Positions 1-64,000 of a stretch of DNA of 64,000 nucleotides are shown here, piece by piece. The stretch lies in contig JAFAWQ010000043.1 in assembly GCA_019241645.1 (NCBI GenBank), positions 186,001 through 250,000 on the forward strand. Direction: 5' to 3'. The first letter of the stretch is position 1. Every line of letters begins with the position of its first letter. Origin of the DNA: Alphaproteobacteria bacterium (GTDB lineage Bacteria; Pseudomonadota; Alphaproteobacteria; Micropepsales; Micropepsaceae). The notes under the pieces were generated by a model. It saw nothing but the letters and a program-made list of their open reading frames with translations. It was not told the origin of the DNA and made no database searches. The position numbers were made by a program, and so were the translations under genes.

Positions 1-1863
1 GCACCCAATGACCGCTCGGCCGCCACCGGGTGTATCAGCGCTCTGATCTACGTCGGCGAGATCGATGAAGCGCTGGAGCGGACAACGGCTTTCGTTCGCG
101 CCCGGCCGGAGGATGAAAATGGCCAGATCGCCCTCGCCCGCATCGCGGAGGCCCAAGGCAATTCCGACCAGGCTGGCCAACACTGGCAGGCGGCGCTCGA
201 GCGAAACCCGTTTCACCGGCAATCGCTCATTCGTCTTGGCGGGCTCATGGTTGCGGCCACGCGGTTCGAGGAGGCGCAAGCCTGCGCACGAAGGTTAATC
301 GAGAAATATCCTGCTGAGTCATACGGGGCGATTCTCGATGCGCAAATCGCGCAAGCTCGGCAGGGATTCGGAGCCTCAGCGCCGCTTTGGCGAGAAGCGG
401 AGCAGCGATTTCCGAACGACTTCGCAGTCTTGCGGGCGTATGGCCGCGCCGCACTGGACGGCGGCGCATTCAGCGCCGCGCTCGCCATTGCCGAAAAAAT
501 GCGGTGTCTGAATTTGTACGATGCCCTTCGTCTTGAAGGACAGGTGCTGGCCAAGCGCGAGCCTTTTCAGGATCACACCGATTTCTGGAAGCGCGCCAGC
601 GCGCTCCTGCCCGACAATGCCGATCTCACCCGCAAACTTCTGCATGGGGCTCTGTCGGCGAGGCGCCGGGAGGACGCGCAACTGGCGTTGGAACGCCTTC
701 TGCAGCACCGGCAATTGCAGGCCGGCGATGCCGATTACGTGCTGGGCCGTGCTCTCGCCGAACTTCAGCGGAACGATCGACCTTCCGCGCGTCTGATTGT
801 GCGCCGCTTCCTGAAAATCATGCGAGGACAATCAGGCTATCGGCGCGCGGCGCTCCGTCTCAACCGCCTCATTCTCGCGATCTTTCCGACAAACGCGGCA
901 AACGCCGTTGCGATTTCCAGAAATCCGGCGCGGTTTGCCCGAATGATCGAAGTCGCGCGGCTTGTGAGCGGCGTCCGCAATCCGCTCGAAAGAACCGCAC
1001 GCTTGGAGGGCAATCTCGCAAGCCAGGGAACGTGCCTGCTCGATACCGACATCGACGCGGAGAGTTGCCGCGGATTCATTCGTCTGGTTCGCGATCGTCT
1101 GGCGAAGGGGACGCCGTTCTCGCTCATCCGTTTGGGCGATGGGGAGGCCAACGCCTTCCAAAGCGGGAGTTCGATTGCTGCTCAATCCGACGCGGATGCC
1201 GCCGAACGCGAAAAGGTCTGGTGGGGCCGTGCGCTTGAACCGGCCGAAAGACTGCGCCTGGCCGCACGCGTTGAACAGGCCGCATGGGAAGCGGATGCCA
1301 TCGGTTTTCCAACGCGCGAATGGCTTCTGCGCGACATCCGGCTCGACTCCGGCGCAGGGTTCGCCGCCACCAAATCCGGACGGGGGCTGCTGGTGATCGC
1401 GGAAGCCCTTGAGCGACAGTGCCGCGCCGGCAGCCTCGCAGGAAAAGTATTCACCTCAGCGCATCTGCCGCAGGACCTTCACCGCTGGAATCTGTATGGC
1501 GAATTGTTCGATGGGGTGGACGAAATCGTACTGGTGTCGTGCCATCCTCGCTTGCACGACGAACTGCGCCACCGGTTTGGAACAATCACTGTCAAACACG
1601 TGCTCATGCCACCAGGCGATTCAATGCGCGAGACGGAACACCGCGCCCTCACCGATGACGAGCTTCCGACGCGCGATCTGGACCGCGCGTTGAATGAATT
1701 GGGCGATTGGCCAAAGGGGCGACTCGTTCTCGTCGGTGCCGGATACGCCGGCAAGGTGATCATCCACCACGCTCGCCAGCGCGGCGGCATTGCGCTCGAC
1801 CTCGGCAGCATTTTCGACCATTGGATCGGAGTGCATACCCGCAGCTACCAGGATCTATCATGA
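1..1863 (+). CDS. TPR protein with C-terminal GT-D type glycosyltransferase domain (5' partial)
   Basis: The frame is open from base 1, so the true start lies upstream of the window; 620 codons are visible. The first ~330 residues are alpha-helical repeats with TPR-like spacing (for example 'ALERTTAFVRARPED', 'AGQHWQAALERNP'). The C-terminal part has the motif IRLGDGE near base 1125-1146 and a closing block VLVGAGYAGK ... GGIALDLGSIFDHW near 1730-1820, both typical of the GT-D fold glycosyltransferases found in polysaccharide clusters. The likely role is sugar transfer during surface polysaccharide assembly, in the cytoplasm; donor and acceptor cannot be read from sequence. Its stop codon overlaps by 6 bases the stop of the convergent 2-epimerase gene. 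The family assignment is by motif only. Confidence 0.75.
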   Translation, partial: APNDRSAATGCISALIYVGEIDEALERTTAFVRARPEDENGQIALARIAEAQGNSDQAGQHWQAALERNPFHRQSLIRLGGLMVAATRFEEAQACARRLIEKYPAESYGAILDAQIAQARQGFGASAPLWREAEQRFPNDFAVLRAYGRAALDGGAFSAALAIAEKMRCLNLYDALRLEGQVLAKREPFQDHTDFWKRASALLPDNADLTRKLLHGALSARRREDAQLALERLLQHRQLQAGDADYVLGRALAELQRNDRPSARLIVRRFLKIMRGQSGYRRAALRLNRLILAIFPTNAANAVAISRNPARFARMIEVARLVSGVRNPLERTARLEGNLASQGTCLLDTDIDAESCRGFIRLVRDRLAKGTPFSLIRLGDGEANAFQSGSSIAAQSDADAAEREKVWWGRALEPAERLRLAARVEQAAWEADAIGFPTREWLLRDIRLDSGAGFAATKSGRGLLVIAEALERQCRAGSLAGKVFTSAHLPQDLHRWNLYGELFDGVDEIVLVSCHPRLHDELRHRFGTITVKHVLMPPGDSMRETEHRALTDDELPTRDLDRALNELGDWPKGRLVLVGAGYAGKVIIHHARQRGGIALDLGSIFDHWIGVHTRSYQDLS

Positions 1864-2955
1864 TCCAAATCCTGCGCCCTGCGGGACGCGTGCCTCCGCT
1901 GACAGATACCGGCGCAGACAACTGACAATTTCGTCCGCGGAATTGCCTCTGCCAAAGTCCGGGATATCGTGACGCTCGCGATATTCCGGCTCAGTCCAAA
2001 GGCGATTCCAACCAGCATCAATTGTCTCCACCCATTCCGTCTCATCGCGCAAGGTCACGCAGGGAATGCGGTGAAAATAGGCTTCCTTCTGCAAGCCACC
2101 TGAGTCGGTAAGCACGAGATTGGCGTGATGCACCAGCTTGCACATCCCAAGATAGCCGAGCGGCTCGATAATGACCGCGCCGGTGTCCGTCAGGTCCAGT
2201 CCCGCCGCCGCAGCCGCCCGCGCGGTCCGCGGATGCACTGGAAAGATCACGGCCTGGCGCTTCGCCTCATTTGCAATGTAGTCCAAAATTCGCCGAAGTG
2301 TCTCGAGCTCGTCCGTGTTGGCAGCCCGATGCACCGTCGCAATGGCGTAGCCGCCTGGCTTGACCGAAAGCCGTTCAAGAATATTCGAACGCCTTTCCGC
2401 AACGCTCGTCGCTAGCAGCGTCGCATCGTACATCAAATCGCCCACATGGTGGACATGCTCGGTAATGCGTTCGCGCGCGAGGTTTTCGATGGCCGTCGCC
2501 GTAACGCAGAGCAGCAGATCGCTCAGATGGTCCGCGGCAATGCGATTGGTTTCTTCCGGCATGCGCCGGTCGAACGATCGCATCCCAGCTTCAATGTGCA
2601 CCAGCGGAATGCGCTGGCGCGAAGCCGCAAGCGCGCCGGCCAGCGTCGAATCGGTATCGCCATATACGATGACCGCATCCGGCTTCTCGGCCTCGAGCGC
2701 ATCGTGAATGCCGGCGAGCATCTGGGAGATGGCCGAGGCACGCTCGGCGCGCGGCGTCGCGAAATGATATTTCGGCTGCGGGATGCCGAGCTCGTCAAAG
2801 AATATTCCCGACATGTTGTCATCGAAATGCTGTCCGGTATGAATCAAAACTTCATCGAAATCCGACGCGGCAGCGAGCGCCCGCGATAGCGCGAAAGCTT
2901 TGATGAATTGCGGCCGGGCACCCGCGATCGTCACAACCTTCTTCGGCGCGATCAT
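1858..2955 (-). CDS. wbpI: UDP-N-acetylglucosamine 2-epimerase family, WbpI type (UDP-GlcNAc3NAcA 2-epimerase)
   Basis: The product has 365 residues and starts VVTIAGARPQFIKAF. GARPQFIKA is the form seen in WbpI-type epimerases, whereas classical WecB has GTRPEAIK. Other family motifs are visible: YGDTDST, HIEAGMRSFDRRMPEE, FPVHPRT and LTDSGGLQKEA. The start at 2955 is chosen because it overlaps the stop of the upstream fused gene as ATGA, a sign of translational coupling; a longer reading to 3066 would add 37 residues that match nothing in the family. Known role of the family: inversion at C2 of the UDP-sugar, giving the manno form. The neighbouring WbpA, WbpB and WbpD types support UDP-ManNAc3NAcA rather than plain UDP-ManNAc as product; that choice is inference. 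Confidence 0.85.
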   Translation of the reverse strand: MIAPKKVVTIAGARPQFIKAFALSRALAAASDFDEVLIHTGQHFDDNMSGIFFDELGIPQPKYHFATPRAERASAISQMLAGIHDALEAEKPDAVIVYGDTDSTLAGALAASRQRIPLVHIEAGMRSFDRRMPEETNRIAADHLSDLLLCVTATAIENLARERITEHVHHVGDLMYDATLLATSVAERRSNILERLSVKPGGYAIATVHRAANTDELETLRRILDYIANEAKRQAVIFPVHPRTARAAAAAGLDLTDTGAVIIEPLGYLGMCKLVHHANLVLTDSGGLQKEAYFHRIPCVTLRDETEWVETIDAGWNRLWTEPEYRERHDIPDFGRGNSADEIVSCLRRYLSAEARVPQGAGFGS

Positions 2956-5204
2956 ACGCCCACATGCGTCCGCAAGACGTCGATCCCACAGGCTATGTGA
3001 TACAGCGAGCTGGCCGGCGAAGGCTCCGCGACGAAGGTTCCGTCCGGGCGCATCTTGTCGTGCCATAGCCCGGGAACGTGCGTGTGCAGATAATGGGACA
3101 AACCTTCAGCGGCAGCGAGTGCGGTCCGCTCCAGTGCCGCTTTCTGCTCGGCAGGCGCGCGGCGCGATAGCGCCAAGGCGGCCTTCATGCGTTCTGTTTG
3201 CGGCCAGAGCCTTGCCTGTCTCGAATGCGGCGACATATCAGCCAGCAATACGTCGATGGCCACGCCGCGCGTGGCATCGATTCCATAGCGCTCGCCGATT
3301 TCGAAAAGTGTGAAGCTCGCGCGGGCCGCATCCTGATCGTCCTGCGACTCGGCCCAGCGCGACAGCAGCCAGGCCCATTCAAACTGATGTCCGGGCTCGA
3401 TGATGCTCCCGGGAAAGCCCATGAGCGGCGCGCCGGCGTCATCGAAGAACTCTCGCAGCATGCCGCTGCCCCGATCGACGAAACGCTCGAGGCACAGCGA
3501 GACAATCGAGCGGGCCAGCGACACCCATTCTGGATCGTCGCCAACTTCCGCCCACGCCAACGCCGCTTCCAGCAAATGCATGTGAGGATTCGACTGAAAC
3601 GTGGAGCCTCGCAATTCGTGTTCGCGGAATCCACCTTCCGGACGCGCATATCGCTCGAACAGCGCCGCGCGCAGTTCAACAGCATCCCGCCTGCATCGTC
3701 CGGCCTCAAGGCCGGCGCGCGTCGCAGTCGCCAGCGCGAGTAGGACGAATGCCTGGTCGTAAAGAAAGGCCCGCTCGTCCAGCGGCGCTCCCGCATCGTC
3801 GCACAGGGTGCGATAGAGACCGTCGGGCCGCCGGTATCGGCTCCCCATCCACTCCAATGCATGCGCTACGGCCGAGCGCCACGGACCTTTCCAACCCGCC
3901 GTGCCGGCCTTCGCGTAGACATAAGCCTGCCGCGCCTGAACGCGCAAGCGGCGCGGAACCGCGACCGGCGCCGCGTTCTCATCGAGCAGCTCGAAGAAGC
4001 CGCCCTGCTCATGGGCCGCTCCCGCAGACCACCACAATGGCAGCGCTGACGTGTCGAGCCAGGCGCCCAGCCGTTCTGCGGCGGCTGCCAGACTGGTGTA
4101 ATCGCGCGCGCGAACCGGCGCCTTGGTGCGGCGTAAAGCTTCCGGTCTTGCCTGCGAGCGCAGGGTCTCGACGGCCGTCTTTACCGCCGGACTCGAATCC
4201 ATCGCGCACACAACAATTCCATCTGGTTCCGCGATGACCCCCACGTCCGACAGCCCGATCACAGCCAGAGGAATGTTGGCGCTGCGCACAAAGCAGCGCT
4301 GCGAATTCACCGCGACGGCGTGGCTACCGGTTACAACGTTTCCGCGCTCGTCCTTCTCGTGCACACCATAAATGGCGCTCCAGGCACCAAGGTCCGACCA
4401 CGGGAAGTCTCCCCGGACAACAGCGGCTTTTGCCGTGCGCTCCATAACGGCGTAGTCCAGCGACTTTTTTGGCGACTGCCCGAAAGCGAAGGGATCGAGA
4501 CGGATGACGTTTCCATCCCGGGTCGCCGAGGCCACCGCGCGTTCTACAGCGTCGGCAATCGCGGGCTCGAACAGCCGCATTTCGTCCAACAACACTGAAG
4601 GGCGAAAAGCGAACATTCCGCTATTCCAGAGGAAACCCTGATCGAGATATTCGATGGCCTTTTCTCGCGAGGGTTTTTCGATAAATTTTTGGACCGCCGC
4701 GAAGTTGGTTCCGTTGGCAAAGTTCCGGCCGGCATTGATGTAGCCGTAGGATGTGTCCGGACCGTTCGGCAGAATGCCGAACGTGACGATGAATCCGTCT
4801 TCGGCGCCCTGGGCAGCGCGGACAGCGGCGACCCGAAAGCGGCCCGTGTCCGGGATATAGTGATCCGCGGGCTGCATGATGGCCGCGTCATCGCGGCCGC
4901 TGGCTACCAGATAGGCTGCCGCCGCTGCCGTGGCTGGCGCGGAATCCCTGCCCTCGGGCTCGAGCACGATGATGGCCTCGATCCCTATGGCGTCCAGTTG
5001 CTGGCGCAGAATCGTCTCATGGGTTTCCCCGGCGACAATGACCGGAAGACCCGCACCAGCCGCCCCATCCAGTCGCAAAACCGCCTGCTGGAAACAGGAA
5101 TGTTCCCCCACAAGGCGGGCGAATTGCTTGGGAAAATCACGCCGCGATACGGGCCACAATCGTGAGCCTTCTCCGCCGCACAATATGATTGGAGATATCC
5201 CCAT
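2952..5204 (-). CDS. Fused mannose-1-phosphate guanylyltransferase / AGE-family sugar isomerase
   Basis: The 750-residue protein has two parts. Residues ~1-345 are a ManC-like nucleotidyltransferase with the signature LCGGEGSRLWPVSRRDFPKQ at the N terminus and FIEKPS near residue 160. Residues ~370-750 match the N-acylglucosamine 2-epimerase (AGE) superfamily alpha/alpha barrel: NPHMHLLEAALAW, EPGHQFEWAWLL and WPQTERMKA. Usual bifunctional ManC/AlgA proteins carry a cupin phosphomannose isomerase at the C terminus; none is seen, and an AGE-type isomerase stands in its place. A reasonable reading is fructose-6-P to mannose-6-P (AGE part) and mannose-1-P to GDP-mannose (ManC part), needing a phosphomannomutase from elsewhere. 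It is first in a coupled pair with the 2-epimerase (4-base overlap). The substrate of the AGE part is inferred. Confidence 0.85.
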   Translation of the reverse strand: MGISPIILCGGEGSRLWPVSRRDFPKQFARLVGEHSCFQQAVLRLDGAAGAGLPVIVAGETHETILRQQLDAIGIEAIIVLEPEGRDSAPATAAAAAYLVASGRDDAAIMQPADHYIPDTGRFRVAAVRAAQGAEDGFIVTFGILPNGPDTSYGYINAGRNFANGTNFAAVQKFIEKPSREKAIEYLDQGFLWNSGMFAFRPSVLLDEMRLFEPAIADAVERAVASATRDGNVIRLDPFAFGQSPKKSLDYAVMERTAKAAVVRGDFPWSDLGAWSAIYGVHEKDERGNVVTGSHAVAVNSQRCFVRSANIPLAVIGLSDVGVIAEPDGIVVCAMDSSPAVKTAVETLRSQARPEALRRTKAPVRARDYTSLAAAAERLGAWLDTSALPLWWSAGAAHEQGGFFELLDENAAPVAVPRRLRVQARQAYVYAKAGTAGWKGPWRSAVAHALEWMGSRYRRPDGLYRTLCDDAGAPLDERAFLYDQAFVLLALATATRAGLEAGRCRRDAVELRAALFERYARPEGGFREHELRGSTFQSNPHMHLLEAALAWAEVGDDPEWVSLARSIVSLCLERFVDRGSGMLREFFDDAGAPLMGFPGSIIEPGHQFEWAWLLSRWAESQDDQDAARASFTLFEIGERYGIDATRGVAIDVLLADMSPHSRQARLWPQTERMKAALALSRRAPAEQKAALERTALAAAEGLSHYLHTHVPGLWHDKMRPDGTFVAEPSPASSLYHIACGIDVLRTHVGV

Positions 5205-5294
5205 TCCGTCCGCCGCACCCTGTGCCGTTTCACTCCCTTAGCACCATACCCACGGACAAAAAAACCTCTGTCTGAAAGGACTTGGAGCGCCGAA

Positions 5295-6443
5295 CTATTC
5301 GGCCGCGACAGCGGCCTCCGCCCGCTTGCGGCGGCGTTCGGCCCGCCGTTGCCGCCGCTCTTTGCGATCCTCCGGCCGCGGGACGTTCAGCATCTCTTCC
5401 TCGCAAATCACTTCGACCACGCGTTCCATCTGCACGATGTGACTGTCTTTTGGCTCTGGAATCGTCGCGTCAGCCGGTAGCTGCATTTCGCCGGCCGTAA
5501 AATGCCGAAAGAAAATGCGCATCACGTGATTGACGCCATCCTCGGTGACAGAACGGCAATCGGCGCCGAAATATTTGCCGCGCGAAAAGCTCCCCGTGAT
5601 GATTTCATATGAGGGAAAGTAGACGATGTCGCTGTGCGCCGCGCTGACCATGCCGGCCGCCACGCGAAGCGACGATTTCGAATACACGGTCGAGACAAGC
5701 ACATGTTGTGGCTCGGCCGTGGCCACCAAAGGCACCGGTGAAACGGTCAGCAATACTTTCGCTTTCGGGTTCACCTCGCGCAGCGCATCGATGAACGCGC
5801 AAAGGTCGTCCGCCACTTCCGTCGCGGTGAAATTGTGGAATTCATGCCGTTCCGCATCGAACACGCCACCGGCAACACCGGGACAAAGCGGAAAAACGGC
5901 GCCGTCCGCACGCGAGCGCCAGCTCTCGGTCAGTCCAAGCGTGAAGATGAATACGTCAAGTTCTTCGAAAGCGCGCCGGACCGCTGCGAAATGCTTGCGC
6001 CGATCCGCCTCGAATTCCTGCCGAGACGCAAAGCCATGCGGCTGGATGCGCGGCCGGAAAGGATCGATCCAGTGTCCGTCGCCTTCCCAGATATTCTCCG
6101 TCGGCTCGAAAGTGCCGTAGGCGCGCTGGAACAGCTGCAACAATTGGCGCGCCGTGTAGATGTTGCCGTACCGCGCGCTGAAGACGCCGTAGTTGAACGC
6201 CTCGGCCATTTCGGGAGTGGCGATGGGATGCGCGGGCTCGGTGATCGATACATTGAATCCGCTGCCCTTGAGGTAGCGCGCGATGTGTTGAGCGAAGCAG
6301 CTTCCGGCCGTGACAACGCGATCGGCAAGGCCAATCTTGAACGGCGCGGTGTCACCCACGGGATCGACGTCCCCCGGCGGGAGATCGGCAATGGCGCGCT
6401 GCCAGAAAGCCGTGTCCGGCAACAGGGAATACGGGGAACTCAC
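5295..6443 (-). CDS. GSCFA domain protein
   Basis: The 382-residue protein carries the name-giving motif of the GSCFA family, TAGSCFAQHIARYL, near residue 45, and later blocks typical of the family (FTLGLTESWR, TVSPVPLVAT). GSCFA proteins resemble SGNH/GDSL hydrolases and often lie in polysaccharide loci, but their reaction is not established. There is no signal peptide, so it is probably cytoplasmic. The last ~30 residues are very rich in Arg, Lys, Glu and Ala (for example RKERRQRRAERRRKRAE), likely a charged helix. It lies 90 bases downstream of the fused ManC gene start on the same strand, so it may be read ahead of that gene from its own promoter. Confidence 0.8.
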   Translation of the reverse strand: MSSPYSLLPDTAFWQRAIADLPPGDVDPVGDTAPFKIGLADRVVTAGSCFAQHIARYLKGSGFNVSITEPAHPIATPEMAEAFNYGVFSARYGNIYTARQLLQLFQRAYGTFEPTENIWEGDGHWIDPFRPRIQPHGFASRQEFEADRRKHFAAVRRAFEELDVFIFTLGLTESWRSRADGAVFPLCPGVAGGVFDAERHEFHNFTATEVADDLCAFIDALREVNPKAKVLLTVSPVPLVATAEPQHVLVSTVYSKSSLRVAAGMVSAAHSDIVYFPSYEIITGSFSRGKYFGADCRSVTEDGVNHVMRIFFRHFTAGEMQLPADATIPEPKDSHIVQMERVVEVICEEEMLNVPRPEDRKERRQRRAERRRKRAEAAVAAE

Positions 6444-6518
6444 ACGCCGTCCTTTTGCGGGCTGCGGCCTTCAGCTTGCGCTATCGGCAGACCTCGATTC
6501 AACCCCAGGATGACATCG

Positions 6519-7751
6519 TCACGCCAGGAGTGAAAGTTTGCCCGCTGGGGCGCCGGGAAATACCCGCGCGATCGCTGCGGACGAGAGCTTCATGTGCTGT
6601 GCCAGCACGGATCCCGCGACCGTGCGGAAATCCGTGGTCATGGCCAAATCGCGATCTTCATGCAGGCGCCCTGCGGCCAAGGTCGGCCATTCGCCATAGA
6701 CCTTTCCGCCACGTACCGGTCCTCCCATGACCCACATGGCATTGCCATGGCCATGGTCAGTACCGGCATTGCCATTTTCGCGAGCGGTCCTGCCGAACTC
6801 GGAGACGACGAGGATCACGGTTCTGGCATAGCCATCCGGGCCCAGCCCTCTCTGGAATTGGACCAGCCCCTCTCCCAACTGGCGCAAATGATTTGCCAGC
6901 GCGCCATGTGCGCCTCCCTGGCGCACATGGGTGTCCCAACCGCTGAGCGCGAAGAAGCCGACCTGAATAGTCGGATCCCTTCGCGCAAGCTTGCAGAAAT
7001 GCTCGACGTCTTGTGCGAAGCCGACGGGCGAAGGCGCGCCACCCGCCGCTTCGGTCATGTCCTGCTCGAGATCCGACATCAGGCGGGCATGCGCATTTTG
7101 ACCTTGCCGGTAGGCGACACTCAGCGCGTCATCTCCCGAATACATTTCATCGAAGGCGGCATGAAAGGCCGGCGCTGCGGTCATCTCGGCGGTCCGCCCT
7201 CCTCCGCCGCCGGCGCTCGGCAGACTCGCTACGGGCATCGGCCCGTGCAGAATGCGCGGCATGGTGGGCCCAAAATTGACCGCTTCCGTCGGCGGATGCT
7301 GTCCTGGCAACGCGGCGAGAACGCGATTGAGCCAGCCATCTGTTGTGATTTTCAAGCCTGGCGTGCCGCTTTCCATGTAGGCTTGCGCTTCGAAATGCGA
7401 GCGCGATGGATCCGGGGAGCCGCAGGCATGGACGAATGCAAGGCTCCGCTCCTTCCAGAGGGGAAGCAGTGCCGCCAGTTGCGGGTGCAGGCCGAAATGG
7501 CCATCGAGTTCGATGGCGCCGTCCGCATGTCCCGGCGGCGCGATCGCGATGCTCGGCCGGATTGCGTAATATTCCTTGTCTGCATGCGGAACAACGACGT
7601 TCAAGCCGTCCACGGCGCCCCTCAGAAAGACAACCACGAGCCTTTCGGGTCCGCTTGCCGGATTCTGGGCCGCCCAGGCATTGGAGCCCACGCGAACGAG
7701 CGCCAGTCCGCTCAATGCCGCTGTATTTCGCAGGAAATCGCGACGATGCAT
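6519..7751 (-). CDS. DUF1501 family protein with Tat signal
   Basis: The 410-residue protein starts MHRRDFLRNTAALSGLALV, a twin-arginine export signal, so the folded protein probably goes to the periplasm. The block VVVFLRGAVDGLNVVVPHAD and the later VSEFGRTARENGN...DHGHGNAMWV are typical of DUF1501, a family related in fold to sulfatases and alkaline phosphatases; no activity is established. The start is supported by a good ribosome site (GGGAGG) about 7 bases upstream. It follows the DUF1800 gene by 14 bases on the same strand, the usual pairing of these two families. Why such a pair sits inside a polysaccharide locus is unknown. Confidence 0.9.
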   Translation of the reverse strand: MHRRDFLRNTAALSGLALVRVGSNAWAAQNPASGPERLVVVFLRGAVDGLNVVVPHADKEYYAIRPSIAIAPPGHADGAIELDGHFGLHPQLAALLPLWKERSLAFVHACGSPDPSRSHFEAQAYMESGTPGLKITTDGWLNRVLAALPGQHPPTEAVNFGPTMPRILHGPMPVASLPSAGGGGGRTAEMTAAPAFHAAFDEMYSGDDALSVAYRQGQNAHARLMSDLEQDMTEAAGGAPSPVGFAQDVEHFCKLARRDPTIQVGFFALSGWDTHVRQGGAHGALANHLRQLGEGLVQFQRGLGPDGYARTVILVVSEFGRTARENGNAGTDHGHGNAMWVMGGPVRGGKVYGEWPTLAAGRLHEDRDLAMTTDFRTVAGSVLAQHMKLSSAAIARVFPGAPAGKLSLLA

Positions 7752-7765
7752 GTGAACCTCCCGCG

Positions 7766-9271
7766 CTAGCAGCGCATGAACTCCGGGCTGCCCAGGATCA
7801 ATCCGGCGCGATCCGCCTTTGCCGCCTGGGCGACAGCCTTATGTGTTTTCGCGTTGAGCTCTCCGCCAAGCGCAGCCAGCAGCTGCTCGGAATTAAGCGG
7901 TGCATGACCTTGTTCGGGCTGCAGATGGACCTGCTTGTTCATGCTGCCGTAGCCAGCATAGGCGAGCTGTGGCTGCATGTAGGCGCCGCTTCCGAATTTC
8001 ACGGCAAAAGAGATGCGCCGCATCACGGCATCCGGATCCAACCATGCAGTTTCCGTGCAGGCATAGCCGTCGGGCGTGACGCAGCCATAAATCGGCTGGC
8101 CCAGAGCCTTCAGTTCCTCAGCGAGCGGCGCCGCCTTTTTGGTGTCGAAGCCAGAGACCCGCGCAACCGAAACGACATACTGGTACGGCGTCTTGAATTT
8201 GCGACCAATATTCGAGGGGTCTCGAAACGCGGCGCTGGTCAGCATGGCGCGGACCACCGCGCGAATGTCGCCGTCGGTCTTTCGGAATACTGTCGCCATC
8301 TCGTCTACCAACCGCGCAGACGGCTGATCGGCGACGAAGTATTGCGCCAGTTTGAAGCTAACGTGCCGGGCGGTGGCCGGATGTCTCGCAAGCATAAGAA
8401 GCGCCGCTTCGCCATCGCTTTCCCCGCTGTTGGCGAATTTGCGTCCGAGCAGCATTTGCGGAGAGGCATCGTGCAAGCGCCCGACAAACGCAAACCCGCC
8501 TCGCCCATTACGGGTGTCGTAATCGTCCGACGCCAGCTCGTCAGCCTGGTGACCAAACTCGCGGCCAACGGTCCAGCCGGTGAGGATATGCGCCAACGCT
8601 GTCACGTCGCTTTGCGTGTAGCCGCCATCGACGCCAAGCGTGTGGAGCTCCATCACTTCGCGCGCATAGTTCTCGTTTATGCCGGTCGATGCCTTCTTGC
8701 CATGGCCGTGCGAACCGGGAGCCACATTCCGCCAATTGTCCAAATAGACCAGCATCGCCGGGTGTTTTGCTGTGGCCAAAAGCAAGTCTCGAAACCTGCC
8801 CAACGCATGCGGCCGGATGGCTTCGTCCTCATAGGCTCCGATCCAGACGCGAGCCATTTTCTTATGCTCGTAGACATTGAAATGATTGAACCAGAAATCG
8901 ACCAGCGCCTCCTGCATCCGGTGCGGGCTGGCGATTGCGCGCGCAAGGCGCGCCATGCGCGCCTGGGGGCCGACTTCGTTCGTAATGATTTTCAACAGGG
9001 CCTTCTGCTGCTTTGGAATCTTCGTGTCCGGCGCCATGCGGGCGAGAGCTCCGAACCAATATTCCCGGAACAGAAAGTACGTGTCCTTGCCAAAGCTGGG
9101 TATGCTGCGCAGCTGCGCCTGCAGCGCCGCGGGCAGTTCATTCACTTTGGGATTCAGTTGCTCTTCGAGATAACTGTCAAACCCAATCTGACGGATATGA
9201 TCCAGTTCACCGGGAGCCGGTCCGAAGCTCAACCTGTTCGCGAGATGGAGTGCCGTTGTCGTATCGAGCAT
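7766..9271 (-). CDS. DUF1800 family protein
   Basis: The 501-residue protein opens TTALHLANRLSFGPAPGELD, the typical N terminus of DUF1800 proteins, and contains DFWFNHFNVY, NYAREVMELHTLGV and LTGWTVGR, blocks shared across the family. The function is unknown; DUF1800 and DUF1501 genes are commonly neighbours and probably act together. The ATG at 9271 is preferred because AAGGGCAAG lies just upstream and the family motif follows at once; an in-frame ATG at 9352 would add 27 residues with no family match. No clear signal peptide is seen with the shorter start, while the longer one also lacks a convincing one, so its location is unclear. Confidence 0.88.
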   Translation of the reverse strand: MLDTTTALHLANRLSFGPAPGELDHIRQIGFDSYLEEQLNPKVNELPAALQAQLRSIPSFGKDTYFLFREYWFGALARMAPDTKIPKQQKALLKIITNEVGPQARMARLARAIASPHRMQEALVDFWFNHFNVYEHKKMARVWIGAYEDEAIRPHALGRFRDLLLATAKHPAMLVYLDNWRNVAPGSHGHGKKASTGINENYAREVMELHTLGVDGGYTQSDVTALAHILTGWTVGREFGHQADELASDDYDTRNGRGGFAFVGRLHDASPQMLLGRKFANSGESDGEAALLMLARHPATARHVSFKLAQYFVADQPSARLVDEMATVFRKTDGDIRAVVRAMLTSAAFRDPSNIGRKFKTPYQYVVSVARVSGFDTKKAAPLAEELKALGQPIYGCVTPDGYACTETAWLDPDAVMRRISFAVKFGSGAYMQPQLAYAGYGSMNKQVHLQPEQGHAPLNSEQLLAALGGELNAKTHKAVAQAAKADRAGLILGSPEFMRC

Positions 9272-9420
9272 CGAACTTGCCCTTATCGCCCGAAGCCCAG
9301 TCAGGCGCACGCACCCCCACAGCCACGATACAGCATTTTCCCTGCCTCGCAACGCATATTACGCATAAAGTATCGTAACATGAACGACACACCGATCGAC
9401 CCTTCGCGCGGCAGATTCAG

Positions 9421-10470
9421 CTAGGCGGGATATCTGCGCCGGCTTTGGCGAACCCTGTGGCGCGCAAGCCGTTCGTGAAGGACGCGGCGCGCCGCTACGA
9501 ATCCCAGGCCGGACGCCGTCAATGCGACGAGAAGAGTGACGCCCAGTTTCGGAACCAATGCGGCGAGAAGCGATGTAGTCAAAATCGTGGCCGTATAGAC
9601 GGAAAACGCGCGGCGATTTCCGAATATGTCGGCCAGAATGTGATGAAAGTGATCCTTGCCACCCCGCAACGGAGACAGGCCCCGAAGCAATCGCGCAGCG
9701 ATAACCCGCAAACAATCCAATACCGGCACAAAGAACCAGACGAGCATCGTTTCGGCCTTCAGCGTGCCGCTGCGCAGCGAAGCGATTGCCAGGAGCGCAA
9801 TAACGAATCCAACGCCGAAGGTTCCGCTGTCACCGAGAAAAAGCCGGCCACGAAGATTGAACACAAGCACGATGGCGACAGGGCCGGTCAGCGCCAAACT
9901 CACCAGACGTGGGGCGCCATCGCCGAAGATATCGAAGCCCAGACACCAGATAAGCAGCGCGGAGGGAACGAGGCCGTTGATTCCGTCCGCCATATTCACC
10001 GATGAAACGAAGCCAGCGGTGGCGAGCACAGCTCCTGCAACGAACAGCGGGCGTCCGATGGCAATGCTGCCAAACGATGCCCATGGTATTGCCGGAGCTG
10101 CAAGTTGCGCATCGAGCGCGAAGGCGATCAGGGTGAAAACCCCAAGGACAACCAGCCGCCCAGTGGCGGACAAATGAGACTGATCGTCCATGACCCCGAC
10201 AACGCCCATTCCGGCGCTGCAAAGCATCAAAGCGAGATAGAGAGGTTCTTGCGGATGGAGCAGCCATAGCACGACGAGCGAAGCGATAAGGGGAAGCAGA
10301 ATGGCAACGCCACCGATTTGCGGTGTGGGGTTGCCGTGCGCCTTTCGGCCGCCGCGCGGATAATCGAAGATCTGCAGCCGATCGGCGAGCGGCTTCGCGA
10401 GCAAACATAGTGCGGCTGTTGCCACGCTGCAGGCTAACAGCAGGTAGATCATGAACGGCCCCAAGCCCAT
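9421..10470 (-). CDS. WecA/MraY-family undecaprenyl-phosphate sugar-1-phosphate transferase
   Basis: The 349-residue protein has about 10-11 membrane segments. Key motifs are GGVAILLPL near residue 55, MDDQSHLSATGRL (the DDxx metal/substrate motif), NMADGINGL, FLGDSGTFGVGF and LRGGKDHFHHIL. These are the conserved cytoplasmic loops of polyprenyl-phosphate GlcNAc-1-P transferases such as WecA and WbpL. The likely role is to start the polysaccharide repeat unit on undecaprenyl phosphate in the inner membrane. The sugar-1-P used (GlcNAc, FucNAc or QuiNAc) cannot be told. A second start at 10452 (MIYLLLA) is possible. It lies downstream of the WbpA gene on the same strand (73-base gap). Confidence 0.87.
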   Translation of the reverse strand: MGLGPFMIYLLLACSVATAALCLLAKPLADRLQIFDYPRGGRKAHGNPTPQIGGVAILLPLIASLVVLWLLHPQEPLYLALMLCSAGMGVVGVMDDQSHLSATGRLVVLGVFTLIAFALDAQLAAPAIPWASFGSIAIGRPLFVAGAVLATAGFVSSVNMADGINGLVPSALLIWCLGFDIFGDGAPRLVSLALTGPVAIVLVFNLRGRLFLGDSGTFGVGFVIALLAIASLRSGTLKAETMLVWFFVPVLDCLRVIAARLLRGLSPLRGGKDHFHHILADIFGNRRAFSVYTATILTTSLLAALVPKLGVTLLVALTASGLGFVAARRVLHERLARHRVRQSRRRYPA

Positions 10471-10543
10471 ATTTGTCCAACCCCGATATTACCGATCGGC
10501 TGCGGGCAACTCGCCGAGCCGACCGCAGTCTCGCTGAAAAAGC

Positions 10544-11923
10544 CTAAGCTTTCACCACGACATCGGGCTGGGCGGGGACGCCGCACATTGCATTGCGCGT
10601 ATCGACGATCAAGTCGAGAGAACGGGTCAGTGCGCGGTAATCGACGGCATCGTGATCCGTGACGATGAGTGCGGCATCGAACTGTGCGCCGAAGCTTTCC
10701 GGCTTCCACACCACAGAACTTCGGCCGGCCAGTTGCGGGAATTCGCGAGTTTCGGGAATCACTGGAACCCACGGATCATAAAAGCTGACAGCAGCCCCCT
10801 TGGCCTCCAATTGCCGGAAAATCGTCAGAGCCGGACTTTCGCGCAAATCGTCGACATTGCGCTTGTAGGCCACGCCGACCAAAAGAATGCGGCTGCCGTT
10901 CAGGCTCTTGCGCTTTTTCGCCGAAAGCGCCGACGCCAGGGCCGCGACCACCTGAAGAGGCTCGGCTGTGTTGATCTCGCCGGCCAGCTCGATAAAGCGC
11001 GCCGGTACCTCATGCTCGCGCGCTTTCCAGGACAGATAGAATGGGTCGATCGGAACGCAATGTCCGCCTAGTCCCGGGCCGGGATAAAATGGCATGTAGC
11101 CGAATGGCTTGGTCGCGGCCGCATCGATCACTTCCCAAGTATCGATGCCCATATGCGCGAAAATATGCTTCAGTTCGTTCACCAGCGCGATGTTGACGCA
11201 GCGGAAGATGTTTTCACTGAGCTTGACGGCCTCGGCCGTCGCCATGTTCGTGACTGGAACGACGCGGTCGACCAATCGGCCGTAGAAAGTTTCCGCCAGC
11301 ATTCGGCTATCCGGATCGTCCGCACCCACGACCTTGGGAATTTCCGAAGTCCGGAATTTCGAGCCCGGATCTTCCCGCTCCGGCGAGTAGGCCAGAAAGA
11401 CATCCGATCCCACACGTAGGCCACTTGCCTCGAGCGCTGGCTTGACAACCTCGACGGTACATCCCGGATAGGTCGTGCTTTCCAGACAAATAAGCTGATT
11501 CAGCCGCAGGGCCGCGCCAACGGATTCGGCGGTGCGGCGCACATGGCTCAGATCGGGCTCGCGATATTTGTTGAGGGGGGTAGGCACGCAGATGATCACC
11601 ACATCGACATTGGCGATTTCATCGAGATTGCTGGTTGCGCGGAAGCGACGGTCGAGCAGCATGGTCGCGATCCTCGCATCAGGGATCGTGCGGATCGTCG
11701 AGTGTCCGCGGTTCAGTGCCGCTACGCGTTCCGCGTCGATGTCGAAGCCGACAACCTGGAAACCCTTCTCATGCGCGGTGATCGCGAGGGGTTGACCGAC
11801 ATATCCCATCCCAACCACGCCAACCGTGGCGTTGCCCGACCTGAACTTCGCTGCCAATTCTCCAATACGCGAGGAGCGCCGTTCCGGCACCGACTTAATT
11901 TCATCATGTCCGGCAAGACTCAT
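10544..11923 (-). CDS. wbpA: Nucleotide-sugar 6-dehydrogenase, WbpA type (UDP-GlcNAc 6-dehydrogenase)
   Basis: The 459-residue protein has an N-terminal NAD-binding site VGVVGMGYVGQPLA, the block AYSPEREDPGSKF, TKPFGYMPFYPGPGLG and the active-site cysteine in GGHCVPIDPFYL. The combination SPEREDPG, TKPFGY and GPGLGGHC follows the WbpA/TviB branch rather than UDP-glucose dehydrogenase. Expected reaction: UDP-GlcNAc plus 2 NAD+ to UDP-GlcNAcA, first step towards UDP-ManNAc3NAcA. The ATG at 11923 (MSLAGHDEIK) is chosen; a start at 11989 would add 22 residues without family match. The WbpD type lies 104 bases upstream and the initiating transferase downstream, all on the minus strand. Confidence 0.85.
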   Translation of the reverse strand: MSLAGHDEIKSVPERRSSRIGELAAKFRSGNATVGVVGMGYVGQPLAITAHEKGFQVVGFDIDAERVAALNRGHSTIRTIPDARIATMLLDRRFRATSNLDEIANVDVVIICVPTPLNKYREPDLSHVRRTAESVGAALRLNQLICLESTTYPGCTVEVVKPALEASGLRVGSDVFLAYSPEREDPGSKFRTSEIPKVVGADDPDSRMLAETFYGRLVDRVVPVTNMATAEAVKLSENIFRCVNIALVNELKHIFAHMGIDTWEVIDAAATKPFGYMPFYPGPGLGGHCVPIDPFYLSWKAREHEVPARFIELAGEINTAEPLQVVAALASALSAKKRKSLNGSRILLVGVAYKRNVDDLRESPALTIFRQLEAKGAAVSFYDPWVPVIPETREFPQLAGRSSVVWKPESFGAQFDAALIVTDHDAVDYRALTRSLDLIVDTRNAMCGVPAQPDVVVKA

Positions 11924-12027
11924 CCGAGACTCCCAATGCACCTGTCCGCCCCATGCACGTGTCCCATGACCTTCTGGGAAAGGTGGCATTTAGGGCCTTT
12001 TCGCGCCCTTTGCCAAATCCTTGCATT

Positions 12028-12615
12028 TTAGCCTTCGTCCACAACCCGAATAAGGCCGTCGCCACCGATCCTGTAACGCTCGCCGGTCCTGGGACACGTC
12101 ATATCCTCGCCCAGGCGCTCGCCGCTGCCACTGACCCACCCGATTCGCCGCGCGGGGTTTCCGACTATCAGCGCATGGGGTGGCACATCGCGCGTCACAA
12201 CCGCACCGGCACCCACCATGGCGTATTCGCCAATCGTGTGGCCGCAGACAATGGTGGCGTTTGCCCCGATGCTCACGCCGCGTTTGACCAGCGTCGGAAG
12301 GAACTCAGTGCGCCGGCTCACATGCGCGCGGGGCAGGAGGACATTGGTGAACACCATGCTTGGTCCGCAGAAAACGTCATCCTCCAGGGTGACGCCCTCA
12401 TAAATGGCAACATTGTTTTGAATCTTGCAGCCATCGCCCACCCGCACATTCGGCCCAATCATCACGTTCTGGCCAATTACACAGCCTGCTCCGATTCGGC
12501 TGCCGGATAACACGTGAGCGAAGTGCCAAATCTTGGTGCCGGCTCCGATATCGACGTTGTCGTCGACCACTGCTGTGGGATGCACGAAGGCAACAGGGTT
12601 GGTCATGGCTGGCAT
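12028..12615 (-). CDS. wbpD: Left-handed beta-helix N-acetyltransferase, WbpD type
   Basis: The 195-residue protein is almost entirely hexapeptide repeats ([52 protein letters not shown]), ending with [20 protein letters not shown], typical of trimeric left-handed beta-helix acyltransferases. Start and layout (HPTAVVDDN... FTNVLLPRA) resemble WbpD, which acetylates the 3-amino group of UDP-GlcNAc3NA with acetyl-CoA. An alternative start at 12606 (MTNPVAF) is three residues shorter. Context with WbpA, WbpB and WbpI types supports the 3-N-acetyltransferase role; the exact substrate is inferred. Confidence 0.83.
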
Positions 12616-12675
12616 ATTAGGTCGTTAAGACATCGATTCCCTAGTCCGCCGGCTGTCAGCAATGCAATCGCAACG

Positions 12676-14229
12676 TCACGCGCGCACGCAAAGCGGTGCG
12701 GGCTTGCGGCCTGCAGCGGCCTGCTGTGCGAGCTTGCGGTATAATTCGAGCAACCGTGGGGCATAGGTCTGGTTCCAATTGTCCTCGGCTATGAATCGAC
12801 GGCAACCATCGCGGGCGTCCGCGATCATGGAATCGCTCAGCGAGGCGACCAGCCTTGCGATCGCGGCAGCGCTGAATTCTTCCCTTAGCACCCAACCGCA
12901 GCCATATGTTTCCACGATGCGGCGCATTTCGGGAAAGGGCTGCACGATCATCGGCACGCCGGCATTGGGATATTCCCAGAGCTTGTTGGGCGTCGCAATC
13001 CAGTGATTGAGAACTGTGTCTTCATACGGAACGATTCCCGCAGTCGCGCCTTGGGTCCAGGACAGCAGCTCCTGCGGTGGCACCGGCGGCAGAAATCGGA
13101 TGGCGTCGACGCCATTCGCCATCGCTCTAAGATCGTCCGCCAGGAACCCCGCCCCCATCATCACCACGCACCAATCCGCTGGAAGAAGCACCGCCGACCG
13201 TACCAAGGTCGGCAAACCTCGATCCTTTGTGAATCCGCCCTGGTAGAGGAGAATTTTTTTCTCGGGCGGGACGCCGGCGGCGCGATGGAGCCGTCCGTCG
13301 TAGTTTTCCAAAAGTATATGTTTCGTGGCATTCCGAATGACGACAGCAGCGGGAGCATCCGGATAAGCAAGGCGATAGTAGCGCGCGGCGCTATCATTCA
13401 CGGCAATAAAGCCATCGATGCGTGATAGGAGTTGGGTGTGAATGCGCGCGAAGTAGTCAGTCGCGCCAAGCCTGCGCGCGGAGACAGCTTCATAGATCTC
13501 ATGCGCATCATAGATAAGCGGGATACCCAGCATCTGCTTCACGCGATATCCGGTGGGAAGCGCAATGCAGTCATGACAGTGAATGATATCGGGTTTCAGC
13601 GTTGCCGCGGCTGCTGCCAATTTACGCGAGCGGTAGCGATAGAGTGAGAATTTCGCGCCGCCAGCGCCAAACCATGCGAAAGGTTCCAGACCGATCTCCA
13701 GCGCCCAATCCGGAACCCATTGTGGGATGCGGGACCGTATGGCGGGAAAGGGGCCGGCGATTTTTGCGTCAGCGGCAATCATCCGCCGCCGGGCAATTTC
13801 GCGCTCTTGGGCATCGCGCGAGAGCCGCGAACTCAACGCGGAAACACCCCACCCAACAAGGAAAACCGCCAGCGCGCCCAGCAAGGCAAGCGTCCACGCG
13901 ACGCCTGCGCCGCCGGACAGTGCGCCGATCATCTCGTAAGCGAGCCAGGTTCCAAATCGATAAAAACCGTAGATGACGGCCGTCCACCCCGCTAAAAACA
14001 CCAGCCCTCGCGGAATTCCGGACATCAAAAGATACCGCCGCCATCCATGTCGCCAGAAAACGCGAAGAACCACGACGCCACTTTGAAGGCGTTCCACTGA
14101 TTGTTCCGCGCTCGACTCCGGTACACCGACAACCGTCACGGCGTGTCCTGCCGCCTGCAATGTCTCGGCCTCGCGCATCACGCGGCCGTCCCGCGTGCCG
14201 TTATTGTGCACGAGCATGCAAATCTTCAT
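12676..14229 (-). CDS. Family-4 glycosyltransferase with internal membrane insertion
   Basis: The 517-residue protein opens KICMLVHNNGTRDGRVMREA, a GT-B N terminus, and its second half has the usual GT4 nucleotide-sugar half (LLYQGGFTKDRGLPTLVRS, ATPNKLWEYPNAGVPMI). Between them, residues ~70-145, lie two hydrophobic stretches (GLVFLAGWTAVIYGFYRF and VAWTLALLGALAVFLVGW) followed by a charged segment, so the enzyme appears tethered in the inner membrane by an inserted hairpin. It probably transfers one sugar of the repeat unit to a lipid-linked acceptor. Donor unknown. It lies between the WbpD and WbpB genes, all on the same strand. Confidence 0.85.
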   Translation of the reverse strand: MKICMLVHNNGTRDGRVMREAETLQAAGHAVTVVGVPESSAEQSVERLQSGVVVLRVFWRHGWRRYLLMSGIPRGLVFLAGWTAVIYGFYRFGTWLAYEMIGALSGGAGVAWTLALLGALAVFLVGWGVSALSSRLSRDAQEREIARRRMIAADAKIAGPFPAIRSRIPQWVPDWALEIGLEPFAWFGAGGAKFSLYRYRSRKLAAAAATLKPDIIHCHDCIALPTGYRVKQMLGIPLIYDAHEIYEAVSARRLGATDYFARIHTQLLSRIDGFIAVNDSAARYYRLAYPDAPAAVVIRNATKHILLENYDGRLHRAAGVPPEKKILLYQGGFTKDRGLPTLVRSAVLLPADWCVVMMGAGFLADDLRAMANGVDAIRFLPPVPPQELLSWTQGATAGIVPYEDTVLNHWIATPNKLWEYPNAGVPMIVQPFPEMRRIVETYGCGWVLREEFSAAAIARLVASLSDSMIADARDGCRRFIAEDNWNQTYAPRLLELYRKLAQQAAAGRKPAPLCVRA

Positions 14230-14300
14230 GGATGCTTACATGTTGATACGGGCGACGTGCCTACGCGCGCGCTTGTAGCAAAAGCAGAGCGTGGCGTGGC

Positions 14301-15413
14301 TCAGTTTACGGAGATGTTCGACGTCACGGTAGCCGCCCGGGTGCGGATGGTTTCGCCTCCCAATGCCATGGAATTAGCGGCAGCCTCCAGCACCCGCAGC
14401 ACCCGCAGAGCCTCCACGCTGTCTGTGCGCGGCGTCTTGCTTGCCGAGACACAGGCGAGGAAGTGCGTAAACTCCTCCCGCAGCGGTTCTTTTTCATCGA
14501 TCCGCACGAGAACCGGTTCGGCCCGCACAACCCGGACAGCGCCGGAAGATACATCGATGCCGTGATCGAAAATCTGCAGCTTTTCCGGCCATTTGGCCGT
14601 ATCGTCGAAGACGGCCTGGGCGCGCGATCCGATCAAGACCAGCTTGTGCTCCTTCACCGGATTCAGCCACGAGACGGCGACGTCTGCCGTCACACCGTCG
14701 GCAAAATCCAAATGAACACGGGCAATGTCCGCAATGTGCGAATTCAGGATCGGGCGGCCGTGGGCGGAAACGCGCTGCGGCACATCGCCGAAGATCGCCA
14801 GTATGATGGAGATGTCGTGTGGCGCCAGCGACCACAGCACATCCTCCTCGGTTCGGAATCGTCCCAGGCTGAGCCGTCGTGAATAGATGTGGCGAACGGT
14901 TCCCAACCTTCCGGCCCGCACTTCCTGGAGGAGCTTGCGGACCGCGGGGTGGTAGCGGAGCACGTGTCCTACCATGAGCACGCGTTGACGATCGCGGGCC
15001 ATTTTTGCCAGCTGCTGGCCGTCGGGTACGCTCATTGCCAGCGGTTTTTCCACGAAGACGTGCTTGCCGGCCTCCAGCGCCTGCCGGGCATGAAGAGCAT
15101 GAAACGCCGCCGGCGTGGCAATCGCCACCGCTTCGATGTCCTCGTCCTCCAGCAGCTCCTCGAAGCGCCGGGCAGGAACCTCATATCGGGAAGAAAATTC
15201 CGATGCTACGTGGTGAGCAACATCGCTGACTGCTGAAAGCGCGCCGAGCTGGGAAAGATTGCGAATAATATTTCTGCCCCATTGGCCGCAACCGATCGCC
15301 GCAACCTTGGGCCTGGCCAGTACCGGTGAAATCAAGCGGCCGGAAAGAGCGTCCTGCTCTGATCTGTGATCCAACGCAAAAACCCCGCTGCTCGCTTGGA
15401 GCCACCCTAACAA
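14301..15413 (-). CDS. wbpB: Gfo/Idh/MocA oxidoreductase, WbpB type
   Basis: The 370-residue protein has a Rossmann NAD(P) site KVAAIGCGQWGRNIIRNL and the family signature HVFVEKPLAM near residue 120, then VGHVLRYHPAV. Gfo/Idh/MocA enzymes of this kind next to WbpA, WbpD and WbpI types are UDP-GlcNAcA 3-dehydrogenases, which make the 3-keto sugar that WbpE aminates. The start is unresolved: no ATG precedes the Rossmann motif, and in-frame TTG codons at 15413, 15374 (with GGGG upstream) and 15335 are all possible. It is divergent from the glycosyltransferase at 15555. The function rests on family plus context. Confidence 0.8.
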   Translation of the reverse strand: MLGWLQASSGVFALDHRSEQDALSGRLISPVLARPKVAAIGCGQWGRNIIRNLSQLGALSAVSDVAHHVASEFSSRYEVPARRFEELLEDEDIEAVAIATPAAFHALHARQALEAGKHVFVEKPLAMSVPDGQQLAKMARDRQRVLMVGHVLRYHPAVRKLLQEVRAGRLGTVRHIYSRRLSLGRFRTEEDVLWSLAPHDISIILAIFGDVPQRVSAHGRPILNSHIADIARVHLDFADGVTADVAVSWLNPVKEHKLVLIGSRAQAVFDDTAKWPEKLQIFDHGIDVSSGAVRVVRAEPVLVRIDEKEPLREEFTHFLACVSASKTPRTDSVEALRVLRVLEAAANSMALGGETIRTRAATVTSNISVN

Positions 15414-15554
15414 CCCACACCAGCCGGTTCAACCGGAGATTCTTTCAGTGGTTCCGATACTTGGCCGGATGTTGCCAAATTCTCCCCAAGGAGGCAGGAC
15501 GAGGGCCAGATCGTCTCATTTGACAGGAAGCGGCGCCCGTAGGGCCGCGGATTC

Positions 15555-16778
15555 ATGCGCGTTCTCCTTTTGACCGACAATTTTGTCCCGGAAACGAACA
15601 GCCCTGCTCTTAGGGCCTACGAACACGCCAAGGCCTGGGTCGACGCAGGAGTGCCCGTTACGGTCGTGACGACCATACCCAACTTTCCGACCGGAAAGCC
15701 GCTGCCTCCCTACCGGAACCGGCTCTACCAGCGCGAATCGGTAGAGGGCATCAATGTCGTTCGGGTATGGAGCCTTCTCGCGCCAAACAGCGGCATCGCG
15801 CTTCGGTCACTGGACTTTCTCAGCTTTGCCGCGACGGGGTTTGTTGCGGGCCTTTTCCAGGAAGCCGACGTAATTGTCGCCACCTCTCCTCAGATGCTCA
15901 CGGGCCTGGCGGGCTGGTGGCTTGGCGCCGCAAGGCGCAAGCCGTGGGTGCTGGAGGTACGGGACCTGTGGCCGGACTCGATCATCTCGGTAGGCGTTAT
16001 GCAGGAGAACCTCTTCATCCGCCTGCTGCGCCGGCTGGAACATCGCCTCTACCGGCACGCCGCGCGCGTGGTTGCCGTGAGCTCTGGAATCAAGGATCGG
16101 TTGATCGCCCGTGGCGTTCCGGCCGCGAAGGTTGGAGTTGTCCCTAACGGTGTGAATTGCCGCCGCATGGCCGACGCCAAAGAGACGGCGGCGGCTCGCG
16201 AAATCCCACCGTCAAGCGGACGGTTCACCGCAGCCTATGTCGGCACGCACGGCATGGCGCAAGGTTTGGAGACCGTGCTCCAAGCAGCCAATCTCTTGCG
16301 AGACAACGATGTTCATTTCAATTTCGTGGGCGACGGCGCCAGGCGTCAGGCCATGGTCGCGCTTGCCGGGCAGATGGGTCTCAAGAACGTCAGTTTTGCC
16401 GGTCTCGTACCGTTAGCTGCCGCCGCGGAGTACCTGCATGCCAGCGATGTCGTGCTCATTCCGCTCAAGCGGACGGACCAGATCGAGATCACGCTTCCCG
16501 GCAAGATCTTCGAGGCTGCAGCCGCCGGCAAGCCGATGATCGTGAGCGCGGAGGGAGCTTCCGCGGACCTAATTCTGCGCTACGAGGCCGGCCTGATCGT
16601 CAGTCCGGAAAATCCGCCGGCGCTGGCAGCAGCCATCAGGCGACTCCAAAAGGATGCCGGGCTGCGCGAGAAGCTGGCGCAGGGAAGCCTTGCGTTGGCA
16701 CGCGATTTCGATCGTGAGCATTTTGCGCGCGACATGCTTATCGAGCTGCAACGCGCCATTGCCGCAGGACTGCCCTGA
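15555..16778 (+). CDS. Family-4 glycosyltransferase (WbuB-like)
   Basis: The 407-residue protein starts MRVLLLTDNFVPETNSPALR and has the GT4 blocks TTIPNFPTGK, LEVRDLWPDSI, AVSSGIKDRLIARGVP and, in the C-terminal half, LPGKIFEAAAAGKPMIVSAEG. RDLWPDSI with the PNFPTGK block recalls WbuB/WcaI-type transferases that add N-acetylated deoxy sugars. It should act at the inner membrane face on the growing lipid-linked unit. It is the only plus-strand gene between 1.9 and 19.8 kb of this locus and ends 9 bases before the stop of the convergent SLBB export gene. Donor and acceptor are unknown. Confidence 0.87.
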   Translation: MRVLLLTDNFVPETNSPALRAYEHAKAWVDAGVPVTVVTTIPNFPTGKPLPPYRNRLYQRESVEGINVVRVWSLLAPNSGIALRSLDFLSFAATGFVAGLFQEADVIVATSPQMLTGLAGWWLGAARRKPWVLEVRDLWPDSIISVGVMQENLFIRLLRRLEHRLYRHAARVVAVSSGIKDRLIARGVPAAKVGVVPNGVNCRRMADAKETAAAREIPPSSGRFTAAYVGTHGMAQGLETVLQAANLLRDNDVHFNFVGDGARRQAMVALAGQMGLKNVSFAGLVPLAAAAEYLHASDVVLIPLKRTDQIEITLPGKIFEAAAAGKPMIVSAEGASADLILRYEAGLIVSPENPPALAAAIRRLQKDAGLREKLAQGSLALARDFDREHFARDMLIELQRAIAAGLP

Positions 16779-16787
16779 CCCCGTTCG

Positions 16788-19688
16788 CTAACCGCCGCTG
16801 CCGCTCCCGCCACTGCTGCTGCTGCTGTTAGTGTTCCGGTTGGCGCCAATCACCGTCAGCGCAGCGGCCGTGGTCGCCATCTTACTGAGGATGTCTGTCG
16901 CGTTGATGGCGAATACCGTCCAGTTAAACGGCAGTGGATCGCGCGGCACGACAATCATCGATCCGGGCGGAATATCGTGGCCGCTTCCAAAGCTGAACCA
17001 GCTGCTGCCCTCCGGCCGCGCGCTGCCGTCCGGCAGGACCACGAAAACAAGGCTGTCGTCGGCGGAACCACCCTCCCCACCCGCCTGCCGGATGTAGTCC
17101 CGTACGGTGAGGCCCGGTTTGTAGGCGAACGCTCCGGTATTCAGAACCTCGCCGGTCACCGTCACGGTAGAAGGCCGCTTGGGAATGTAGATGGTGTCGC
17201 CCGCTTCAAGGAGCACGTCCGCATCCGGCCTCGTCGCCAGCACAACCGGGTCGGCGGTGACGGAAATCCGTCCAAGCGCCGGCATGGTGCGAAGCGTTTG
17301 TGCGATCTGCTCGACATAGGCCAATCCCGACGAATTGACGATGATGCTGGGCTGCGTCGCGACGGTTGCAATATTGTCCTCAAGCAGACGCGCGGTTCGC
17401 TGATTGCCGTCGGCTTCCTGAATGGCCGCGCTTTGCCGCGTATATACCGTACCGAATGGGTAGGCCTCGTCCGTCAAGCCACCGGCCCTGGCCAGTACGG
17501 ATGAAAGGCGTTCACCGCGCGTGACATCGAAGGTTCCAGGATAGCGCACCTGGCCAAGAATGGTGATGGTTTCGCCATTGCGGTCTGAGAAAACCGGCCG
17601 CAGGCGAATGTTGTCGAACGGCTTGAGCGAGATGCTCGCGAAGTCCTGCCCGGTGACCCGCAATGTATTCCGCACGGTGCGCGACGTGCCCGTGTCCGCA
17701 TCGATCAAGGTCGACGTAATTTCGACAGCCGACAAGTCGGCTTCGCGCTGAATGCCACCGGCGGCGGCTATCAAGGACGACAACGTCGTGTCACCGATAG
17801 CCAGATAGGAGCCGGGATTGCGCACCTCGCCGTTAATGGTGACAAGGTAATCGCGCGCTGAGTTGACCAGCTCCACAGTCGGAATGCCAAGATTGGACGC
17901 GATCTGGTCCAGCGAGACCGCGGTTTGCCCTGTTTTCGAGGTCGCCACGGTGGCCGCTGCGCCGCCGGTCGCACCCTCCGTGGCCTGCGCCTGTCCAACA
18001 CCGACAATAGCGGCGCCCGTGCTGGGCAGCGACGCGGTCGGCGTGGCGGATGGCTGCGGGGGCGCATTGCCCGCCTGCAGCGCAGCTCCTATGGCCGCCA
18101 ACGGACTGGTTGATGACGGCGGTGTCGAACCCGGTGCTGCGGTTTGACCGCCTCCAGATGCAGCTCCAGCTGCCGGCGCTGTTGAGGAGGCACCTGCTGA
18201 ATTTGAGTTGGCGGCATTGTTGGCGTGGAACGTGGAGATCGGATTCTGGGAAGCGGATGACGTCGCTCCGAGGGCCGCGTTCGAGGCTGCTGCCAGGGTC
18301 GCAATCTCGGACTGCGTGAACACGTAGACCGTGTCGTTGTCGATAAGCTTCAGGTCTTCCCGGCCAGTCAGCGTGCGTTCGATTGAGAAGGGAATGACCA
18401 CCTGGAAGTTCGATTTTCGCTCCCGTCGGACCACAACGGCGAACAGGGTGTAGGCCTGGGCTGTGAGGTCGTCGGGATCGCGAATCAGGCGCGACATCGA
18501 CGACACGCTGCCAAGCGCCCGCGTGCCGGGCACGGAAACCGCTCCCATTAAGGTTATTACGCCGTTGGCGGCCGAGCGCTCGAAATCGGCGAACAGTACC
18601 TCACCCGACCGAATGACGCCGCTGCTCCCAACAGAGACCAGCAACGTGCGGCCATCCGGGAGCAGCTCCATTTTCGTCAGCCGCTTGGCACCGGCAATCG
18701 TGCCCCCGCCGGCAAGGTTCAGAAGAGACTGCTGGGTAATCGCGCTCGCTCCCGGTGCCAACTCGAAAATGCCCGGCTGTTTCACGAGGCCGGCGACCGC
18801 AACGGTCTGGCCGATATGTGGCACGATGATGCGGTCGCCTTCCGTCAGCGATCCGACCGAGGCGTAAGCGCCGCTTCCGATCAGCGAATAGAGGTCGAGC
18901 CGGATGCGCCGGGAGCCGCGCACCAGGATGACATTCCGAAGACTGCCTGTCTTTCGGATGCCGCCCGACATCAGGATCGCATCGACCGGCGTATTGAGCC
19001 CCGTCAGGGTCCTAAGCCCCGGTGACGCAACTTCGCCCGTTACCAGGACAGCAACCTGACGAACGGTGCCGATGGAGACGAAAGCCTGCGTGCCGATCTG
19101 CGCCTTGGCAATCCGTTGCGCGATTTCGCCCCTTACCTCGCCGAACGTGCGGCCGACCGCAGTGATCGGCGGAAGATCCGGCAGAATGATACGTCCTTCA
19201 CGATCGATCGTGACGGTGTAGGCAACATTTTCGTGTCCGCGGAGAATGACATTCAGCTGATCGCCGACACCCAGGACATACGTGTCTTGCAACGCGCCGA
19301 TTTGCGAAACTGGCACGCTCGCGCCGACACCGAATGTGTCGTAGCCGAACTGCGTCAGCTGACGTCCGGCCCGCGCAGAAAACAGCTGCTCCAGCTGCGA
19401 AGGCTGCTGCGATGCGGCCGACGCACCGGATGCGCCAGGCGCTGGCGTCGGCGGAAGGCTGTTTTGTTGTGGCATGGCCGGGGTCTGAGGCACCTGGACC
19501 TGCGTGGACGAAGGCGTCACCTGGGATGAAGCGGATGGAACACTTTGCTGACCGTTGATCGCATTCAGAATGCTCTGCACGTCCGTACTTGTCTGCGCGT
19601 TCGTGACCGATGGACCCACAATCGCTGCTAGCGTCATGACCAGGGCCGCCCAGACGGCGGCAGCGCGAAGCTTTTGAATCAACGTCAA
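16788..19688 (-). CDS. Large SLBB-domain polysaccharide export protein (Wza-like)
   Basis: The 966-residue protein has an N-terminal signal peptide ending near TNAQ (no lipobox), a Pro/Ser/Gln-rich linker (~50-100), a polysaccharide-export domain (~135-205, VLGVGDQLNVILRGHE) and several SLBB beta-grasp repeats (GEVASPGLRTL, GLVKQPGIFEL, GEVRNPGSYLA, GQVRYPGTFDV, GEVLNTGAFAY). A low-complexity Ala/Ser/Pro/Gly insert spans ~480-590, and a C-terminal hydrophobic helix precedes a Ser/Gly tail. It is much longer than E. coli Wza (about 380) and not a lipoprotein, closer to multi-SLBB exporters. The likely role is the outer-membrane or periplasmic export channel. The start is TTG at 19688; TTG at 19682 is also possible and better spaced from GGGG. 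Confidence 0.85.
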   Translation of the reverse strand: MTLIQKLRAAAVWAALVMTLAAIVGPSVTNAQTSTDVQSILNAINGQQSVPSASSQVTPSSTQVQVPQTPAMPQQNSLPPTPAPGASGASAASQQPSQLEQLFSARAGRQLTQFGYDTFGVGASVPVSQIGALQDTYVLGVGDQLNVILRGHENVAYTVTIDREGRIILPDLPPITAVGRTFGEVRGEIAQRIAKAQIGTQAFVSIGTVRQVAVLVTGEVASPGLRTLTGLNTPVDAILMSGGIRKTGSLRNVILVRGSRRIRLDLYSLIGSGAYASVGSLTEGDRIIVPHIGQTVAVAGLVKQPGIFELAPGASAITQQSLLNLAGGGTIAGAKRLTKMELLPDGRTLLVSVGSSGVIRSGEVLFADFERSAANGVITLMGAVSVPGTRALGSVSSMSRLIRDPDDLTAQAYTLFAVVVRRERKSNFQVVIPFSIERTLTGREDLKLIDNDTVYVFTQSEIATLAAASNAALGATSSASQNPISTFHANNAANSNSAGASSTAPAAGAASGGGQTAAPGSTPPSSTSPLAAIGAALQAGNAPPQPSATPTASLPSTGAAIVGVGQAQATEGATGGAAATVATSKTGQTAVSLDQIASNLGIPTVELVNSARDYLVTINGEVRNPGSYLAIGDTTLSSLIAAAGGIQREADLSAVEITSTLIDADTGTSRTVRNTLRVTGQDFASISLKPFDNIRLRPVFSDRNGETITILGQVRYPGTFDVTRGERLSSVLARAGGLTDEAYPFGTVYTRQSAAIQEADGNQRTARLLEDNIATVATQPSIIVNSSGLAYVEQIAQTLRTMPALGRISVTADPVVLATRPDADVLLEAGDTIYIPKRPSTVTVTGEVLNTGAFAYKPGLTVRDYIRQAGGEGGSADDSLVFVVLPDGSARPEGSSWFSFGSGHDIPPGSMIVVPRDPLPFNWTVFAINATDILSKMATTAAALTVIGANRNTNSSSSSGGSGSGG

Positions 19689-19731
19689 CCCCAGCTGTTC
19701 GAAAATCGCATGCCAAAAAAATTCAATGGCG

Positions 19732-19758
19732 CCCGGGTTTTACTCCGCGAAACCCGGG
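19732..19758. repeat. Perfect inverted repeat between divergent export and hydrolase genes
   Basis: Two 9-base arms, CCCGGGTTT at 19732-19740 and AAACCCGGG at 19750-19758, are separated by 9 bases. It lies between the start of the SLBB export gene (minus strand) and the start of the glycoside hydrolase (plus strand). It could be an operator for a dimeric regulator or a hairpin in a leader; no T-run follows on the plus strand, so it is not a typical terminator. Confidence 0.6.
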
Positions 19759-19838
19759 GCTTCAAGACGATGGCCGGAACCTGCCGGAATGCCAAAAACC
19801 GGAATCGCATTTTGCCAGGGAGTTCGCATACTGGGGCA

Positions 19839-22142
19839 ATGAACAAGGACGCGCGCGGGGCAACCGCGGCCGGCTGTTTGCCTGTCGCATACCTCATCGG
19901 CTGCCTTTTTTGGCTGCCCCAGCCCGGAGGGGCGATCGCCGAAAACGCCAGTTTGGCCCCAGCAACGTCCCCGGGCCCTTGGATGAATGCCAGCCTGACT
20001 CCGGATTTGCGTGCCGATCTGTTGCTGGCACAGATGACACAGGAGGAACAATTACAGCTGGTGAAAGGCTTTGTGGGCGCAAACGTCAAGCTGCCCTATG
20101 GCCGGCCTCCGCCAGACGCACTGAGACCCGTTCTGCCGGGGACCGCGGGGTATGTTCCTGGAATACCCCGCCTCGGGATCCCTCCGCTGGTGGAAAGCGA
20201 CGCCGGTTTGGGCATCGCCAACAACGGCCATATTCGTCCGGACGATCAGGCCACCGCGTTCCCGTCCGGGCTGCTGACGGCATCCACCTGGGATACCGAT
20301 ATCGCGCAGGCAGTGGGCGCCGCGATTGGGGCCGAAGCATCCCTGCGCGGCTTCAATGTCGTGCTGGGTGGGGCGATGAATCTCGCTCGCGAGCCACGTG
20401 GGGGCCGGACGTTCGAATACGCCGGCGAAGACCCTCTGCTCGCAGGCATCATAACCGGGGCGCAGGTCGCGGGCATACAGAGCCAGCATGTCATCTCGAC
20501 AGTGAAGCATTTCGCCTTCAACGATCAGGAAACTGGGCGCCTGGTGTTGAGCGCAATCTCCGGCGAAACCACGGCCCGCGAATCCGACCTGCTCGCATTT
20601 GAGATCGCCAGCGAGCGAGGCAATCCAGGCTCAGTAATGTGCGCCTACAACCGCTACAACGGCGTCTATGCCTGCGAAAACGACTTCCTGCTCAACCGGA
20701 TCCTGAAGGGCGACTGGAGATATCCAGGGTGGGTCATGTCGGACTGGGGCGCAGTACACAGCACTGTGGAGGCTGCGAACGGTGGTTTGGATCAGGAGTC
20801 CGCGGCCGGATTCGATCACATCGACTATTTTGGCGCGCCACTTCAGCAGGCACTTGGCGACGGGATCGTCACGTCTGCGCGCTTCCACGACATGCTTCAC
20901 CGCATCCTGCGCAGCATGTTTGCCAATGGCCTGTTCGATTATCCGGCCGCAAAACAAGCCGGCGGTGCCGAGAGCCATGTTCCGATTGCGCAGCACGATG
21001 CCGAAGAAGGTATCGTGCTCCTGAAGAACACTGGAAAGTTGCTGCCGCTGACCACCAGTTTCGGCAGAATTGCTGTGATCGGTTCACACGCCGATGTCGG
21101 CGTGTTGTCCGGCGGCGGCTCATCGCAGGTCATTCCCCTTGGCCATGACCGGGCGAACGAGTTTCCCATCGGCGGTGCCACTCAGATAATGTCCAACGGC
21201 GCGAAGATCCCGCCGCGCGGCACTCAAATTTTCGATCCGCCGTCTCCGCTTTCCGAAATTCGAATGCGCGCGCCGAATGCAACAGTCACATTCGACGACG
21301 GCGAAGTTATCGGGCGCTCGACAGAGATCGCGCGGCAGTCCGACATCGTTGTTGTTTTTGCGTCCCAGTGGATGGCCGAAGGCCGCGATGTTGCAAGCCT
21401 GTCCCTGCCGGGCAATCAGGACGACCTTATTCTGGCGGTCGCCGCGGCAAATCCACGAACCGTCGTCGTGCTGGAAACCGGCGGACCCGTGACGATGCCG
21501 TGGCTCCCATTCGTGCCGGCGGTTCTGGAAGCGTGGTATCCTGGCTCGGGCGGAGCCGCGGCAATCGCGCGAATCCTGTTTGGAGAAATCAATCCGTCCG
21601 GCCGGCTTGCCATCAGCTTTCCGCAAAGCGAAACACAACTGCCCCGGCCCGTCATTTCTGCAAGCACTCCCGGCATGCCGTTCGAAGTCGATTACGTGGA
21701 GGGCGCGGATGTGGGATATCGCTGGTTTCAGCGGCAGCAGACGGCACCGCTGTTTCCTTTCGGGTTTGGGCTCTCCTACAGTACCTTTCGCACTTCTGGC
21801 CTGGAGGTGACCGCAAACAAGCAGGGAATCGCCATCTCCGCCAGCGTGAAAAATGAGGGTCCGGTGGCCGGCAGCCAGGTCGTGCAGGTCTATGGCGCTC
21901 CTCCGGAACCCGCAGGGCACGGCGTCTGGCGCCTGATTGGCTGGGCGCGCGTGACGCTCAACCCCGGCGAAACGCGTCAGGTAACTGTCGCGCCAGAACT
22001 GCGCCTGCTCAGCCACTACGATGTCCTGAGCAATAGATGGCGCATGCCGGCCGGTTCTTACATGATCGCCATTGGTGAGTCCGCGGCCCTTATGACCTCA
22101 ACCAAGCGTGTGACACTACCGGCACGGGAGTTCGCTCCCTGA
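19839..22142 (+). CDS. Exported glycoside hydrolase family 3 (beta-glucosidase-like)
   Basis: The 767-residue protein begins with a hydrophobic segment (VAYLIGCLFWL) and a probable cleavage before AENAS, so it is likely exported. GH3 layout is complete: the N-terminal barrel with NLAREPRGGRTFEYAGEDPL, KHFAFNDQETGR, the nucleophile aspartate in VMSDWGAVHS, then the alpha/beta domain (GSGGAAAIARILFGEINPSG) and a C-terminal fibronectin-III-like domain (FPFGFGLSYSTF onward). The ATG at 19839 is chosen because it places the signal segment near the N terminus; frames open further upstream to 19674. It probably trims beta-linked glucosides or the locus's own polymer. Substrate not determinable. Confidence 0.87.
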   Translation: MNKDARGATAAGCLPVAYLIGCLFWLPQPGGAIAENASLAPATSPGPWMNASLTPDLRADLLLAQMTQEEQLQLVKGFVGANVKLPYGRPPPDALRPVLPGTAGYVPGIPRLGIPPLVESDAGLGIANNGHIRPDDQATAFPSGLLTASTWDTDIAQAVGAAIGAEASLRGFNVVLGGAMNLAREPRGGRTFEYAGEDPLLAGIITGAQVAGIQSQHVISTVKHFAFNDQETGRLVLSAISGETTARESDLLAFEIASERGNPGSVMCAYNRYNGVYACENDFLLNRILKGDWRYPGWVMSDWGAVHSTVEAANGGLDQESAAGFDHIDYFGAPLQQALGDGIVTSARFHDMLHRILRSMFANGLFDYPAAKQAGGAESHVPIAQHDAEEGIVLLKNTGKLLPLTTSFGRIAVIGSHADVGVLSGGGSSQVIPLGHDRANEFPIGGATQIMSNGAKIPPRGTQIFDPPSPLSEIRMRAPNATVTFDDGEVIGRSTEIARQSDIVVVFASQWMAEGRDVASLSLPGNQDDLILAVAAANPRTVVVLETGGPVTMPWLPFVPAVLEAWYPGSGGAAAIARILFGEINPSGRLAISFPQSETQLPRPVISASTPGMPFEVDYVEGADVGYRWFQRQQTAPLFPFGFGLSYSTFRTSGLEVTANKQGIAISASVKNEGPVAGSQVVQVYGAPPEPAGHGVWRLIGWARVTLNPGETRQVTVAPELRLLSHYDVLSNRWRMPAGSYMIAIGESAALMTSTKRVTLPAREFAP

Positions 22143-22202
22143 AAGCGTAGCCTGCTCGGCGCCGCCCGCAGGCGAAAAAGGATAGATAGGCAATACCCAT
22201 TC

Positions 22203-23099
22203 ATGGCGAAACTCAAACCGCTGCGCATTCTGGTTACCAATGATGACGGCATTCACTCGCCCGGTCTTCTGGTGGCGGAGAAGATCGCCCGTACCATCTC
22301 AGACGATGTCTGGGTGGTGGCGCCGGAGAGCGAACAGTCCGGCGCCTCCCACTCTCTGACCTTGTCGCTGCCATTGCGACTGCGGCGGGCCGGCGACCAT
22401 AAATTCGCCTTGAGCGGCACGCCGACCGATTGCGTCCTGATGGCCATCGCGGAGGTGCTGAAGGATCGGAAGCCCGATCTGGTGCTGTCCGGAGTAAATC
22501 GCGGCTCGAACATCGCTGACGATGTCACATATTCCGGCACCATTGCGGGGGCGATGGAAGGAACGACGCTTGGCGTCCGCTCCATCGCGCTCTCTCAATC
22601 GTTCACTTATGCAGAGGGACGCAGCATCCTGTGGGGCTGCGCGGAAGCCCACGGACCCGATGTCGTGCGCAGGCTGATCGAAACGGGTTGGCCGGAACCG
22701 GAGGATGTACTGATGAACGTCAATTTTCCGGATTGCGAGCCGCAGGAAGTCACCGGCGTCGAAGTGACCGAGCAAGGCAAGCGTGATCAGCAAGAGGCCT
22801 TCGTGGAGCGCCGTACAGATATGCGGCGCAATTCCTACTACTGGATCGGCTTCAAACGTGTGCGCTCCATTCCCAGCAAGGGCAGTGACCTTTGTGCAAT
22901 TTACGAAAAGCGCATTTCGATCACGCCGCTGCATCTCGATTTGACGGAATACAAAGTGCTACGGCGGCTGAAGGGATCGCTGGATGCGAAGTTTCCCGTA
23001 TCGCGCAAGCGCACCAGGGGCGACGAAGCGGAACTACAGCCACAGGATGCAGGAAAGACGGAAACTGCGCGCCAGCAGACCGGTCCCGGTGAACGTTGA
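22203..23099 (+). CDS. surE: 5'/3'-nucleotidase SurE
   Basis: The 298-residue protein starts [16 protein letters not shown], with the paired metal-binding aspartates of SurE, followed by [19 protein letters not shown] and [13 protein letters not shown]. The family dephosphorylates nucleoside monophosphates in the cytoplasm. It is longer than the usual ~250 residues: the last ~45 residues (after [13 protein letters not shown]) are polar and charged and probably disordered. It leads the run surE-pcm-nlpD-like, 20 bases or less between genes, an order common in proteobacteria. In many alphaproteobacteria serS lies just upstream; here it lies at 46-47.5 kb. Confidence 0.95.
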
Positions 23100-23118
23100 A
23101 CCGTGATAGGCTCGGCGC

Positions 23119-23790
23119 ATGACCGATACGCGCGCCATTTCGCTCATCATGTCTTTGCGCGGGCAAGGGATTACCGACCAGCGCGTTTTGTCCGCGATTG
23201 AACGCACGCCACGTGAGACTTTCGTCGATGACCCCTTCGAGGCAAATGCGTATGAAAACAGCGCGCTACCTATCGCGTGCGGGCAGACGATCAGCCAACC
23301 TTACATAGTGGCGCTATCCACCCAGGAGCTGGAGATCCAGGCGAACCACAGGGTGCTGGAGATCGGGACCGGCTCCGGTTACCAGGCGGCCGTCCTCGCC
23401 CAGCTGTGTCGTATGGTCTACACGGTCGAACGGCACAAACCGTTGATGCAGCTGGCACATTCACGTTTCCAGCAGCTCAAGCTGCACAATATCGTCACCC
23501 GCCATGGAGACGGGTTTCAGGGCTGGCCTGAGCAGGCGCCCTTCGACCGGATTTTGCTCACAGCCGCGATTCCGGACCTTTCGCCGACCCTGATCGACCA
23601 GCTCAAACCAGGCGGTATTCTGGTCGCACCGGTGGGAAAACCAGTTTCGGCGGAAAGCAATTCGCAAGATTTGGTGAAGATTATCCGAACCGAAGAGGGG
23701 ACGAGCCGCCAATCGCTCATCCCCGTGGTGTTCGTGCCAATGGTTCCAGGCCTTCCGCAGGTAAATTCGGATGGAGAGACAAGAAAATAG
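23119..23790 (+). CDS. pcm: Protein-L-isoaspartate O-methyltransferase
   Basis: The 223-residue protein contains IACGQTISQPYIVA, the PCMT signature, and the S-adenosylmethionine site VLEIGTGSGYQAAVLAQ. It methylates isoaspartyl residues in damaged proteins to start their repair. Length is typical. It starts 19 bases after surE and its 3' end overlaps the next gene by 20 bases, so the three genes are almost certainly cotranscribed. Confidence 0.95.
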   Translation: MTDTRAISLIMSLRGQGITDQRVLSAIERTPRETFVDDPFEANAYENSALPIACGQTISQPYIVALSTQELEIQANHRVLEIGTGSGYQAAVLAQLCRMVYTVERHKPLMQLAHSRFQQLKLHNIVTRHGDGFQGWPEQAPFDRILLTAAIPDLSPTLIDQLKPGGILVAPVGKPVSAESNSQDLVKIIRTEEGTSRQSLIPVVFVPMVPGLPQVNSDGETRK

Positions 23791-24472
23791 GCGAAGAACT
23801 GCAGCGGCGGCCGGATTGCTTTTTTCTTTCCTGTTGGCCGGTTGCGAAACGGCTCCACCGGAGGAGCCGGAGTTCGTTGCCTCTCCCAAAGCCGCTGAGA
23901 TCGCTTCAATCCCTCTTCCCCCCGTTCGGCACGGCGTCGGGGTGTCGAAGGCGCGTGTTGAGATGCAGACGCTGAGAGTGCCAATCCGCACGGCGAATCC
24001 GCAACGCGCCCCTGTCGTCATCCCCCGACCGCGCGCGATGGGCGTCGGGCCAGCCGCTTTGGAGAAGCCGGACGCACAAAACACCGGCGTCGCATTTGAG
24101 TGGCCTATCGAAGGAAAGGTGATCGCGCATTTCGGCCGGGACGGCGGTGGCCTGCGCAATGACGGCATCAATATCGCCGCCGAGCCCGGAACGCCGATCC
24201 ACGCCGCCGCCAGCGGGACGGTAATCTACGCTGACAAGCTCAAAGGCTACGGCCGGCTGATCCTGGTTCGCCACGACAATCGCTACATCACCGCTTACGC
24301 CCACGCGCAGAGCATTCTTGTGGCGTCCGGCGACCATGTCGCTCGCGGCGACGTGATCGGTTACTCCGGCGCGACTGGCGATATAAGAACGCCACAGCTC
24401 CATTTCGAAATCCGGCAGGGCGCAAAACCTGTCGACCCGAAGCCCCTGCTAATGGCGGCACGCGAGAGCTAG
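23771..24472 (+). CDS. NlpD-like lipoprotein with degenerate LytM (M23) domain
   Basis: The 233-residue protein has a lipoprotein signal with lipobox LLAGC (cysteine ~25). The C-terminal ~120 residues are an M23/LytM domain: GRDGGGLRNDGINIAAEPGT, ITAYAHAQS and LHFEIRQGAKPVDPKPLL. Active M23 enzymes have HxxxD at the first site; here it reads NDGIN, so the first His and the Asp are both replaced by Asn, as in NlpD (NKGIDI has lost the His). This predicts an activator of a periplasmic amidase rather than a peptidase. No LysM domain is seen. It overlaps pcm by 20 bases. Confidence 0.85.
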   Translation: MERQENRRRTAAAAGLLFSFLLAGCETAPPEEPEFVASPKAAEIASIPLPPVRHGVGVSKARVEMQTLRVPIRTANPQRAPVVIPRPRAMGVGPAALEKPDAQNTGVAFEWPIEGKVIAHFGRDGGGLRNDGINIAAEPGTPIHAAASGTVIYADKLKGYGRLILVRHDNRYITAYAHAQSILVASGDHVARGDVIGYSGATGDIRTPQLHFEIRQGAKPVDPKPLLMAARES

Positions 24473-24478
24473 CCTCGG

Positions 24479-24506
24479 TTGCAAAGAGGGGCTTGGCGGC
24501 TATAAC
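24479..24506 (+). promoter_or_regulatory. Probable sigma-70 promoter for yajC-secD
   Basis: TTGCAA at 24479-24484 and TATAAC at 24501-24506 are separated by 16 bases. The site lies just after the nlpD-like stop and about 75 bases before yajC. It is followed by a 9-base inverted repeat (24509-24517 / 24527-24535), which would lie at the start of the transcript. Confidence 0.5.
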
Positions 24507-24578
24507 TCCGCCGCGCCTCGCCATTCGGCGCGGCGTCCCTATATTGACGGCTCCGAACATCAATCGCGCGCGGAACTT

Positions 24579-24878
24579 ATGCAGGACTTGCTTACCAGCC
24601 CCTTTGTACCGCTCATTTTCGTGCTCGTCGTCATGTACTTCATGCTGATGCGGCCGCAGCAGCAGCGCATCAAGCAGTTGCGGACGGCGATTTCGAATAT
24701 CCGTCGGGGGGATACCGTCATCACGGCCGGGGGACATATCGCCACCGTCTCCAAGCAGGTGAAACCGGAAGATGAGCACGTGACAGTGGAAATCGCCGAC
24801 GGGGTACATACCAAGGTGCTGAAGAACACAATCAGCGAAGTCCGTCCAAAAAATCAGCCGACGAACGATAAGGAATAG
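24579..24878 (+). CDS. yajC: Preprotein translocase accessory subunit YajC
   Basis: The 99-residue protein has one N-terminal membrane helix (FVPLIFVLVVMYFMLM) followed at once by RPQQQRIKQL, the YajC hallmark, then the conserved GDTVITAGGHIATV. YajC joins SecD and SecF as an inner-membrane accessory complex of the Sec translocon. It ends 3 bases before secD. Confidence 0.95.
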   Translation: MQDLLTSPFVPLIFVLVVMYFMLMRPQQQRIKQLRTAISNIRRGDTVITAGGHIATVSKQVKPEDEHVTVEIADGVHTKVLKNTISEVRPKNQPTNDKE

Positions 24879-24881
24879 GCC

Positions 24882-26498
24882 ATGCTGCAAATCTCCACAT
24901 GGCTTCGCGTTTTGATCGGGCTCGTGCTGCTGGCCGGATTGCTGATCGCTCTGCCCAATGCCATCCCGCCGAACGTCCTTGCGAGGATGCCGCATTGGCT
25001 GCCCGCAAACACGGTGGCGTTAGGACTGGACCTTCAGGGTGGGTCGTACCTGCTTGAAGAAGTCGAACTCGACCAGGTCCAGAAGGAACGGTTGGAGTCG
25101 CTCATGGGCGACATCCGCGTCGGCCTGCGCAAGGCGCGCATCGGCTACACCAACCTCGAATCGCATGGGGACAGCGTATCGGTGCAGATCCTTGACCGGG
25201 CGCGTTACAGCGATGCGCTCGGCATCCTGAAGAATCTCAATCCCGTGACCAGCGGTTCTCTACTGGGCATGGGCGAGCGCGCTTATGAGCTGGCGGAGCC
25301 CGGCAACAACACCGTCTCCCTGAAGATGACGGAAGCCTATCTGGCCCAAATGCGCCAGCAGACGGTGAATCAGTCGATTGAGGTGGTAAGGCGCCGCATC
25401 GACCAGCTTGGCACCCGCGAGCCAACGATCGAGCGCCAGGGTGAAGACCGCATCCTCATCCAGGTGCCGGGCCTTTCAGATCCTCAGCGTTTGATCGAAA
25501 TGCTTGGCAAGACCGCCAAGATGACGTTCCAGCTGGTCGACGACAACGCCAATCCGGAACAGGCGGTAAAAGGCATCGTGCCGATCGGTGACGAGCTACT
25601 TTACCAGGACAATCCGCAGAAGGGTCAGGCGCCTATCCCAATGGTGGTGGAAAAGCGTGTGATGGTCGGGGGCGACCGGCTGACCGATGCGGCCGGAACC
25701 TTCAGCCAGCAGTCGGGGCAGGCCGTCGTGAATTTCCGCTTCGACAGCGTCGGGGCCCGCGAGTTCGGCGACGTGACCCGGCAGGATGTTGGCCGCCGCT
25801 TTGCCATCGTGCTCGACAACAAGGTGATAGAAGCTCCGGTGATCCGCGAGCCCATTCTGGGCGGTTCAGGCGAAATTTCCGGTAATTTCACCATCCAGAG
25901 CGCCGGAGACCTCGCTGCGCTGTTGCGGGCAGGCGCCCTGCCCGCGCCGTTGAAGGTTATCGAGCAGCGAACCGTAGGGGCCGAGCTCGGTGCGGATTCG
26001 ATCAAGGCAGGAAAATACTCGGCCCTCGGCGGCCTGCTGTTGGTCGCTTTGTTCATGATCGTCCGCTACGGATTATTCGGCCTGTTCGCCGATGTCGCTT
26101 TGACGCTTAACGTCGTGCTGCTGTTCGCCGCGCTGACTCTTTTCGGCGCCACGCTTACCCTGCCCGGCATTGCCGGCATCGTTCTCACCATGGGCATGGC
26201 CGTGGATGCCAACGTGCTAATCTATGAGCGCATCAAGGAGGAGCAGCGCAATGGCCGCACCATGCTTGCCTCCATCGACACGGGCTTCCGGCGAGCCATG
26301 GCCACCATTATCGACGCCAACATGACCCACCTGATCGCCTCGCTGATTCTTTTTCAACTGGGTTCGGGACCCGTGCGCGGTTTCGCAGTGACGTTGGGCG
26401 TCGGCATCATCACCTCGTTCTTTACGGCCGTTATGGTGACACGCCTGATGGTCGTAAGCTGGCTGGAAATCCGTCGTCCGAAGCGGCTGGCCATCTAG
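24882..26498 (+). CDS. secD: Protein translocase subunit SecD
   Basis: The 538-residue protein has an N-terminal membrane helix, a large periplasmic part (GLDLQGGSYLL, RRIDQLGTREPTIERQGEDR, IQVPGLSDP) and about five C-terminal membrane helices with GIVLTMGMAVDANVLIYERI. It uses the proton-motive force with SecF to help pull proteins out of the Sec channel. Length matches stand-alone SecD, not a SecDF fusion. No secF follows: the next gene is an unrelated membrane protein, so SecF must be encoded elsewhere. Confidence 0.95.
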   Translation: MLQISTWLRVLIGLVLLAGLLIALPNAIPPNVLARMPHWLPANTVALGLDLQGGSYLLEEVELDQVQKERLESLMGDIRVGLRKARIGYTNLESHGDSVSVQILDRARYSDALGILKNLNPVTSGSLLGMGERAYELAEPGNNTVSLKMTEAYLAQMRQQTVNQSIEVVRRRIDQLGTREPTIERQGEDRILIQVPGLSDPQRLIEMLGKTAKMTFQLVDDNANPEQAVKGIVPIGDELLYQDNPQKGQAPIPMVVEKRVMVGGDRLTDAAGTFSQQSGQAVVNFRFDSVGAREFGDVTRQDVGRRFAIVLDNKVIEAPVIREPILGGSGEISGNFTIQSAGDLAALLRAGALPAPLKVIEQRTVGAELGADSIKAGKYSALGGLLLVALFMIVRYGLFGLFADVALTLNVVLLFAALTLFGATLTLPGIAGIVLTMGMAVDANVLIYERIKEEQRNGRTMLASIDTGFRRAMATIIDANMTHLIASLILFQLGSGPVRGFAVTLGVGIITSFFTAVMVTRLMVVSWLEIRRPKRLAI

Positions 26499-26560
26499 GT
26501 CCTCGAACTCGCCTGAAAATGCGCTAGACTGTTCGAGACTCATTCCGGGAGGGTACGTCC

Positions 26561-27181
26561 GTGCCAGCATTTTTCGGCAATCTCCGCAACACGGTCGTCG
26601 CGGGTCTGATCATCACGCTGCTTGTGTTCGTCATCGCCTGGCAGCTTCAGGCACTGAACGGAGCAACGCTCTGGCCCTTCCTCATGCGCTGGTTGCATGT
26701 GATTGCGGGCGTGATGTGGATTGGGCTGTTGTGGTACTTCAATTTCGTTTCCACGCCGACCATGCCGAATATTCCGGCTGAACTGAAACCGGCGCTGGGC
26801 CGCTTCATCACGCCGGCGGCCCTGTTTTGGTTTCGCTGGGCAGCGATGGCGACGATCGTTCTGGGTATCGGGCTGGCATCGATCTATGGGTATTTGCTGC
26901 AGGCCTACACCCTCGATGCCGTGGAGGGTTTCTCCAACTCCAAGACCATCATCATCGGCATTGGCATGTGGCTCGGCACGATCATGTGGTTCAACGTCTG
27001 GTTCGTCATCTGGCCGAATCAGCAGAAGGCGCTGAACATCGACAACCGCTATCCCGATCTGGCGCAGCCGCAGAAGGATGCCGCGGCGAAAACCGCCGGC
27101 ATGTTCAGCCGCATTAATACGATGCTCTCGATCCCGATGCTGTTTTGCATGGTCGGCGCCACGCACATGATCATCGGCTAG
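26561..27181 (+). CDS. PuuD-like (urate hydroxylase-type) membrane protein
   Basis: The 206-residue protein starts with GTG behind a strong ribosome site (GGGAGGG). It has about five membrane helices with [19 protein letters not shown], and [20 protein letters not shown], the pattern of the membrane domain of PuuD-type proteins. It lacks the C-terminal cytochrome c domain (no CxxCH), so a urate oxidase role is not supported; homologues without it are of unknown function. Histidines in the helices could bind heme, which is speculation. Its 3' end overlaps trmFO (convergent) by 11 bases. Confidence 0.75.
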
Positions 27182-28523
27182 ATTGGGCTGCCGCGGCACG
27201 CGCTCGCGTGAGCCAACTATCGAGATCGGCGAGTGCGCGATGGGCCATTGCCTTCTTGCGGTCTCGCCCGCGCACGCGTCCTGCGGGCGGCAGATCGGGG
27301 AAAAGGCCAAAGTTCACGTTCATGGGCTGGAACGTCTTCGCGTCTGCGCCATGCGTGATGTGCGCCAGCAGCGCCCCGAGCGCCGTGGTCGGCGGCGGCG
27401 GTTCTGCGCCGCGGCCGAGAAGTTCGCTTGCCGCTAATCGGCCGGCCAGCAAACCGATGGCGGCGCTTTCGACATAGCCTTCCACCCCGGTGATCTGTCC
27501 GGCAAAGCGAATACGGGAGTCGCGTTTCAGCCGTAACTGCCCGTCGAGCAGCCGCGGCGAATTGATGAACGTATTGCGATGCAGACCGCCGAGCCTCGCG
27601 AAGCTGGCGTTCTCCAGCCCGGGAATCATGCGGAAGATTTGCGTTTGCTCCGCATGGCGAAGCTTGGTCTGGAAGCCGACCATGTTCCACAACGTACCAA
27701 GAGCATTGTCCTGGCGCAGTTGCACCACCGCATAAGGCCGACCGCCGGTGCGGGGATTGGCGAGCCCCACGGGTTTCATGGGACCGAAGCGCAGGGTATC
27801 TTCGCCACGGGCCGCCATCACCTCGATCGGCAGGCAGCCTTCGAAATACGGAGTGGACGACTCCCACTCCTTGAATTCCGTCTTCTCGCCCGCAAGTAGC
27901 GCAGCGATAAAGGCCCGATATTGCGGTTCATCGAGCGGGCAGTTGATGTAATCGGCACCGTCGCCCTTGTCGTAGCGCGACTGCATCCAGGCGACCGACA
28001 TGTCGATGCTCTCGCGATAGACAACAGGGGCGATGGCGTCGAAGAAGGCGAGCGAGTCTTCGCCGGTGCAGGTCCGAATTGCTTCCGCCAGCACCGGCGC
28101 GGTTAACGGGCCGGTCGCAATGATGACAGAGCTCCAGCCTTCGGGGGGCCAATCGATTTCTTCACGCCGGATTTCGATGCAGGGATGTTCTTCCAGCGCT
28201 TGCGTCACGGCCTGCGAAAACCCATCTCTGTCTACCGCGAGCGCTCCGCCGGCCGGCAGCCTGTGCGCATCCCCTGCACGCAAGATCAGCGAGTTCGCCC
28301 GGCGCATCTCCTCGTGCAGCAGGCCCACAGCATTGTTCTCCCAATCGTCGGAGCGGAAGGAGTTGGAGCATACCAACTCCGCGAATCCGTCGGTCTTGTG
28401 CGCATCTGTCAAACGCAGGGGCCGCATCTCGTGCAGCACTACCGGGACAGCACATTGCGCCGACTGCCACGCCGCTTCGCTGCCCGCGAGCCCGCCGCCG
28501 ATGATGTGAATCTCGCTAATCAT
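27171..28523 (-). CDS. trmFO: Methylenetetrahydrofolate-tRNA-(uracil-54-C5)-methyltransferase TrmFO
   Basis: The 450-residue protein begins [17 protein letters not shown], the FAD-binding GxGxxG motif, and has the TrmFO blocks [24 protein letters not shown] and [10 protein letters not shown]. It makes 5-methyluridine at position 54 of tRNAs using methylenetetrahydrofolate and FAD. TrmFO occurs in most alphaproteobacteria in place of the SAM-dependent TrmA. It is divergent from the membrane protein at 28622 and convergent with the PuuD-like gene. Confidence 0.95.
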
Positions 28524-28558
28524 GGTCTAAGTAGCACCCGAGTATTCCGCTTACTCCG

Positions 28559-28581
28559 TCCAAACTGGGGAACCGTTTGGA
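28559..28581. repeat. Inverted repeat between trmFO and the divergent membrane gene
   Basis: TCCAAAC at 28559-28565 and GTTTGGA at 28575-28581 are perfect 7-base arms with a 9-base spacer. It lies 35-60 bases upstream of both divergent start codons and could be an operator for a dimeric regulator; no regulator gene is next to it. Confidence 0.4.
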
Positions 28582-28621
28582 ACGCGCTTGCATGTTTGCT
28601 GACTTTCTTTGAGAAAACCCC

Positions 28622-29506
28622 ATGAACAAAATTCCCGTTCTCGAGACCATTGCGTCCGCCTATCGTTTCACCTTTACAAACCTTGGAACCATAATTGGAC
28701 TCTCCTGGGTTGGGCTGGTCCTGATCGCCGTTCTGCAATTTCTCCCCTATGCATTTGGCGGAGACCCTTTCGCGACCCCGGAAAACGCGACGGCGCAGGG
28801 ACACCGCGGCCTGACAAATTTCGCCAGCACCCTTTTGATGCTGTTGCTCTACTCCATCATCTACGTGCCGGTAACGCAGCAGGCACTGGGGTTACGCAAA
28901 GGACCGGCATTGTGGCATTTTTCATTGGGCATGACCGAGTTCCGGTTGTTCGGTGCCTTCGTGCTGTTTTTACTGATCATGATGGCGATGATTGTGGGAA
29001 TGGGCCTTCTCAGCCTGGTGTTGGGAGGCATCACGCTTACGATGGGTAAGAACGCGATTCTGGCCCTGGTTTTCGCGCTGATCGTCCTCGCTGCTCTTCT
29101 GGGAATCATCTATGCCATCGTCCGGCTCGGCTATCTGATCGCGCCGGTAACGGTCGTCGAAAATCATGTCAGCCTCATACGCGGCTGGATGCTCACGGCG
29201 GGGAATTTCTGGCGGATCGTGGCTGTGCTGCTTGGGGTCCTGCTTCCGATCTATCTGCTGTACCTGATTGGACTGATCGCAATCGCCGGACCACAGCTTT
29301 TCGCGCCTCTTCCGCCCGAAACCGCCCAGGCGCAGCAAGCTCTTATGCAGCGGTTTGCGATGATCGGTCGGCATATGCCGGGCTATCTGGGGCTGACGCT
29401 GATACTCGCCCCCTTCAGTATCGGTCTCGCCGTAAGCGCCTCCGCGTTCGGCTATCGAACACTGGCAGCGGGTGCACAACCAGGCGCAAAACCAGCCGCA
29501 GGCTAG
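28622..29506 (+). CDS. Hypothetical multi-pass membrane protein
   Basis: The 294-residue protein has about six hydrophobic segments (for example IIGLSWVGLVLIAVLQFL, FGAFVLFLLIMMAMIVGM, ALVFALIVLAALLGIIYA, AVLLGVLLPIYLLYLIGL). I do not recognise a named family or any catalytic motif; it resembles anonymous membrane proteins common in alphaproteobacteria. The last 15 residues are Ala/Gly/Pro rich and likely loose. The ATG has GAGAAAA upstream, a weak ribosome site. It is convergent with uvrA, one base apart. Confidence 0.7.
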   Translation: MNKIPVLETIASAYRFTFTNLGTIIGLSWVGLVLIAVLQFLPYAFGGDPFATPENATAQGHRGLTNFASTLLMLLLYSIIYVPVTQQALGLRKGPALWHFSLGMTEFRLFGAFVLFLLIMMAMIVGMGLLSLVLGGITLTMGKNAILALVFALIVLAALLGIIYAIVRLGYLIAPVTVVENHVSLIRGWMLTAGNFWRIVAVLLGVLLPIYLLYLIGLIAIAGPQLFAPLPPETAQAQQALMQRFAMIGRHMPGYLGLTLILAPFSIGLAVSASAFGYRTLAAGAQPGAKPAAG

Positions 29507-29507
29507 C

Positions 29508-32396
<2,889 letters not shown>

Positions 32397-32571
32397 CGGA
32401 CTCAGTAAGGTTTCTTGGTATGGCGCAAATGCGGACGGTGCTGGCGCCCCTCGATGCGTCAACGCCACGTTGAAAGTAACATGCGGGTATCCGACTCCGC
32501 GCACTGGCGCGACTTCCAGAAATGGTGGCGAACACGCAGCTTTGCAAGCATCTTTTGTTTCACCTATCAAA

Positions 32572-32586
32572 GAACATAGTAAGAAC
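32572..32586 (-). promoter_or_regulatory. LexA (SOS) box upstream of uvrA
   Basis: GAACATAGTAAGAAC on the plus strand reads GTTC-N7-GTTC towards uvrA, the alphaproteobacterial LexA operator. It also contains TACTAT, a possible -10 element, on the uvrA strand. It lies 176-190 bases upstream of the uvrA start, and about 94 bases before the divergent acyltransferase gene. Which gene(s) it controls is inferred from the known SOS role of uvrA. Confidence 0.75.
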
Positions 32587-32679
32587 AATTTGTCGACGGA
32601 ACACTGAAAAGTTCATGTCGCGGCCGATGGGCAGCGGAGCAGGTCAGGCGTTAGTATTGAACCAGACGAAAGGCAAAGG

Positions 32680-34641
32680 TTGTCCCGCAATACACTGAGC
32701 TACCGCCCCGACATCGACGGTCTGCGAGCGCTCGCCGTGGCCGCAGTGGTGTTGTTTCACTATCGGGTGCCCGGTTTCAGCGGCGGTTTTGTCGGCGTCG
32801 ATATTTTCTTTGTCATCTCCGGTTATTTGATCACAAGTCTGATCCTCAAAGAGACATGCGCGGGCCGCTTCTCATTGCGGCAGTTTTACGAGCGGCGCAT
32901 CCGGCGCATCGTCCCCGCCCTGTTCGCCATGCTGGCGCCGGCAACGATGGCCGCTGCAATCCTGTTTTTCCCGGCCTCATTCGCGCAATTCGGCAAATCG
33001 CTGCTCGCAACGGCCTTCTTTTCCGCCAACTTCGAATTTTGGCGCGAGGTGGGATACTTCGATGTATCCGCCGATCAAAAGCCGCTTCTCCACCTCTGGT
33101 CGATCGCGGTGGAGGAACAGTTCTATCTCATCTTCCCTGCGCTGCTTCTGTTCTTCGGTGCGCGATCCAGGCTGCGTCTGACCGTGGCAATCGGCACCAT
33201 ATTCGCCGCTTCGCTGGCTTTCAGCATCTGGAGCGCGGGGCATGCCCCAGCCGCAGGCTATTACATGCTTCCGTCGCGCATGTGGGAGTTGATGCTCGGG
33301 GCGCTTCTTGCCATCGGCGCTGCCCACGTTCCTGCAAGATTGAAGTTGAATGATCTGACGTCGCTGGGTGGGCTGGTGCTCATCGCCTACAGCGTGTTCC
33401 GCTATTCATATGCGACACCATTTCCGGGCTCGGCTGCGCTTGTCCCGTGCCTGGGAACCGCACTGATCATCGCAGCAGGGGATCGTGCCGCTTTCAATCG
33501 CGCGCTCAGCCTAAGGCCTATCATGTTCGGCGGCCTGATCTCGTATTCGCTCTACCTGTGGCACTGGCCGGTCTATGTATTCGCCCGCGCGGCGATGTTC
33601 CGCGCTCCGACCGCAACCGAAACCATTGTGCTGATCGCTACTTCGGTTGCGCTGTCCGTGCTGTCGTGGCGCTATGTCGAGCGGCCCTTTCGCGACCGCA
33701 GTTCCCGCTGGCCGTGGCCCGCTGTTTTTCAAAAAGCGGGGATCGCAATGGCTGCGACGGTGGCTTGCGCCGCCATTCTCGTGCTTGGAAATGGCCTGCC
33801 GCAGCGCTTTAGCCCTCAAGTCCGCGCAATTCTCGCCGAGGCTTCCGATCACGAATCACACATGAGTGAGTGTTTCGGGCTCACGGCAGACGATGTGCGC
33901 AAGGGGCGGCTCTGTCCGATTGGCGCTAAAGTTCAAGAAGCGAGCTTTATTTTGTGGGGCGACTCCCATGCCGACGCACTGATCCCGGCAGTGCAGAGCG
34001 TTGCGAGGCGGCAGGGGCGAGGCGGCCTGTTCGCCGGCACGGACAGTTGTCCGCCCTTGCTTGGCGTCAAGCGCGCCGATACCAGCAAGTGCGCGGCTTT
34101 CAACGATGCCGTGGCGAAAATCGCGACCAGCAAGTCCATCAAAGAGGTCATTCTGGAAGCCCGCTGGGCCAAGAACGCCGAAGGCACATCGTTCGGCCAG
34201 GAGCCACCCGATCGCGTGCGCATCTTCGACGATCTATCGGAAGGCCGTACGGAAGACGAAACGCGGGCGGTGTTCTACCGGGGACTCGAACGAACGGTGC
34301 GTGCGCTTACTGGTGCCGGCAAGAAGGTGGTGCTGGTCGCTTCTGTCCCGGAGGTAGGCTTCCCGGTGCCCGCTTACCTCGCGCGCGCCCAGATGACCAA
34401 TCCGTCAACACGACTAACGACCCGGGCGGGCGCGTATCGCGAGCGGCAGAAATTCGTGTTGTGGGCGTTTGCACAAATGCGCAAGCGCTTCGGCGCGCAG
34501 GTTGTCTATCCCGATCGGGTGCTTTGCAGTCTAAGCGCCTGTCGAGTCGCGCTTAATGGCCGGCCACTCTATCGCGATGCGCATCATCTGAGCGTTTTTG
34601 GTGCCAACCAGTTGGTGCCGCTGTTCGCCTCAGTGTTCTAA
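32680..34641 (+). CDS. OafA/YrhL-type acyltransferase with C-terminal SGNH domain
   Basis: The 653-residue protein starts with TTG after AAAGGCAAAGG. Residues ~8-380 are an acyltransferase-3 membrane domain (YRPDIDGLRALAVAAVVLFH, FVGVDIFFVISGYLIT, FYERRIRRIVPALF, LHLWSIAVEEQFYL). The C-terminal ~250 residues are an SGNH hydrolase-like domain with WGDSHADALIP and the catalytic Asp-His block DAHHLSVFGANQL. Such proteins O-acetylate surface glycans such as O-antigen or exopolysaccharide, passing the acetyl group to the periplasmic side. It sits between uvrA and ssb, each with its own LexA box, an unusual place, and could modify the polymer made by the 1-22 kb locus. Confidence 0.9.
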   Translation: MSRNTLSYRPDIDGLRALAVAAVVLFHYRVPGFSGGFVGVDIFFVISGYLITSLILKETCAGRFSLRQFYERRIRRIVPALFAMLAPATMAAAILFFPASFAQFGKSLLATAFFSANFEFWREVGYFDVSADQKPLLHLWSIAVEEQFYLIFPALLLFFGARSRLRLTVAIGTIFAASLAFSIWSAGHAPAAGYYMLPSRMWELMLGALLAIGAAHVPARLKLNDLTSLGGLVLIAYSVFRYSYATPFPGSAALVPCLGTALIIAAGDRAAFNRALSLRPIMFGGLISYSLYLWHWPVYVFARAAMFRAPTATETIVLIATSVALSVLSWRYVERPFRDRSSRWPWPAVFQKAGIAMAATVACAAILVLGNGLPQRFSPQVRAILAEASDHESHMSECFGLTADDVRKGRLCPIGAKVQEASFILWGDSHADALIPAVQSVARRQGRGGLFAGTDSCPPLLGVKRADTSKCAAFNDAVAKIATSKSIKEVILEARWAKNAEGTSFGQEPPDRVRIFDDLSEGRTEDETRAVFYRGLERTVRALTGAGKKVVLVASVPEVGFPVPAYLARAQMTNPSTRLTTRAGAYRERQKFVLWAFAQMRKRFGAQVVYPDRVLCSLSACRVALNGRPLYRDAHHLSVFGANQLVPLFASVF

Positions 34642-34643
34642 GG

Positions 34644-34673
34644 TTGACCGCGGCGCGAGAACAGAATAGGAAC
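34644..34673 (+). promoter_or_regulatory. ssb promoter with overlapping LexA (SOS) box
   Basis: A perfect GAAC-N7-GAAC box (GAACAGAATAGGAAC) spans 34659-34673. A good -35 (TTGACC, 34644-34649) lies 17 bases before TAGGAA (34667-34672), a weak -10 inside the box, so LexA binding would block RNA polymerase. The box ends 80 bases before the ssb start codon and the -35 begins 3 bases after the acyltransferase stop. Confidence 0.75.
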
Positions 34674-34753
34674 CATGTGGACCGATTGCCGTTGCGGTGG
34701 CGGCAGCCGCGGCAGGACAGCTAGGGTGTGTACAGGCATCCGGGAAGGACAAG

Positions 34754-35197
34754 ATGGCAGGAAGCGTCAACAAGGTCATTGTTGTGGGAAATCTCGGGCG
34801 GGACCCGGAAACTCGACGCCTGACGAGCGGCGATCCGGTGGTCAATCTCTCGGTGGCCACCTCCGAAAGCTGGCGTGACAAGACAAGCGGCGAGCGCAAA
34901 GAAAAGACCGAATGGCACCGGGTGGTAATCTTCAATCCCAACCTCGCCGACGTCGCCGAAAAATACTTGCGCAAAGGCTCCAAGGTTTACATTGAAGGCC
35001 AACTCACCACGCGCAAATGGACCGACAAGGATGGTCAGGAAAAATATTCGACCGAGATCGTGCTGAACCGCTTTCGCGGGGAATTGGTGCTTCTGGATGC
35101 TCGCGGCGAAGGTGCAGGCGGTGGGGCTCGCATGGCCGGGTCGGAGGCGCCCCAAAGCTTTGACCGCAACGATCTCGAAGACGAAATACCCTTCTGA
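34754..35197 (+). CDS. ssb: Single-stranded DNA-binding protein
   Basis: The 147-residue protein has the OB fold start SVNKVIVVGNLGRDPETRRL, then TEWHRVVIFN and KGSKVYIEGQLTTRKW, and ends with the acidic tip DLEDEIPF that binds partner repair and replication proteins. The ATG at 34754 follows GGGAAGGACAAG, a good ribosome site; the frame opens further upstream but those residues do not match the family. The linker between fold and tip is short, giving a total length under the usual 160-180. Confidence 0.95.
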   Translation: MAGSVNKVIVVGNLGRDPETRRLTSGDPVVNLSVATSESWRDKTSGERKEKTEWHRVVIFNPNLADVAEKYLRKGSKVYIEGQLTTRKWTDKDGQEKYSTEIVLNRFRGELVLLDARGEGAGGGARMAGSEAPQSFDRNDLEDEIPF

Positions 35198-35346
35198 TCG
35201 GCGTGGCAGAAGGCGGGTAAAATCCTGTACGCCGGCGCGGCCGCCGGTGCCTTCGGCTGGCGAACCCTGCTATTGAAATGCTAGACATTTCCTGACTCGC
35301 GCGGCCGCTTGCCAATTCATCGCGACCGCCTGCAAGGACCGTTTTT

Positions 35347-38067
35347 TTGAGCGAACAAGGACAACAACCAGCTCCCCCGGCTATACCCGGCACCGTCCCG
35401 ATTGCGATCGAGGAGGAGCTGCGCCGCTCATATCTCGACTATGCGATGAGCGTCATTGTGAGCCGTGCGCTGCCCGATGCGCGCGACGGCCTCAAGCCAG
35501 TGCATCGCCGCATCCTCTACTCGATGCACGAGAACGGCAACGATTGGAACAAGCCCTATCGCAAATCCGCGCGGATCGTCGGCGACGTGATTGGCAAATA
35601 CCATCCCCACGGCGACCAGGCGGTGTACGACGCGCTGGTGCGCATGGCGCAGGACTTTTCCATGCGTGCGCCGCTGATCGACGGCCAGGGCAATTTCGGT
35701 TCGGTCGACGGCGATAGCCCGGCGCAGATGCGCTACACTGAAGTCCGTCGCACCAAGATAGCGCACGCGCTCACAGAAGATCTCGACAAAGACACGGTCG
35801 AGTTCCGCGACAATTATGACGCCAGCGAGCGCGAGCCGGTGGTGTTCCCTGCACGCTTTCCCAATCTGCTGGTAAATGGCGCCAGCGGTATCGCCGTGGG
35901 CATGGCGACCAACGTGCCACCACATAATCTGGGCGAGGTGATCGATGCCTGCCTCGCCTATGTCGAGGATCCGTCTATCAATATGGAAGCGCTGACAGAG
36001 ATCGTGGCGGGGCCGGATTTTCCCACGGGCGCGCTGATCATCGGCAAGCAGGCGGCCCGTGGTGCCCTCGCCCGTGGCCGGGGCTCCATTCTGATGCGCG
36101 CAAAATGCCATGTGGAGGAAATCCGCAAGGACCGCGAAGCGATCATCGTCAGCGAACTGCCATATCAGGTGAACAAGGCGAAGCTGCAGGAGCGCATTGC
36201 GGAGCTGGTGCGCGACAAGCGGGTGGAAGGCATCAGTGACATCCGCGACGAAAGCGATCGGCACGGTATGCGGCTGGTGATCGAGCTGCGGCGCGATGCC
36301 TCGAGCGACGTCGTGCTAAACCAGCTCTACCGCTACTCCGAGCTGCAAACGACCTTCGGGGTCAACATGCTGGCCCTGAACGCCGGCCGTCCGGTCTTGA
36401 TGAATCTGAAGGATCTTATTGGGGCCTTCCTGACCTTCCGCGAGGAGGTGGTGACCCGCCGCACGCGGTTTGAGCTGCGCAAGGCGCGCGACCGGGCGCA
36501 TGTTCTGATCGGGCTGGCCATTGCGGTCGCCAACATCGACGAGGTGATTGCGCTGATCCGGGCAGCGCCGGATGCCGGCGCCGCGAAAGCCGAATTGATG
36601 GCGCGGGACTGGCCGGCGAAGGATGTCGCGCCGCTGGTGGCGCTGGTGGCCGATCCACGCCACAGCGTATCCGCCGATGGCACGATCCGGCTTTCGGAGG
36701 ACCAGGCGAAAGCTATTCTGGAAATTCGCTTGCAGCGTTTGACGGCGCTTGGCCGTGACGAGCTTGCCGACGAAGTGACGAAGCTTGGCGCTTCGATCGC
36801 CGAGTATCTCGATATCTTGCGCAGCCGCGTCCGCGTTCTGGCCATCGTGCGCAAGGAACTGGAGGACATTAAAGCGGAATTCCCTATGCCACGCCGCACC
36901 GAACTCATCGATGCGGACGTGGAAATTGAGGACGAGGCCCTCATCGAGCGCGAAGAAGTTGCAATTACGGTTACCCATGGGGGTTATATCAAACGCACGC
37001 CGATCGCCGACTATCGTGTGCAGGGTCGCGGCGGAAAAGGCCGCGTCGGGATGGCCACGCGCGAGGAAGATTTCGTCACCAGTATCTTCGTCGCCAACAC
37101 GCACGCACCACTCGTGTTTTTCTCGTCCACCGGCATGGCCTACAAGCTGAAGGTGTGGCGTCTGCCGGAAGCGCGCATTCAGGGCCGGGGTAAGGCCATG
37201 GTGAATCTTCTGCCGCTCTCACCGGGAGAGCGCATCGCCACGATCCTTCCATTGCCGGAAGATGAGTCGCAGTGGGAGAAGCTGAATGTCGTCTTCGCGA
37301 CGAAATCCGGCAGCGTGCGCCGCAACGAGCTGTCGGACTTCGTCAACATCAATCGTAACGGCAAAATCGCCATGAAGCTCGATGAAGGCGACGGCATTGT
37401 CGGCGTGCAAATCTGCACGGACCTGGACGATGTTCTGCTTACGACACGAGCAGGAAAATGCATCCGTTTTGCGCTTTCCGATCTGCGGGTCTTCGCCAGC
37501 CGCGCCTCCACTGGCGTGCGCGGCATCAAGCTCGCGAACGGGGATGAGATTGTGAGCCTGTCTCTCCTGCGTCACTCGGACGGGACGACGGCGGAAGCAC
37601 GTGCCTACCTGAAGCAGGCGAACGCTGCCCGTCGCGCCGCGACCGGGGAAGAGGAAGCATCCGTTGACGAAGTGGAGGATGGGGAGGATGGAGGAGAAGA
37701 GGCGACGCTATCGCCTGAGCGGTATGCCGAACTAGGCGCCCGCGAGCAATTCGTTCTCGCATTATCCGAGAGCGGATTCGGCAAGCGCACGTCGTCTTAC
37801 GAATACCGGGTCACAGGCCGGGGCGGTTCAGGGATCGTAGCCATGGGGATGGGCAGGAAAAACCATGCCATCGTGGCGGCCTTCCCGGTGGAAGAGAGCG
37901 ACGACCTCATGCTGATTTCCGACGGGGGACAAACCATCCGCGTTCCCGTTGCCGGTATCTCGGTCCAAGGCCGTGCCGCGCAGGGCGTCACTGTTTTCCG
38001 CGTGGAAGAAAACGAGCGTGTCGTTTCCGTCGAGCGTATCGAGGAAGCGGCCGAAGAAGGGGAATAG
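35347..38067 (+). CDS. gyrA: DNA gyrase subunit A
   Basis: The 906-residue protein starts with TTG (AAGGA 10 bases upstream). It carries the breakage-reunion domain with the catalytic tyrosine in AQMRYTEVR, and C-terminal beta-pinwheel repeats with the GyrA box as QGRGGKGR. With GyrB it introduces negative supercoils. In the quinolone-determining region the sequence is [15 protein letters not shown]: Gln91 stands where E. coli has Ser83, while the Asp87 equivalent is kept. An acidic, probably loose insert ([19 protein letters not shown]) interrupts the C-terminal domain near residue 760-780. It is followed 7 bases later by coaD. Confidence 0.97.
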
Positions 38068-38074
38068 TGCGGAC

Positions 38075-38587
38075 ATGAAAAGGCGCATCGGGCTTTACCC
38101 CGGCACGTTCGATCCGTTGACGCTCGGTCATATCGACATCATCGGCCGCGCCGTGAAGCTGGTAGATCATTTGGTTATCGGCGTGGCCACAAACCCGTCG
38201 AAAACACCGGTTTTTACCTTGCGAGAACGGCTTGATATCATCCGTCACGAAACTGTTCCGCTGGCGGGCGACGGCCGTGCCAGCATCGCGGTGGAGACTT
38301 TCGAGACCCTGCTCATCCAATTCGCCGAGCAAATCGGCGCGAGCGTGATCGTGCGAGGCCTGCGGGCGGTATCGGATTTCGAGTACGAGTTTCAGATGGT
38401 CGGAATGAATCAGCGGTTAAATCCGGAAATCGAGACCGTGTTTCTGATGGCCGATCCTCGGCATCAGGCGATCGCCTCGCGTCTGGTCAAGGAAATCGCC
38501 ATGCTGGGCGGCGACATCACGTCTTTCACCACACCGTATGTGGCCGAGCTTCTCATCAAGCGTTGCAACGAACTGAGGAACAAGTGA
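38075..38587 (+). CDS. coaD: Phosphopantetheine adenylyltransferase
   Basis: The 170-residue protein begins RIGLYPGTFDPLTLGHIDII, with the nucleotidyltransferase TxGH-type motif, and has VIVRGLRAVSDFEYEFQM, the CoaD signature block. It makes dephospho-CoA from 4'-phosphopantetheine and ATP, a step of coenzyme A synthesis. It starts 7 bases after gyrA, and its stop overlaps the next start codon (GTGA), so gyrA-coaD-ppi form one unit. Confidence 0.96.
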   Translation: MKRRIGLYPGTFDPLTLGHIDIIGRAVKLVDHLVIGVATNPSKTPVFTLRERLDIIRHETVPLAGDGRASIAVETFETLLIQFAEQIGASVIVRGLRAVSDFEYEFQMVGMNQRLNPEIETVFLMADPRHQAIASRLVKEIAMLGGDITSFTTPYVAELLIKRCNELRNK

Positions 38588-39063
38588 GCGATAAATCCGC
38601 AGATACAATCACATTGGAATTGAAAAACGGACCGGTAACAATAGCATTGCGACCGGATCTGGCACCCAACCATGTCGCGCGCATCAAGGAGTTGTCGGAT
38701 CGTGGTTTTTATGATGGCGTCCCCTTTCATCGCGTGATCCCCGGTTTCATGGCGCAGACGGGCGATCCCACCGGCACAGGCAGTGGAGGCTCCGACCTGC
38801 CAGATCTGAAAGCAGAATTCACGGGCGAAAAGCATGTCCGAGGAACTGTCTCGATGGCGCGCACCAACAATCCCAACAGCGCCAACAGCCAGTTTTTCAT
38901 CTGCCTCGGCGATGCGCCCTGGCTTGACCGCCAATACACGGTTTGGGGCCAAGTGGTATCGGGCATGGAGCACATAGATGCCATCAAGAAAGGCGGCGAG
39001 CACAACAACGGCGCCATTTCCGGCGAGCCCGACAAGATCTTGAAGATGCGCGCCCGACGCTGA
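38584..39063 (+). CDS. Cyclophilin-type peptidyl-prolyl cis-trans isomerase
   Basis: The 159-residue protein has the cyclophilin core FYDGVPFHRVIPGFMAQTGD, GTVSMARTNNPNSANSQFFI and LDRQYTVWGQVVSGME. The start is taken as GTG at 38584, which overlaps the coaD stop and has GAGGAA 7 bases upstream. No signal peptide is present, so this is a cytoplasmic PpiB-like folding helper. The DLPDLKAEF insertion after GSGGS is the alphaproteobacterial form. Confidence 0.93.
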   Translation: MSDKSADTITLELKNGPVTIALRPDLAPNHVARIKELSDRGFYDGVPFHRVIPGFMAQTGDPTGTGSGGSDLPDLKAEFTGEKHVRGTVSMARTNNPNSANSQFFICLGDAPWLDRQYTVWGQVVSGMEHIDAIKKGGEHNNGAISGEPDKILKMRARR

Positions 39064-39071
39064 GTCACCTA

Positions 39072-39773
39072 GTGTCGGTTACGGAATATGAGCGCAGCAC
39101 AACGCACAGCCGCAATCCGCTGGCGCAGCTCTCCCATCGCGCCCGCAGGAAAGAAGCGATACGTCTGATCCGCTGCTACCTGCCGGATACGGGCGCACTG
39201 CTCGACTTCGGCTGCGCGGGTGGCGAATTGCTTCGCGATGTGGGCCGGGCATGTCCATCCGCGAGGCTTTACGGCCTCGATCCCTTCTCGAGTCCCGGTG
39301 AGGGTTACCGCCATATACGGTCACCCGCCGATTGTGACGGGTTGGTCTTCGATGTCATTGCCGCATTCGAGGTACTGGAACACGTGAGCGAGGCGGCGAC
39401 AGCGGACTTCTTTTCTCTGGTCCGCAAACGTTTGGCGCCACGTGGCGTTTGCATCGTGAGCGCGCCGATCATGCTTGGCCCGGTCTTGTTGGCGAAGCTC
39501 GCGCACGCCCGGCTGGCCGGCGGAAGCGCGCTGCACTACTCAGCGCGCGAAAGCTTGCAGGCGGCATTCATGCTGCGAAGCCCGTTGCGTTTGCCGCCGA
39601 ACCGTGCCGGCACGCTGCGCCACAAGGGTTTCGACTGGCGTGCGAGCCGGGCTCTTATAGAGTCACAATTCAACATCGCGGTGGAAACGTTTACGCCGCT
39701 TCCATGGCTATGGTGGGGATTCAACAGCCAGTGGTTTTGTTTGTTCTACCCGAAGAATGCAAAGCACGGCTGA
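39072..39773 (+). CDS. Class I SAM-dependent methyltransferase
   Basis: The 233-residue reading starts at GTG 39072, just after the cyclophilin stop. It has a SAM-binding motif LLDFGCAGGELLRDVG and the later block AAFEVLEHVSEAATADFF, typical of methyltransferases of the UbiE/COQ5 fold found in glycan loci. The C-terminal part has LPWLWWGFNSQWFCLFY, a hydrophobic patch that may touch the membrane. Substrate unknown. The gene extends past the methyltransferase and its 3' end lies before the aminotransferase start, so the two may be cotranscribed and serve the same surface glycan. Confidence 0.8.
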   Translation: MSVTEYERSTTHSRNPLAQLSHRARRKEAIRLIRCYLPDTGALLDFGCAGGELLRDVGRACPSARLYGLDPFSSPGEGYRHIRSPADCDGLVFDVIAAFEVLEHVSEAATADFFSLVRKRLAPRGVCIVSAPIMLGPVLLAKLAHARLAGGSALHYSARESLQAAFMLRSPLRLPPNRAGTLRHKGFDWRASRALIESQFNIAVETFTPLPWLWWGFNSQWFCLFYPKNAKHG

Positions 39774-39864
39774 CGCATTCCGCAATATTTGGTGTCCGGC
39801 GGCGGGTTGTGGCGAACGACCGCTGTTTCTAGAAGGCGCCATCTCCAGATTCTCGAGGTTTTCC

Positions 39865-40998
39865 GTGGGCGCATCCATCCCGTTCATCGATTTACAGGCA
39901 CAACGCCAACGCATCGCGTCGGAAGTCGAGCGCGCGGTGAGTGCCGCGGTGGAAGGCGGCCAGTGGATCATGGGGCCGCAGGTGCGCGCGCTGGAGGAGC
40001 AGCTCGCGGAGTACGCGGGTGTAAAGCATTGCATAACCTGCGCCAACGGCACGGATGCCCTGATGATCGTGTTGCGCGCCTGGGATATCGGCCCCGGGGA
40101 CGCTGTTTTTGTGCCCGCTTTTACGTTCGCGGCTTCCGCAGAAGTGGTGGCACTCGTGGGAGCCACTCCCGTGTTTGTCGATGTGTTGGACGACACCTAC
40201 AACATCGATCCGCGCAGTCTCGACGCGGCCATTGCCATGGTGCAGCGCGAGGGGAAGCTAAAGGCGCGTGCGGTCATGCCGGTCGATTTGTTCGGACGGG
40301 CCGCCGATTACCGCGCCATCGAACCGATCGCTGCGCAGGCGAATCTGAAGCTGCTGGTCGATACTGCGCAAGCTTTCGGCGCCACGCTGGATGGCCGTCA
40401 AACCGCCTCCATCGGCGACGCCGCGGGCACGAGCTTCTTTCCCGCAAAGCCGTTAGGATGTTACGGCGACGGTGGCGCGACATTCACCAACGACAGCGGG
40501 CTGGCAGAATTGCTGCGCTCCATACGCGTCCATGGACAGGGTTCTGACAAATATGAGAACGTTCGTATCGGCGTGAACTCGCGGCTGGATACCATTCAGG
40601 CCGCGATTCTCATCGAGAAACTGAAGATATTTCCGCAAGAACTCGAAATGCGGGAACGCGTGGCGCTTCGCTACACTGAAGCCTTCCGCTGTTCCAATCG
40701 CGTGCGCCCTCCGCATAGCAAGGAAGGAATGCAATCCACCTGGGCCCAATATACAATCCAAGTACCGGACAGGGATGCCCTCGCGGCCGATCTGAAAGCC
40801 AAGGGGATTCCCACGGCAATCTACTATCCGACGCCACTGTCTCATCAAAGAGGCTATGCGCATTTCCCCGGCGCGGGCACGCCGGTAAGCGACCGCATTT
40901 CGAAGCACGTCCTCAGCTTGCCGATGCATCCCTATCTGGACGAGGCGACGCAGGACCGCGTCATCGCAGCGGTGCTGGAGAGCGTGGGGGCCGCATAG
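39865..40998 (+). CDS. wbpE: DegT/DnrJ/EryC1/StrS aminotransferase, WbpE type
   Basis: The 377-residue protein starts at GTG 39865 with GAGG 7 bases upstream, giving GASIPFIDLQAQRQRI. PLP-enzyme blocks are present: HCITCANGTDALMIVLRA, FVPAFTFAASAEVVALVGAT, LVDTAQAFGA and the lysine in TSFFPAKPLGCYGDGGA. This family aminates 3- or 4-keto UDP/dTDP sugars. The N terminus FIDLQAQ and the pathway neighbours WbpA, B, D and I types at 1.9-15.4 kb point to UDP-3-keto-GlcNAcA 3-amination (WbpE). It sits apart from them, between the cyclophilin/methyltransferase genes and queA. The substrate is inferred. Confidence 0.85.
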   Translation: MGASIPFIDLQAQRQRIASEVERAVSAAVEGGQWIMGPQVRALEEQLAEYAGVKHCITCANGTDALMIVLRAWDIGPGDAVFVPAFTFAASAEVVALVGATPVFVDVLDDTYNIDPRSLDAAIAMVQREGKLKARAVMPVDLFGRAADYRAIEPIAAQANLKLLVDTAQAFGATLDGRQTASIGDAAGTSFFPAKPLGCYGDGGATFTNDSGLAELLRSIRVHGQGSDKYENVRIGVNSRLDTIQAAILIEKLKIFPQELEMRERVALRYTEAFRCSNRVRPPHSKEGMQSTWAQYTIQVPDRDALAADLKAKGIPTAIYYPTPLSHQRGYAHFPGAGTPVSDRISKHVLSLPMHPYLDEATQDRVIAAVLESVGAA

Positions 40999-41039
40999 CG
41001 GTTGTTAGAACTGCGGATTTCTGGTTCTTGGCGCCCATA

Positions 41040-42095
41040 ATGGACGTCAGTCTCTTCGATTTCGAATTGCCGGCAGAATTGATTGCGCTAAGGCCGGCGG
41101 TCCCGCGCGATTCCGCGCGGATGCTGGTCGTGCATCGCGATGGACAGCTTGAACACGCAGTTGTTCGCAACCTGCCGGACTGTCTCCGTAGCGGCGACCT
41201 TGTCGTCGTCAACGACACGAAGGTGATCCCTTCCCGCCTGCGTGGCCGTCGCTTCCGACGCGCTGGCGATGAAGGCAATGGCGCGAAGATTGAGCTGATG
41301 CTGCACAAGCGCATAGGATCGGATCGCTTCCTTGCCTTCGCGCGGCCTGCAAAAAAGCTAATTGCCGGCGATCGTCTGCAATTGGGCGAAGCTTTGTCGG
41401 CGTCTGTCATTGAACGGAGAACCGCCGGTGAAGTGGAGGTGAAATTCGATTCCGCGGGCGTTGAGTTGGACTCGGCCATTCTGGCGCATGGCGAGATGCC
41501 GCTGCCGCCATACATTGCGGGAAGACGCAAAGCAGACGCCCGAGATGTTCTTGACTATCAGACCACGTTCGCCGCGCATGAAGGTTCGGCCGCCGCCCCG
41601 ACCGCAGGCCTGCATTTCACCCCGGAGCTTCTCGCCGCCCTTACCCAAAAAGGCATCGCGCGAGAAAACGTCACGCTACACGTCGGCGCCGGCACCTTTC
41701 TGCCAGTCACCGCTAAGGACACCGCGCAGCATCGCATGCATGCCGAAGCGGCGACACTCTCGGACGATACCGCGGCGCGCCTAAACGCCGTGCGCGGCCA
41801 GGGCGGCCAGATCGTAGCGGTCGGAACGACAAGCTTGCGAACGCTGGAAACAGCCGCTGCAGACAACCGTATATTTGCACCATTCGCAGGCGAGACCTCC
41901 CTGTTTGTCACGCCGGGATATCAGTTCAAATCGGCGGACATCTTGCTCACCAATTTTCATCTCCCCCGCTCGACACTCTTCATGCTGGTCTGCGCATTCT
42001 CCGGCATCGAGACCATGAAGCGCGCCTATGCGGAAGCCATCCGGAAGAGGTATCGCTTCTACTCATACGGCGATGCTTGTCTGCTGTTCCGATGA
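41040..42095 (+). CDS. queA: S-adenosylmethionine:tRNA ribosyltransferase-isomerase
   Basis: The 351-residue protein begins [19 protein letters not shown] and has [26 protein letters not shown] and [19 protein letters not shown], standard QueA blocks. It makes epoxyqueuosine on tRNA from preQ1. ATG 41040 is the family start; an upstream in-frame TTG at 41028 is rejected. Its stop overlaps the tgt start as ATGA, so the two queuosine genes are translationally coupled. Confidence 0.96.
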
Positions 42096-43225
42096 CCGAC
42101 GCCTTTTCCTTCACGCTTCGCGCAACAGACGGCGTAGCCCGCGCGGGCATCGTCCATACGCCGCGCGGCGACATACAAACGCCCGCCTTCATGCCGGTCG
42201 GCACCGCGGCGACGGTCAAGGCCATGCTGCCGGAAAGCGTTCGGGAAACCGGCGCGGAGATCATTCTCGGCAACACCTACCATCTCATGTTGCGGCCGGG
42301 CGCGGAGCGCATTGCGCGGCTCGGCGGCTTGCACAAATTCATGGCATGGAGCGGCCCCATCCTCACGGACTCCGGCGGCTTCCAGGTTATGTCGCTCGCC
42401 AAGTTGCGCAAGATCACGGATGAGGGCGTTGAATTCCGGTCGCACATTGACGGTTCGCGGGAGTTTCTGTCGCCTGAGCGGGCGATGGACATCCAACGCT
42501 TGCTCGGTTCGGACATTCAAATGGTGTTGGACGAGTGCCCCTCCTTCGGGGCATTGGAAGCGGAAATCGAAAAATCGCTGGCGCTATCGTTGCGGTGGGC
42601 GGCGCGCTCCAAAGCGGCATTCGGCCAGCAGCCCACCCGCGCCTGCTTCGGCATCGTGCAGGGCGGCGTCTTCCCCCGTTTGCGCCAGCGCTCGGTGGAA
42701 GCCATGACGGAAATCGGCTTCGATGGGTATGCGGTGGGCGGTCTCGCCGTGGGCGAAGGACAGCCGGCGATGTTCGACGTGCTGGAGGCGACCACGCCGC
42801 TCCTTCCCGCCAATCGCCCGCGCTACCTGATGGGAGTCGGCAAGCCGGACGACATTCTCGGTGCCGTGCTGCGTGGCATCGATATGTTCGATTGCGTGCT
42901 GCCGACGCGCTCCGGACGCAACGGCCAGGCATTCACGCGGAGCGGCACGCTCAATCTGCGCAATGCGCGGCACGCCGACGATCCGGCACCGCTCGATACA
43001 GAGTGCCGTTGTCCAGCGTGCCGGAAATTCAGCCGCGCCTATTTGCACCATGTGGTCAAGGCGAACGAGATCGTCGCCTCCATGCTGCTCACTTGGCACA
43101 ATCTCACCTATTACCAGGACCTGATGCGAGATTTGCGCGCTGCCGCTGCGACTGGAGCGGTGCAGGCTTTCGCGCGGGAATGCGCGCGCAGCTGGTCGGC
43201 GGAACCCGTCTCCGAGGCGCATTGA
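42092..43225 (+). CDS. tgt: Queuine/preQ1 tRNA-ribosyltransferase
   Basis: The 377-residue protein has the catalytic aspartate block [21 protein letters not shown], and the zinc site [22 protein letters not shown]. It swaps guanine-34 for preQ1 in GU(N) anticodon tRNAs, the step before QueA. The ATG at 42092 overlaps the queA stop. Its stop codon overlaps the -35 element of the tRNA-Lys promoter. Confidence 0.97.
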
Positions 43226-43250
43226 CCGGGCGAGGGTGGATACCTATGGT
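43222..43250 (+). promoter_or_regulatory. Probable promoter of tRNA-Lys
   Basis: TTGACC (43222-43227) and TATGGT (43245-43250) are 17 bases apart, and the tRNA starts 16 bases after the -10. The -35 lies across the tgt stop codon. Confidence 0.6.
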
Positions 43251-43265
43251 CCGCGCGCCCTTGGA

Positions 43266-43340
43266 GAGCCCGTAGCTCAGGGGTAGAGCATCTGACTTTT
43301 AATCAGAGGGTCGATGGTTCGATCCCATCCGGGCTCACCA
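43266..43340 (+). tRNA. tRNA-Lys (anticodon UUU)
   Basis: The 75-base gene folds as a tRNA: acceptor arms GAGCCCG/CGGGCTC, anticodon stem TCTGA/TCAGA around loop CTTTTAA with anticodon TTT at 43298-43300, and TTCGATC in the T loop. The 3' CCA is encoded. Lys-UUU is standard. No terminator with a T-run is obvious after it; the next gene converges from the other strand. Confidence 0.97.
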
Positions 43341-43358
43341 AATTCAGCAGTGCCGGAA

Positions 43359-44741
43359 TCAACCTACCCCGTACCGCGCGGGCCAGCCTGCGGCATCTCC
43401 GCCAAATGTTTCGGCGCTGGCCAGAAGTTCCTCCCGGAAATGCTCAACCAGAACGCGTCTGGCCGTTTCCGTCATCACCAGCTTATCGCTGTTTGCCTTT
43501 TTGTTTTCTGCAGGCACAAACTTGGCGTCGTACCTGTCGGGATTGGCGCCCAGGAAAAGCACGATATCGCGCAAGAATTGCCCCTGGTTGCGGACAAGTT
43601 CGTCGAACATGAAACATCCCACCTTTAGATTCGGGGCATGTATTCGCCATTGCCGGTATATTTCAGTTGCGAACGACTCTTTTCTCAGCCTCTCATTCTT
43701 CGCTAGGTACTTTGCAAAGGCCGTGGCACTGTCCAGCAGCGTCGTGTCGAACGCATTTTGGCGAGCCCACATCGAAAGCCTGGACCAAGCCCGTTCAATG
43801 GGTTCGCGAACCAGGAGGATCAACTTGGTCTGTGGAAGCGCGCTCGCAATTCCGTCGATCGCCTCGGGTTCCAGATATCCATATCCTGGGGTGATGTCGC
43901 CGGACAGAGCATCCTCCTTATGGCGAAAAAGAGAGGCGTAGCTTGCGAGATCCGAGGGGTTACCGATCGAGGCGGCCGCCTCTTCCAGAAAACAGATGTC
44001 CCGCAGATCGTTTTCCCGCCGGTTGGACCAGGAAGACAGCAGGTGCGCGTCGCTGTTCTTCAGCACGCTAAGCCGTTTCTGCGCATGTTCCCTGAGTGTG
44101 GGACTGCCACGTCTAAGGTAACCGAACTCCTTTACGGGAGGCATCCAGAAGTCCGGATTGAACTTCAGCTGGTCGAATAGCCAGCCGGTGCCGGCACGCG
44201 CCATGCCAATGCCCAGGAAATCCGGTCCGTGAAGCGGGTTAGCGAGTGTTGTCCATGCGCTTGCCGTATGCAGAAATCTGAACGTACGCTGGTCACGGTT
44301 CTCGGATTCGTTCGCGCGGCGCCGCATGGTCTCGATCTCCTTGCGAGCATGAGCGATTGTCGGATCGAGCGTGAGCGCGTAACGATAGTAGGCAAACGCC
44401 GCGGCCATGCGGCCGGTTTTTCTCAGCAAATTTCCAAATTGCAGATAGCCCTCGGGATCTTGCGGATTCAGTTGAAGAGCTCTTCGGTATGCCCGTTCCG
44501 CTCCGGAATGATCGCGGGATTCCTTGGCGGCGTGCCCCAGCTGGATCCAGATGTGCTGGAGGTCCGGGTCGATGCGAAGGGCCTGCTCATAGCTGGCGCG
44601 CGCCTCGGCCCACTTCCGCAAGTCGCGAGCCGCATCGGCCTTTGCGATGAAATCCGCTGCCGTCGCTGGAGCGGCAACGTTTGCCTGGGCCGCCGGCTCT
44701 TCAACCGGCAAGTGCGTTCTCGTCTTCCACTTGAATATCAT
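43359..44741 (-). CDS. TPR-sulfotransferase
   Basis: The 460-residue protein has three or so TPR repeats near residues 30-135 (ARASYEQALRIDPD, AERAYRRALQLNPQDPEGYL, AFAYYRYALTLDP) followed by a sulfotransferase domain. The 5'-phosphosulfate loop reads GIGMARAGTGW (~178-188) and the 3'-phosphate block LLVREPIERAW (~309-319), so PAPS is the likely sulfate donor. Acceptor unknown. ATG 44741 is chosen (MIFKWKTRT); it lies 10 bases after the MFS permease stop, in the run serS-permease-sulfotransferase. The catalytic region is less classical than that of the second sulfotransferase at 57.7 kb, so activity is likely but not certain. Confidence 0.82.
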   Translation of the reverse strand: MIFKWKTRTHLPVEEPAAQANVAAPATAADFIAKADAARDLRKWAEARASYEQALRIDPDLQHIWIQLGHAAKESRDHSGAERAYRRALQLNPQDPEGYLQFGNLLRKTGRMAAAFAYYRYALTLDPTIAHARKEIETMRRRANESENRDQRTFRFLHTASAWTTLANPLHGPDFLGIGMARAGTGWLFDQLKFNPDFWMPPVKEFGYLRRGSPTLREHAQKRLSVLKNSDAHLLSSWSNRRENDLRDICFLEEAAASIGNPSDLASYASLFRHKEDALSGDITPGYGYLEPEAIDGIASALPQTKLILLVREPIERAWSRLSMWARQNAFDTTLLDSATAFAKYLAKNERLRKESFATEIYRQWRIHAPNLKVGCFMFDELVRNQGQFLRDIVLFLGANPDRYDAKFVPAENKKANSDKLVMTETARRVLVEHFREELLASAETFGGDAAGWPARYGVG

Positions 44742-44751
44742 CAGTGGTTCT

Positions 44752-47543
<2,792 letters not shown>

Positions 47544-47592
47544 TCATGGCACAGGCCCGTTACCGCGGTCAAAACGACGATCCGGCCGAGCT

Positions 47593-48522
47593 TCAGCGTA
47601 GATATTCGTTCCCCAATACCCGTTTCGCCGACCGGCGCGCCGCGGGACTGCGATGTGGATGATCGTGAATGTGAGCCCCGAACATTCGGTCGATCCACTG
47701 CGTGCGCTGGAAGATGCGCCGCGAGCGCAGCAGCGTAAACGGCGCGATCTTGCGATGCGCCTGCTCCGCGTTGAACTCATTCACGGCGAGCAATTCGCCC
47801 GTCCACGGATTGGAGCCATCCACGCCGATGTCGTCCAGATACACCGGAACCAGCGGCAGATAGGCAGACGCATTCCCGCCGGTCAGAATTTCCAGGCTGG
47901 TGCGCGCGGAAGAATAATAATCCACGTCGACGGCCACGAATCCGAGCGGCGCTTCCGCGGTTAGCCGCGCCGCAAATGCCGGCACCGTTTCCCTCGTGTC
48001 GCCGATGATGAGCTCTGCAAACGGCGGCAGCGCCGCACGCAGCTTCGCCACATCCATGGGGAAATCGCCCTGCTGAAAGTGCTCCGGCAGGTCGCGGTAG
48101 TCGATCGCCGGCGGCATGCCGCGGCCCGTATCGAAGCCCACCACTCGAATGCTGATGCCCGTCGCCGCCGTGGTGCGCTCGGCAATCCGGCAAAGATTAA
48201 GCAATCCGGCGCCACCCGCCACGCCCAATTCGACGACAGTGATCTCCCGATAACCGTATTTCTTTGCCGCATCCGCCGCGTAGAGGACCGGGAAGGCATA
48301 TTGCTGCCGCACCACCAGGTCCCACGCCACCTTGGCGCGATAGCTGCCGAAGAGCGCAACGAAGACGGAGAGCAGGTTCAGGTGCAGCGGCTCGGCCAGC
48401 CGCTCCACGAGGATTTTCTGCCATTTGCCTGGCTGCCGCAGCCGCTTCAGAACATAGGCGAAGTTTGCGCCCACGCGTGCGGCGGGTATAGCGGGAGAAT
48501 TTGAGACAAGCTGGTCGCTCAC
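47593..48522 (-). CDS. SAM methyltransferase-like protein
   Basis: The 309-residue protein starts with GTG (MSDQLVSNS) and has VVELGVAGGAGLLNLCRIAE, a possible SAM site, followed by VVGFDTGRGMPPA and, later, GFVAVDVDYYSSARTSLEIL. This order resembles methyltransferases of the TylF/CmcI type. There is no signal peptide. Substrate unknown, and SAM use is not proven. It lies 56 bases after the caspase-like gene on the same strand. Confidence 0.65.
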   Translation of the reverse strand: MSDQLVSNSPAIPAARVGANFAYVLKRLRQPGKWQKILVERLAEPLHLNLLSVFVALFGSYRAKVAWDLVVRQQYAFPVLYAADAAKKYGYREITVVELGVAGGAGLLNLCRIAERTTAATGISIRVVGFDTGRGMPPAIDYRDLPEHFQQGDFPMDVAKLRAALPPFAELIIGDTRETVPAFAARLTAEAPLGFVAVDVDYYSSARTSLEILTGGNASAYLPLVPVYLDDIGVDGSNPWTGELLAVNEFNAEQAHRKIAPFTLLRSRRIFQRTQWIDRMFGAHIHDHPHRSPAARRSAKRVLGNEYLR

Positions 48523-48578
48523 GCCCTAGTCCGTGCAAGGGCCATGCCCTTATCCGCGCCTCGGCAAGATACCGGCCT

Positions 48579-49358
48579 CTAACGCCACGTGGGCAGTTGC
48601 ACGGCGATCTGTTTTCCAATGAAGATTTGCGGCTCCGAGGGCGGTGACATCCGTGTCCGCTCCTCCAGCTGGGTTACGCACCTTTTGGTTGCGAGCGCGA
48701 CGACTGGGAATTCTCGCCCGTGGTCAAGGGCGGTTAGAAAACAGGCATCGAAATAGGGATAGCGCGTGGTGCCACCGCAGCCGAACGACGTTCGATCGCG
48801 CCGCGCGGCGGTAACGATCATCCTGTTCGGTCCTTTGAGTGCATCCACAAAAACTCCCGAATAGCAGGCGGATACAACCACGATAGACGGCCGCTCCCCG
48901 CAGATATCGGAAACGATGTCGTCCAGCCTGACGGGTGTGAGAATCGTCTCTCCGAGCACCAGGCCGCTTGGCGTGCCGTGAGAGGTGAAATAGAGGAGGC
49001 AGCCACCGGGCGCCCGCTCGGTAAGTTCGGCGAGCGTGTCAGCAATCGTGCGAACATCCGATTCAAGTGGGTGGCGCGAGTGGTATAGCTCCGGCCGCAC
49101 CGAGAATTCGGCGATGTTCGCCGGCTTGAAGCCGGCGTTCACGAGCGCCGCCGCAACGTCGCGTCGCGCGTTGTCGAAGATCTCGCTCGGGCTGCCGTCA
49201 TGGGCGTGCCAGTCTCCCGCCACCACCACGGCCGCCCAGTCGGCATTGTTGCCGGCCCGTACAAAAGCAGTGCCTGCGGCCAGTGTCCCTGCTCCGGCCG
49301 CCACAACGAAAAACAGCCATAGCCAGCGGCCGTAACGCTGCCACTCAGTCCTTGGCAA
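48579..49358 (-). CDS. Membrane-anchored peptidase C13/caspase-like protein
   Basis: The 259-residue reading has an N-terminal membrane segment (LWLFFVVAAGAGTLAAGTAF) and a periplasmic domain with LLYFTSHGTPSG, containing the His-Gly of the C13 dyad, and VVVSACYSGVFVDAL, containing the Cys. These are the two catalytic motifs of clan CD, family C13 (legumain-type) proteins, of which bacterial members are scattered. Target unknown. The start is uncertain: TTG 49358 overlaps the upstream stop by 14 bases and is preferred over ATG 49436, which would overlap by 92. Confidence 0.78.
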   Translation of the reverse strand: MPRTEWQRYGRWLWLFFVVAAGAGTLAAGTAFVRAGNNADWAAVVVAGDWHAHDGSPSEIFDNARRDVAAALVNAGFKPANIAEFSVRPELYHSRHPLESDVRTIADTLAELTERAPGGCLLYFTSHGTPSGLVLGETILTPVRLDDIVSDICGERPSIVVVSACYSGVFVDALKGPNRMIVTAARRDRTSFGCGGTTRYPYFDACFLTALDHGREFPVVALATKRCVTQLEERTRMSPPSEPQIFIGKQIAVQLPTWR

Positions 49359-50436
49359 AGGCGGCGGCGAGCTCGATGTGGGGCGACCAGAGAAACTGGT
49401 CGACACCCAGGATCCAATCCAGCCGGTACCCGCCATCCATCAGTACTCGCGCATCCCGGGCAAAGCTTGCCGCATCGCAGGAAACATAAGCAATCCGTCT
49501 CACGTTCGATTTCGCGAGCGGCCCGGCCTGGGCCAGCGCACCGGCCCGCGGCGGATCCAGAACGGCGGCATCGAACGCGTTCAATTCTGCCGCGCCAATC
49601 GGATGCCGGAAGAGGTCGCGCCGCTCCGCTGTTACCGGCTTGAGACCAGGCGTGGCACGTGCCGCCTCCGACAAGGCGCTCAACATCGGCGCCTCCGAAT
49701 CCACGGCGTGAACCTTGGTCCGCTCACCCAGCGGCAGCGCGAATGTGCCGCAGCCGCAGAACAGGTCGACGACCCCTTTCGCCTTGCCCACCGCTTTGAT
49801 GGCAGTTGCCTGAAGCATGGCCTCGCCGTCGCGCGTCGGCTGCAGGAAGGCGCCGGGCGGAAGCCTCACCTTCGCCTTGCCGAAGTGAACTTCGGGCATC
49901 GCGCTTTGGAACAGCAGATCGCCGCCCGCTGTAATACGGATCAGATCGAGCGCAGGAGCGGCGGCTGCGAACTGTCCGATCAAATCCGGCGTGGTTTGCC
50001 CCTTCCATTGGATCGAGAGATCGAAGCCATTCTCCGCTTCGGCAATGTAGAGGTCTGCGCTCTCCGCCCCACGCAGCATACCGTGCAACCGTTCGCGCAG
50101 CCTTTCCGCGAGACGAAAAAGTCCGGGCGTCAGAACATGGCATTCCTGAATGTCGACCAACACATGCGAACGCGGCGCGTAAAAGCCGATGCGCGTTACA
50201 CCGTCGCGTTTCTCGAGCTTCAGCGTGGCACGGCGGCGCGAGCGTGGCGGCACTCGAATCATCTCGCGCAGCGGCGCACTGGGGATGCCGTAACGCGCGA
50301 GGGCGTCGCCAATCAGCTTGCGCTTGTGTTCCAGATAAGCGTCAGGCGCCAGGTTCTGGAGCGTGCAGCCGCCACACGTTCCAAAAAGGCCGGCATTGCG
50401 GGATGGTATCCTTGGACATCGGCGAATTTTACGCAT
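49345..50436 (-). CDS. RlmD/RumA-like 23S rRNA uracil-C5 methyltransferase
   Basis: The 363-residue protein has the SAM site VVDLFCGCGTFALPLGE, the catalytic region VLDPPRAGAL and YVSCDAASFARD, the nucleophile-cysteine block of this family. It methylates U1939-type uridines in 23S rRNA. The iron-sulfur cysteines read FGTCGGCTLQ and DIQECHV; the first cysteine of the usual C-x5-C-x2-C is an Ala (Ala15), with another Cys 14 residues before the second one. ATG 50436 is chosen; TTG 50490 would overlap the upstream gene. The next gene overlaps its end. Confidence 0.85.
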   Translation of the reverse strand: MRKIRRCPRIPSRNAGLFGTCGGCTLQNLAPDAYLEHKRKLIGDALARYGIPSAPLREMIRVPPRSRRRATLKLEKRDGVTRIGFYAPRSHVLVDIQECHVLTPGLFRLAERLRERLHGMLRGAESADLYIAEAENGFDLSIQWKGQTTPDLIGQFAAAAPALDLIRITAGGDLLFQSAMPEVHFGKAKVRLPPGAFLQPTRDGEAMLQATAIKAVGKAKGVVDLFCGCGTFALPLGERTKVHAVDSEAPMLSALSEAARATPGLKPVTAERRDLFRHPIGAAELNAFDAAVLDPPRAGALAQAGPLAKSNVRRIAYVSCDAASFARDARVLMDGGYRLDWILGVDQFLWSPHIELAAAFAKD

Positions 50437-50452
50437 GCTTGCGCAACGCAAG

Positions 50453-50899
50453 CTATGCCGGCCCGCGCCCGCGCGCGAAAAAGCCGACAATCAATCCGAA
50501 CAGCAGCATTGCAGCGAGGTTTGCGCAAAACGAATACAGCGTGAAATGCGGAATTCGATGCCAAGCCGACAGTGGCACGACGGCATAGTTCATCACGAAA
50601 AATACCGTTGCGCCATAACAGAGGCCGAAGACAATCCACTTGCTTCGCGAGGCGGGCAACCATCGGCTCGCGAAGACATAAATGGCGGCAATCAGGATGG
50701 ACATCAGCCACTGGAGCAGAAGGCCGAGCAGCGCGATTTCCATCCCTCCCGCCAGCGCCGCTTTGCCGAGGAGACCGCCGGCAATGAATTTGAGAATGAA
50801 AACAGGGCTGAGCATGGTGATGAGGGATGCCGCGCCGATATCGATCGTGCCGGCGACCAAGCCACCCAGCACAATCGCCTTCAAGTCCGAACGCCGCAT
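50453..50899 (-). CDS. Hypothetical small membrane protein
   Basis: The 148-residue protein has about four membrane helices (IVLGGLVAGTIDIGAASLI, ALLGLLLQWLMSILIAAIY, WIVFGLCYGATVFFVMNY, AMLLFGLIVGFFARG). The ATG at 50899 follows GGGGGAG, a strong ribosome site; a frame open to 50980 adds 27 residues with no match. I do not recognise the family. It lies where many alphaproteobacteria have tlyA between dxs and the rRNA methyltransferase. Confidence 0.65.
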   Translation of the reverse strand: MRRSDLKAIVLGGLVAGTIDIGAASLITMLSPVFILKFIAGGLLGKAALAGGMEIALLGLLLQWLMSILIAAIYVFASRWLPASRSKWIVFGLCYGATVFFVMNYAVVPLSAWHRIPHFTLYSFCANLAAMLLFGLIVGFFARGRGPA

Positions 50900-51012
50900 T
50901 TCACTCCCCCCAACGCCAGACGAGCACTCTGCGGCGTGCCAGGGGAAAATCGCAATCCGCATTCGCTGCGGACCAATCACTAGCCAGTGAGTTCAAGCTT
51001 TGGCGCGCGCCT

Positions 51013-52935
51013 TCAGGCGATGTTGCTCAGTGACGCTTCGCGTTCGCGTCCCAAAGCATTAAGCGCCGTGGCTACTATGGATTTCGCATCGAGGCCGGCC
51101 ACTTCGTACATCTTTTCCGGCCCATCGTGATCGATGAAATAGTCCGGCAGCGTCAGCGGACGGATTTTCACGCCGCCGTCCAGCAGCCCTTCGAGGGCCA
51201 GATATTGCATCACATGCGCGGCGAAGCCGCCAATGGCGCCCTCCTCCACCGTGATCAGCACTTCATGCTCTCGTACCAGGCGGCGGATCAGATCGTGATC
51301 CAGCGGTTTGGCAAACCGGGCGTCGGCCACGGTGGTACATAATCCGTGTGCTGAAAGTTTGTCGGCGGCCAGCAGGCATTGCTGCATGCGCGCGCCAAGA
51401 TTGAGCAACGCGATGCTGGTGCCTTCGCGGACAATGCGGCCCCTGCCGATCTCCAGCGGCGTTCCGGCTTTGGGCCGCTCCAACCCGATGCCTTCGCCGC
51501 GCGGATATCGTATCGCGGATGGGCGGTCGTCGATGGCCGCAGCCGTGGCTACCATGTTTATCAGCTCGACCTCGTCCGATGCCGCCATGATGACGAAGCC
51601 GGGTAGCGTGCCGAGATAAGCCAAATCAAAGGAACCCGCATGGGTAGGGCCATCCGCGCCGACGAGGCCCGCGCGATCCATGGCGAAGCGCACGGGGAGC
51701 CGTTGGATCGCCACATCGTGCACGACTTGGTCGTAGGCGCGCTGCAGAAAGGTGGAATAGATGGTCGCGAACGGCTTCATGCCTTCGGCGGCAAGACCGG
51801 CGGCGAAGGTTACGCCATGCTGCTCGGCAATTCCCACATCAAAACAACGGTTGGGAAAGCGTTTCTCGAACAGATCAAGCCCGGTACCAGACGGCATCGC
51901 CGCTGTAATCGCCACGACTCGCTCATCTTTCTCAGCTTCCGCAATCAGTGCTTCGGCGAACACCTTTGTGTAACTTGGCGCCTTCGAACTTGATTTCGTC
52001 TGCTCGCCGGTCAGCACGTTGAACTTGACGACGCCGTGATATTTGTCGGCGCTCGCCTCGGCGGGCGCGTAGCCCTTGCCCTTCTTTGTCACCACATGAA
52101 CGAGTACCGGCCCGTTCTTCATATCCCGCACATTCTCAAGCACGGGAATGAGATGATCGAGATTGTGTCCGTCGATCGGTCCTACATAATAGAACCCAAG
52201 TTCATCGAAGAGCGTGCCGCCAACCGCGAGGCCGCGCGCGTAATGCTCGGCCCGCCGCGCGCGTTCTTTCACGAAACGCGGGAGCTTCTCCGCGATCCGT
52301 TTTCCCAACTTGCGGATACCGCGGTATTGGGGGCTGGAAATACGGCGGGCAAGATAGGCGCTCATCGCGCCCACCGGCGGCGCAATGGACATGTCGTTAT
52401 CGTTCAGGATGACGATCAGACGCTCGTGGCGCGCGCCGGCATTGTTCATCGCTTCATAGGCCATGCCTGCGCTCATCGCGCCGTCGCCGATCACCGCAAT
52501 GACATGATTGCTGTCGCCTTTGAGATCTCGCGCGACCGCGAAACCGAGGCCGGCAGAAATCGATGTGGACGAGTGCGCTGCGCCAAACGGGTCGTATTCG
52601 CTTTCCGCCCGCTTGGTGAACCCGGACAGGCCACCGCCCTGGCGCAAGGTGCGGATGCGGTCGCGGCGCCCGGTGAGAATCTTGTGCGGATAGGCCTGGT
52701 GGCCGACATCCCAGATCAACCGGTCAACTGGGGTGTTGAACACATAATGCAGCGCGACCGTGAGTTCGACGACACCGAGACCGGCTCCAAGATGACCACC
52801 GGTGACGGAAACGGCGCTGATTGTCTCCTGCCGCAACTCGTCTGCAACCTGTCGCAGCTGGCTCTTGTCAAACCGACGGAGAGCAGAAGGCTCCGGTAGC
52901 TTGTCCAGCAGGGGCGTTTGTCCCGGTCCTGTCAT
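51013..52935 (-). CDS. dxs: 1-deoxy-D-xylulose-5-phosphate synthase
   Basis: The 640-residue protein has [20 protein letters not shown], the thiamine-diphosphate motif [18 protein letters not shown] ... NDNDMS and [18 protein letters not shown]. It condenses pyruvate and glyceraldehyde-3-P, the first step of the methylerythritol phosphate route to isoprenoids, including the undecaprenol carrier used by the polysaccharide locus. ATG 52935 with AGGAG upstream is chosen over 53016. It lies 70 bases after xseB. Confidence 0.97.
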
Positions 52936-53005
52936 CCTGTCTCCTGCTAGTCCTTCGTAGACTCTATCCATTCGGCGAAATAGCGAAAGCTGCCGGCCAG
53001 AGGCC

Positions 53006-53260
53006 TCAGGCGGCATTTACAGGCTGAACGCCTTCGGGGCCGTTTGGCCCAAGCACAATTTTCTCCAGGCGACTTTCAGCAGATTTCAGCTTCTGCTCGC
53101 AATGCGCCTTGAGCACCTGTCCCCGTTCGTAAAGCGCGATCGAATCCTCCAGATCGACATCGCCCTGCTCAAGCTTCGCGACAATAGCCTCCAGCTCGCG
53201 CAGAGCGGCCTCGAAGCTCAGCTGGTCGGGCGGTAAAGCGGACTGTCCGATGGACGCCAT
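53006..53260 (-). CDS. xseB: Exodeoxyribonuclease VII small subunit
   Basis: The 84-residue protein has the XseB block [33 protein letters not shown] and KCAEKL-type end ([16 protein letters not shown]). It is the small subunit of the XseA/XseB single-strand exonuclease. Its ATG follows the stop of the deacetylase-like gene without a gap (TGAATG). Confidence 0.95.
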
Positions 53261-54193
53261 TCAGGCCTCGCAAAGAGCATCGACATGGGCTGCGGCCGAG
53301 GCGGCCAACGCCCCGAGGTCATAGCCGCCCTCCAGGGCCGAAACAACGCGCCCGCCACAAATCCGGCGGGCGACCGCGCAGATTTCTCCAGTAATCCAGC
53401 CAAAGTCCGCTTCGGTCAGATTGAGGTTAGCAAGCGGATCAGCCCGATGGGCATCAAATCCGGCCGAAATGAAAACGATATCAGGACCAAATTCCTCAAT
53501 CCGGGGCAGGAGGCTTTGGGCATAGATTTCCCGGAATTCGGCGCTTCCGCTACCGGGTGAGAGCGGCTTGTTGACTATATTCCTTGCAACTCCGCGTTCA
53601 CTCTCAAAGCCGGTCCCCGGATAAAGCGGCATTTGATGAGTGGAGACATAGAGAGCCTCGGGATCGTCGAAGAAAATGTCCTGCGTCCCGTTGCCATGAT
53701 GAACGTCGAAATCGATGATTGCCAGCCGGCCAAGGCCATAGGCCGCGCGAGCATGCTGAACTCCTATTGCTACGCTGTTGAACAAGCAGAATCCCATTGC
53801 CCGGGCCCGTTCTGCGTGGTGCCCAGGCGGACGGACCGCGCAGAACGCGTTTTGAAACTCTCCGCGAACCACGCCGTCCACTGCAGCAATTGCGGCGCCG
53901 GCTGCATGGAGCGCCGCCTTGGCAGAGCCCGGCGACATGAAGGTATCAGGATCGATGCCCAAAATTCCGGCATCATTGGCTTCGCGATCCCAAGGGCCAA
54001 GCATCGAATCAACGAGGTTCTCGGCATGAACGCGCAGCAACGCTTCGCGACTTGCCTCCGGCGCGCTGCGCTCCACAATCGGCCTGCTCCTTACCGCATC
54101 CAGCACGGCGCGAAGGCGGCCCGAATGTTCCGGATGGCCGTACGGCGGTTCGTGCAGAAGGCAATCTCGATGTGTGAGGAGCGCGGTTGTCAT
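53261..54193 (-). CDS. Histone deacetylase/acetoin-utilisation family amidohydrolase
   Basis: The 310-residue protein begins TALLTHRDCLLHEPPYGHPE and has the zinc-site motifs RPPGHHAERARAMGFCLFNS, IIDFDVHHGNGTQ and ISAGFDAHRADPLANL. All metal ligands appear present. Bacterial members deacetylate polyamines or other small acetylated amines or proteins; which one is open. ATG 54193 is chosen because the family start follows; longer readings add 36 residues. It is coupled to xseB. Confidence 0.88.
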   Translation of the reverse strand: MTTALLTHRDCLLHEPPYGHPEHSGRLRAVLDAVRSRPIVERSAPEASREALLRVHAENLVDSMLGPWDREANDAGILGIDPDTFMSPGSAKAALHAAGAAIAAVDGVVRGEFQNAFCAVRPPGHHAERARAMGFCLFNSVAIGVQHARAAYGLGRLAIIDFDVHHGNGTQDIFFDDPEALYVSTHQMPLYPGTGFESERGVARNIVNKPLSPGSGSAEFREIYAQSLLPRIEEFGPDIVFISAGFDAHRADPLANLNLTEADFGWITGEICAVARRICGGRVVSALEGGYDLGALAASAAAHVDALCEA

Positions 54194-54519
54194 CTGCGTG
54201 GTCACCCTTTGCTGCGAATCGATTCGATGTGATGCAGGAAGCAGTGCTTCGGGCGATGCGATAATTGCAAAAAAACACGCTGCATCAGCAATTTCTCTCA
54301 TGGTTACTCACAAAATAGATGCACAAAAGCCACAACCGCCGAGGGAACGATGCATTTACGACAAATCTGTTTTGACCCGCTACGCCACGGTCTCTTAGGT
54401 TCGCTTTGAAACGGGCATTTCCGCGAACCGGGATTGGGTACGCGGGGGCTTAAGCTGCCATACGGCAGGCACACGACCCGTTGCATGGCAGTTGTCTATA
54501 CAGAACCAAGGGGGTTCCA
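54194..54519. other. 326-base intergenic region between deacetylase-like and receptor genes
   Basis: This divergent gap carries the control region of both genes. On the plus strand I see a TTGACC at 54372-54377 and, at 54497-54502, TATACA, but not a well-spaced promoter pair. A small hairpin CTGCC-ATAC-GGCAG lies near 54455. AAGGGGG at 54508-54514 is the ribosome site of the receptor. No gene or clear riboswitch is recognised. Confidence 0.5.
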
Positions 54520-57500
54520 GTGTTTCAGACTAACCAGGACAAGCGAAGCTTGCGTTCAGCCCTGCTCCTTGGAGCAGCCTCCGTCTCCGTCGTGGGCCTT
54601 TCCGTTCCGGCCAGCGCACAGGAAACCACGGAAACCGTGGTCGTCACCGGTTCGCGTATTCCGCAGACCGGCCTTTACAGTTCCAGCCCGGTTACCGCGG
54701 TTGGCCAGCAGGAAATGAAGTTTGAGGGCACGACAAACGTCGAAAACCTCATCAACAACCTGCCGCAGGCCTTCGGCGATTTTGGCTCGAACAACTCCAA
54801 CGGCGCGACCGGTACCGCGACCGTGAACCTTCGCAATCTCGGTTGCGCTCGCACCTTGGTCCTAGTTGACGGTAAGCGCCTGATGCCTGGCGACAACTCC
54901 CTGCCCTGCGCCGACTTGAACCAGATCCCGGCATCGCTGGTTGATCACGTCGAAGTTGTGACGGGTGGTGCCTCCGCTGTGTACGGCTCGGACGCCGTGG
55001 CCGGCGTGGTGAACTTCATCATGCGCCGCGACTTCGAAGGCATCGAGTTCGACGGCCAATACAGCGCCTATCAGCACTCGAACAGCAATTCTGAATATCG
55101 TTCGACCGTTGCGGCCGGTATCTTCGGGCAGTGCCAGACCACGGGCGCTTGCGTGACCCAGGCGCCCGGCAATGTCTGGGATGGCGATACAGTCGACGGC
55201 ACGATCATCATGGGTGTCAATTCGCCCAATGGAAAAGGCAACGTTACAGTCTACGGCGGCTTCCGGAACATCCAGCCGGTCCTGGAATCGCAGCGCGACG
55301 TTTCGGCTTGCGCCTTTTCGACCACCCCGCCTTTCACCTCTTCCTTCTGCGGCGGGTCGAGTACTGCGGCGCGAACCGGTGCGCTTGGCACTGCCGGCGG
55401 CCGGTTTATCAGCTTGGACGGCGGTTTCTGCGTCGATGCCAACGGCCCGCATGGCAGCTGTACGGTCGATCCGAATACTGGACAGATGCGAGCCTTCACG
55501 GCGGCGGACCGCTTCAATTTCGCCCCACTGAACTATTTCCAGCGTCCGGATACGCGCTACACCTTCGGCGGTTTCGGCCATTACGAAGTCGACAAAGCGC
55601 TCGATTTCTACGGCTCGATCATGTTCATGGACGACACGACAGTCGCCCAGATCGCGCCGTCCGGCCTGTTCTTCGGCACGCAGGTGGCGGTGAACTGCGA
55701 CAACCCCTTCCTCGGCAATCCGGCCGATCCCAGCTCGCCAGCCTATCAGTTCTGCACCTCGGCTGGCCTTGGCGGGGGTCAAGATGCCCACCTGTTCCTT
55801 GGGCGCCGCAACGTCGAAGGCGGCAACCGGCAAGACCACCTCGAACATGCGGCCTACCGCATGGTCTTCGGCTTCAAGGGCGATGTGGGCGGCGGATGGT
55901 CTTATGACGTCTCCGGCCAGTATGGAAAAACCATCCTGTCGGAAGAGTACATCAACGACGCCTCGATCTCCCGCATCCAGAACGCTTTGGAGGTGGTGGA
56001 CGTCAACGGAACCCCGACCTGTAAGGCCGTGCTTCAGGGCTTCGATCCGACCTGCGTTCCCTGGAACGTTTTCCAGCCGAACGGCGTGACTCAGGCCGCC
56101 ACCAATTACTTCAGCGTTCCCGGCTTCAAGGAAGGCGGTACGGAGGAGTGGGTGCTGACCGGCTCGGTCACCGGCGATCTGGGCCAGTATGGCTTCCAGT
56201 CGCCTTGGGCGAAGAATGGCGTCGGAATCGCGGTTGGCGCGGAATATCGTCAGGAAGCGATCGAAGCGCGCGTCGACAACGAATTCCGCACTGGCGATCT
56301 TGCCGGCCAGGGCGGTCCCACGCCGAATGTGAACGGCCGCTACAACGTCCGCGAAATCTTTGGCGAAGTGCGTGTTCCGCTCGTGCAGAACATGCCTTGG
56401 GTCGAGGATCTGTCGGTGAACGGCGGCTATCGTTACTCGTCCTACAGCATCGCGGGTGCCGTCAATTCGTTCAAATACGGCGCCGAATATCAGCCGATCG
56501 AGGATTTCCGCCTTCGCGCCAGCTATCAGCGCGCCATTCGCGCGCCGAACGTGCTGGAACTGTTTACGCCGCAGTTCATCGGACTGTGGGGTGGATCTGA
56601 TCCTTGCTCGGGAACCACGCCACAGTTCACGCTGCAACAATGTCAGCGAACAGGCGTGACGGCGGCCCAGTACGGCACGATCTCGGACTGCCCGGCGGCA
56701 CAGTGTAATGCCCTTTTCGGCGGGAACCTGAATCTGAGAACCGAAAAGTCTGATACCCGCGAAATCGGTGGCGTGTTCACGCCGACCTTCCTCGATGGCT
56801 TCACGTTGACGGTGGACTACTTCAACATCCGCATCTCGCGGTACATCACCGCTGTGGCCCCGCTGAACGTCGTGGCCAACTGCGCTCTCTATAACGGCCC
56901 CGACTTCTGTAGCGCCATCCACCGCGGCGCAGGCGGCGTCCTGTTCGGCCTGCCACCGGCCGGCGGCTTCGTTGACGACATCACGAGCAATACCGGCTCG
57001 CTTAAGACGGCCGGCATCGACTTCGAGGCTAACTACAACACTGAGCTGTCGAACTGGGGAATGGGCGACAATGGCGGGCTAAGCTTCAACTTCGTCGGCA
57101 CCTGGACCGACAGTTTCGAAATCACGCCCTTCTCGCAGGCTGTCAATGACAAGAACCACATTCCACCGCCGTTCAGCGGGGAATGCGCCGGCCTCTACGG
57201 CGTGAATTTCTGCAGTGCGTCCGCAGGATTGGCGCCAAACCCGGAATGGAAGCACAAGTTGCGTGTCACCTGGTCGTCGCCTTGGGATTTCGATCTGTCA
57301 GGTCAGTGGCGTCATATCAGCGCCGTGAGCCTGGATGCCAATCAGCCTAACCCGCTCTTTGGCGGTCCGTATGGCGATCCTATCGACGCAACGATCGATT
57401 CCTTCGACTACTTCGATCTCTCGGCCAACTGGACGGTCATGCCCGGCTTCCAGCTCCATGCCGGCGTGTCCAATATCGCCGACAAGGATCCGCCGCGCCT

Positions 57501-57606
57501 TACTTCCTTCGCGATAGGCCCGCCGGCCGGGAACGGGAACACCTTCCCGCAGACGTACGACGCTCTCGGCCGCTACATCTTCTTCGGAGCGACTGTGAAA
57601 TACTAA
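54520..57606 (+). CDS. TonB-dependent outer-membrane receptor
   Basis: The 1028-residue protein starts with GTG (AAGGGGG 5-6 bases upstream), has a signal peptide ending near VPASAQE, a TonB-box-like ETVVVTGSR, a plug domain (LGCARTLVLVDGKRLMPG, HVEVVTGGASAVYGSDAVAG) and a beta barrel ending in the aromatic FGATVKY. It imports an unknown large or scarce ligand with TonB energy. The barrel contains about 20 cysteines mostly in close pairs (e.g. QCQTTGAC, CAFSTTPPFTSSFC, CVDANGPHGSC), likely loop disulfides. It is followed by a terminator and a TPR-sulfotransferase. Confidence 0.93.
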   Translation: MFQTNQDKRSLRSALLLGAASVSVVGLSVPASAQETTETVVVTGSRIPQTGLYSSSPVTAVGQQEMKFEGTTNVENLINNLPQAFGDFGSNNSNGATGTATVNLRNLGCARTLVLVDGKRLMPGDNSLPCADLNQIPASLVDHVEVVTGGASAVYGSDAVAGVVNFIMRRDFEGIEFDGQYSAYQHSNSNSEYRSTVAAGIFGQCQTTGACVTQAPGNVWDGDTVDGTIIMGVNSPNGKGNVTVYGGFRNIQPVLESQRDVSACAFSTTPPFTSSFCGGSSTAARTGALGTAGGRFISLDGGFCVDANGPHGSCTVDPNTGQMRAFTAADRFNFAPLNYFQRPDTRYTFGGFGHYEVDKALDFYGSIMFMDDTTVAQIAPSGLFFGTQVAVNCDNPFLGNPADPSSPAYQFCTSAGLGGGQDAHLFLGRRNVEGGNRQDHLEHAAYRMVFGFKGDVGGGWSYDVSGQYGKTILSEEYINDASISRIQNALEVVDVNGTPTCKAVLQGFDPTCVPWNVFQPNGVTQAATNYFSVPGFKEGGTEEWVLTGSVTGDLGQYGFQSPWAKNGVGIAVGAEYRQEAIEARVDNEFRTGDLAGQGGPTPNVNGRYNVREIFGEVRVPLVQNMPWVEDLSVNGGYRYSSYSIAGAVNSFKYGAEYQPIEDFRLRASYQRAIRAPNVLELFTPQFIGLWGGSDPCSGTTPQFTLQQCQRTGVTAAQYGTISDCPAAQCNALFGGNLNLRTEKSDTREIGGVFTPTFLDGFTLTVDYFNIRISRYITAVAPLNVVANCALYNGPDFCSAIHRGAGGVLFGLPPAGGFVDDITSNTGSLKTAGIDFEANYNTELSNWGMGDNGGLSFNFVGTWTDSFEITPFSQAVNDKNHIPPPFSGECAGLYGVNFCSASAGLAPNPEWKHKLRVTWSSPWDFDLSGQWRHISAVSLDANQPNPLFGGPYGDPIDATIDSFDYFDLSANWTVMPGFQLHAGVSNIADKDPPRLTSFAIGPPAGNGNTFPQTYDALGRYIFFGATVKY

Positions 57607-57623
57607 GCTTCACGACAAATACG

Positions 57624-57656
57624 AAAAACGGCGGTCCAAAAGGCCGCCGTTTTTTA
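57624..57656 (+). terminator. Rho-independent terminator after the receptor gene
   Basis: AAAACGGCGG pairs with CCGCCGTTTT (inner CC-AAAA-GG also pairs, one bulged T) and is followed by a T-run. It lies about 20 bases after the receptor stop. Confidence 0.88.
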
Positions 57657-57691
57657 TTGCCTTGCGGCTGACTGGCTCACATAACCGCGAC

Positions 57692-59332
57692 ATGTCCCAA
57701 CATCTGGAAACCACCCCCTCAGACATCGATCGCACTGTCGCAGAGGTGACTCGCGCCCTGCAGGCGGACGAGGTCGAACGCGCCACAGAGATCGCCCGTG
57801 CAGCGCTTGACGCCGGTGCCGTGCATCCTTTGCTGTTGCTCCTGCGGGGTACCTGGCTTTCAAATCAGAGCAGGTTCGATGACGCCCTGCGCGACCTGGA
57901 AGAGGCCAGGCGGCTTGCGCCCGCCGAACCGCGCATCCCTAACGGTATCGGCGAATGTCGTCTGAAGGACGACCAATTCGCCGCAGCTGCCAAAGCCTTC
58001 GACGAAGCGCTGCAGCTTTGGCCCGAATTTCCATTGGCGCACTTTAATCGCGGCTTTGCGCTTGAGACCCTGGGAGAGCTTCGCGGCGCCGAGGAATCCT
58101 ATCAGATCGCTGCCAGGCTGGCGCCGAACTATGCCGACCCGATTGCCCGGCTGGGCAATCTCGCGGCGGGCAACGGAGATTGGAAAACGGCCCGTGCCTA
58201 CTCGAACCGTGCCTTGGCGCTTGAGCCCGACCACGTCAAGGCGCTTATCACACTGGCAAGAGCCGATCTGGCGGAACGTTCCATCGATTCAGCAGAGCAG
58301 CGCCTTCAGGCCATTCTATCGCACGCAGGTTATCAGCCCCTTGATCAGGCGCAGGCTCTAAATCTGCTGGGCGATATCCGCGATGCGCAAGGGCGGACGG
58401 AGGAGGCTTTCGAGTGCTGGACGGAAGCCAACGCCAAAATTCTAAGCCACTACGCCCCCAGGCTGGAAACCAAAGGGATGGAGGCCGCTCCAGCTCTCGT
58501 TGCGCGAATCTCCGAATATTTCTCGGCGCGTCCCCGCGAAAGCCCGATGGACACAACACCGGCCAGCGCCGCGCCAACGCGCCTGTTGTTTATTGCCGGC
58601 TTTCCCAGGGCCGGAACGACGCTACTCGGACAGATTCTTGGCAGCCATCCTGATGTCGTCACGCTGGAAGAAAAATTCCCCATTGTCGATGCGGATCGGG
58701 ATTTCCTGCGCGAGCCTGGTGGACTGGAGCGCCTCGCCACCGCCATCGATACCGATCTGCAGCCTTACCGGGATTCCTACTGGGATTACGTGCGCCGATT
58801 GGGATATCACTTTCGCGACAAGCTGGTCGTCGACAAGCTGCCGATGCACACCTTCCGGCTGCCGGTCATCGCCCGCCTCTTTCCGGATGCTCATATTATC
58901 TTCGCCGTCCGCGACCCCCGCGATGTGGTGCTGAGCGCCTTCCGCCGCCTGTTTCTTGTCCACTCTTTTACGTTGGAGCTGCTGGACCTTGAATCCACCG
59001 CGCGGCTGTACGATGCGATGATGCGCGTGGCCGAATTGGCGCGGGAGAAGCTGGCGCTGCGCTGGTTGACAGTCCGCAACGAAGATCTTGTGGCCAATTT
59101 CGACGAACAGGCCCACCGTATTTGTGCCTTTGCCGACATCCCCTGGCGGGAATCGGTGCGCAATTTCGCCGCGCACGCCAGAAGAAATGCCATCGCCACG
59201 CCGAGTTCCGCACAGGTGATTGGCGGGTTGAGCGACCGCAGCGTGGGGCAGTGGCGCAAATACCGCGAGCAGCTTGCCCCCGTCATGCCGATTCTGGAGC
59301 CCTGGGTGCGGAAGTTCGGTTATTCCGAATAG
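57692..59332 (+). CDS. TPR-sulfotransferase
   Basis: The 546-residue protein has six or more TPR repeats (residues ~15-260) and a sulfotransferase domain with the PAPS loop FIAGFPRAGTTLLGQIL (~300-316) and the 3'-phosphate block IFAVRDPRDVVLSAF (~403-417). The core matches tyrosine- or glycan-directed TPR-sulfotransferases found beside TonB receptors. ATG 57692 is chosen (MSQHLETT). The 3' end overlaps by 13 bases the convergent TPR-AspH gene. The acceptor is unknown; a receptor or its ligand is a hypothesis only. A terminator separates it from the receptor gene, so it has its own promoter or reads through. Confidence 0.87.
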   Translation: MSQHLETTPSDIDRTVAEVTRALQADEVERATEIARAALDAGAVHPLLLLLRGTWLSNQSRFDDALRDLEEARRLAPAEPRIPNGIGECRLKDDQFAAAAKAFDEALQLWPEFPLAHFNRGFALETLGELRGAEESYQIAARLAPNYADPIARLGNLAAGNGDWKTARAYSNRALALEPDHVKALITLARADLAERSIDSAEQRLQAILSHAGYQPLDQAQALNLLGDIRDAQGRTEEAFECWTEANAKILSHYAPRLETKGMEAAPALVARISEYFSARPRESPMDTTPASAAPTRLLFIAGFPRAGTTLLGQILGSHPDVVTLEEKFPIVDADRDFLREPGGLERLATAIDTDLQPYRDSYWDYVRRLGYHFRDKLVVDKLPMHTFRLPVIARLFPDAHIIFAVRDPRDVVLSAFRRLFLVHSFTLELLDLESTARLYDAMMRVAELAREKLALRWLTVRNEDLVANFDEQAHRICAFADIPWRESVRNFAAHARRNAIATPSSAQVIGGLSDRSVGQWRKYREQLAPVMPILEPWVRKFGYSE

Positions 59333-60591
59333 TACGAGCGCATCGCATCGAGCAGCGCAATCGCGAGTTCGCGCTCTTCCTCACTCAGCTCCGGATTCCA
59401 GATATCGAAGATGAGAATGTAGCGATTGCTGTCGCTGTCGTTCCACGCTTCGTGTTCGATCGTGTCGTCGAACACCCAGGCTTTTCCCGCCTCAACACTA
59501 CGGCTGTCATTGCCGACACGAAAGCCACAGGCTTCGGGAACGACCAGCGGAAGGTGTGCGATCAGCCGGATGTTCGTCACCCCGGTGTGCGGCGGAATTC
59601 GCGTTCGTGGCTGGAGCACGGAGAAGAACACGGCCGGCGCATAGCCGGGGATCCGCGCAAGCGGCATCGCTTCAACGGTCTCCGCCGTCCTTGGGCAGTG
59701 CGCACAGTGCGCTTCGTTCCGCTCGCCATCTTCCCAAAGGAAATAGGCGCTCCATCGCGGTGAAAAGTTCAACTGCTCCCATTGGTTCAGTGGCGCACCG
59801 GCTGGATGCTGGACATAAGGGCGAAATTCCGCCGTATCCGCGGTTTGCCGTTCCGACTCAAGCAGGGCAGCGAGTTCCGTCTTGATCATACCGGTCGCCG
59901 CTTCAATTTCGATCATCCAGGGAAAATCTGCGTTGTCGTAGAACTGAATGGCGGGCAGCTCTGGGTAGTGCAGCATAGTCGGCTGCTGGGCATAGATTTT
60001 CTTTCTTCCGAGGAGCGCATCCTTGCAGCGTTCAAAGCGATCAAGCGGCCCCGAGCCGCGATTGCGCAACTGTGCGGCAATCGCCAATTCGAAATGCCTT
60101 GCTAACCCCTCCGCATTTTCGGCAACGCGTTTTCGCGCCTGCTCCATTGTGGCTCTGAGCGATGGCGGGATTTGATCGTCCGGCGGGGTGATTGCCAACG
60201 CGTCCTTATATAGGCGCGCAGCCTGCCGCGGCTTGCCAATCCGTTCGAATGCCTGCGCTTTGGCAAGCAGCGCGGGATAGTAATAGGGATCGATCGCGAG
60301 CGCCCGCTCCAGCGCCTGCAATTCGGCCGCGGCGCTACCTTGTGCGCGATGGGCGAATGCGATGTTCAACGGAATGGCGGCGGCCTGAGGATCTGATCGC
60401 GCGGCCCGTTCGAACAGCGCGACAGCCCCCTGCGCGTTGCCCTCCATCATCTTTTGCTGACCAAGCTGGAACAGCGCCTGCGGATGCTCCGGCGAAAGCA
60501 TCAGCACCTGCGACCACAGGCGCGTGGCTTCCTCGAAATTGCGGCCATGCATGGCCTGCTGCGCGGCTGCTACGAGTTGCTGAACCTGCAC
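59320..60591 (-). CDS. TPR-aspartyl/asparaginyl beta-hydroxylase
   Basis: The 423-residue protein has TPR repeats (residues ~1-130: ATRLWSQVLMLSPEHP, AVALFERAARSDPQ) and an AspH-type Fe(II)/2-oxoglutarate dioxygenase domain. Its motifs are IPPHTGVTNIRL (His335, Arg342) and DDTIEHEAWN (His380); this family uses two His ligands, both present. It should hydroxylate Asp/Asn in a protein or peptide. It converges on the sulfotransferase gene. Neither enzyme has a signal peptide, so they act in the cytoplasm. Confidence 0.87.
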   Translation of the reverse strand: MQVQQLVAAAQQAMHGRNFEEATRLWSQVLMLSPEHPQALFQLGQQKMMEGNAQGAVALFERAARSDPQAAAIPLNIAFAHRAQGSAAAELQALERALAIDPYYYPALLAKAQAFERIGKPRQAARLYKDALAITPPDDQIPPSLRATMEQARKRVAENAEGLARHFELAIAAQLRNRGSGPLDRFERCKDALLGRKKIYAQQPTMLHYPELPAIQFYDNADFPWMIEIEAATGMIKTELAALLESERQTADTAEFRPYVQHPAGAPLNQWEQLNFSPRWSAYFLWEDGERNEAHCAHCPRTAETVEAMPLARIPGYAPAVFFSVLQPRTRIPPHTGVTNIRLIAHLPLVVPEACGFRVGNDSRSVEAGKAWVFDDTIEHEAWNDSDSNRYILIFDIWNPELSEEERELAIALLDAMRSYYSE

Positions 60592-60661
60592 GTGACATCA
60601 TTCCAGAGGCACAGCAGCAGCATAGCGCGGGGGCACCGCGGCTGTCCCGCTTCGAACCGCG

Positions 60662-62437
60662 TCAATCCATCGGCAGATTTGTTGCCCTCATTTGGACACC
60701 GCTCTGGCCGGAAGCTGCCATCATGCTCCTAAAGACATGGGCCACAGGCAGTTCTCCGAAGGCAGCCAGCCCTTGCATGGTCCGCACCCCGGCGGCTGTG
60801 CCGGTCATTGCCGACGCGAGCGCCGTGAAGAAGCCGGTCCGCCTGGGGTACATCTGGAAACTCACCGCCTCACCCGCTCCAATGCCGGAAAGCCTTTTGG
60901 CATCGGCCACAGCCGTCCAAAAGCCGCCCAACTCGTCCACGAGTCCGTGTTTTTTTGCGTCAGCGCCGGTCCAAACCCGTCCCTTGGCAATGCTTTGAAC
61001 CTGCGCCAGCGGCAGCTTGCGCCCCGTCGCCACCTTCTGAAGGAAATCGGAATAGATCACGTCCGCCTGGTGATTGAGGTTCGCTAGCTGGTCCGGCGTA
61101 TACGGCCTGATGGCTGAATTCATCAAAGCGTTTTTCCCGACTCCGATCTGGTCCACGCCGATTCCCAAAAGGCCGGCCGTTTTCCCAAACGACACTTTGC
61201 CGGTAAGTACCCCAATCGAGCCGGTGAGAGTGCCGGGCTCTGCTACGATCCGGTCGGCGAAAGACGATATATAATATCCGCCGGAAGCAGCGAGCATTCC
61301 CATGGAGACCACGACCGGTTTTCCGGCCCGACGCGCTTTCTGCAGCGCGTGCAGGATTTGGTCGGAAGCGGACACAGACCCGCCCGGAGAATCAACGCGC
61401 AACACGATTGCTTTCACGTCGCTGTTGCGCACCGCTTCCCGGATGGCCGTGGCATAGGTGTCGGACCCGATGCCGCTCCCACTGTCGAACGGGCCACCCC
61501 GGTCACCACCTTCCGTAATTTCCCCGGCGGCCTGAATAACTGCAATCTGCGGCGAACCGTGGGCTTCGGGATAATCCTCCACAGCCCGCACATATTTGCG
61601 CAGCGCCACTGTCTTCGCACCGCCGCTGCGGTCTACGGCAGAATCCTTGGCATCATCGTCGTAACCAAGCTTGTCGATCAGACGCGTGGCTTTGGCGTCC
61701 TCAGCGAATTGCGGACTCTTTTCGAACGACGCGGCAATGGCCGAGGGTTGCAGGCGGCGCTCCGCTGCCACGCCTTGCGTAGCCGTGTCATACCAAGACT
61801 TCAGGAAGGCGGTCGTCTGCTCGCGATCGGGATCTGTATAATCTTTCTCCATAAACAAGTCCGCTGCGCTTTTATATTCAGCGCGCTTGACCATCTGAGG
61901 TTCGGCTTGAATCTTGTCGAAAAAGCCCTTGAGGAAAATTGTGCCGGCGCCAGCCCCTGCTGCCGCGAACGTCGCCTTGGGCTGCATCCAGATTTCACTG
62001 GCTCCGGACGCCGCAAGATAATCGCCAAGTCCGCCGGAATCGAACCCTTGCGAATGCGCGACCACAAACCGGCCGCCTTGGCGAAAGCGTTTGAGCGCGG
62101 CTACGATTTCCTGAGCCTGCGGAACTGACAGGTCTCCATCGCCTACACGCAGGAATAGACCCTTCACACGGGAATCACGCGAGGCACGATCCAGCCCCAG
62201 GACGAAATCCATGATGGTGAGCGGGCGGCTGAATTCAAACGCCGAGGAGCGGCTGGAGTCGGGCATCGAGGCGCGGAGATCGGCTGTCAGCACCATTTTG
62301 TCCGGAAGGCCATCACCCCGAACCATGCCGATGATGGCGAGCATGACTATGAGGACAACAACAAAGAGGACAACTTTGGCGATGCCGTTCAGGGTCCCCA
62401 GCGCGATGTTCCTGGACCACCTTAAAAACGCTACCAT
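60662..62437 (-). CDS. sppA: Signal peptide peptidase SppA, 67K type
   Basis: The 591-residue protein has an N-terminal membrane anchor (VVLFVVVLIVMLAIIGMV) and two S49 domains. The catalytic lysine is in KRAEYKSAADLF in the first half and the serine in SMGMLAASGGYYISSFAD in the second; LRVDSPGGSVSASDQI precedes it. It cuts leftover signal peptides in the inner membrane. ATG 62437 follows AGGTGA; the codon before it (TTG) is not chosen. Confidence 0.95.
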   Translation of the reverse strand: MVAFLRWSRNIALGTLNGIAKVVLFVVVLIVMLAIIGMVRGDGLPDKMVLTADLRASMPDSSRSSAFEFSRPLTIMDFVLGLDRASRDSRVKGLFLRVGDGDLSVPQAQEIVAALKRFRQGGRFVVAHSQGFDSGGLGDYLAASGASEIWMQPKATFAAAGAGAGTIFLKGFFDKIQAEPQMVKRAEYKSAADLFMEKDYTDPDREQTTAFLKSWYDTATQGVAAERRLQPSAIAASFEKSPQFAEDAKATRLIDKLGYDDDAKDSAVDRSGGAKTVALRKYVRAVEDYPEAHGSPQIAVIQAAGEITEGGDRGGPFDSGSGIGSDTYATAIREAVRNSDVKAIVLRVDSPGGSVSASDQILHALQKARRAGKPVVVSMGMLAASGGYYISSFADRIVAEPGTLTGSIGVLTGKVSFGKTAGLLGIGVDQIGVGKNALMNSAIRPYTPDQLANLNHQADVIYSDFLQKVATGRKLPLAQVQSIAKGRVWTGADAKKHGLVDELGGFWTAVADAKRLSGIGAGEAVSFQMYPRRTGFFTALASAMTGTAAGVRTMQGLAAFGELPVAHVFRSMMAASGQSGVQMRATNLPMD

Positions 62438-62534
62438 CAAATCACCTGCCCGAGGTCAAGTTGCCAATCCGCTCATATATGGGAGCGCTTCGGCTTCGAC
62501 CAAGCAGCAATACGCATGATGCGCTGTAGAACCG

Positions 62535-63275
62535 TTAACGCGAGGCGGTGACCAATACGGGGGAGGCGCGATAAAGCTGCGGATACAACCGCTTAAGCTG
62601 CTCGACCTTGGGCAGATCGTTGACCTGGATGTAGAGGCTTTCCGGATGATGAGTCAGGTAGTCTTGGTGGTAGGCCTCGGCCGGGTAGAAACCGTGCAAA
62701 GGCTCCATTTTGGTAGCAATGGGGGCGGAAAACCGCTTTCCCTTCCCAAGCTGGGCAACATAGCTCTTCGCCACATTTTCCTGCATGGCTGAGGAAAAGA
62801 AGATTTCCGAGCGGTACTGCGTTCCCTCGTCCGGTCCCTGACGATTGAGTTGCGTCGGATCGTGCCCGACCGAGAAGTAGATCCGCAGAATTTCTCCATA
62901 GGAAATTTGCCGCGGATCAAACGTAATTTGCACCGATTCAGCATGGCCGGTACCGCCGCTGCCGACGGTTTCATATTCCGCCGTGCTCTTGTCGCCGCCG
63001 GAATATCCGGCCAGTACCTTCGTCACGCCCTTCACATGCTCGAAAACGCCCTGCATCCCCCAGAAGCAGCCGCCTGCGAGCACAGCAGTTTCGCTGCTGA
63101 CGGAACTGCGCTCATCGAGCGCTGGCGGCGGAAGAACGCGCGCCTCTTCGGCGCGAGCCAAGCCGAAAAAGATCACGCCCAAAAGCGGGAGAGCCAAGAG
63201 CCCGAGCGCCAGCTGCGCCAAAATGGTTGTGATCTCCGCAACCGAGCTGCGGCGTCCGTTCGAGGTCCCGTTCAT
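62535..63275 (-). CDS. msrA: Peptide methionine-(S)-sulfoxide reductase MsrA with N-terminal membrane segment
   Basis: The 246-residue protein carries the MsrA active site GGCFWGMQGVFEHV and GTGHAESVQITFDP. Before it lies a ~20-residue hydrophobic segment (ALGLLALPLLGVIFFGLARA), so it is exported or anchored, facing the periplasm. Its ATG overlaps the msrB stop by one base (TGATG). It repairs S-methionine sulfoxide while MsrB repairs the R form. Confidence 0.93.
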   Translation of the reverse strand: MNGTSNGRRSSVAEITTILAQLALGLLALPLLGVIFFGLARAEEARVLPPPALDERSSVSSETAVLAGGCFWGMQGVFEHVKGVTKVLAGYSGGDKSTAEYETVGSGGTGHAESVQITFDPRQISYGEILRIYFSVGHDPTQLNRQGPDEGTQYRSEIFFSSAMQENVAKSYVAQLGKGKRFSAPIATKMEPLHGFYPAEAYHQDYLTHHPESLYIQVNDLPKVEQLKRLYPQLYRASPVLVTASR

Positions 63276-63862
63276 CAGTTTTCCTGCTTGTCGCGTGGTG
63301 CGAATCGAAGCGATGCCGAATTCATACAATATCTAAGCCCCGTCGGCTTCGGGCCATCGTCAAACACGTGACCGAGATGCGCGTCGCAGCGCGCGCACGA
63401 CACAGCCACTCGCCCCATGCCGAGGCTGTTGTCCGCCGATTGCGTCACGTTCCGCCGCGAAATCGGCTGGTAGAAGCTCGGCCACCCGGTGCCGGATTCG
63501 AACTTCGTGTGCGAATCGAAGAGGGCCGTGTCACAGCAAATGCAGCGATAGAGCCCATCCCCATGTGTATTCGCGTAGATGCCGGTGAAGGGCGGTTCTG
63601 TGCCCGCATGACGCGTGATCTCGAAAGCGTTGCCTGACAGTTGCTTCTGCCAGGCCGCATCGCTCTTCACGACTTTTTGTACGCGAATTCGGCCGAGATC
63701 CCGGCCAGCAGGCGAGAACGCCTCAATCGTCACCCATCCGGCATCTTTTGCCGCGGCTGTTGCTGAGGGCATCCCAAGGGTAGCGGTACCCAGCGAAACC
63801 GCGGCGGCGGAGAGAAAAACGCGCCGGTTTGGCTGCTCCAGGGAGATCTTGTTGTTGATCAT
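63275..63862 (-). CDS. msrB: Peptide methionine-(R)-sulfoxide reductase MsrB with Tat signal
   Basis: The 195-residue protein starts with a twin-arginine signal (NRRVFLSAAAV ... GMPSATAAA). The MsrB domain has zinc cysteines (YRCICCDTALF and CARCDAHLGHVF), GTGWPSFYQPI and the catalytic RYCMNSASLRF. ATG 63862 is chosen. It is read first, with msrA coupled behind; both act outside the cytoplasm. The 138 bases beyond it to the window edge hold nothing I can support. Confidence 0.93.
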   Translation of the reverse strand: MINNKISLEQPNRRVFLSAAAVSLGTATLGMPSATAAAKDAGWVTIEAFSPAGRDLGRIRVQKVVKSDAAWQKQLSGNAFEITRHAGTEPPFTGIYANTHGDGLYRCICCDTALFDSHTKFESGTGWPSFYQPISRRNVTQSADNSLGMGRVAVSCARCDAHLGHVFDDGPKPTGLRYCMNSASLRFAPRDKQEN

Positions 63863-64000
63863 CAGGCTCAAAACTCCCGGGCCAGCCGCGTAGCGCCCCA
63901 GCCTGCTCCATGCAGATAGTCATCGAGGTCACGCCTGCAAGGGCGCGCCCGTTATGCGGCGCGATGGCCGGAAGAAGACAATCCCAGCGACGAGCCCACC

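Follow-up and report, generated by a model that had tools for sequence, protein, structure and literature searches.

An AT3-SGNH acyltransferase gene separates uvrA and ssb, each beside a putative LexA operator, in an alphaproteobacterium

The window analyzed here is the whole 64-kb stretch of DNA. Near its middle, positions 32397-34753 are the exact interval from the uvrA ATG (32396, minus strand) to the ssb ATG (34754), and a gene for a membrane acyltransferase is the only substantial gene in that interval (Table 1; start codons throughout are predicted). The N-terminus of uvrA is kept across relatives, as judged by sequence comparison. A preliminary description of this DNA had placed an exact GAAC-N7-GAAC box on each side of an OafA-type gene. 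The sequence and coordinates of both boxes are correct, and the gene between them is an intact AT3-SGNH (Acyl_transf_3 plus SGNH) acyltransferase. The uvrA-side box is 175 bp from the start of uvrA and 93 bp from that of the acyltransferase.

Table 1. Genes and putative regulatory elements at the uvrA-ssb junction
Feature	Position	Strand	Description
uvrA	29508..32396	-	962 aa, ATG at 32396; Pfam UvrA_DNA-bind and UvrA_inter
uvrA-side LexA box (putative)	32572..32586	+	GAACATAGTAAGAAC; exact GAAC-N7-GAAC
AT3-SGNH membrane acyltransferase	32680..34641	+	653 aa, TTG start; Pfam PF01757 and PF19040
TTGAC, probable ssb -35	34644..34648	+	3 bp past the acyltransferase stop, 15 bp before the ssb-side box
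ssb-side LexA box (putative)	34659..34673	+	GAACAGAATAGGAAC; exact GAAC-N7-GAAC, 80 bp upstream of ssb
ssb	34754..35197	+	147 aa, ATG at 34754; Pfam PF00436

The acyltransferase (ACYLTRANSFERASE) has the AT3 motif DGLRALAV...FHY and the SGNH motifs GDSHA and DAHHLS, so that the AT3 R and H and the SGNH GDSH and DxxH motifs are all intact. PF01757 matches residues 11-330 and PF19040 residues 405-650, both above cut-off; a sequence search of the PDB gave no match. The protein has the same PF01757-PF19040 fusion, with motifs intact, as the OafA-type AT3-SGNH acyltransferases (PMC7448272, PMC9558356). Unlike those, its gene sits between SOS repair genes.

The LexA motif of alphaproteobacteria has been given as GTTC-N7-GTTC (PMC3323433) and as GAAC-N7-GAAC (PMC2248561), which are the same site on opposite strands. 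By itself, the bare motif proves nothing, because its counts are near chance in both the window and the genome. The window has three copies of GAAC-N7-GAAC (at 760, 32572 and 34659), against 2.00 expected from shuffles, in line with the earlier estimate of about two matches per 64 kb, and at least three matches were found in 38 of 100 shuffles. Genome-wide, the host has 74 matches, compared to 65 for the reversed pattern used as a control, and the motif is thus barely enriched. The third window match (760-774), absent from the preliminary description, has an ill-fitting spacer. With a PSSM trained without the window (training range 19.9-24.9), it scores 5.4, versus 22.2 for the box at 32572 and 18.6 for the box at 34659, and we reject it as a chance match. 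A refined pattern, GAACADANNRNGAAC, has eight matches in the host genome and none in the reversed control; its second spacer position was relaxed from W to D to accommodate the G in the window ssb box. Two of the eight are the junction boxes. The significance of these boxes rests on position, spacer and conservation, not on raw count.

The host has the machinery that such boxes would need. It has one lexA (TIGR00498, above the curated cut-off) with an exact box, GAACCTTAGTAGAAC, 12 bp upstream, and GAACTAAAGTAGAAC is upstream of lexA in all 12 relatives examined. Another box, GAACATAAAGTGAAC, precedes a 229-aa ORF by 16 bp; the next gene encodes an IMS-domain (ImuB-type) polymerase, and the two look like imuA-imuB. 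Only degenerate boxes were found at the host recA. One relative, G025 (99% complete), has a box at uvrA-ssb yet no detectable lexA.

LexA-like boxes also lie beside restriction genes. The best-scoring one in the host genome (GAACATATAAGGAAC, 23.5, G000:C15:23201-23215) is 41 bp upstream of a gene for a 1058-aa Type ISP/IIG restriction enzyme-methylase (L300:158-3334; G000:C15:23257-26433), which suggests that this restriction system is under SOS control. The host also has another Type IIG restriction gene (L301; G000:C2:34900-37902), broken by a stop, with GAACTTATAGAGAAC 28 bp upstream. A homologue in G027 (L306) has GAACATATACGGAAC upstream, and the comparison gives, for G004 (L308), one beside its lexA. 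No exact box was found at the five other homologues examined (L304, L305, L309, L316 and L323).

What makes the junction boxes convincing is comparison of the uvrA-ssb region in about 30 congeneric genomes, in which contigs of MAGs may be incomplete. An exact box is present within 350 bp upstream of ssb in 29 of the 32 genomes covered by the ssb-box count. The other three (G020, G024 and G061) have no ssb box, though each has lexA with its own box, and this counts against the explanation that we favor below. The 12 compact genomes have uvrA and ssb separated by 175-310 bp, with one shared exact box lying between the two genes. In 13 split genomes, the pair is ~1.1-8.1 kb apart, with widely differing cargo and one box by each repair gene (in G026, counted here, uvrA itself is off the contig). 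All 41 boxes at the locus have the same orientation, on the ssb strand. They represent 24 distinct sequences and have a common spacer: A (G twice), A/T, A, N, N, purine, N. Farther away the pattern fades. A wider sample covered 29 uvrA loci, 28 of them in other families and one in this genus. Only six have an exact box, in both orientations, so conservation of the box is strong only near the genus.

Could both boxes be chance matches to an 8-base motif? The window count is at chance level and the bare motif is hardly enriched genome-wide, as this explanation would predict. It has to face, however, boxes that are conserved across the genus with one orientation and one spacer consensus, the eight-to-zero result for the refined pattern, and the boxes at lexA and imuA. 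The cross-species data refute it as a whole, and we give it almost no credence. Because of conservation, orientation, spacer, and the pattern of one shared box or one per side, the two window boxes are very likely the LexA operators of uvrA and ssb. The earlier proposal that both boxes are real is thus borne out by the relatives, and at the junction an exact GAAC-N7-GAAC direct repeat does lie upstream of an SOS gene.

The ssb-side box has the geometry of a standard repressor site, covering the expected -10 element. Of 29 ssb-side boxes, 15 are preceded by TTGA at a distance of 16-18 bp, often as GGGGATTGACT. A scan of the junction for sigma-70 promoters and terminators gave nothing beyond chance. 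Since there is no convincing terminator between the acyltransferase gene and ssb, transcription could possibly read through from one into the other. The induction of ssb in E. coli is only moderate (PMC3323433), and SOS regulation here may therefore be weak, which also counts against the explanation favored below.

The uvrA-side box lies between two divergent genes. We assign it to uvrA on four grounds: its spacing, its presence beside other neighbors, the unlinked acyltransferases, and its loss in one close relative. The box is 80-199 bp from the uvrA start whatever gene adjoins uvrA, and it is present without any acyltransferase in G006, G019, G028, G029 and G032. In genomes with the acyltransferase, the distance from box to uvrA start is 80-175 bp (mean 121, sd 29; the host, at 175 bp, is rather far out, which counts against our explanation), and the distance to the acyltransferase start is 91-377 bp (mean 154, sd 85). 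No exact box was found upstream of any of 20 acyltransferase genes of the family located away from uvrA in related genomes.

The nearest relative, L009, has the same gene order, with 97% identity in the uvrA N-terminus and 77% in the acyltransferase. No box is present between its uvrA and acyltransferase genes, a further point against our explanation; the acyltransferase gene is kept, and so is the ssb-side box, as GAACACAATAAGAAC. The preliminary description had named relatives with the same layout and no boxes as evidence against its proposal. L009 is such a case for the uvrA-side box only. This locus is on a 3.2-kb contig (JAICYR010000260.1) with an alphaproteobacterial uvrA-acyltransferase-ssb arrangement in a MAG labelled Acidobacteriaceae, probably a binning error.

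A single uvrA-side box could possibly control both divergent genes. If it were a common operator, LexA would repress uvrA and the acyltransferase together, and DNA damage would raise acylation of surface glycans. Several observations fit. At every uvrA-linked locus except L009 the acyltransferase has the box upstream, and in 9 of the 11 loci measured its start is 91-148 bp away; the GAAC orientation agrees with the direction of the acyltransferase gene, and four relatives have other surface-type genes (MBOAT, FkbM) in boxed units. However, the box has the same orientation where other genes or ssb adjoin uvrA, its distance to the acyltransferase varies more than its distance to uvrA, and at the box there is no conserved TTGAC promoter element directed toward the acyltransferase. 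L009 has the gene and lacks the box, and no unlinked acyltransferase has one. The box does not track the acyltransferase rather than its neighbor, as membership in the SOS regulon would call for. We therefore consider a common operator rather unlikely. The earlier suggestion that the acyltransferase is under the first box gains no support beyond position.

The four relatives just mentioned (G015, G016, G018 and G036; loci L164, L159, L161 and L165, respectively) have an interval with genes for an MBOAT acyltransferase, a middle gene with no match in a PDB sequence search, and an FkbM methyltransferase. The MBOAT Pfam match was obtained in G015 and G018, and the N-terminal sequence is common to all four. 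The MBOAT gene begins 52-58 bp from the ssb-side box, the end of FkbM overlaps the start of uvrA, and in all four a degenerate box (AAACAAAAAGAGAAC and variants) is ~29 bp upstream of FkbM. These genomes probably have a non-repair gene inside an SOS-boxed uvrA unit. Further cargo at the locus includes genes for a PMT-type glycosyltransferase, sulfotransferases, a DUF4403 protein, a berberine-bridge enzyme and a PIN protein. One could propose that the SOS response of this genus has captured cell-surface modification, with AT3-SGNH sharing the uvrA operator in one set of lineages, and MBOAT and FkbM in LexA-boxed units that lead into uvrA in another. We think this improbable. If true, DNA damage would alter the glycans of the cell surface, and one use of such a change could be to keep phage out. 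Our literature search returned no paper tying LexA to a host-encoded surface acyltransferase; the matches were phage and prophage papers.

The acyltransferase gene itself appears to be an old resident. It is under purifying selection: compared to L009, dN is 0.15-0.16 and dS is 1.3-1.8 (dN/dS ~0.1). All 13 uvrA-linked acyltransferases cluster together (support 0.93), and the other sampled acyltransferases fall outside this clade. The count of linked genes may include near-duplicates, since a species represented among our genomes may also have contributed some of the database loci. The formation of one clade argues against a fresh insertion. In the uvrA+ssb tree, many of whose nodes are weakly supported, the compact genomes do not group apart from the split ones, and this interleaving implies several losses, or gains, of the interval. 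That interleaving, together with the variable cargo, is what one might expect if the acyltransferase had recently inserted into a compact pair and duplicated its box. Against this, the linked acyltransferases form a single separate clade and always adjoin uvrA, a pattern that suggests one old arrival and later losses, and no integrase was found among the Pfam-scanned cargo genes. A recent insertion is, we believe, quite improbable.

Arrangements of this kind have precedents. Tapias and Barbe reportedly described, in 1999, divergent uvrA-ssb promoters in Sinorhizobium meliloti. The two genes are divergent there as well as here; in contrast, the pair here is split and has two boxes. In gammaproteobacteria, a divergent uvrA-ssb pair has one common LexA site, and in Vibrio fischeri and others a phage insertion split the pair, with independent LexA sites kept for both genes (PMC3323433). 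The locus described here is like that of the Vibrionaceae in that divergent uvrA and ssb are interrupted by inserts with a separate LexA site per gene. It differs in that the vibrio insert is a bacteriophage and the box gammaproteobacterial, whereas here the insert is an AT3-SGNH gene and the box an alphaproteobacterial direct repeat.

Based on these comparisons, we favor, with a probability of roughly 0.7, the explanation that here the alphaproteobacterial uvrA-ssb SOS pair has been split by an old AT3-SGNH gene, with a separate LexA operator for each repair gene and the acyltransferase as a bystander. The conservation, position, orientation and spacer of the boxes, the lexA gene with its own box, and the conservation of the acyltransferase gene are all read directly from sequence. 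We infer that LexA binds at these boxes and represses, and that the acyltransferase is not strongly induced. LexA at 34659-34673 would block the ssb promoter by overlapping its -10 region, and LexA at 32572-32586 would repress uvrA. DNA damage would lead to RecA-stimulated cleavage of LexA and the release of both uvrA and ssb. The acyltransferase most likely would acylate an exported glycan and be expressed mainly independently of damage, and the uvrA-side box would affect it, if at all, only as a bystander.

A split uvrA-ssb pair with both LexA sites is already known in the Vibrionaceae, and the present locus is very likely an alphaproteobacterial instance with a different insert. It indicates that in Alphaproteobacteria, as in vibrios, uvrA and ssb each keep a LexA site when genes intervene. 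Because the genus includes both compact and split relatives, and surface-modification genes recur at this one SOS junction, it is a natural test of whether neighbors of SOS genes become damage-inducible.
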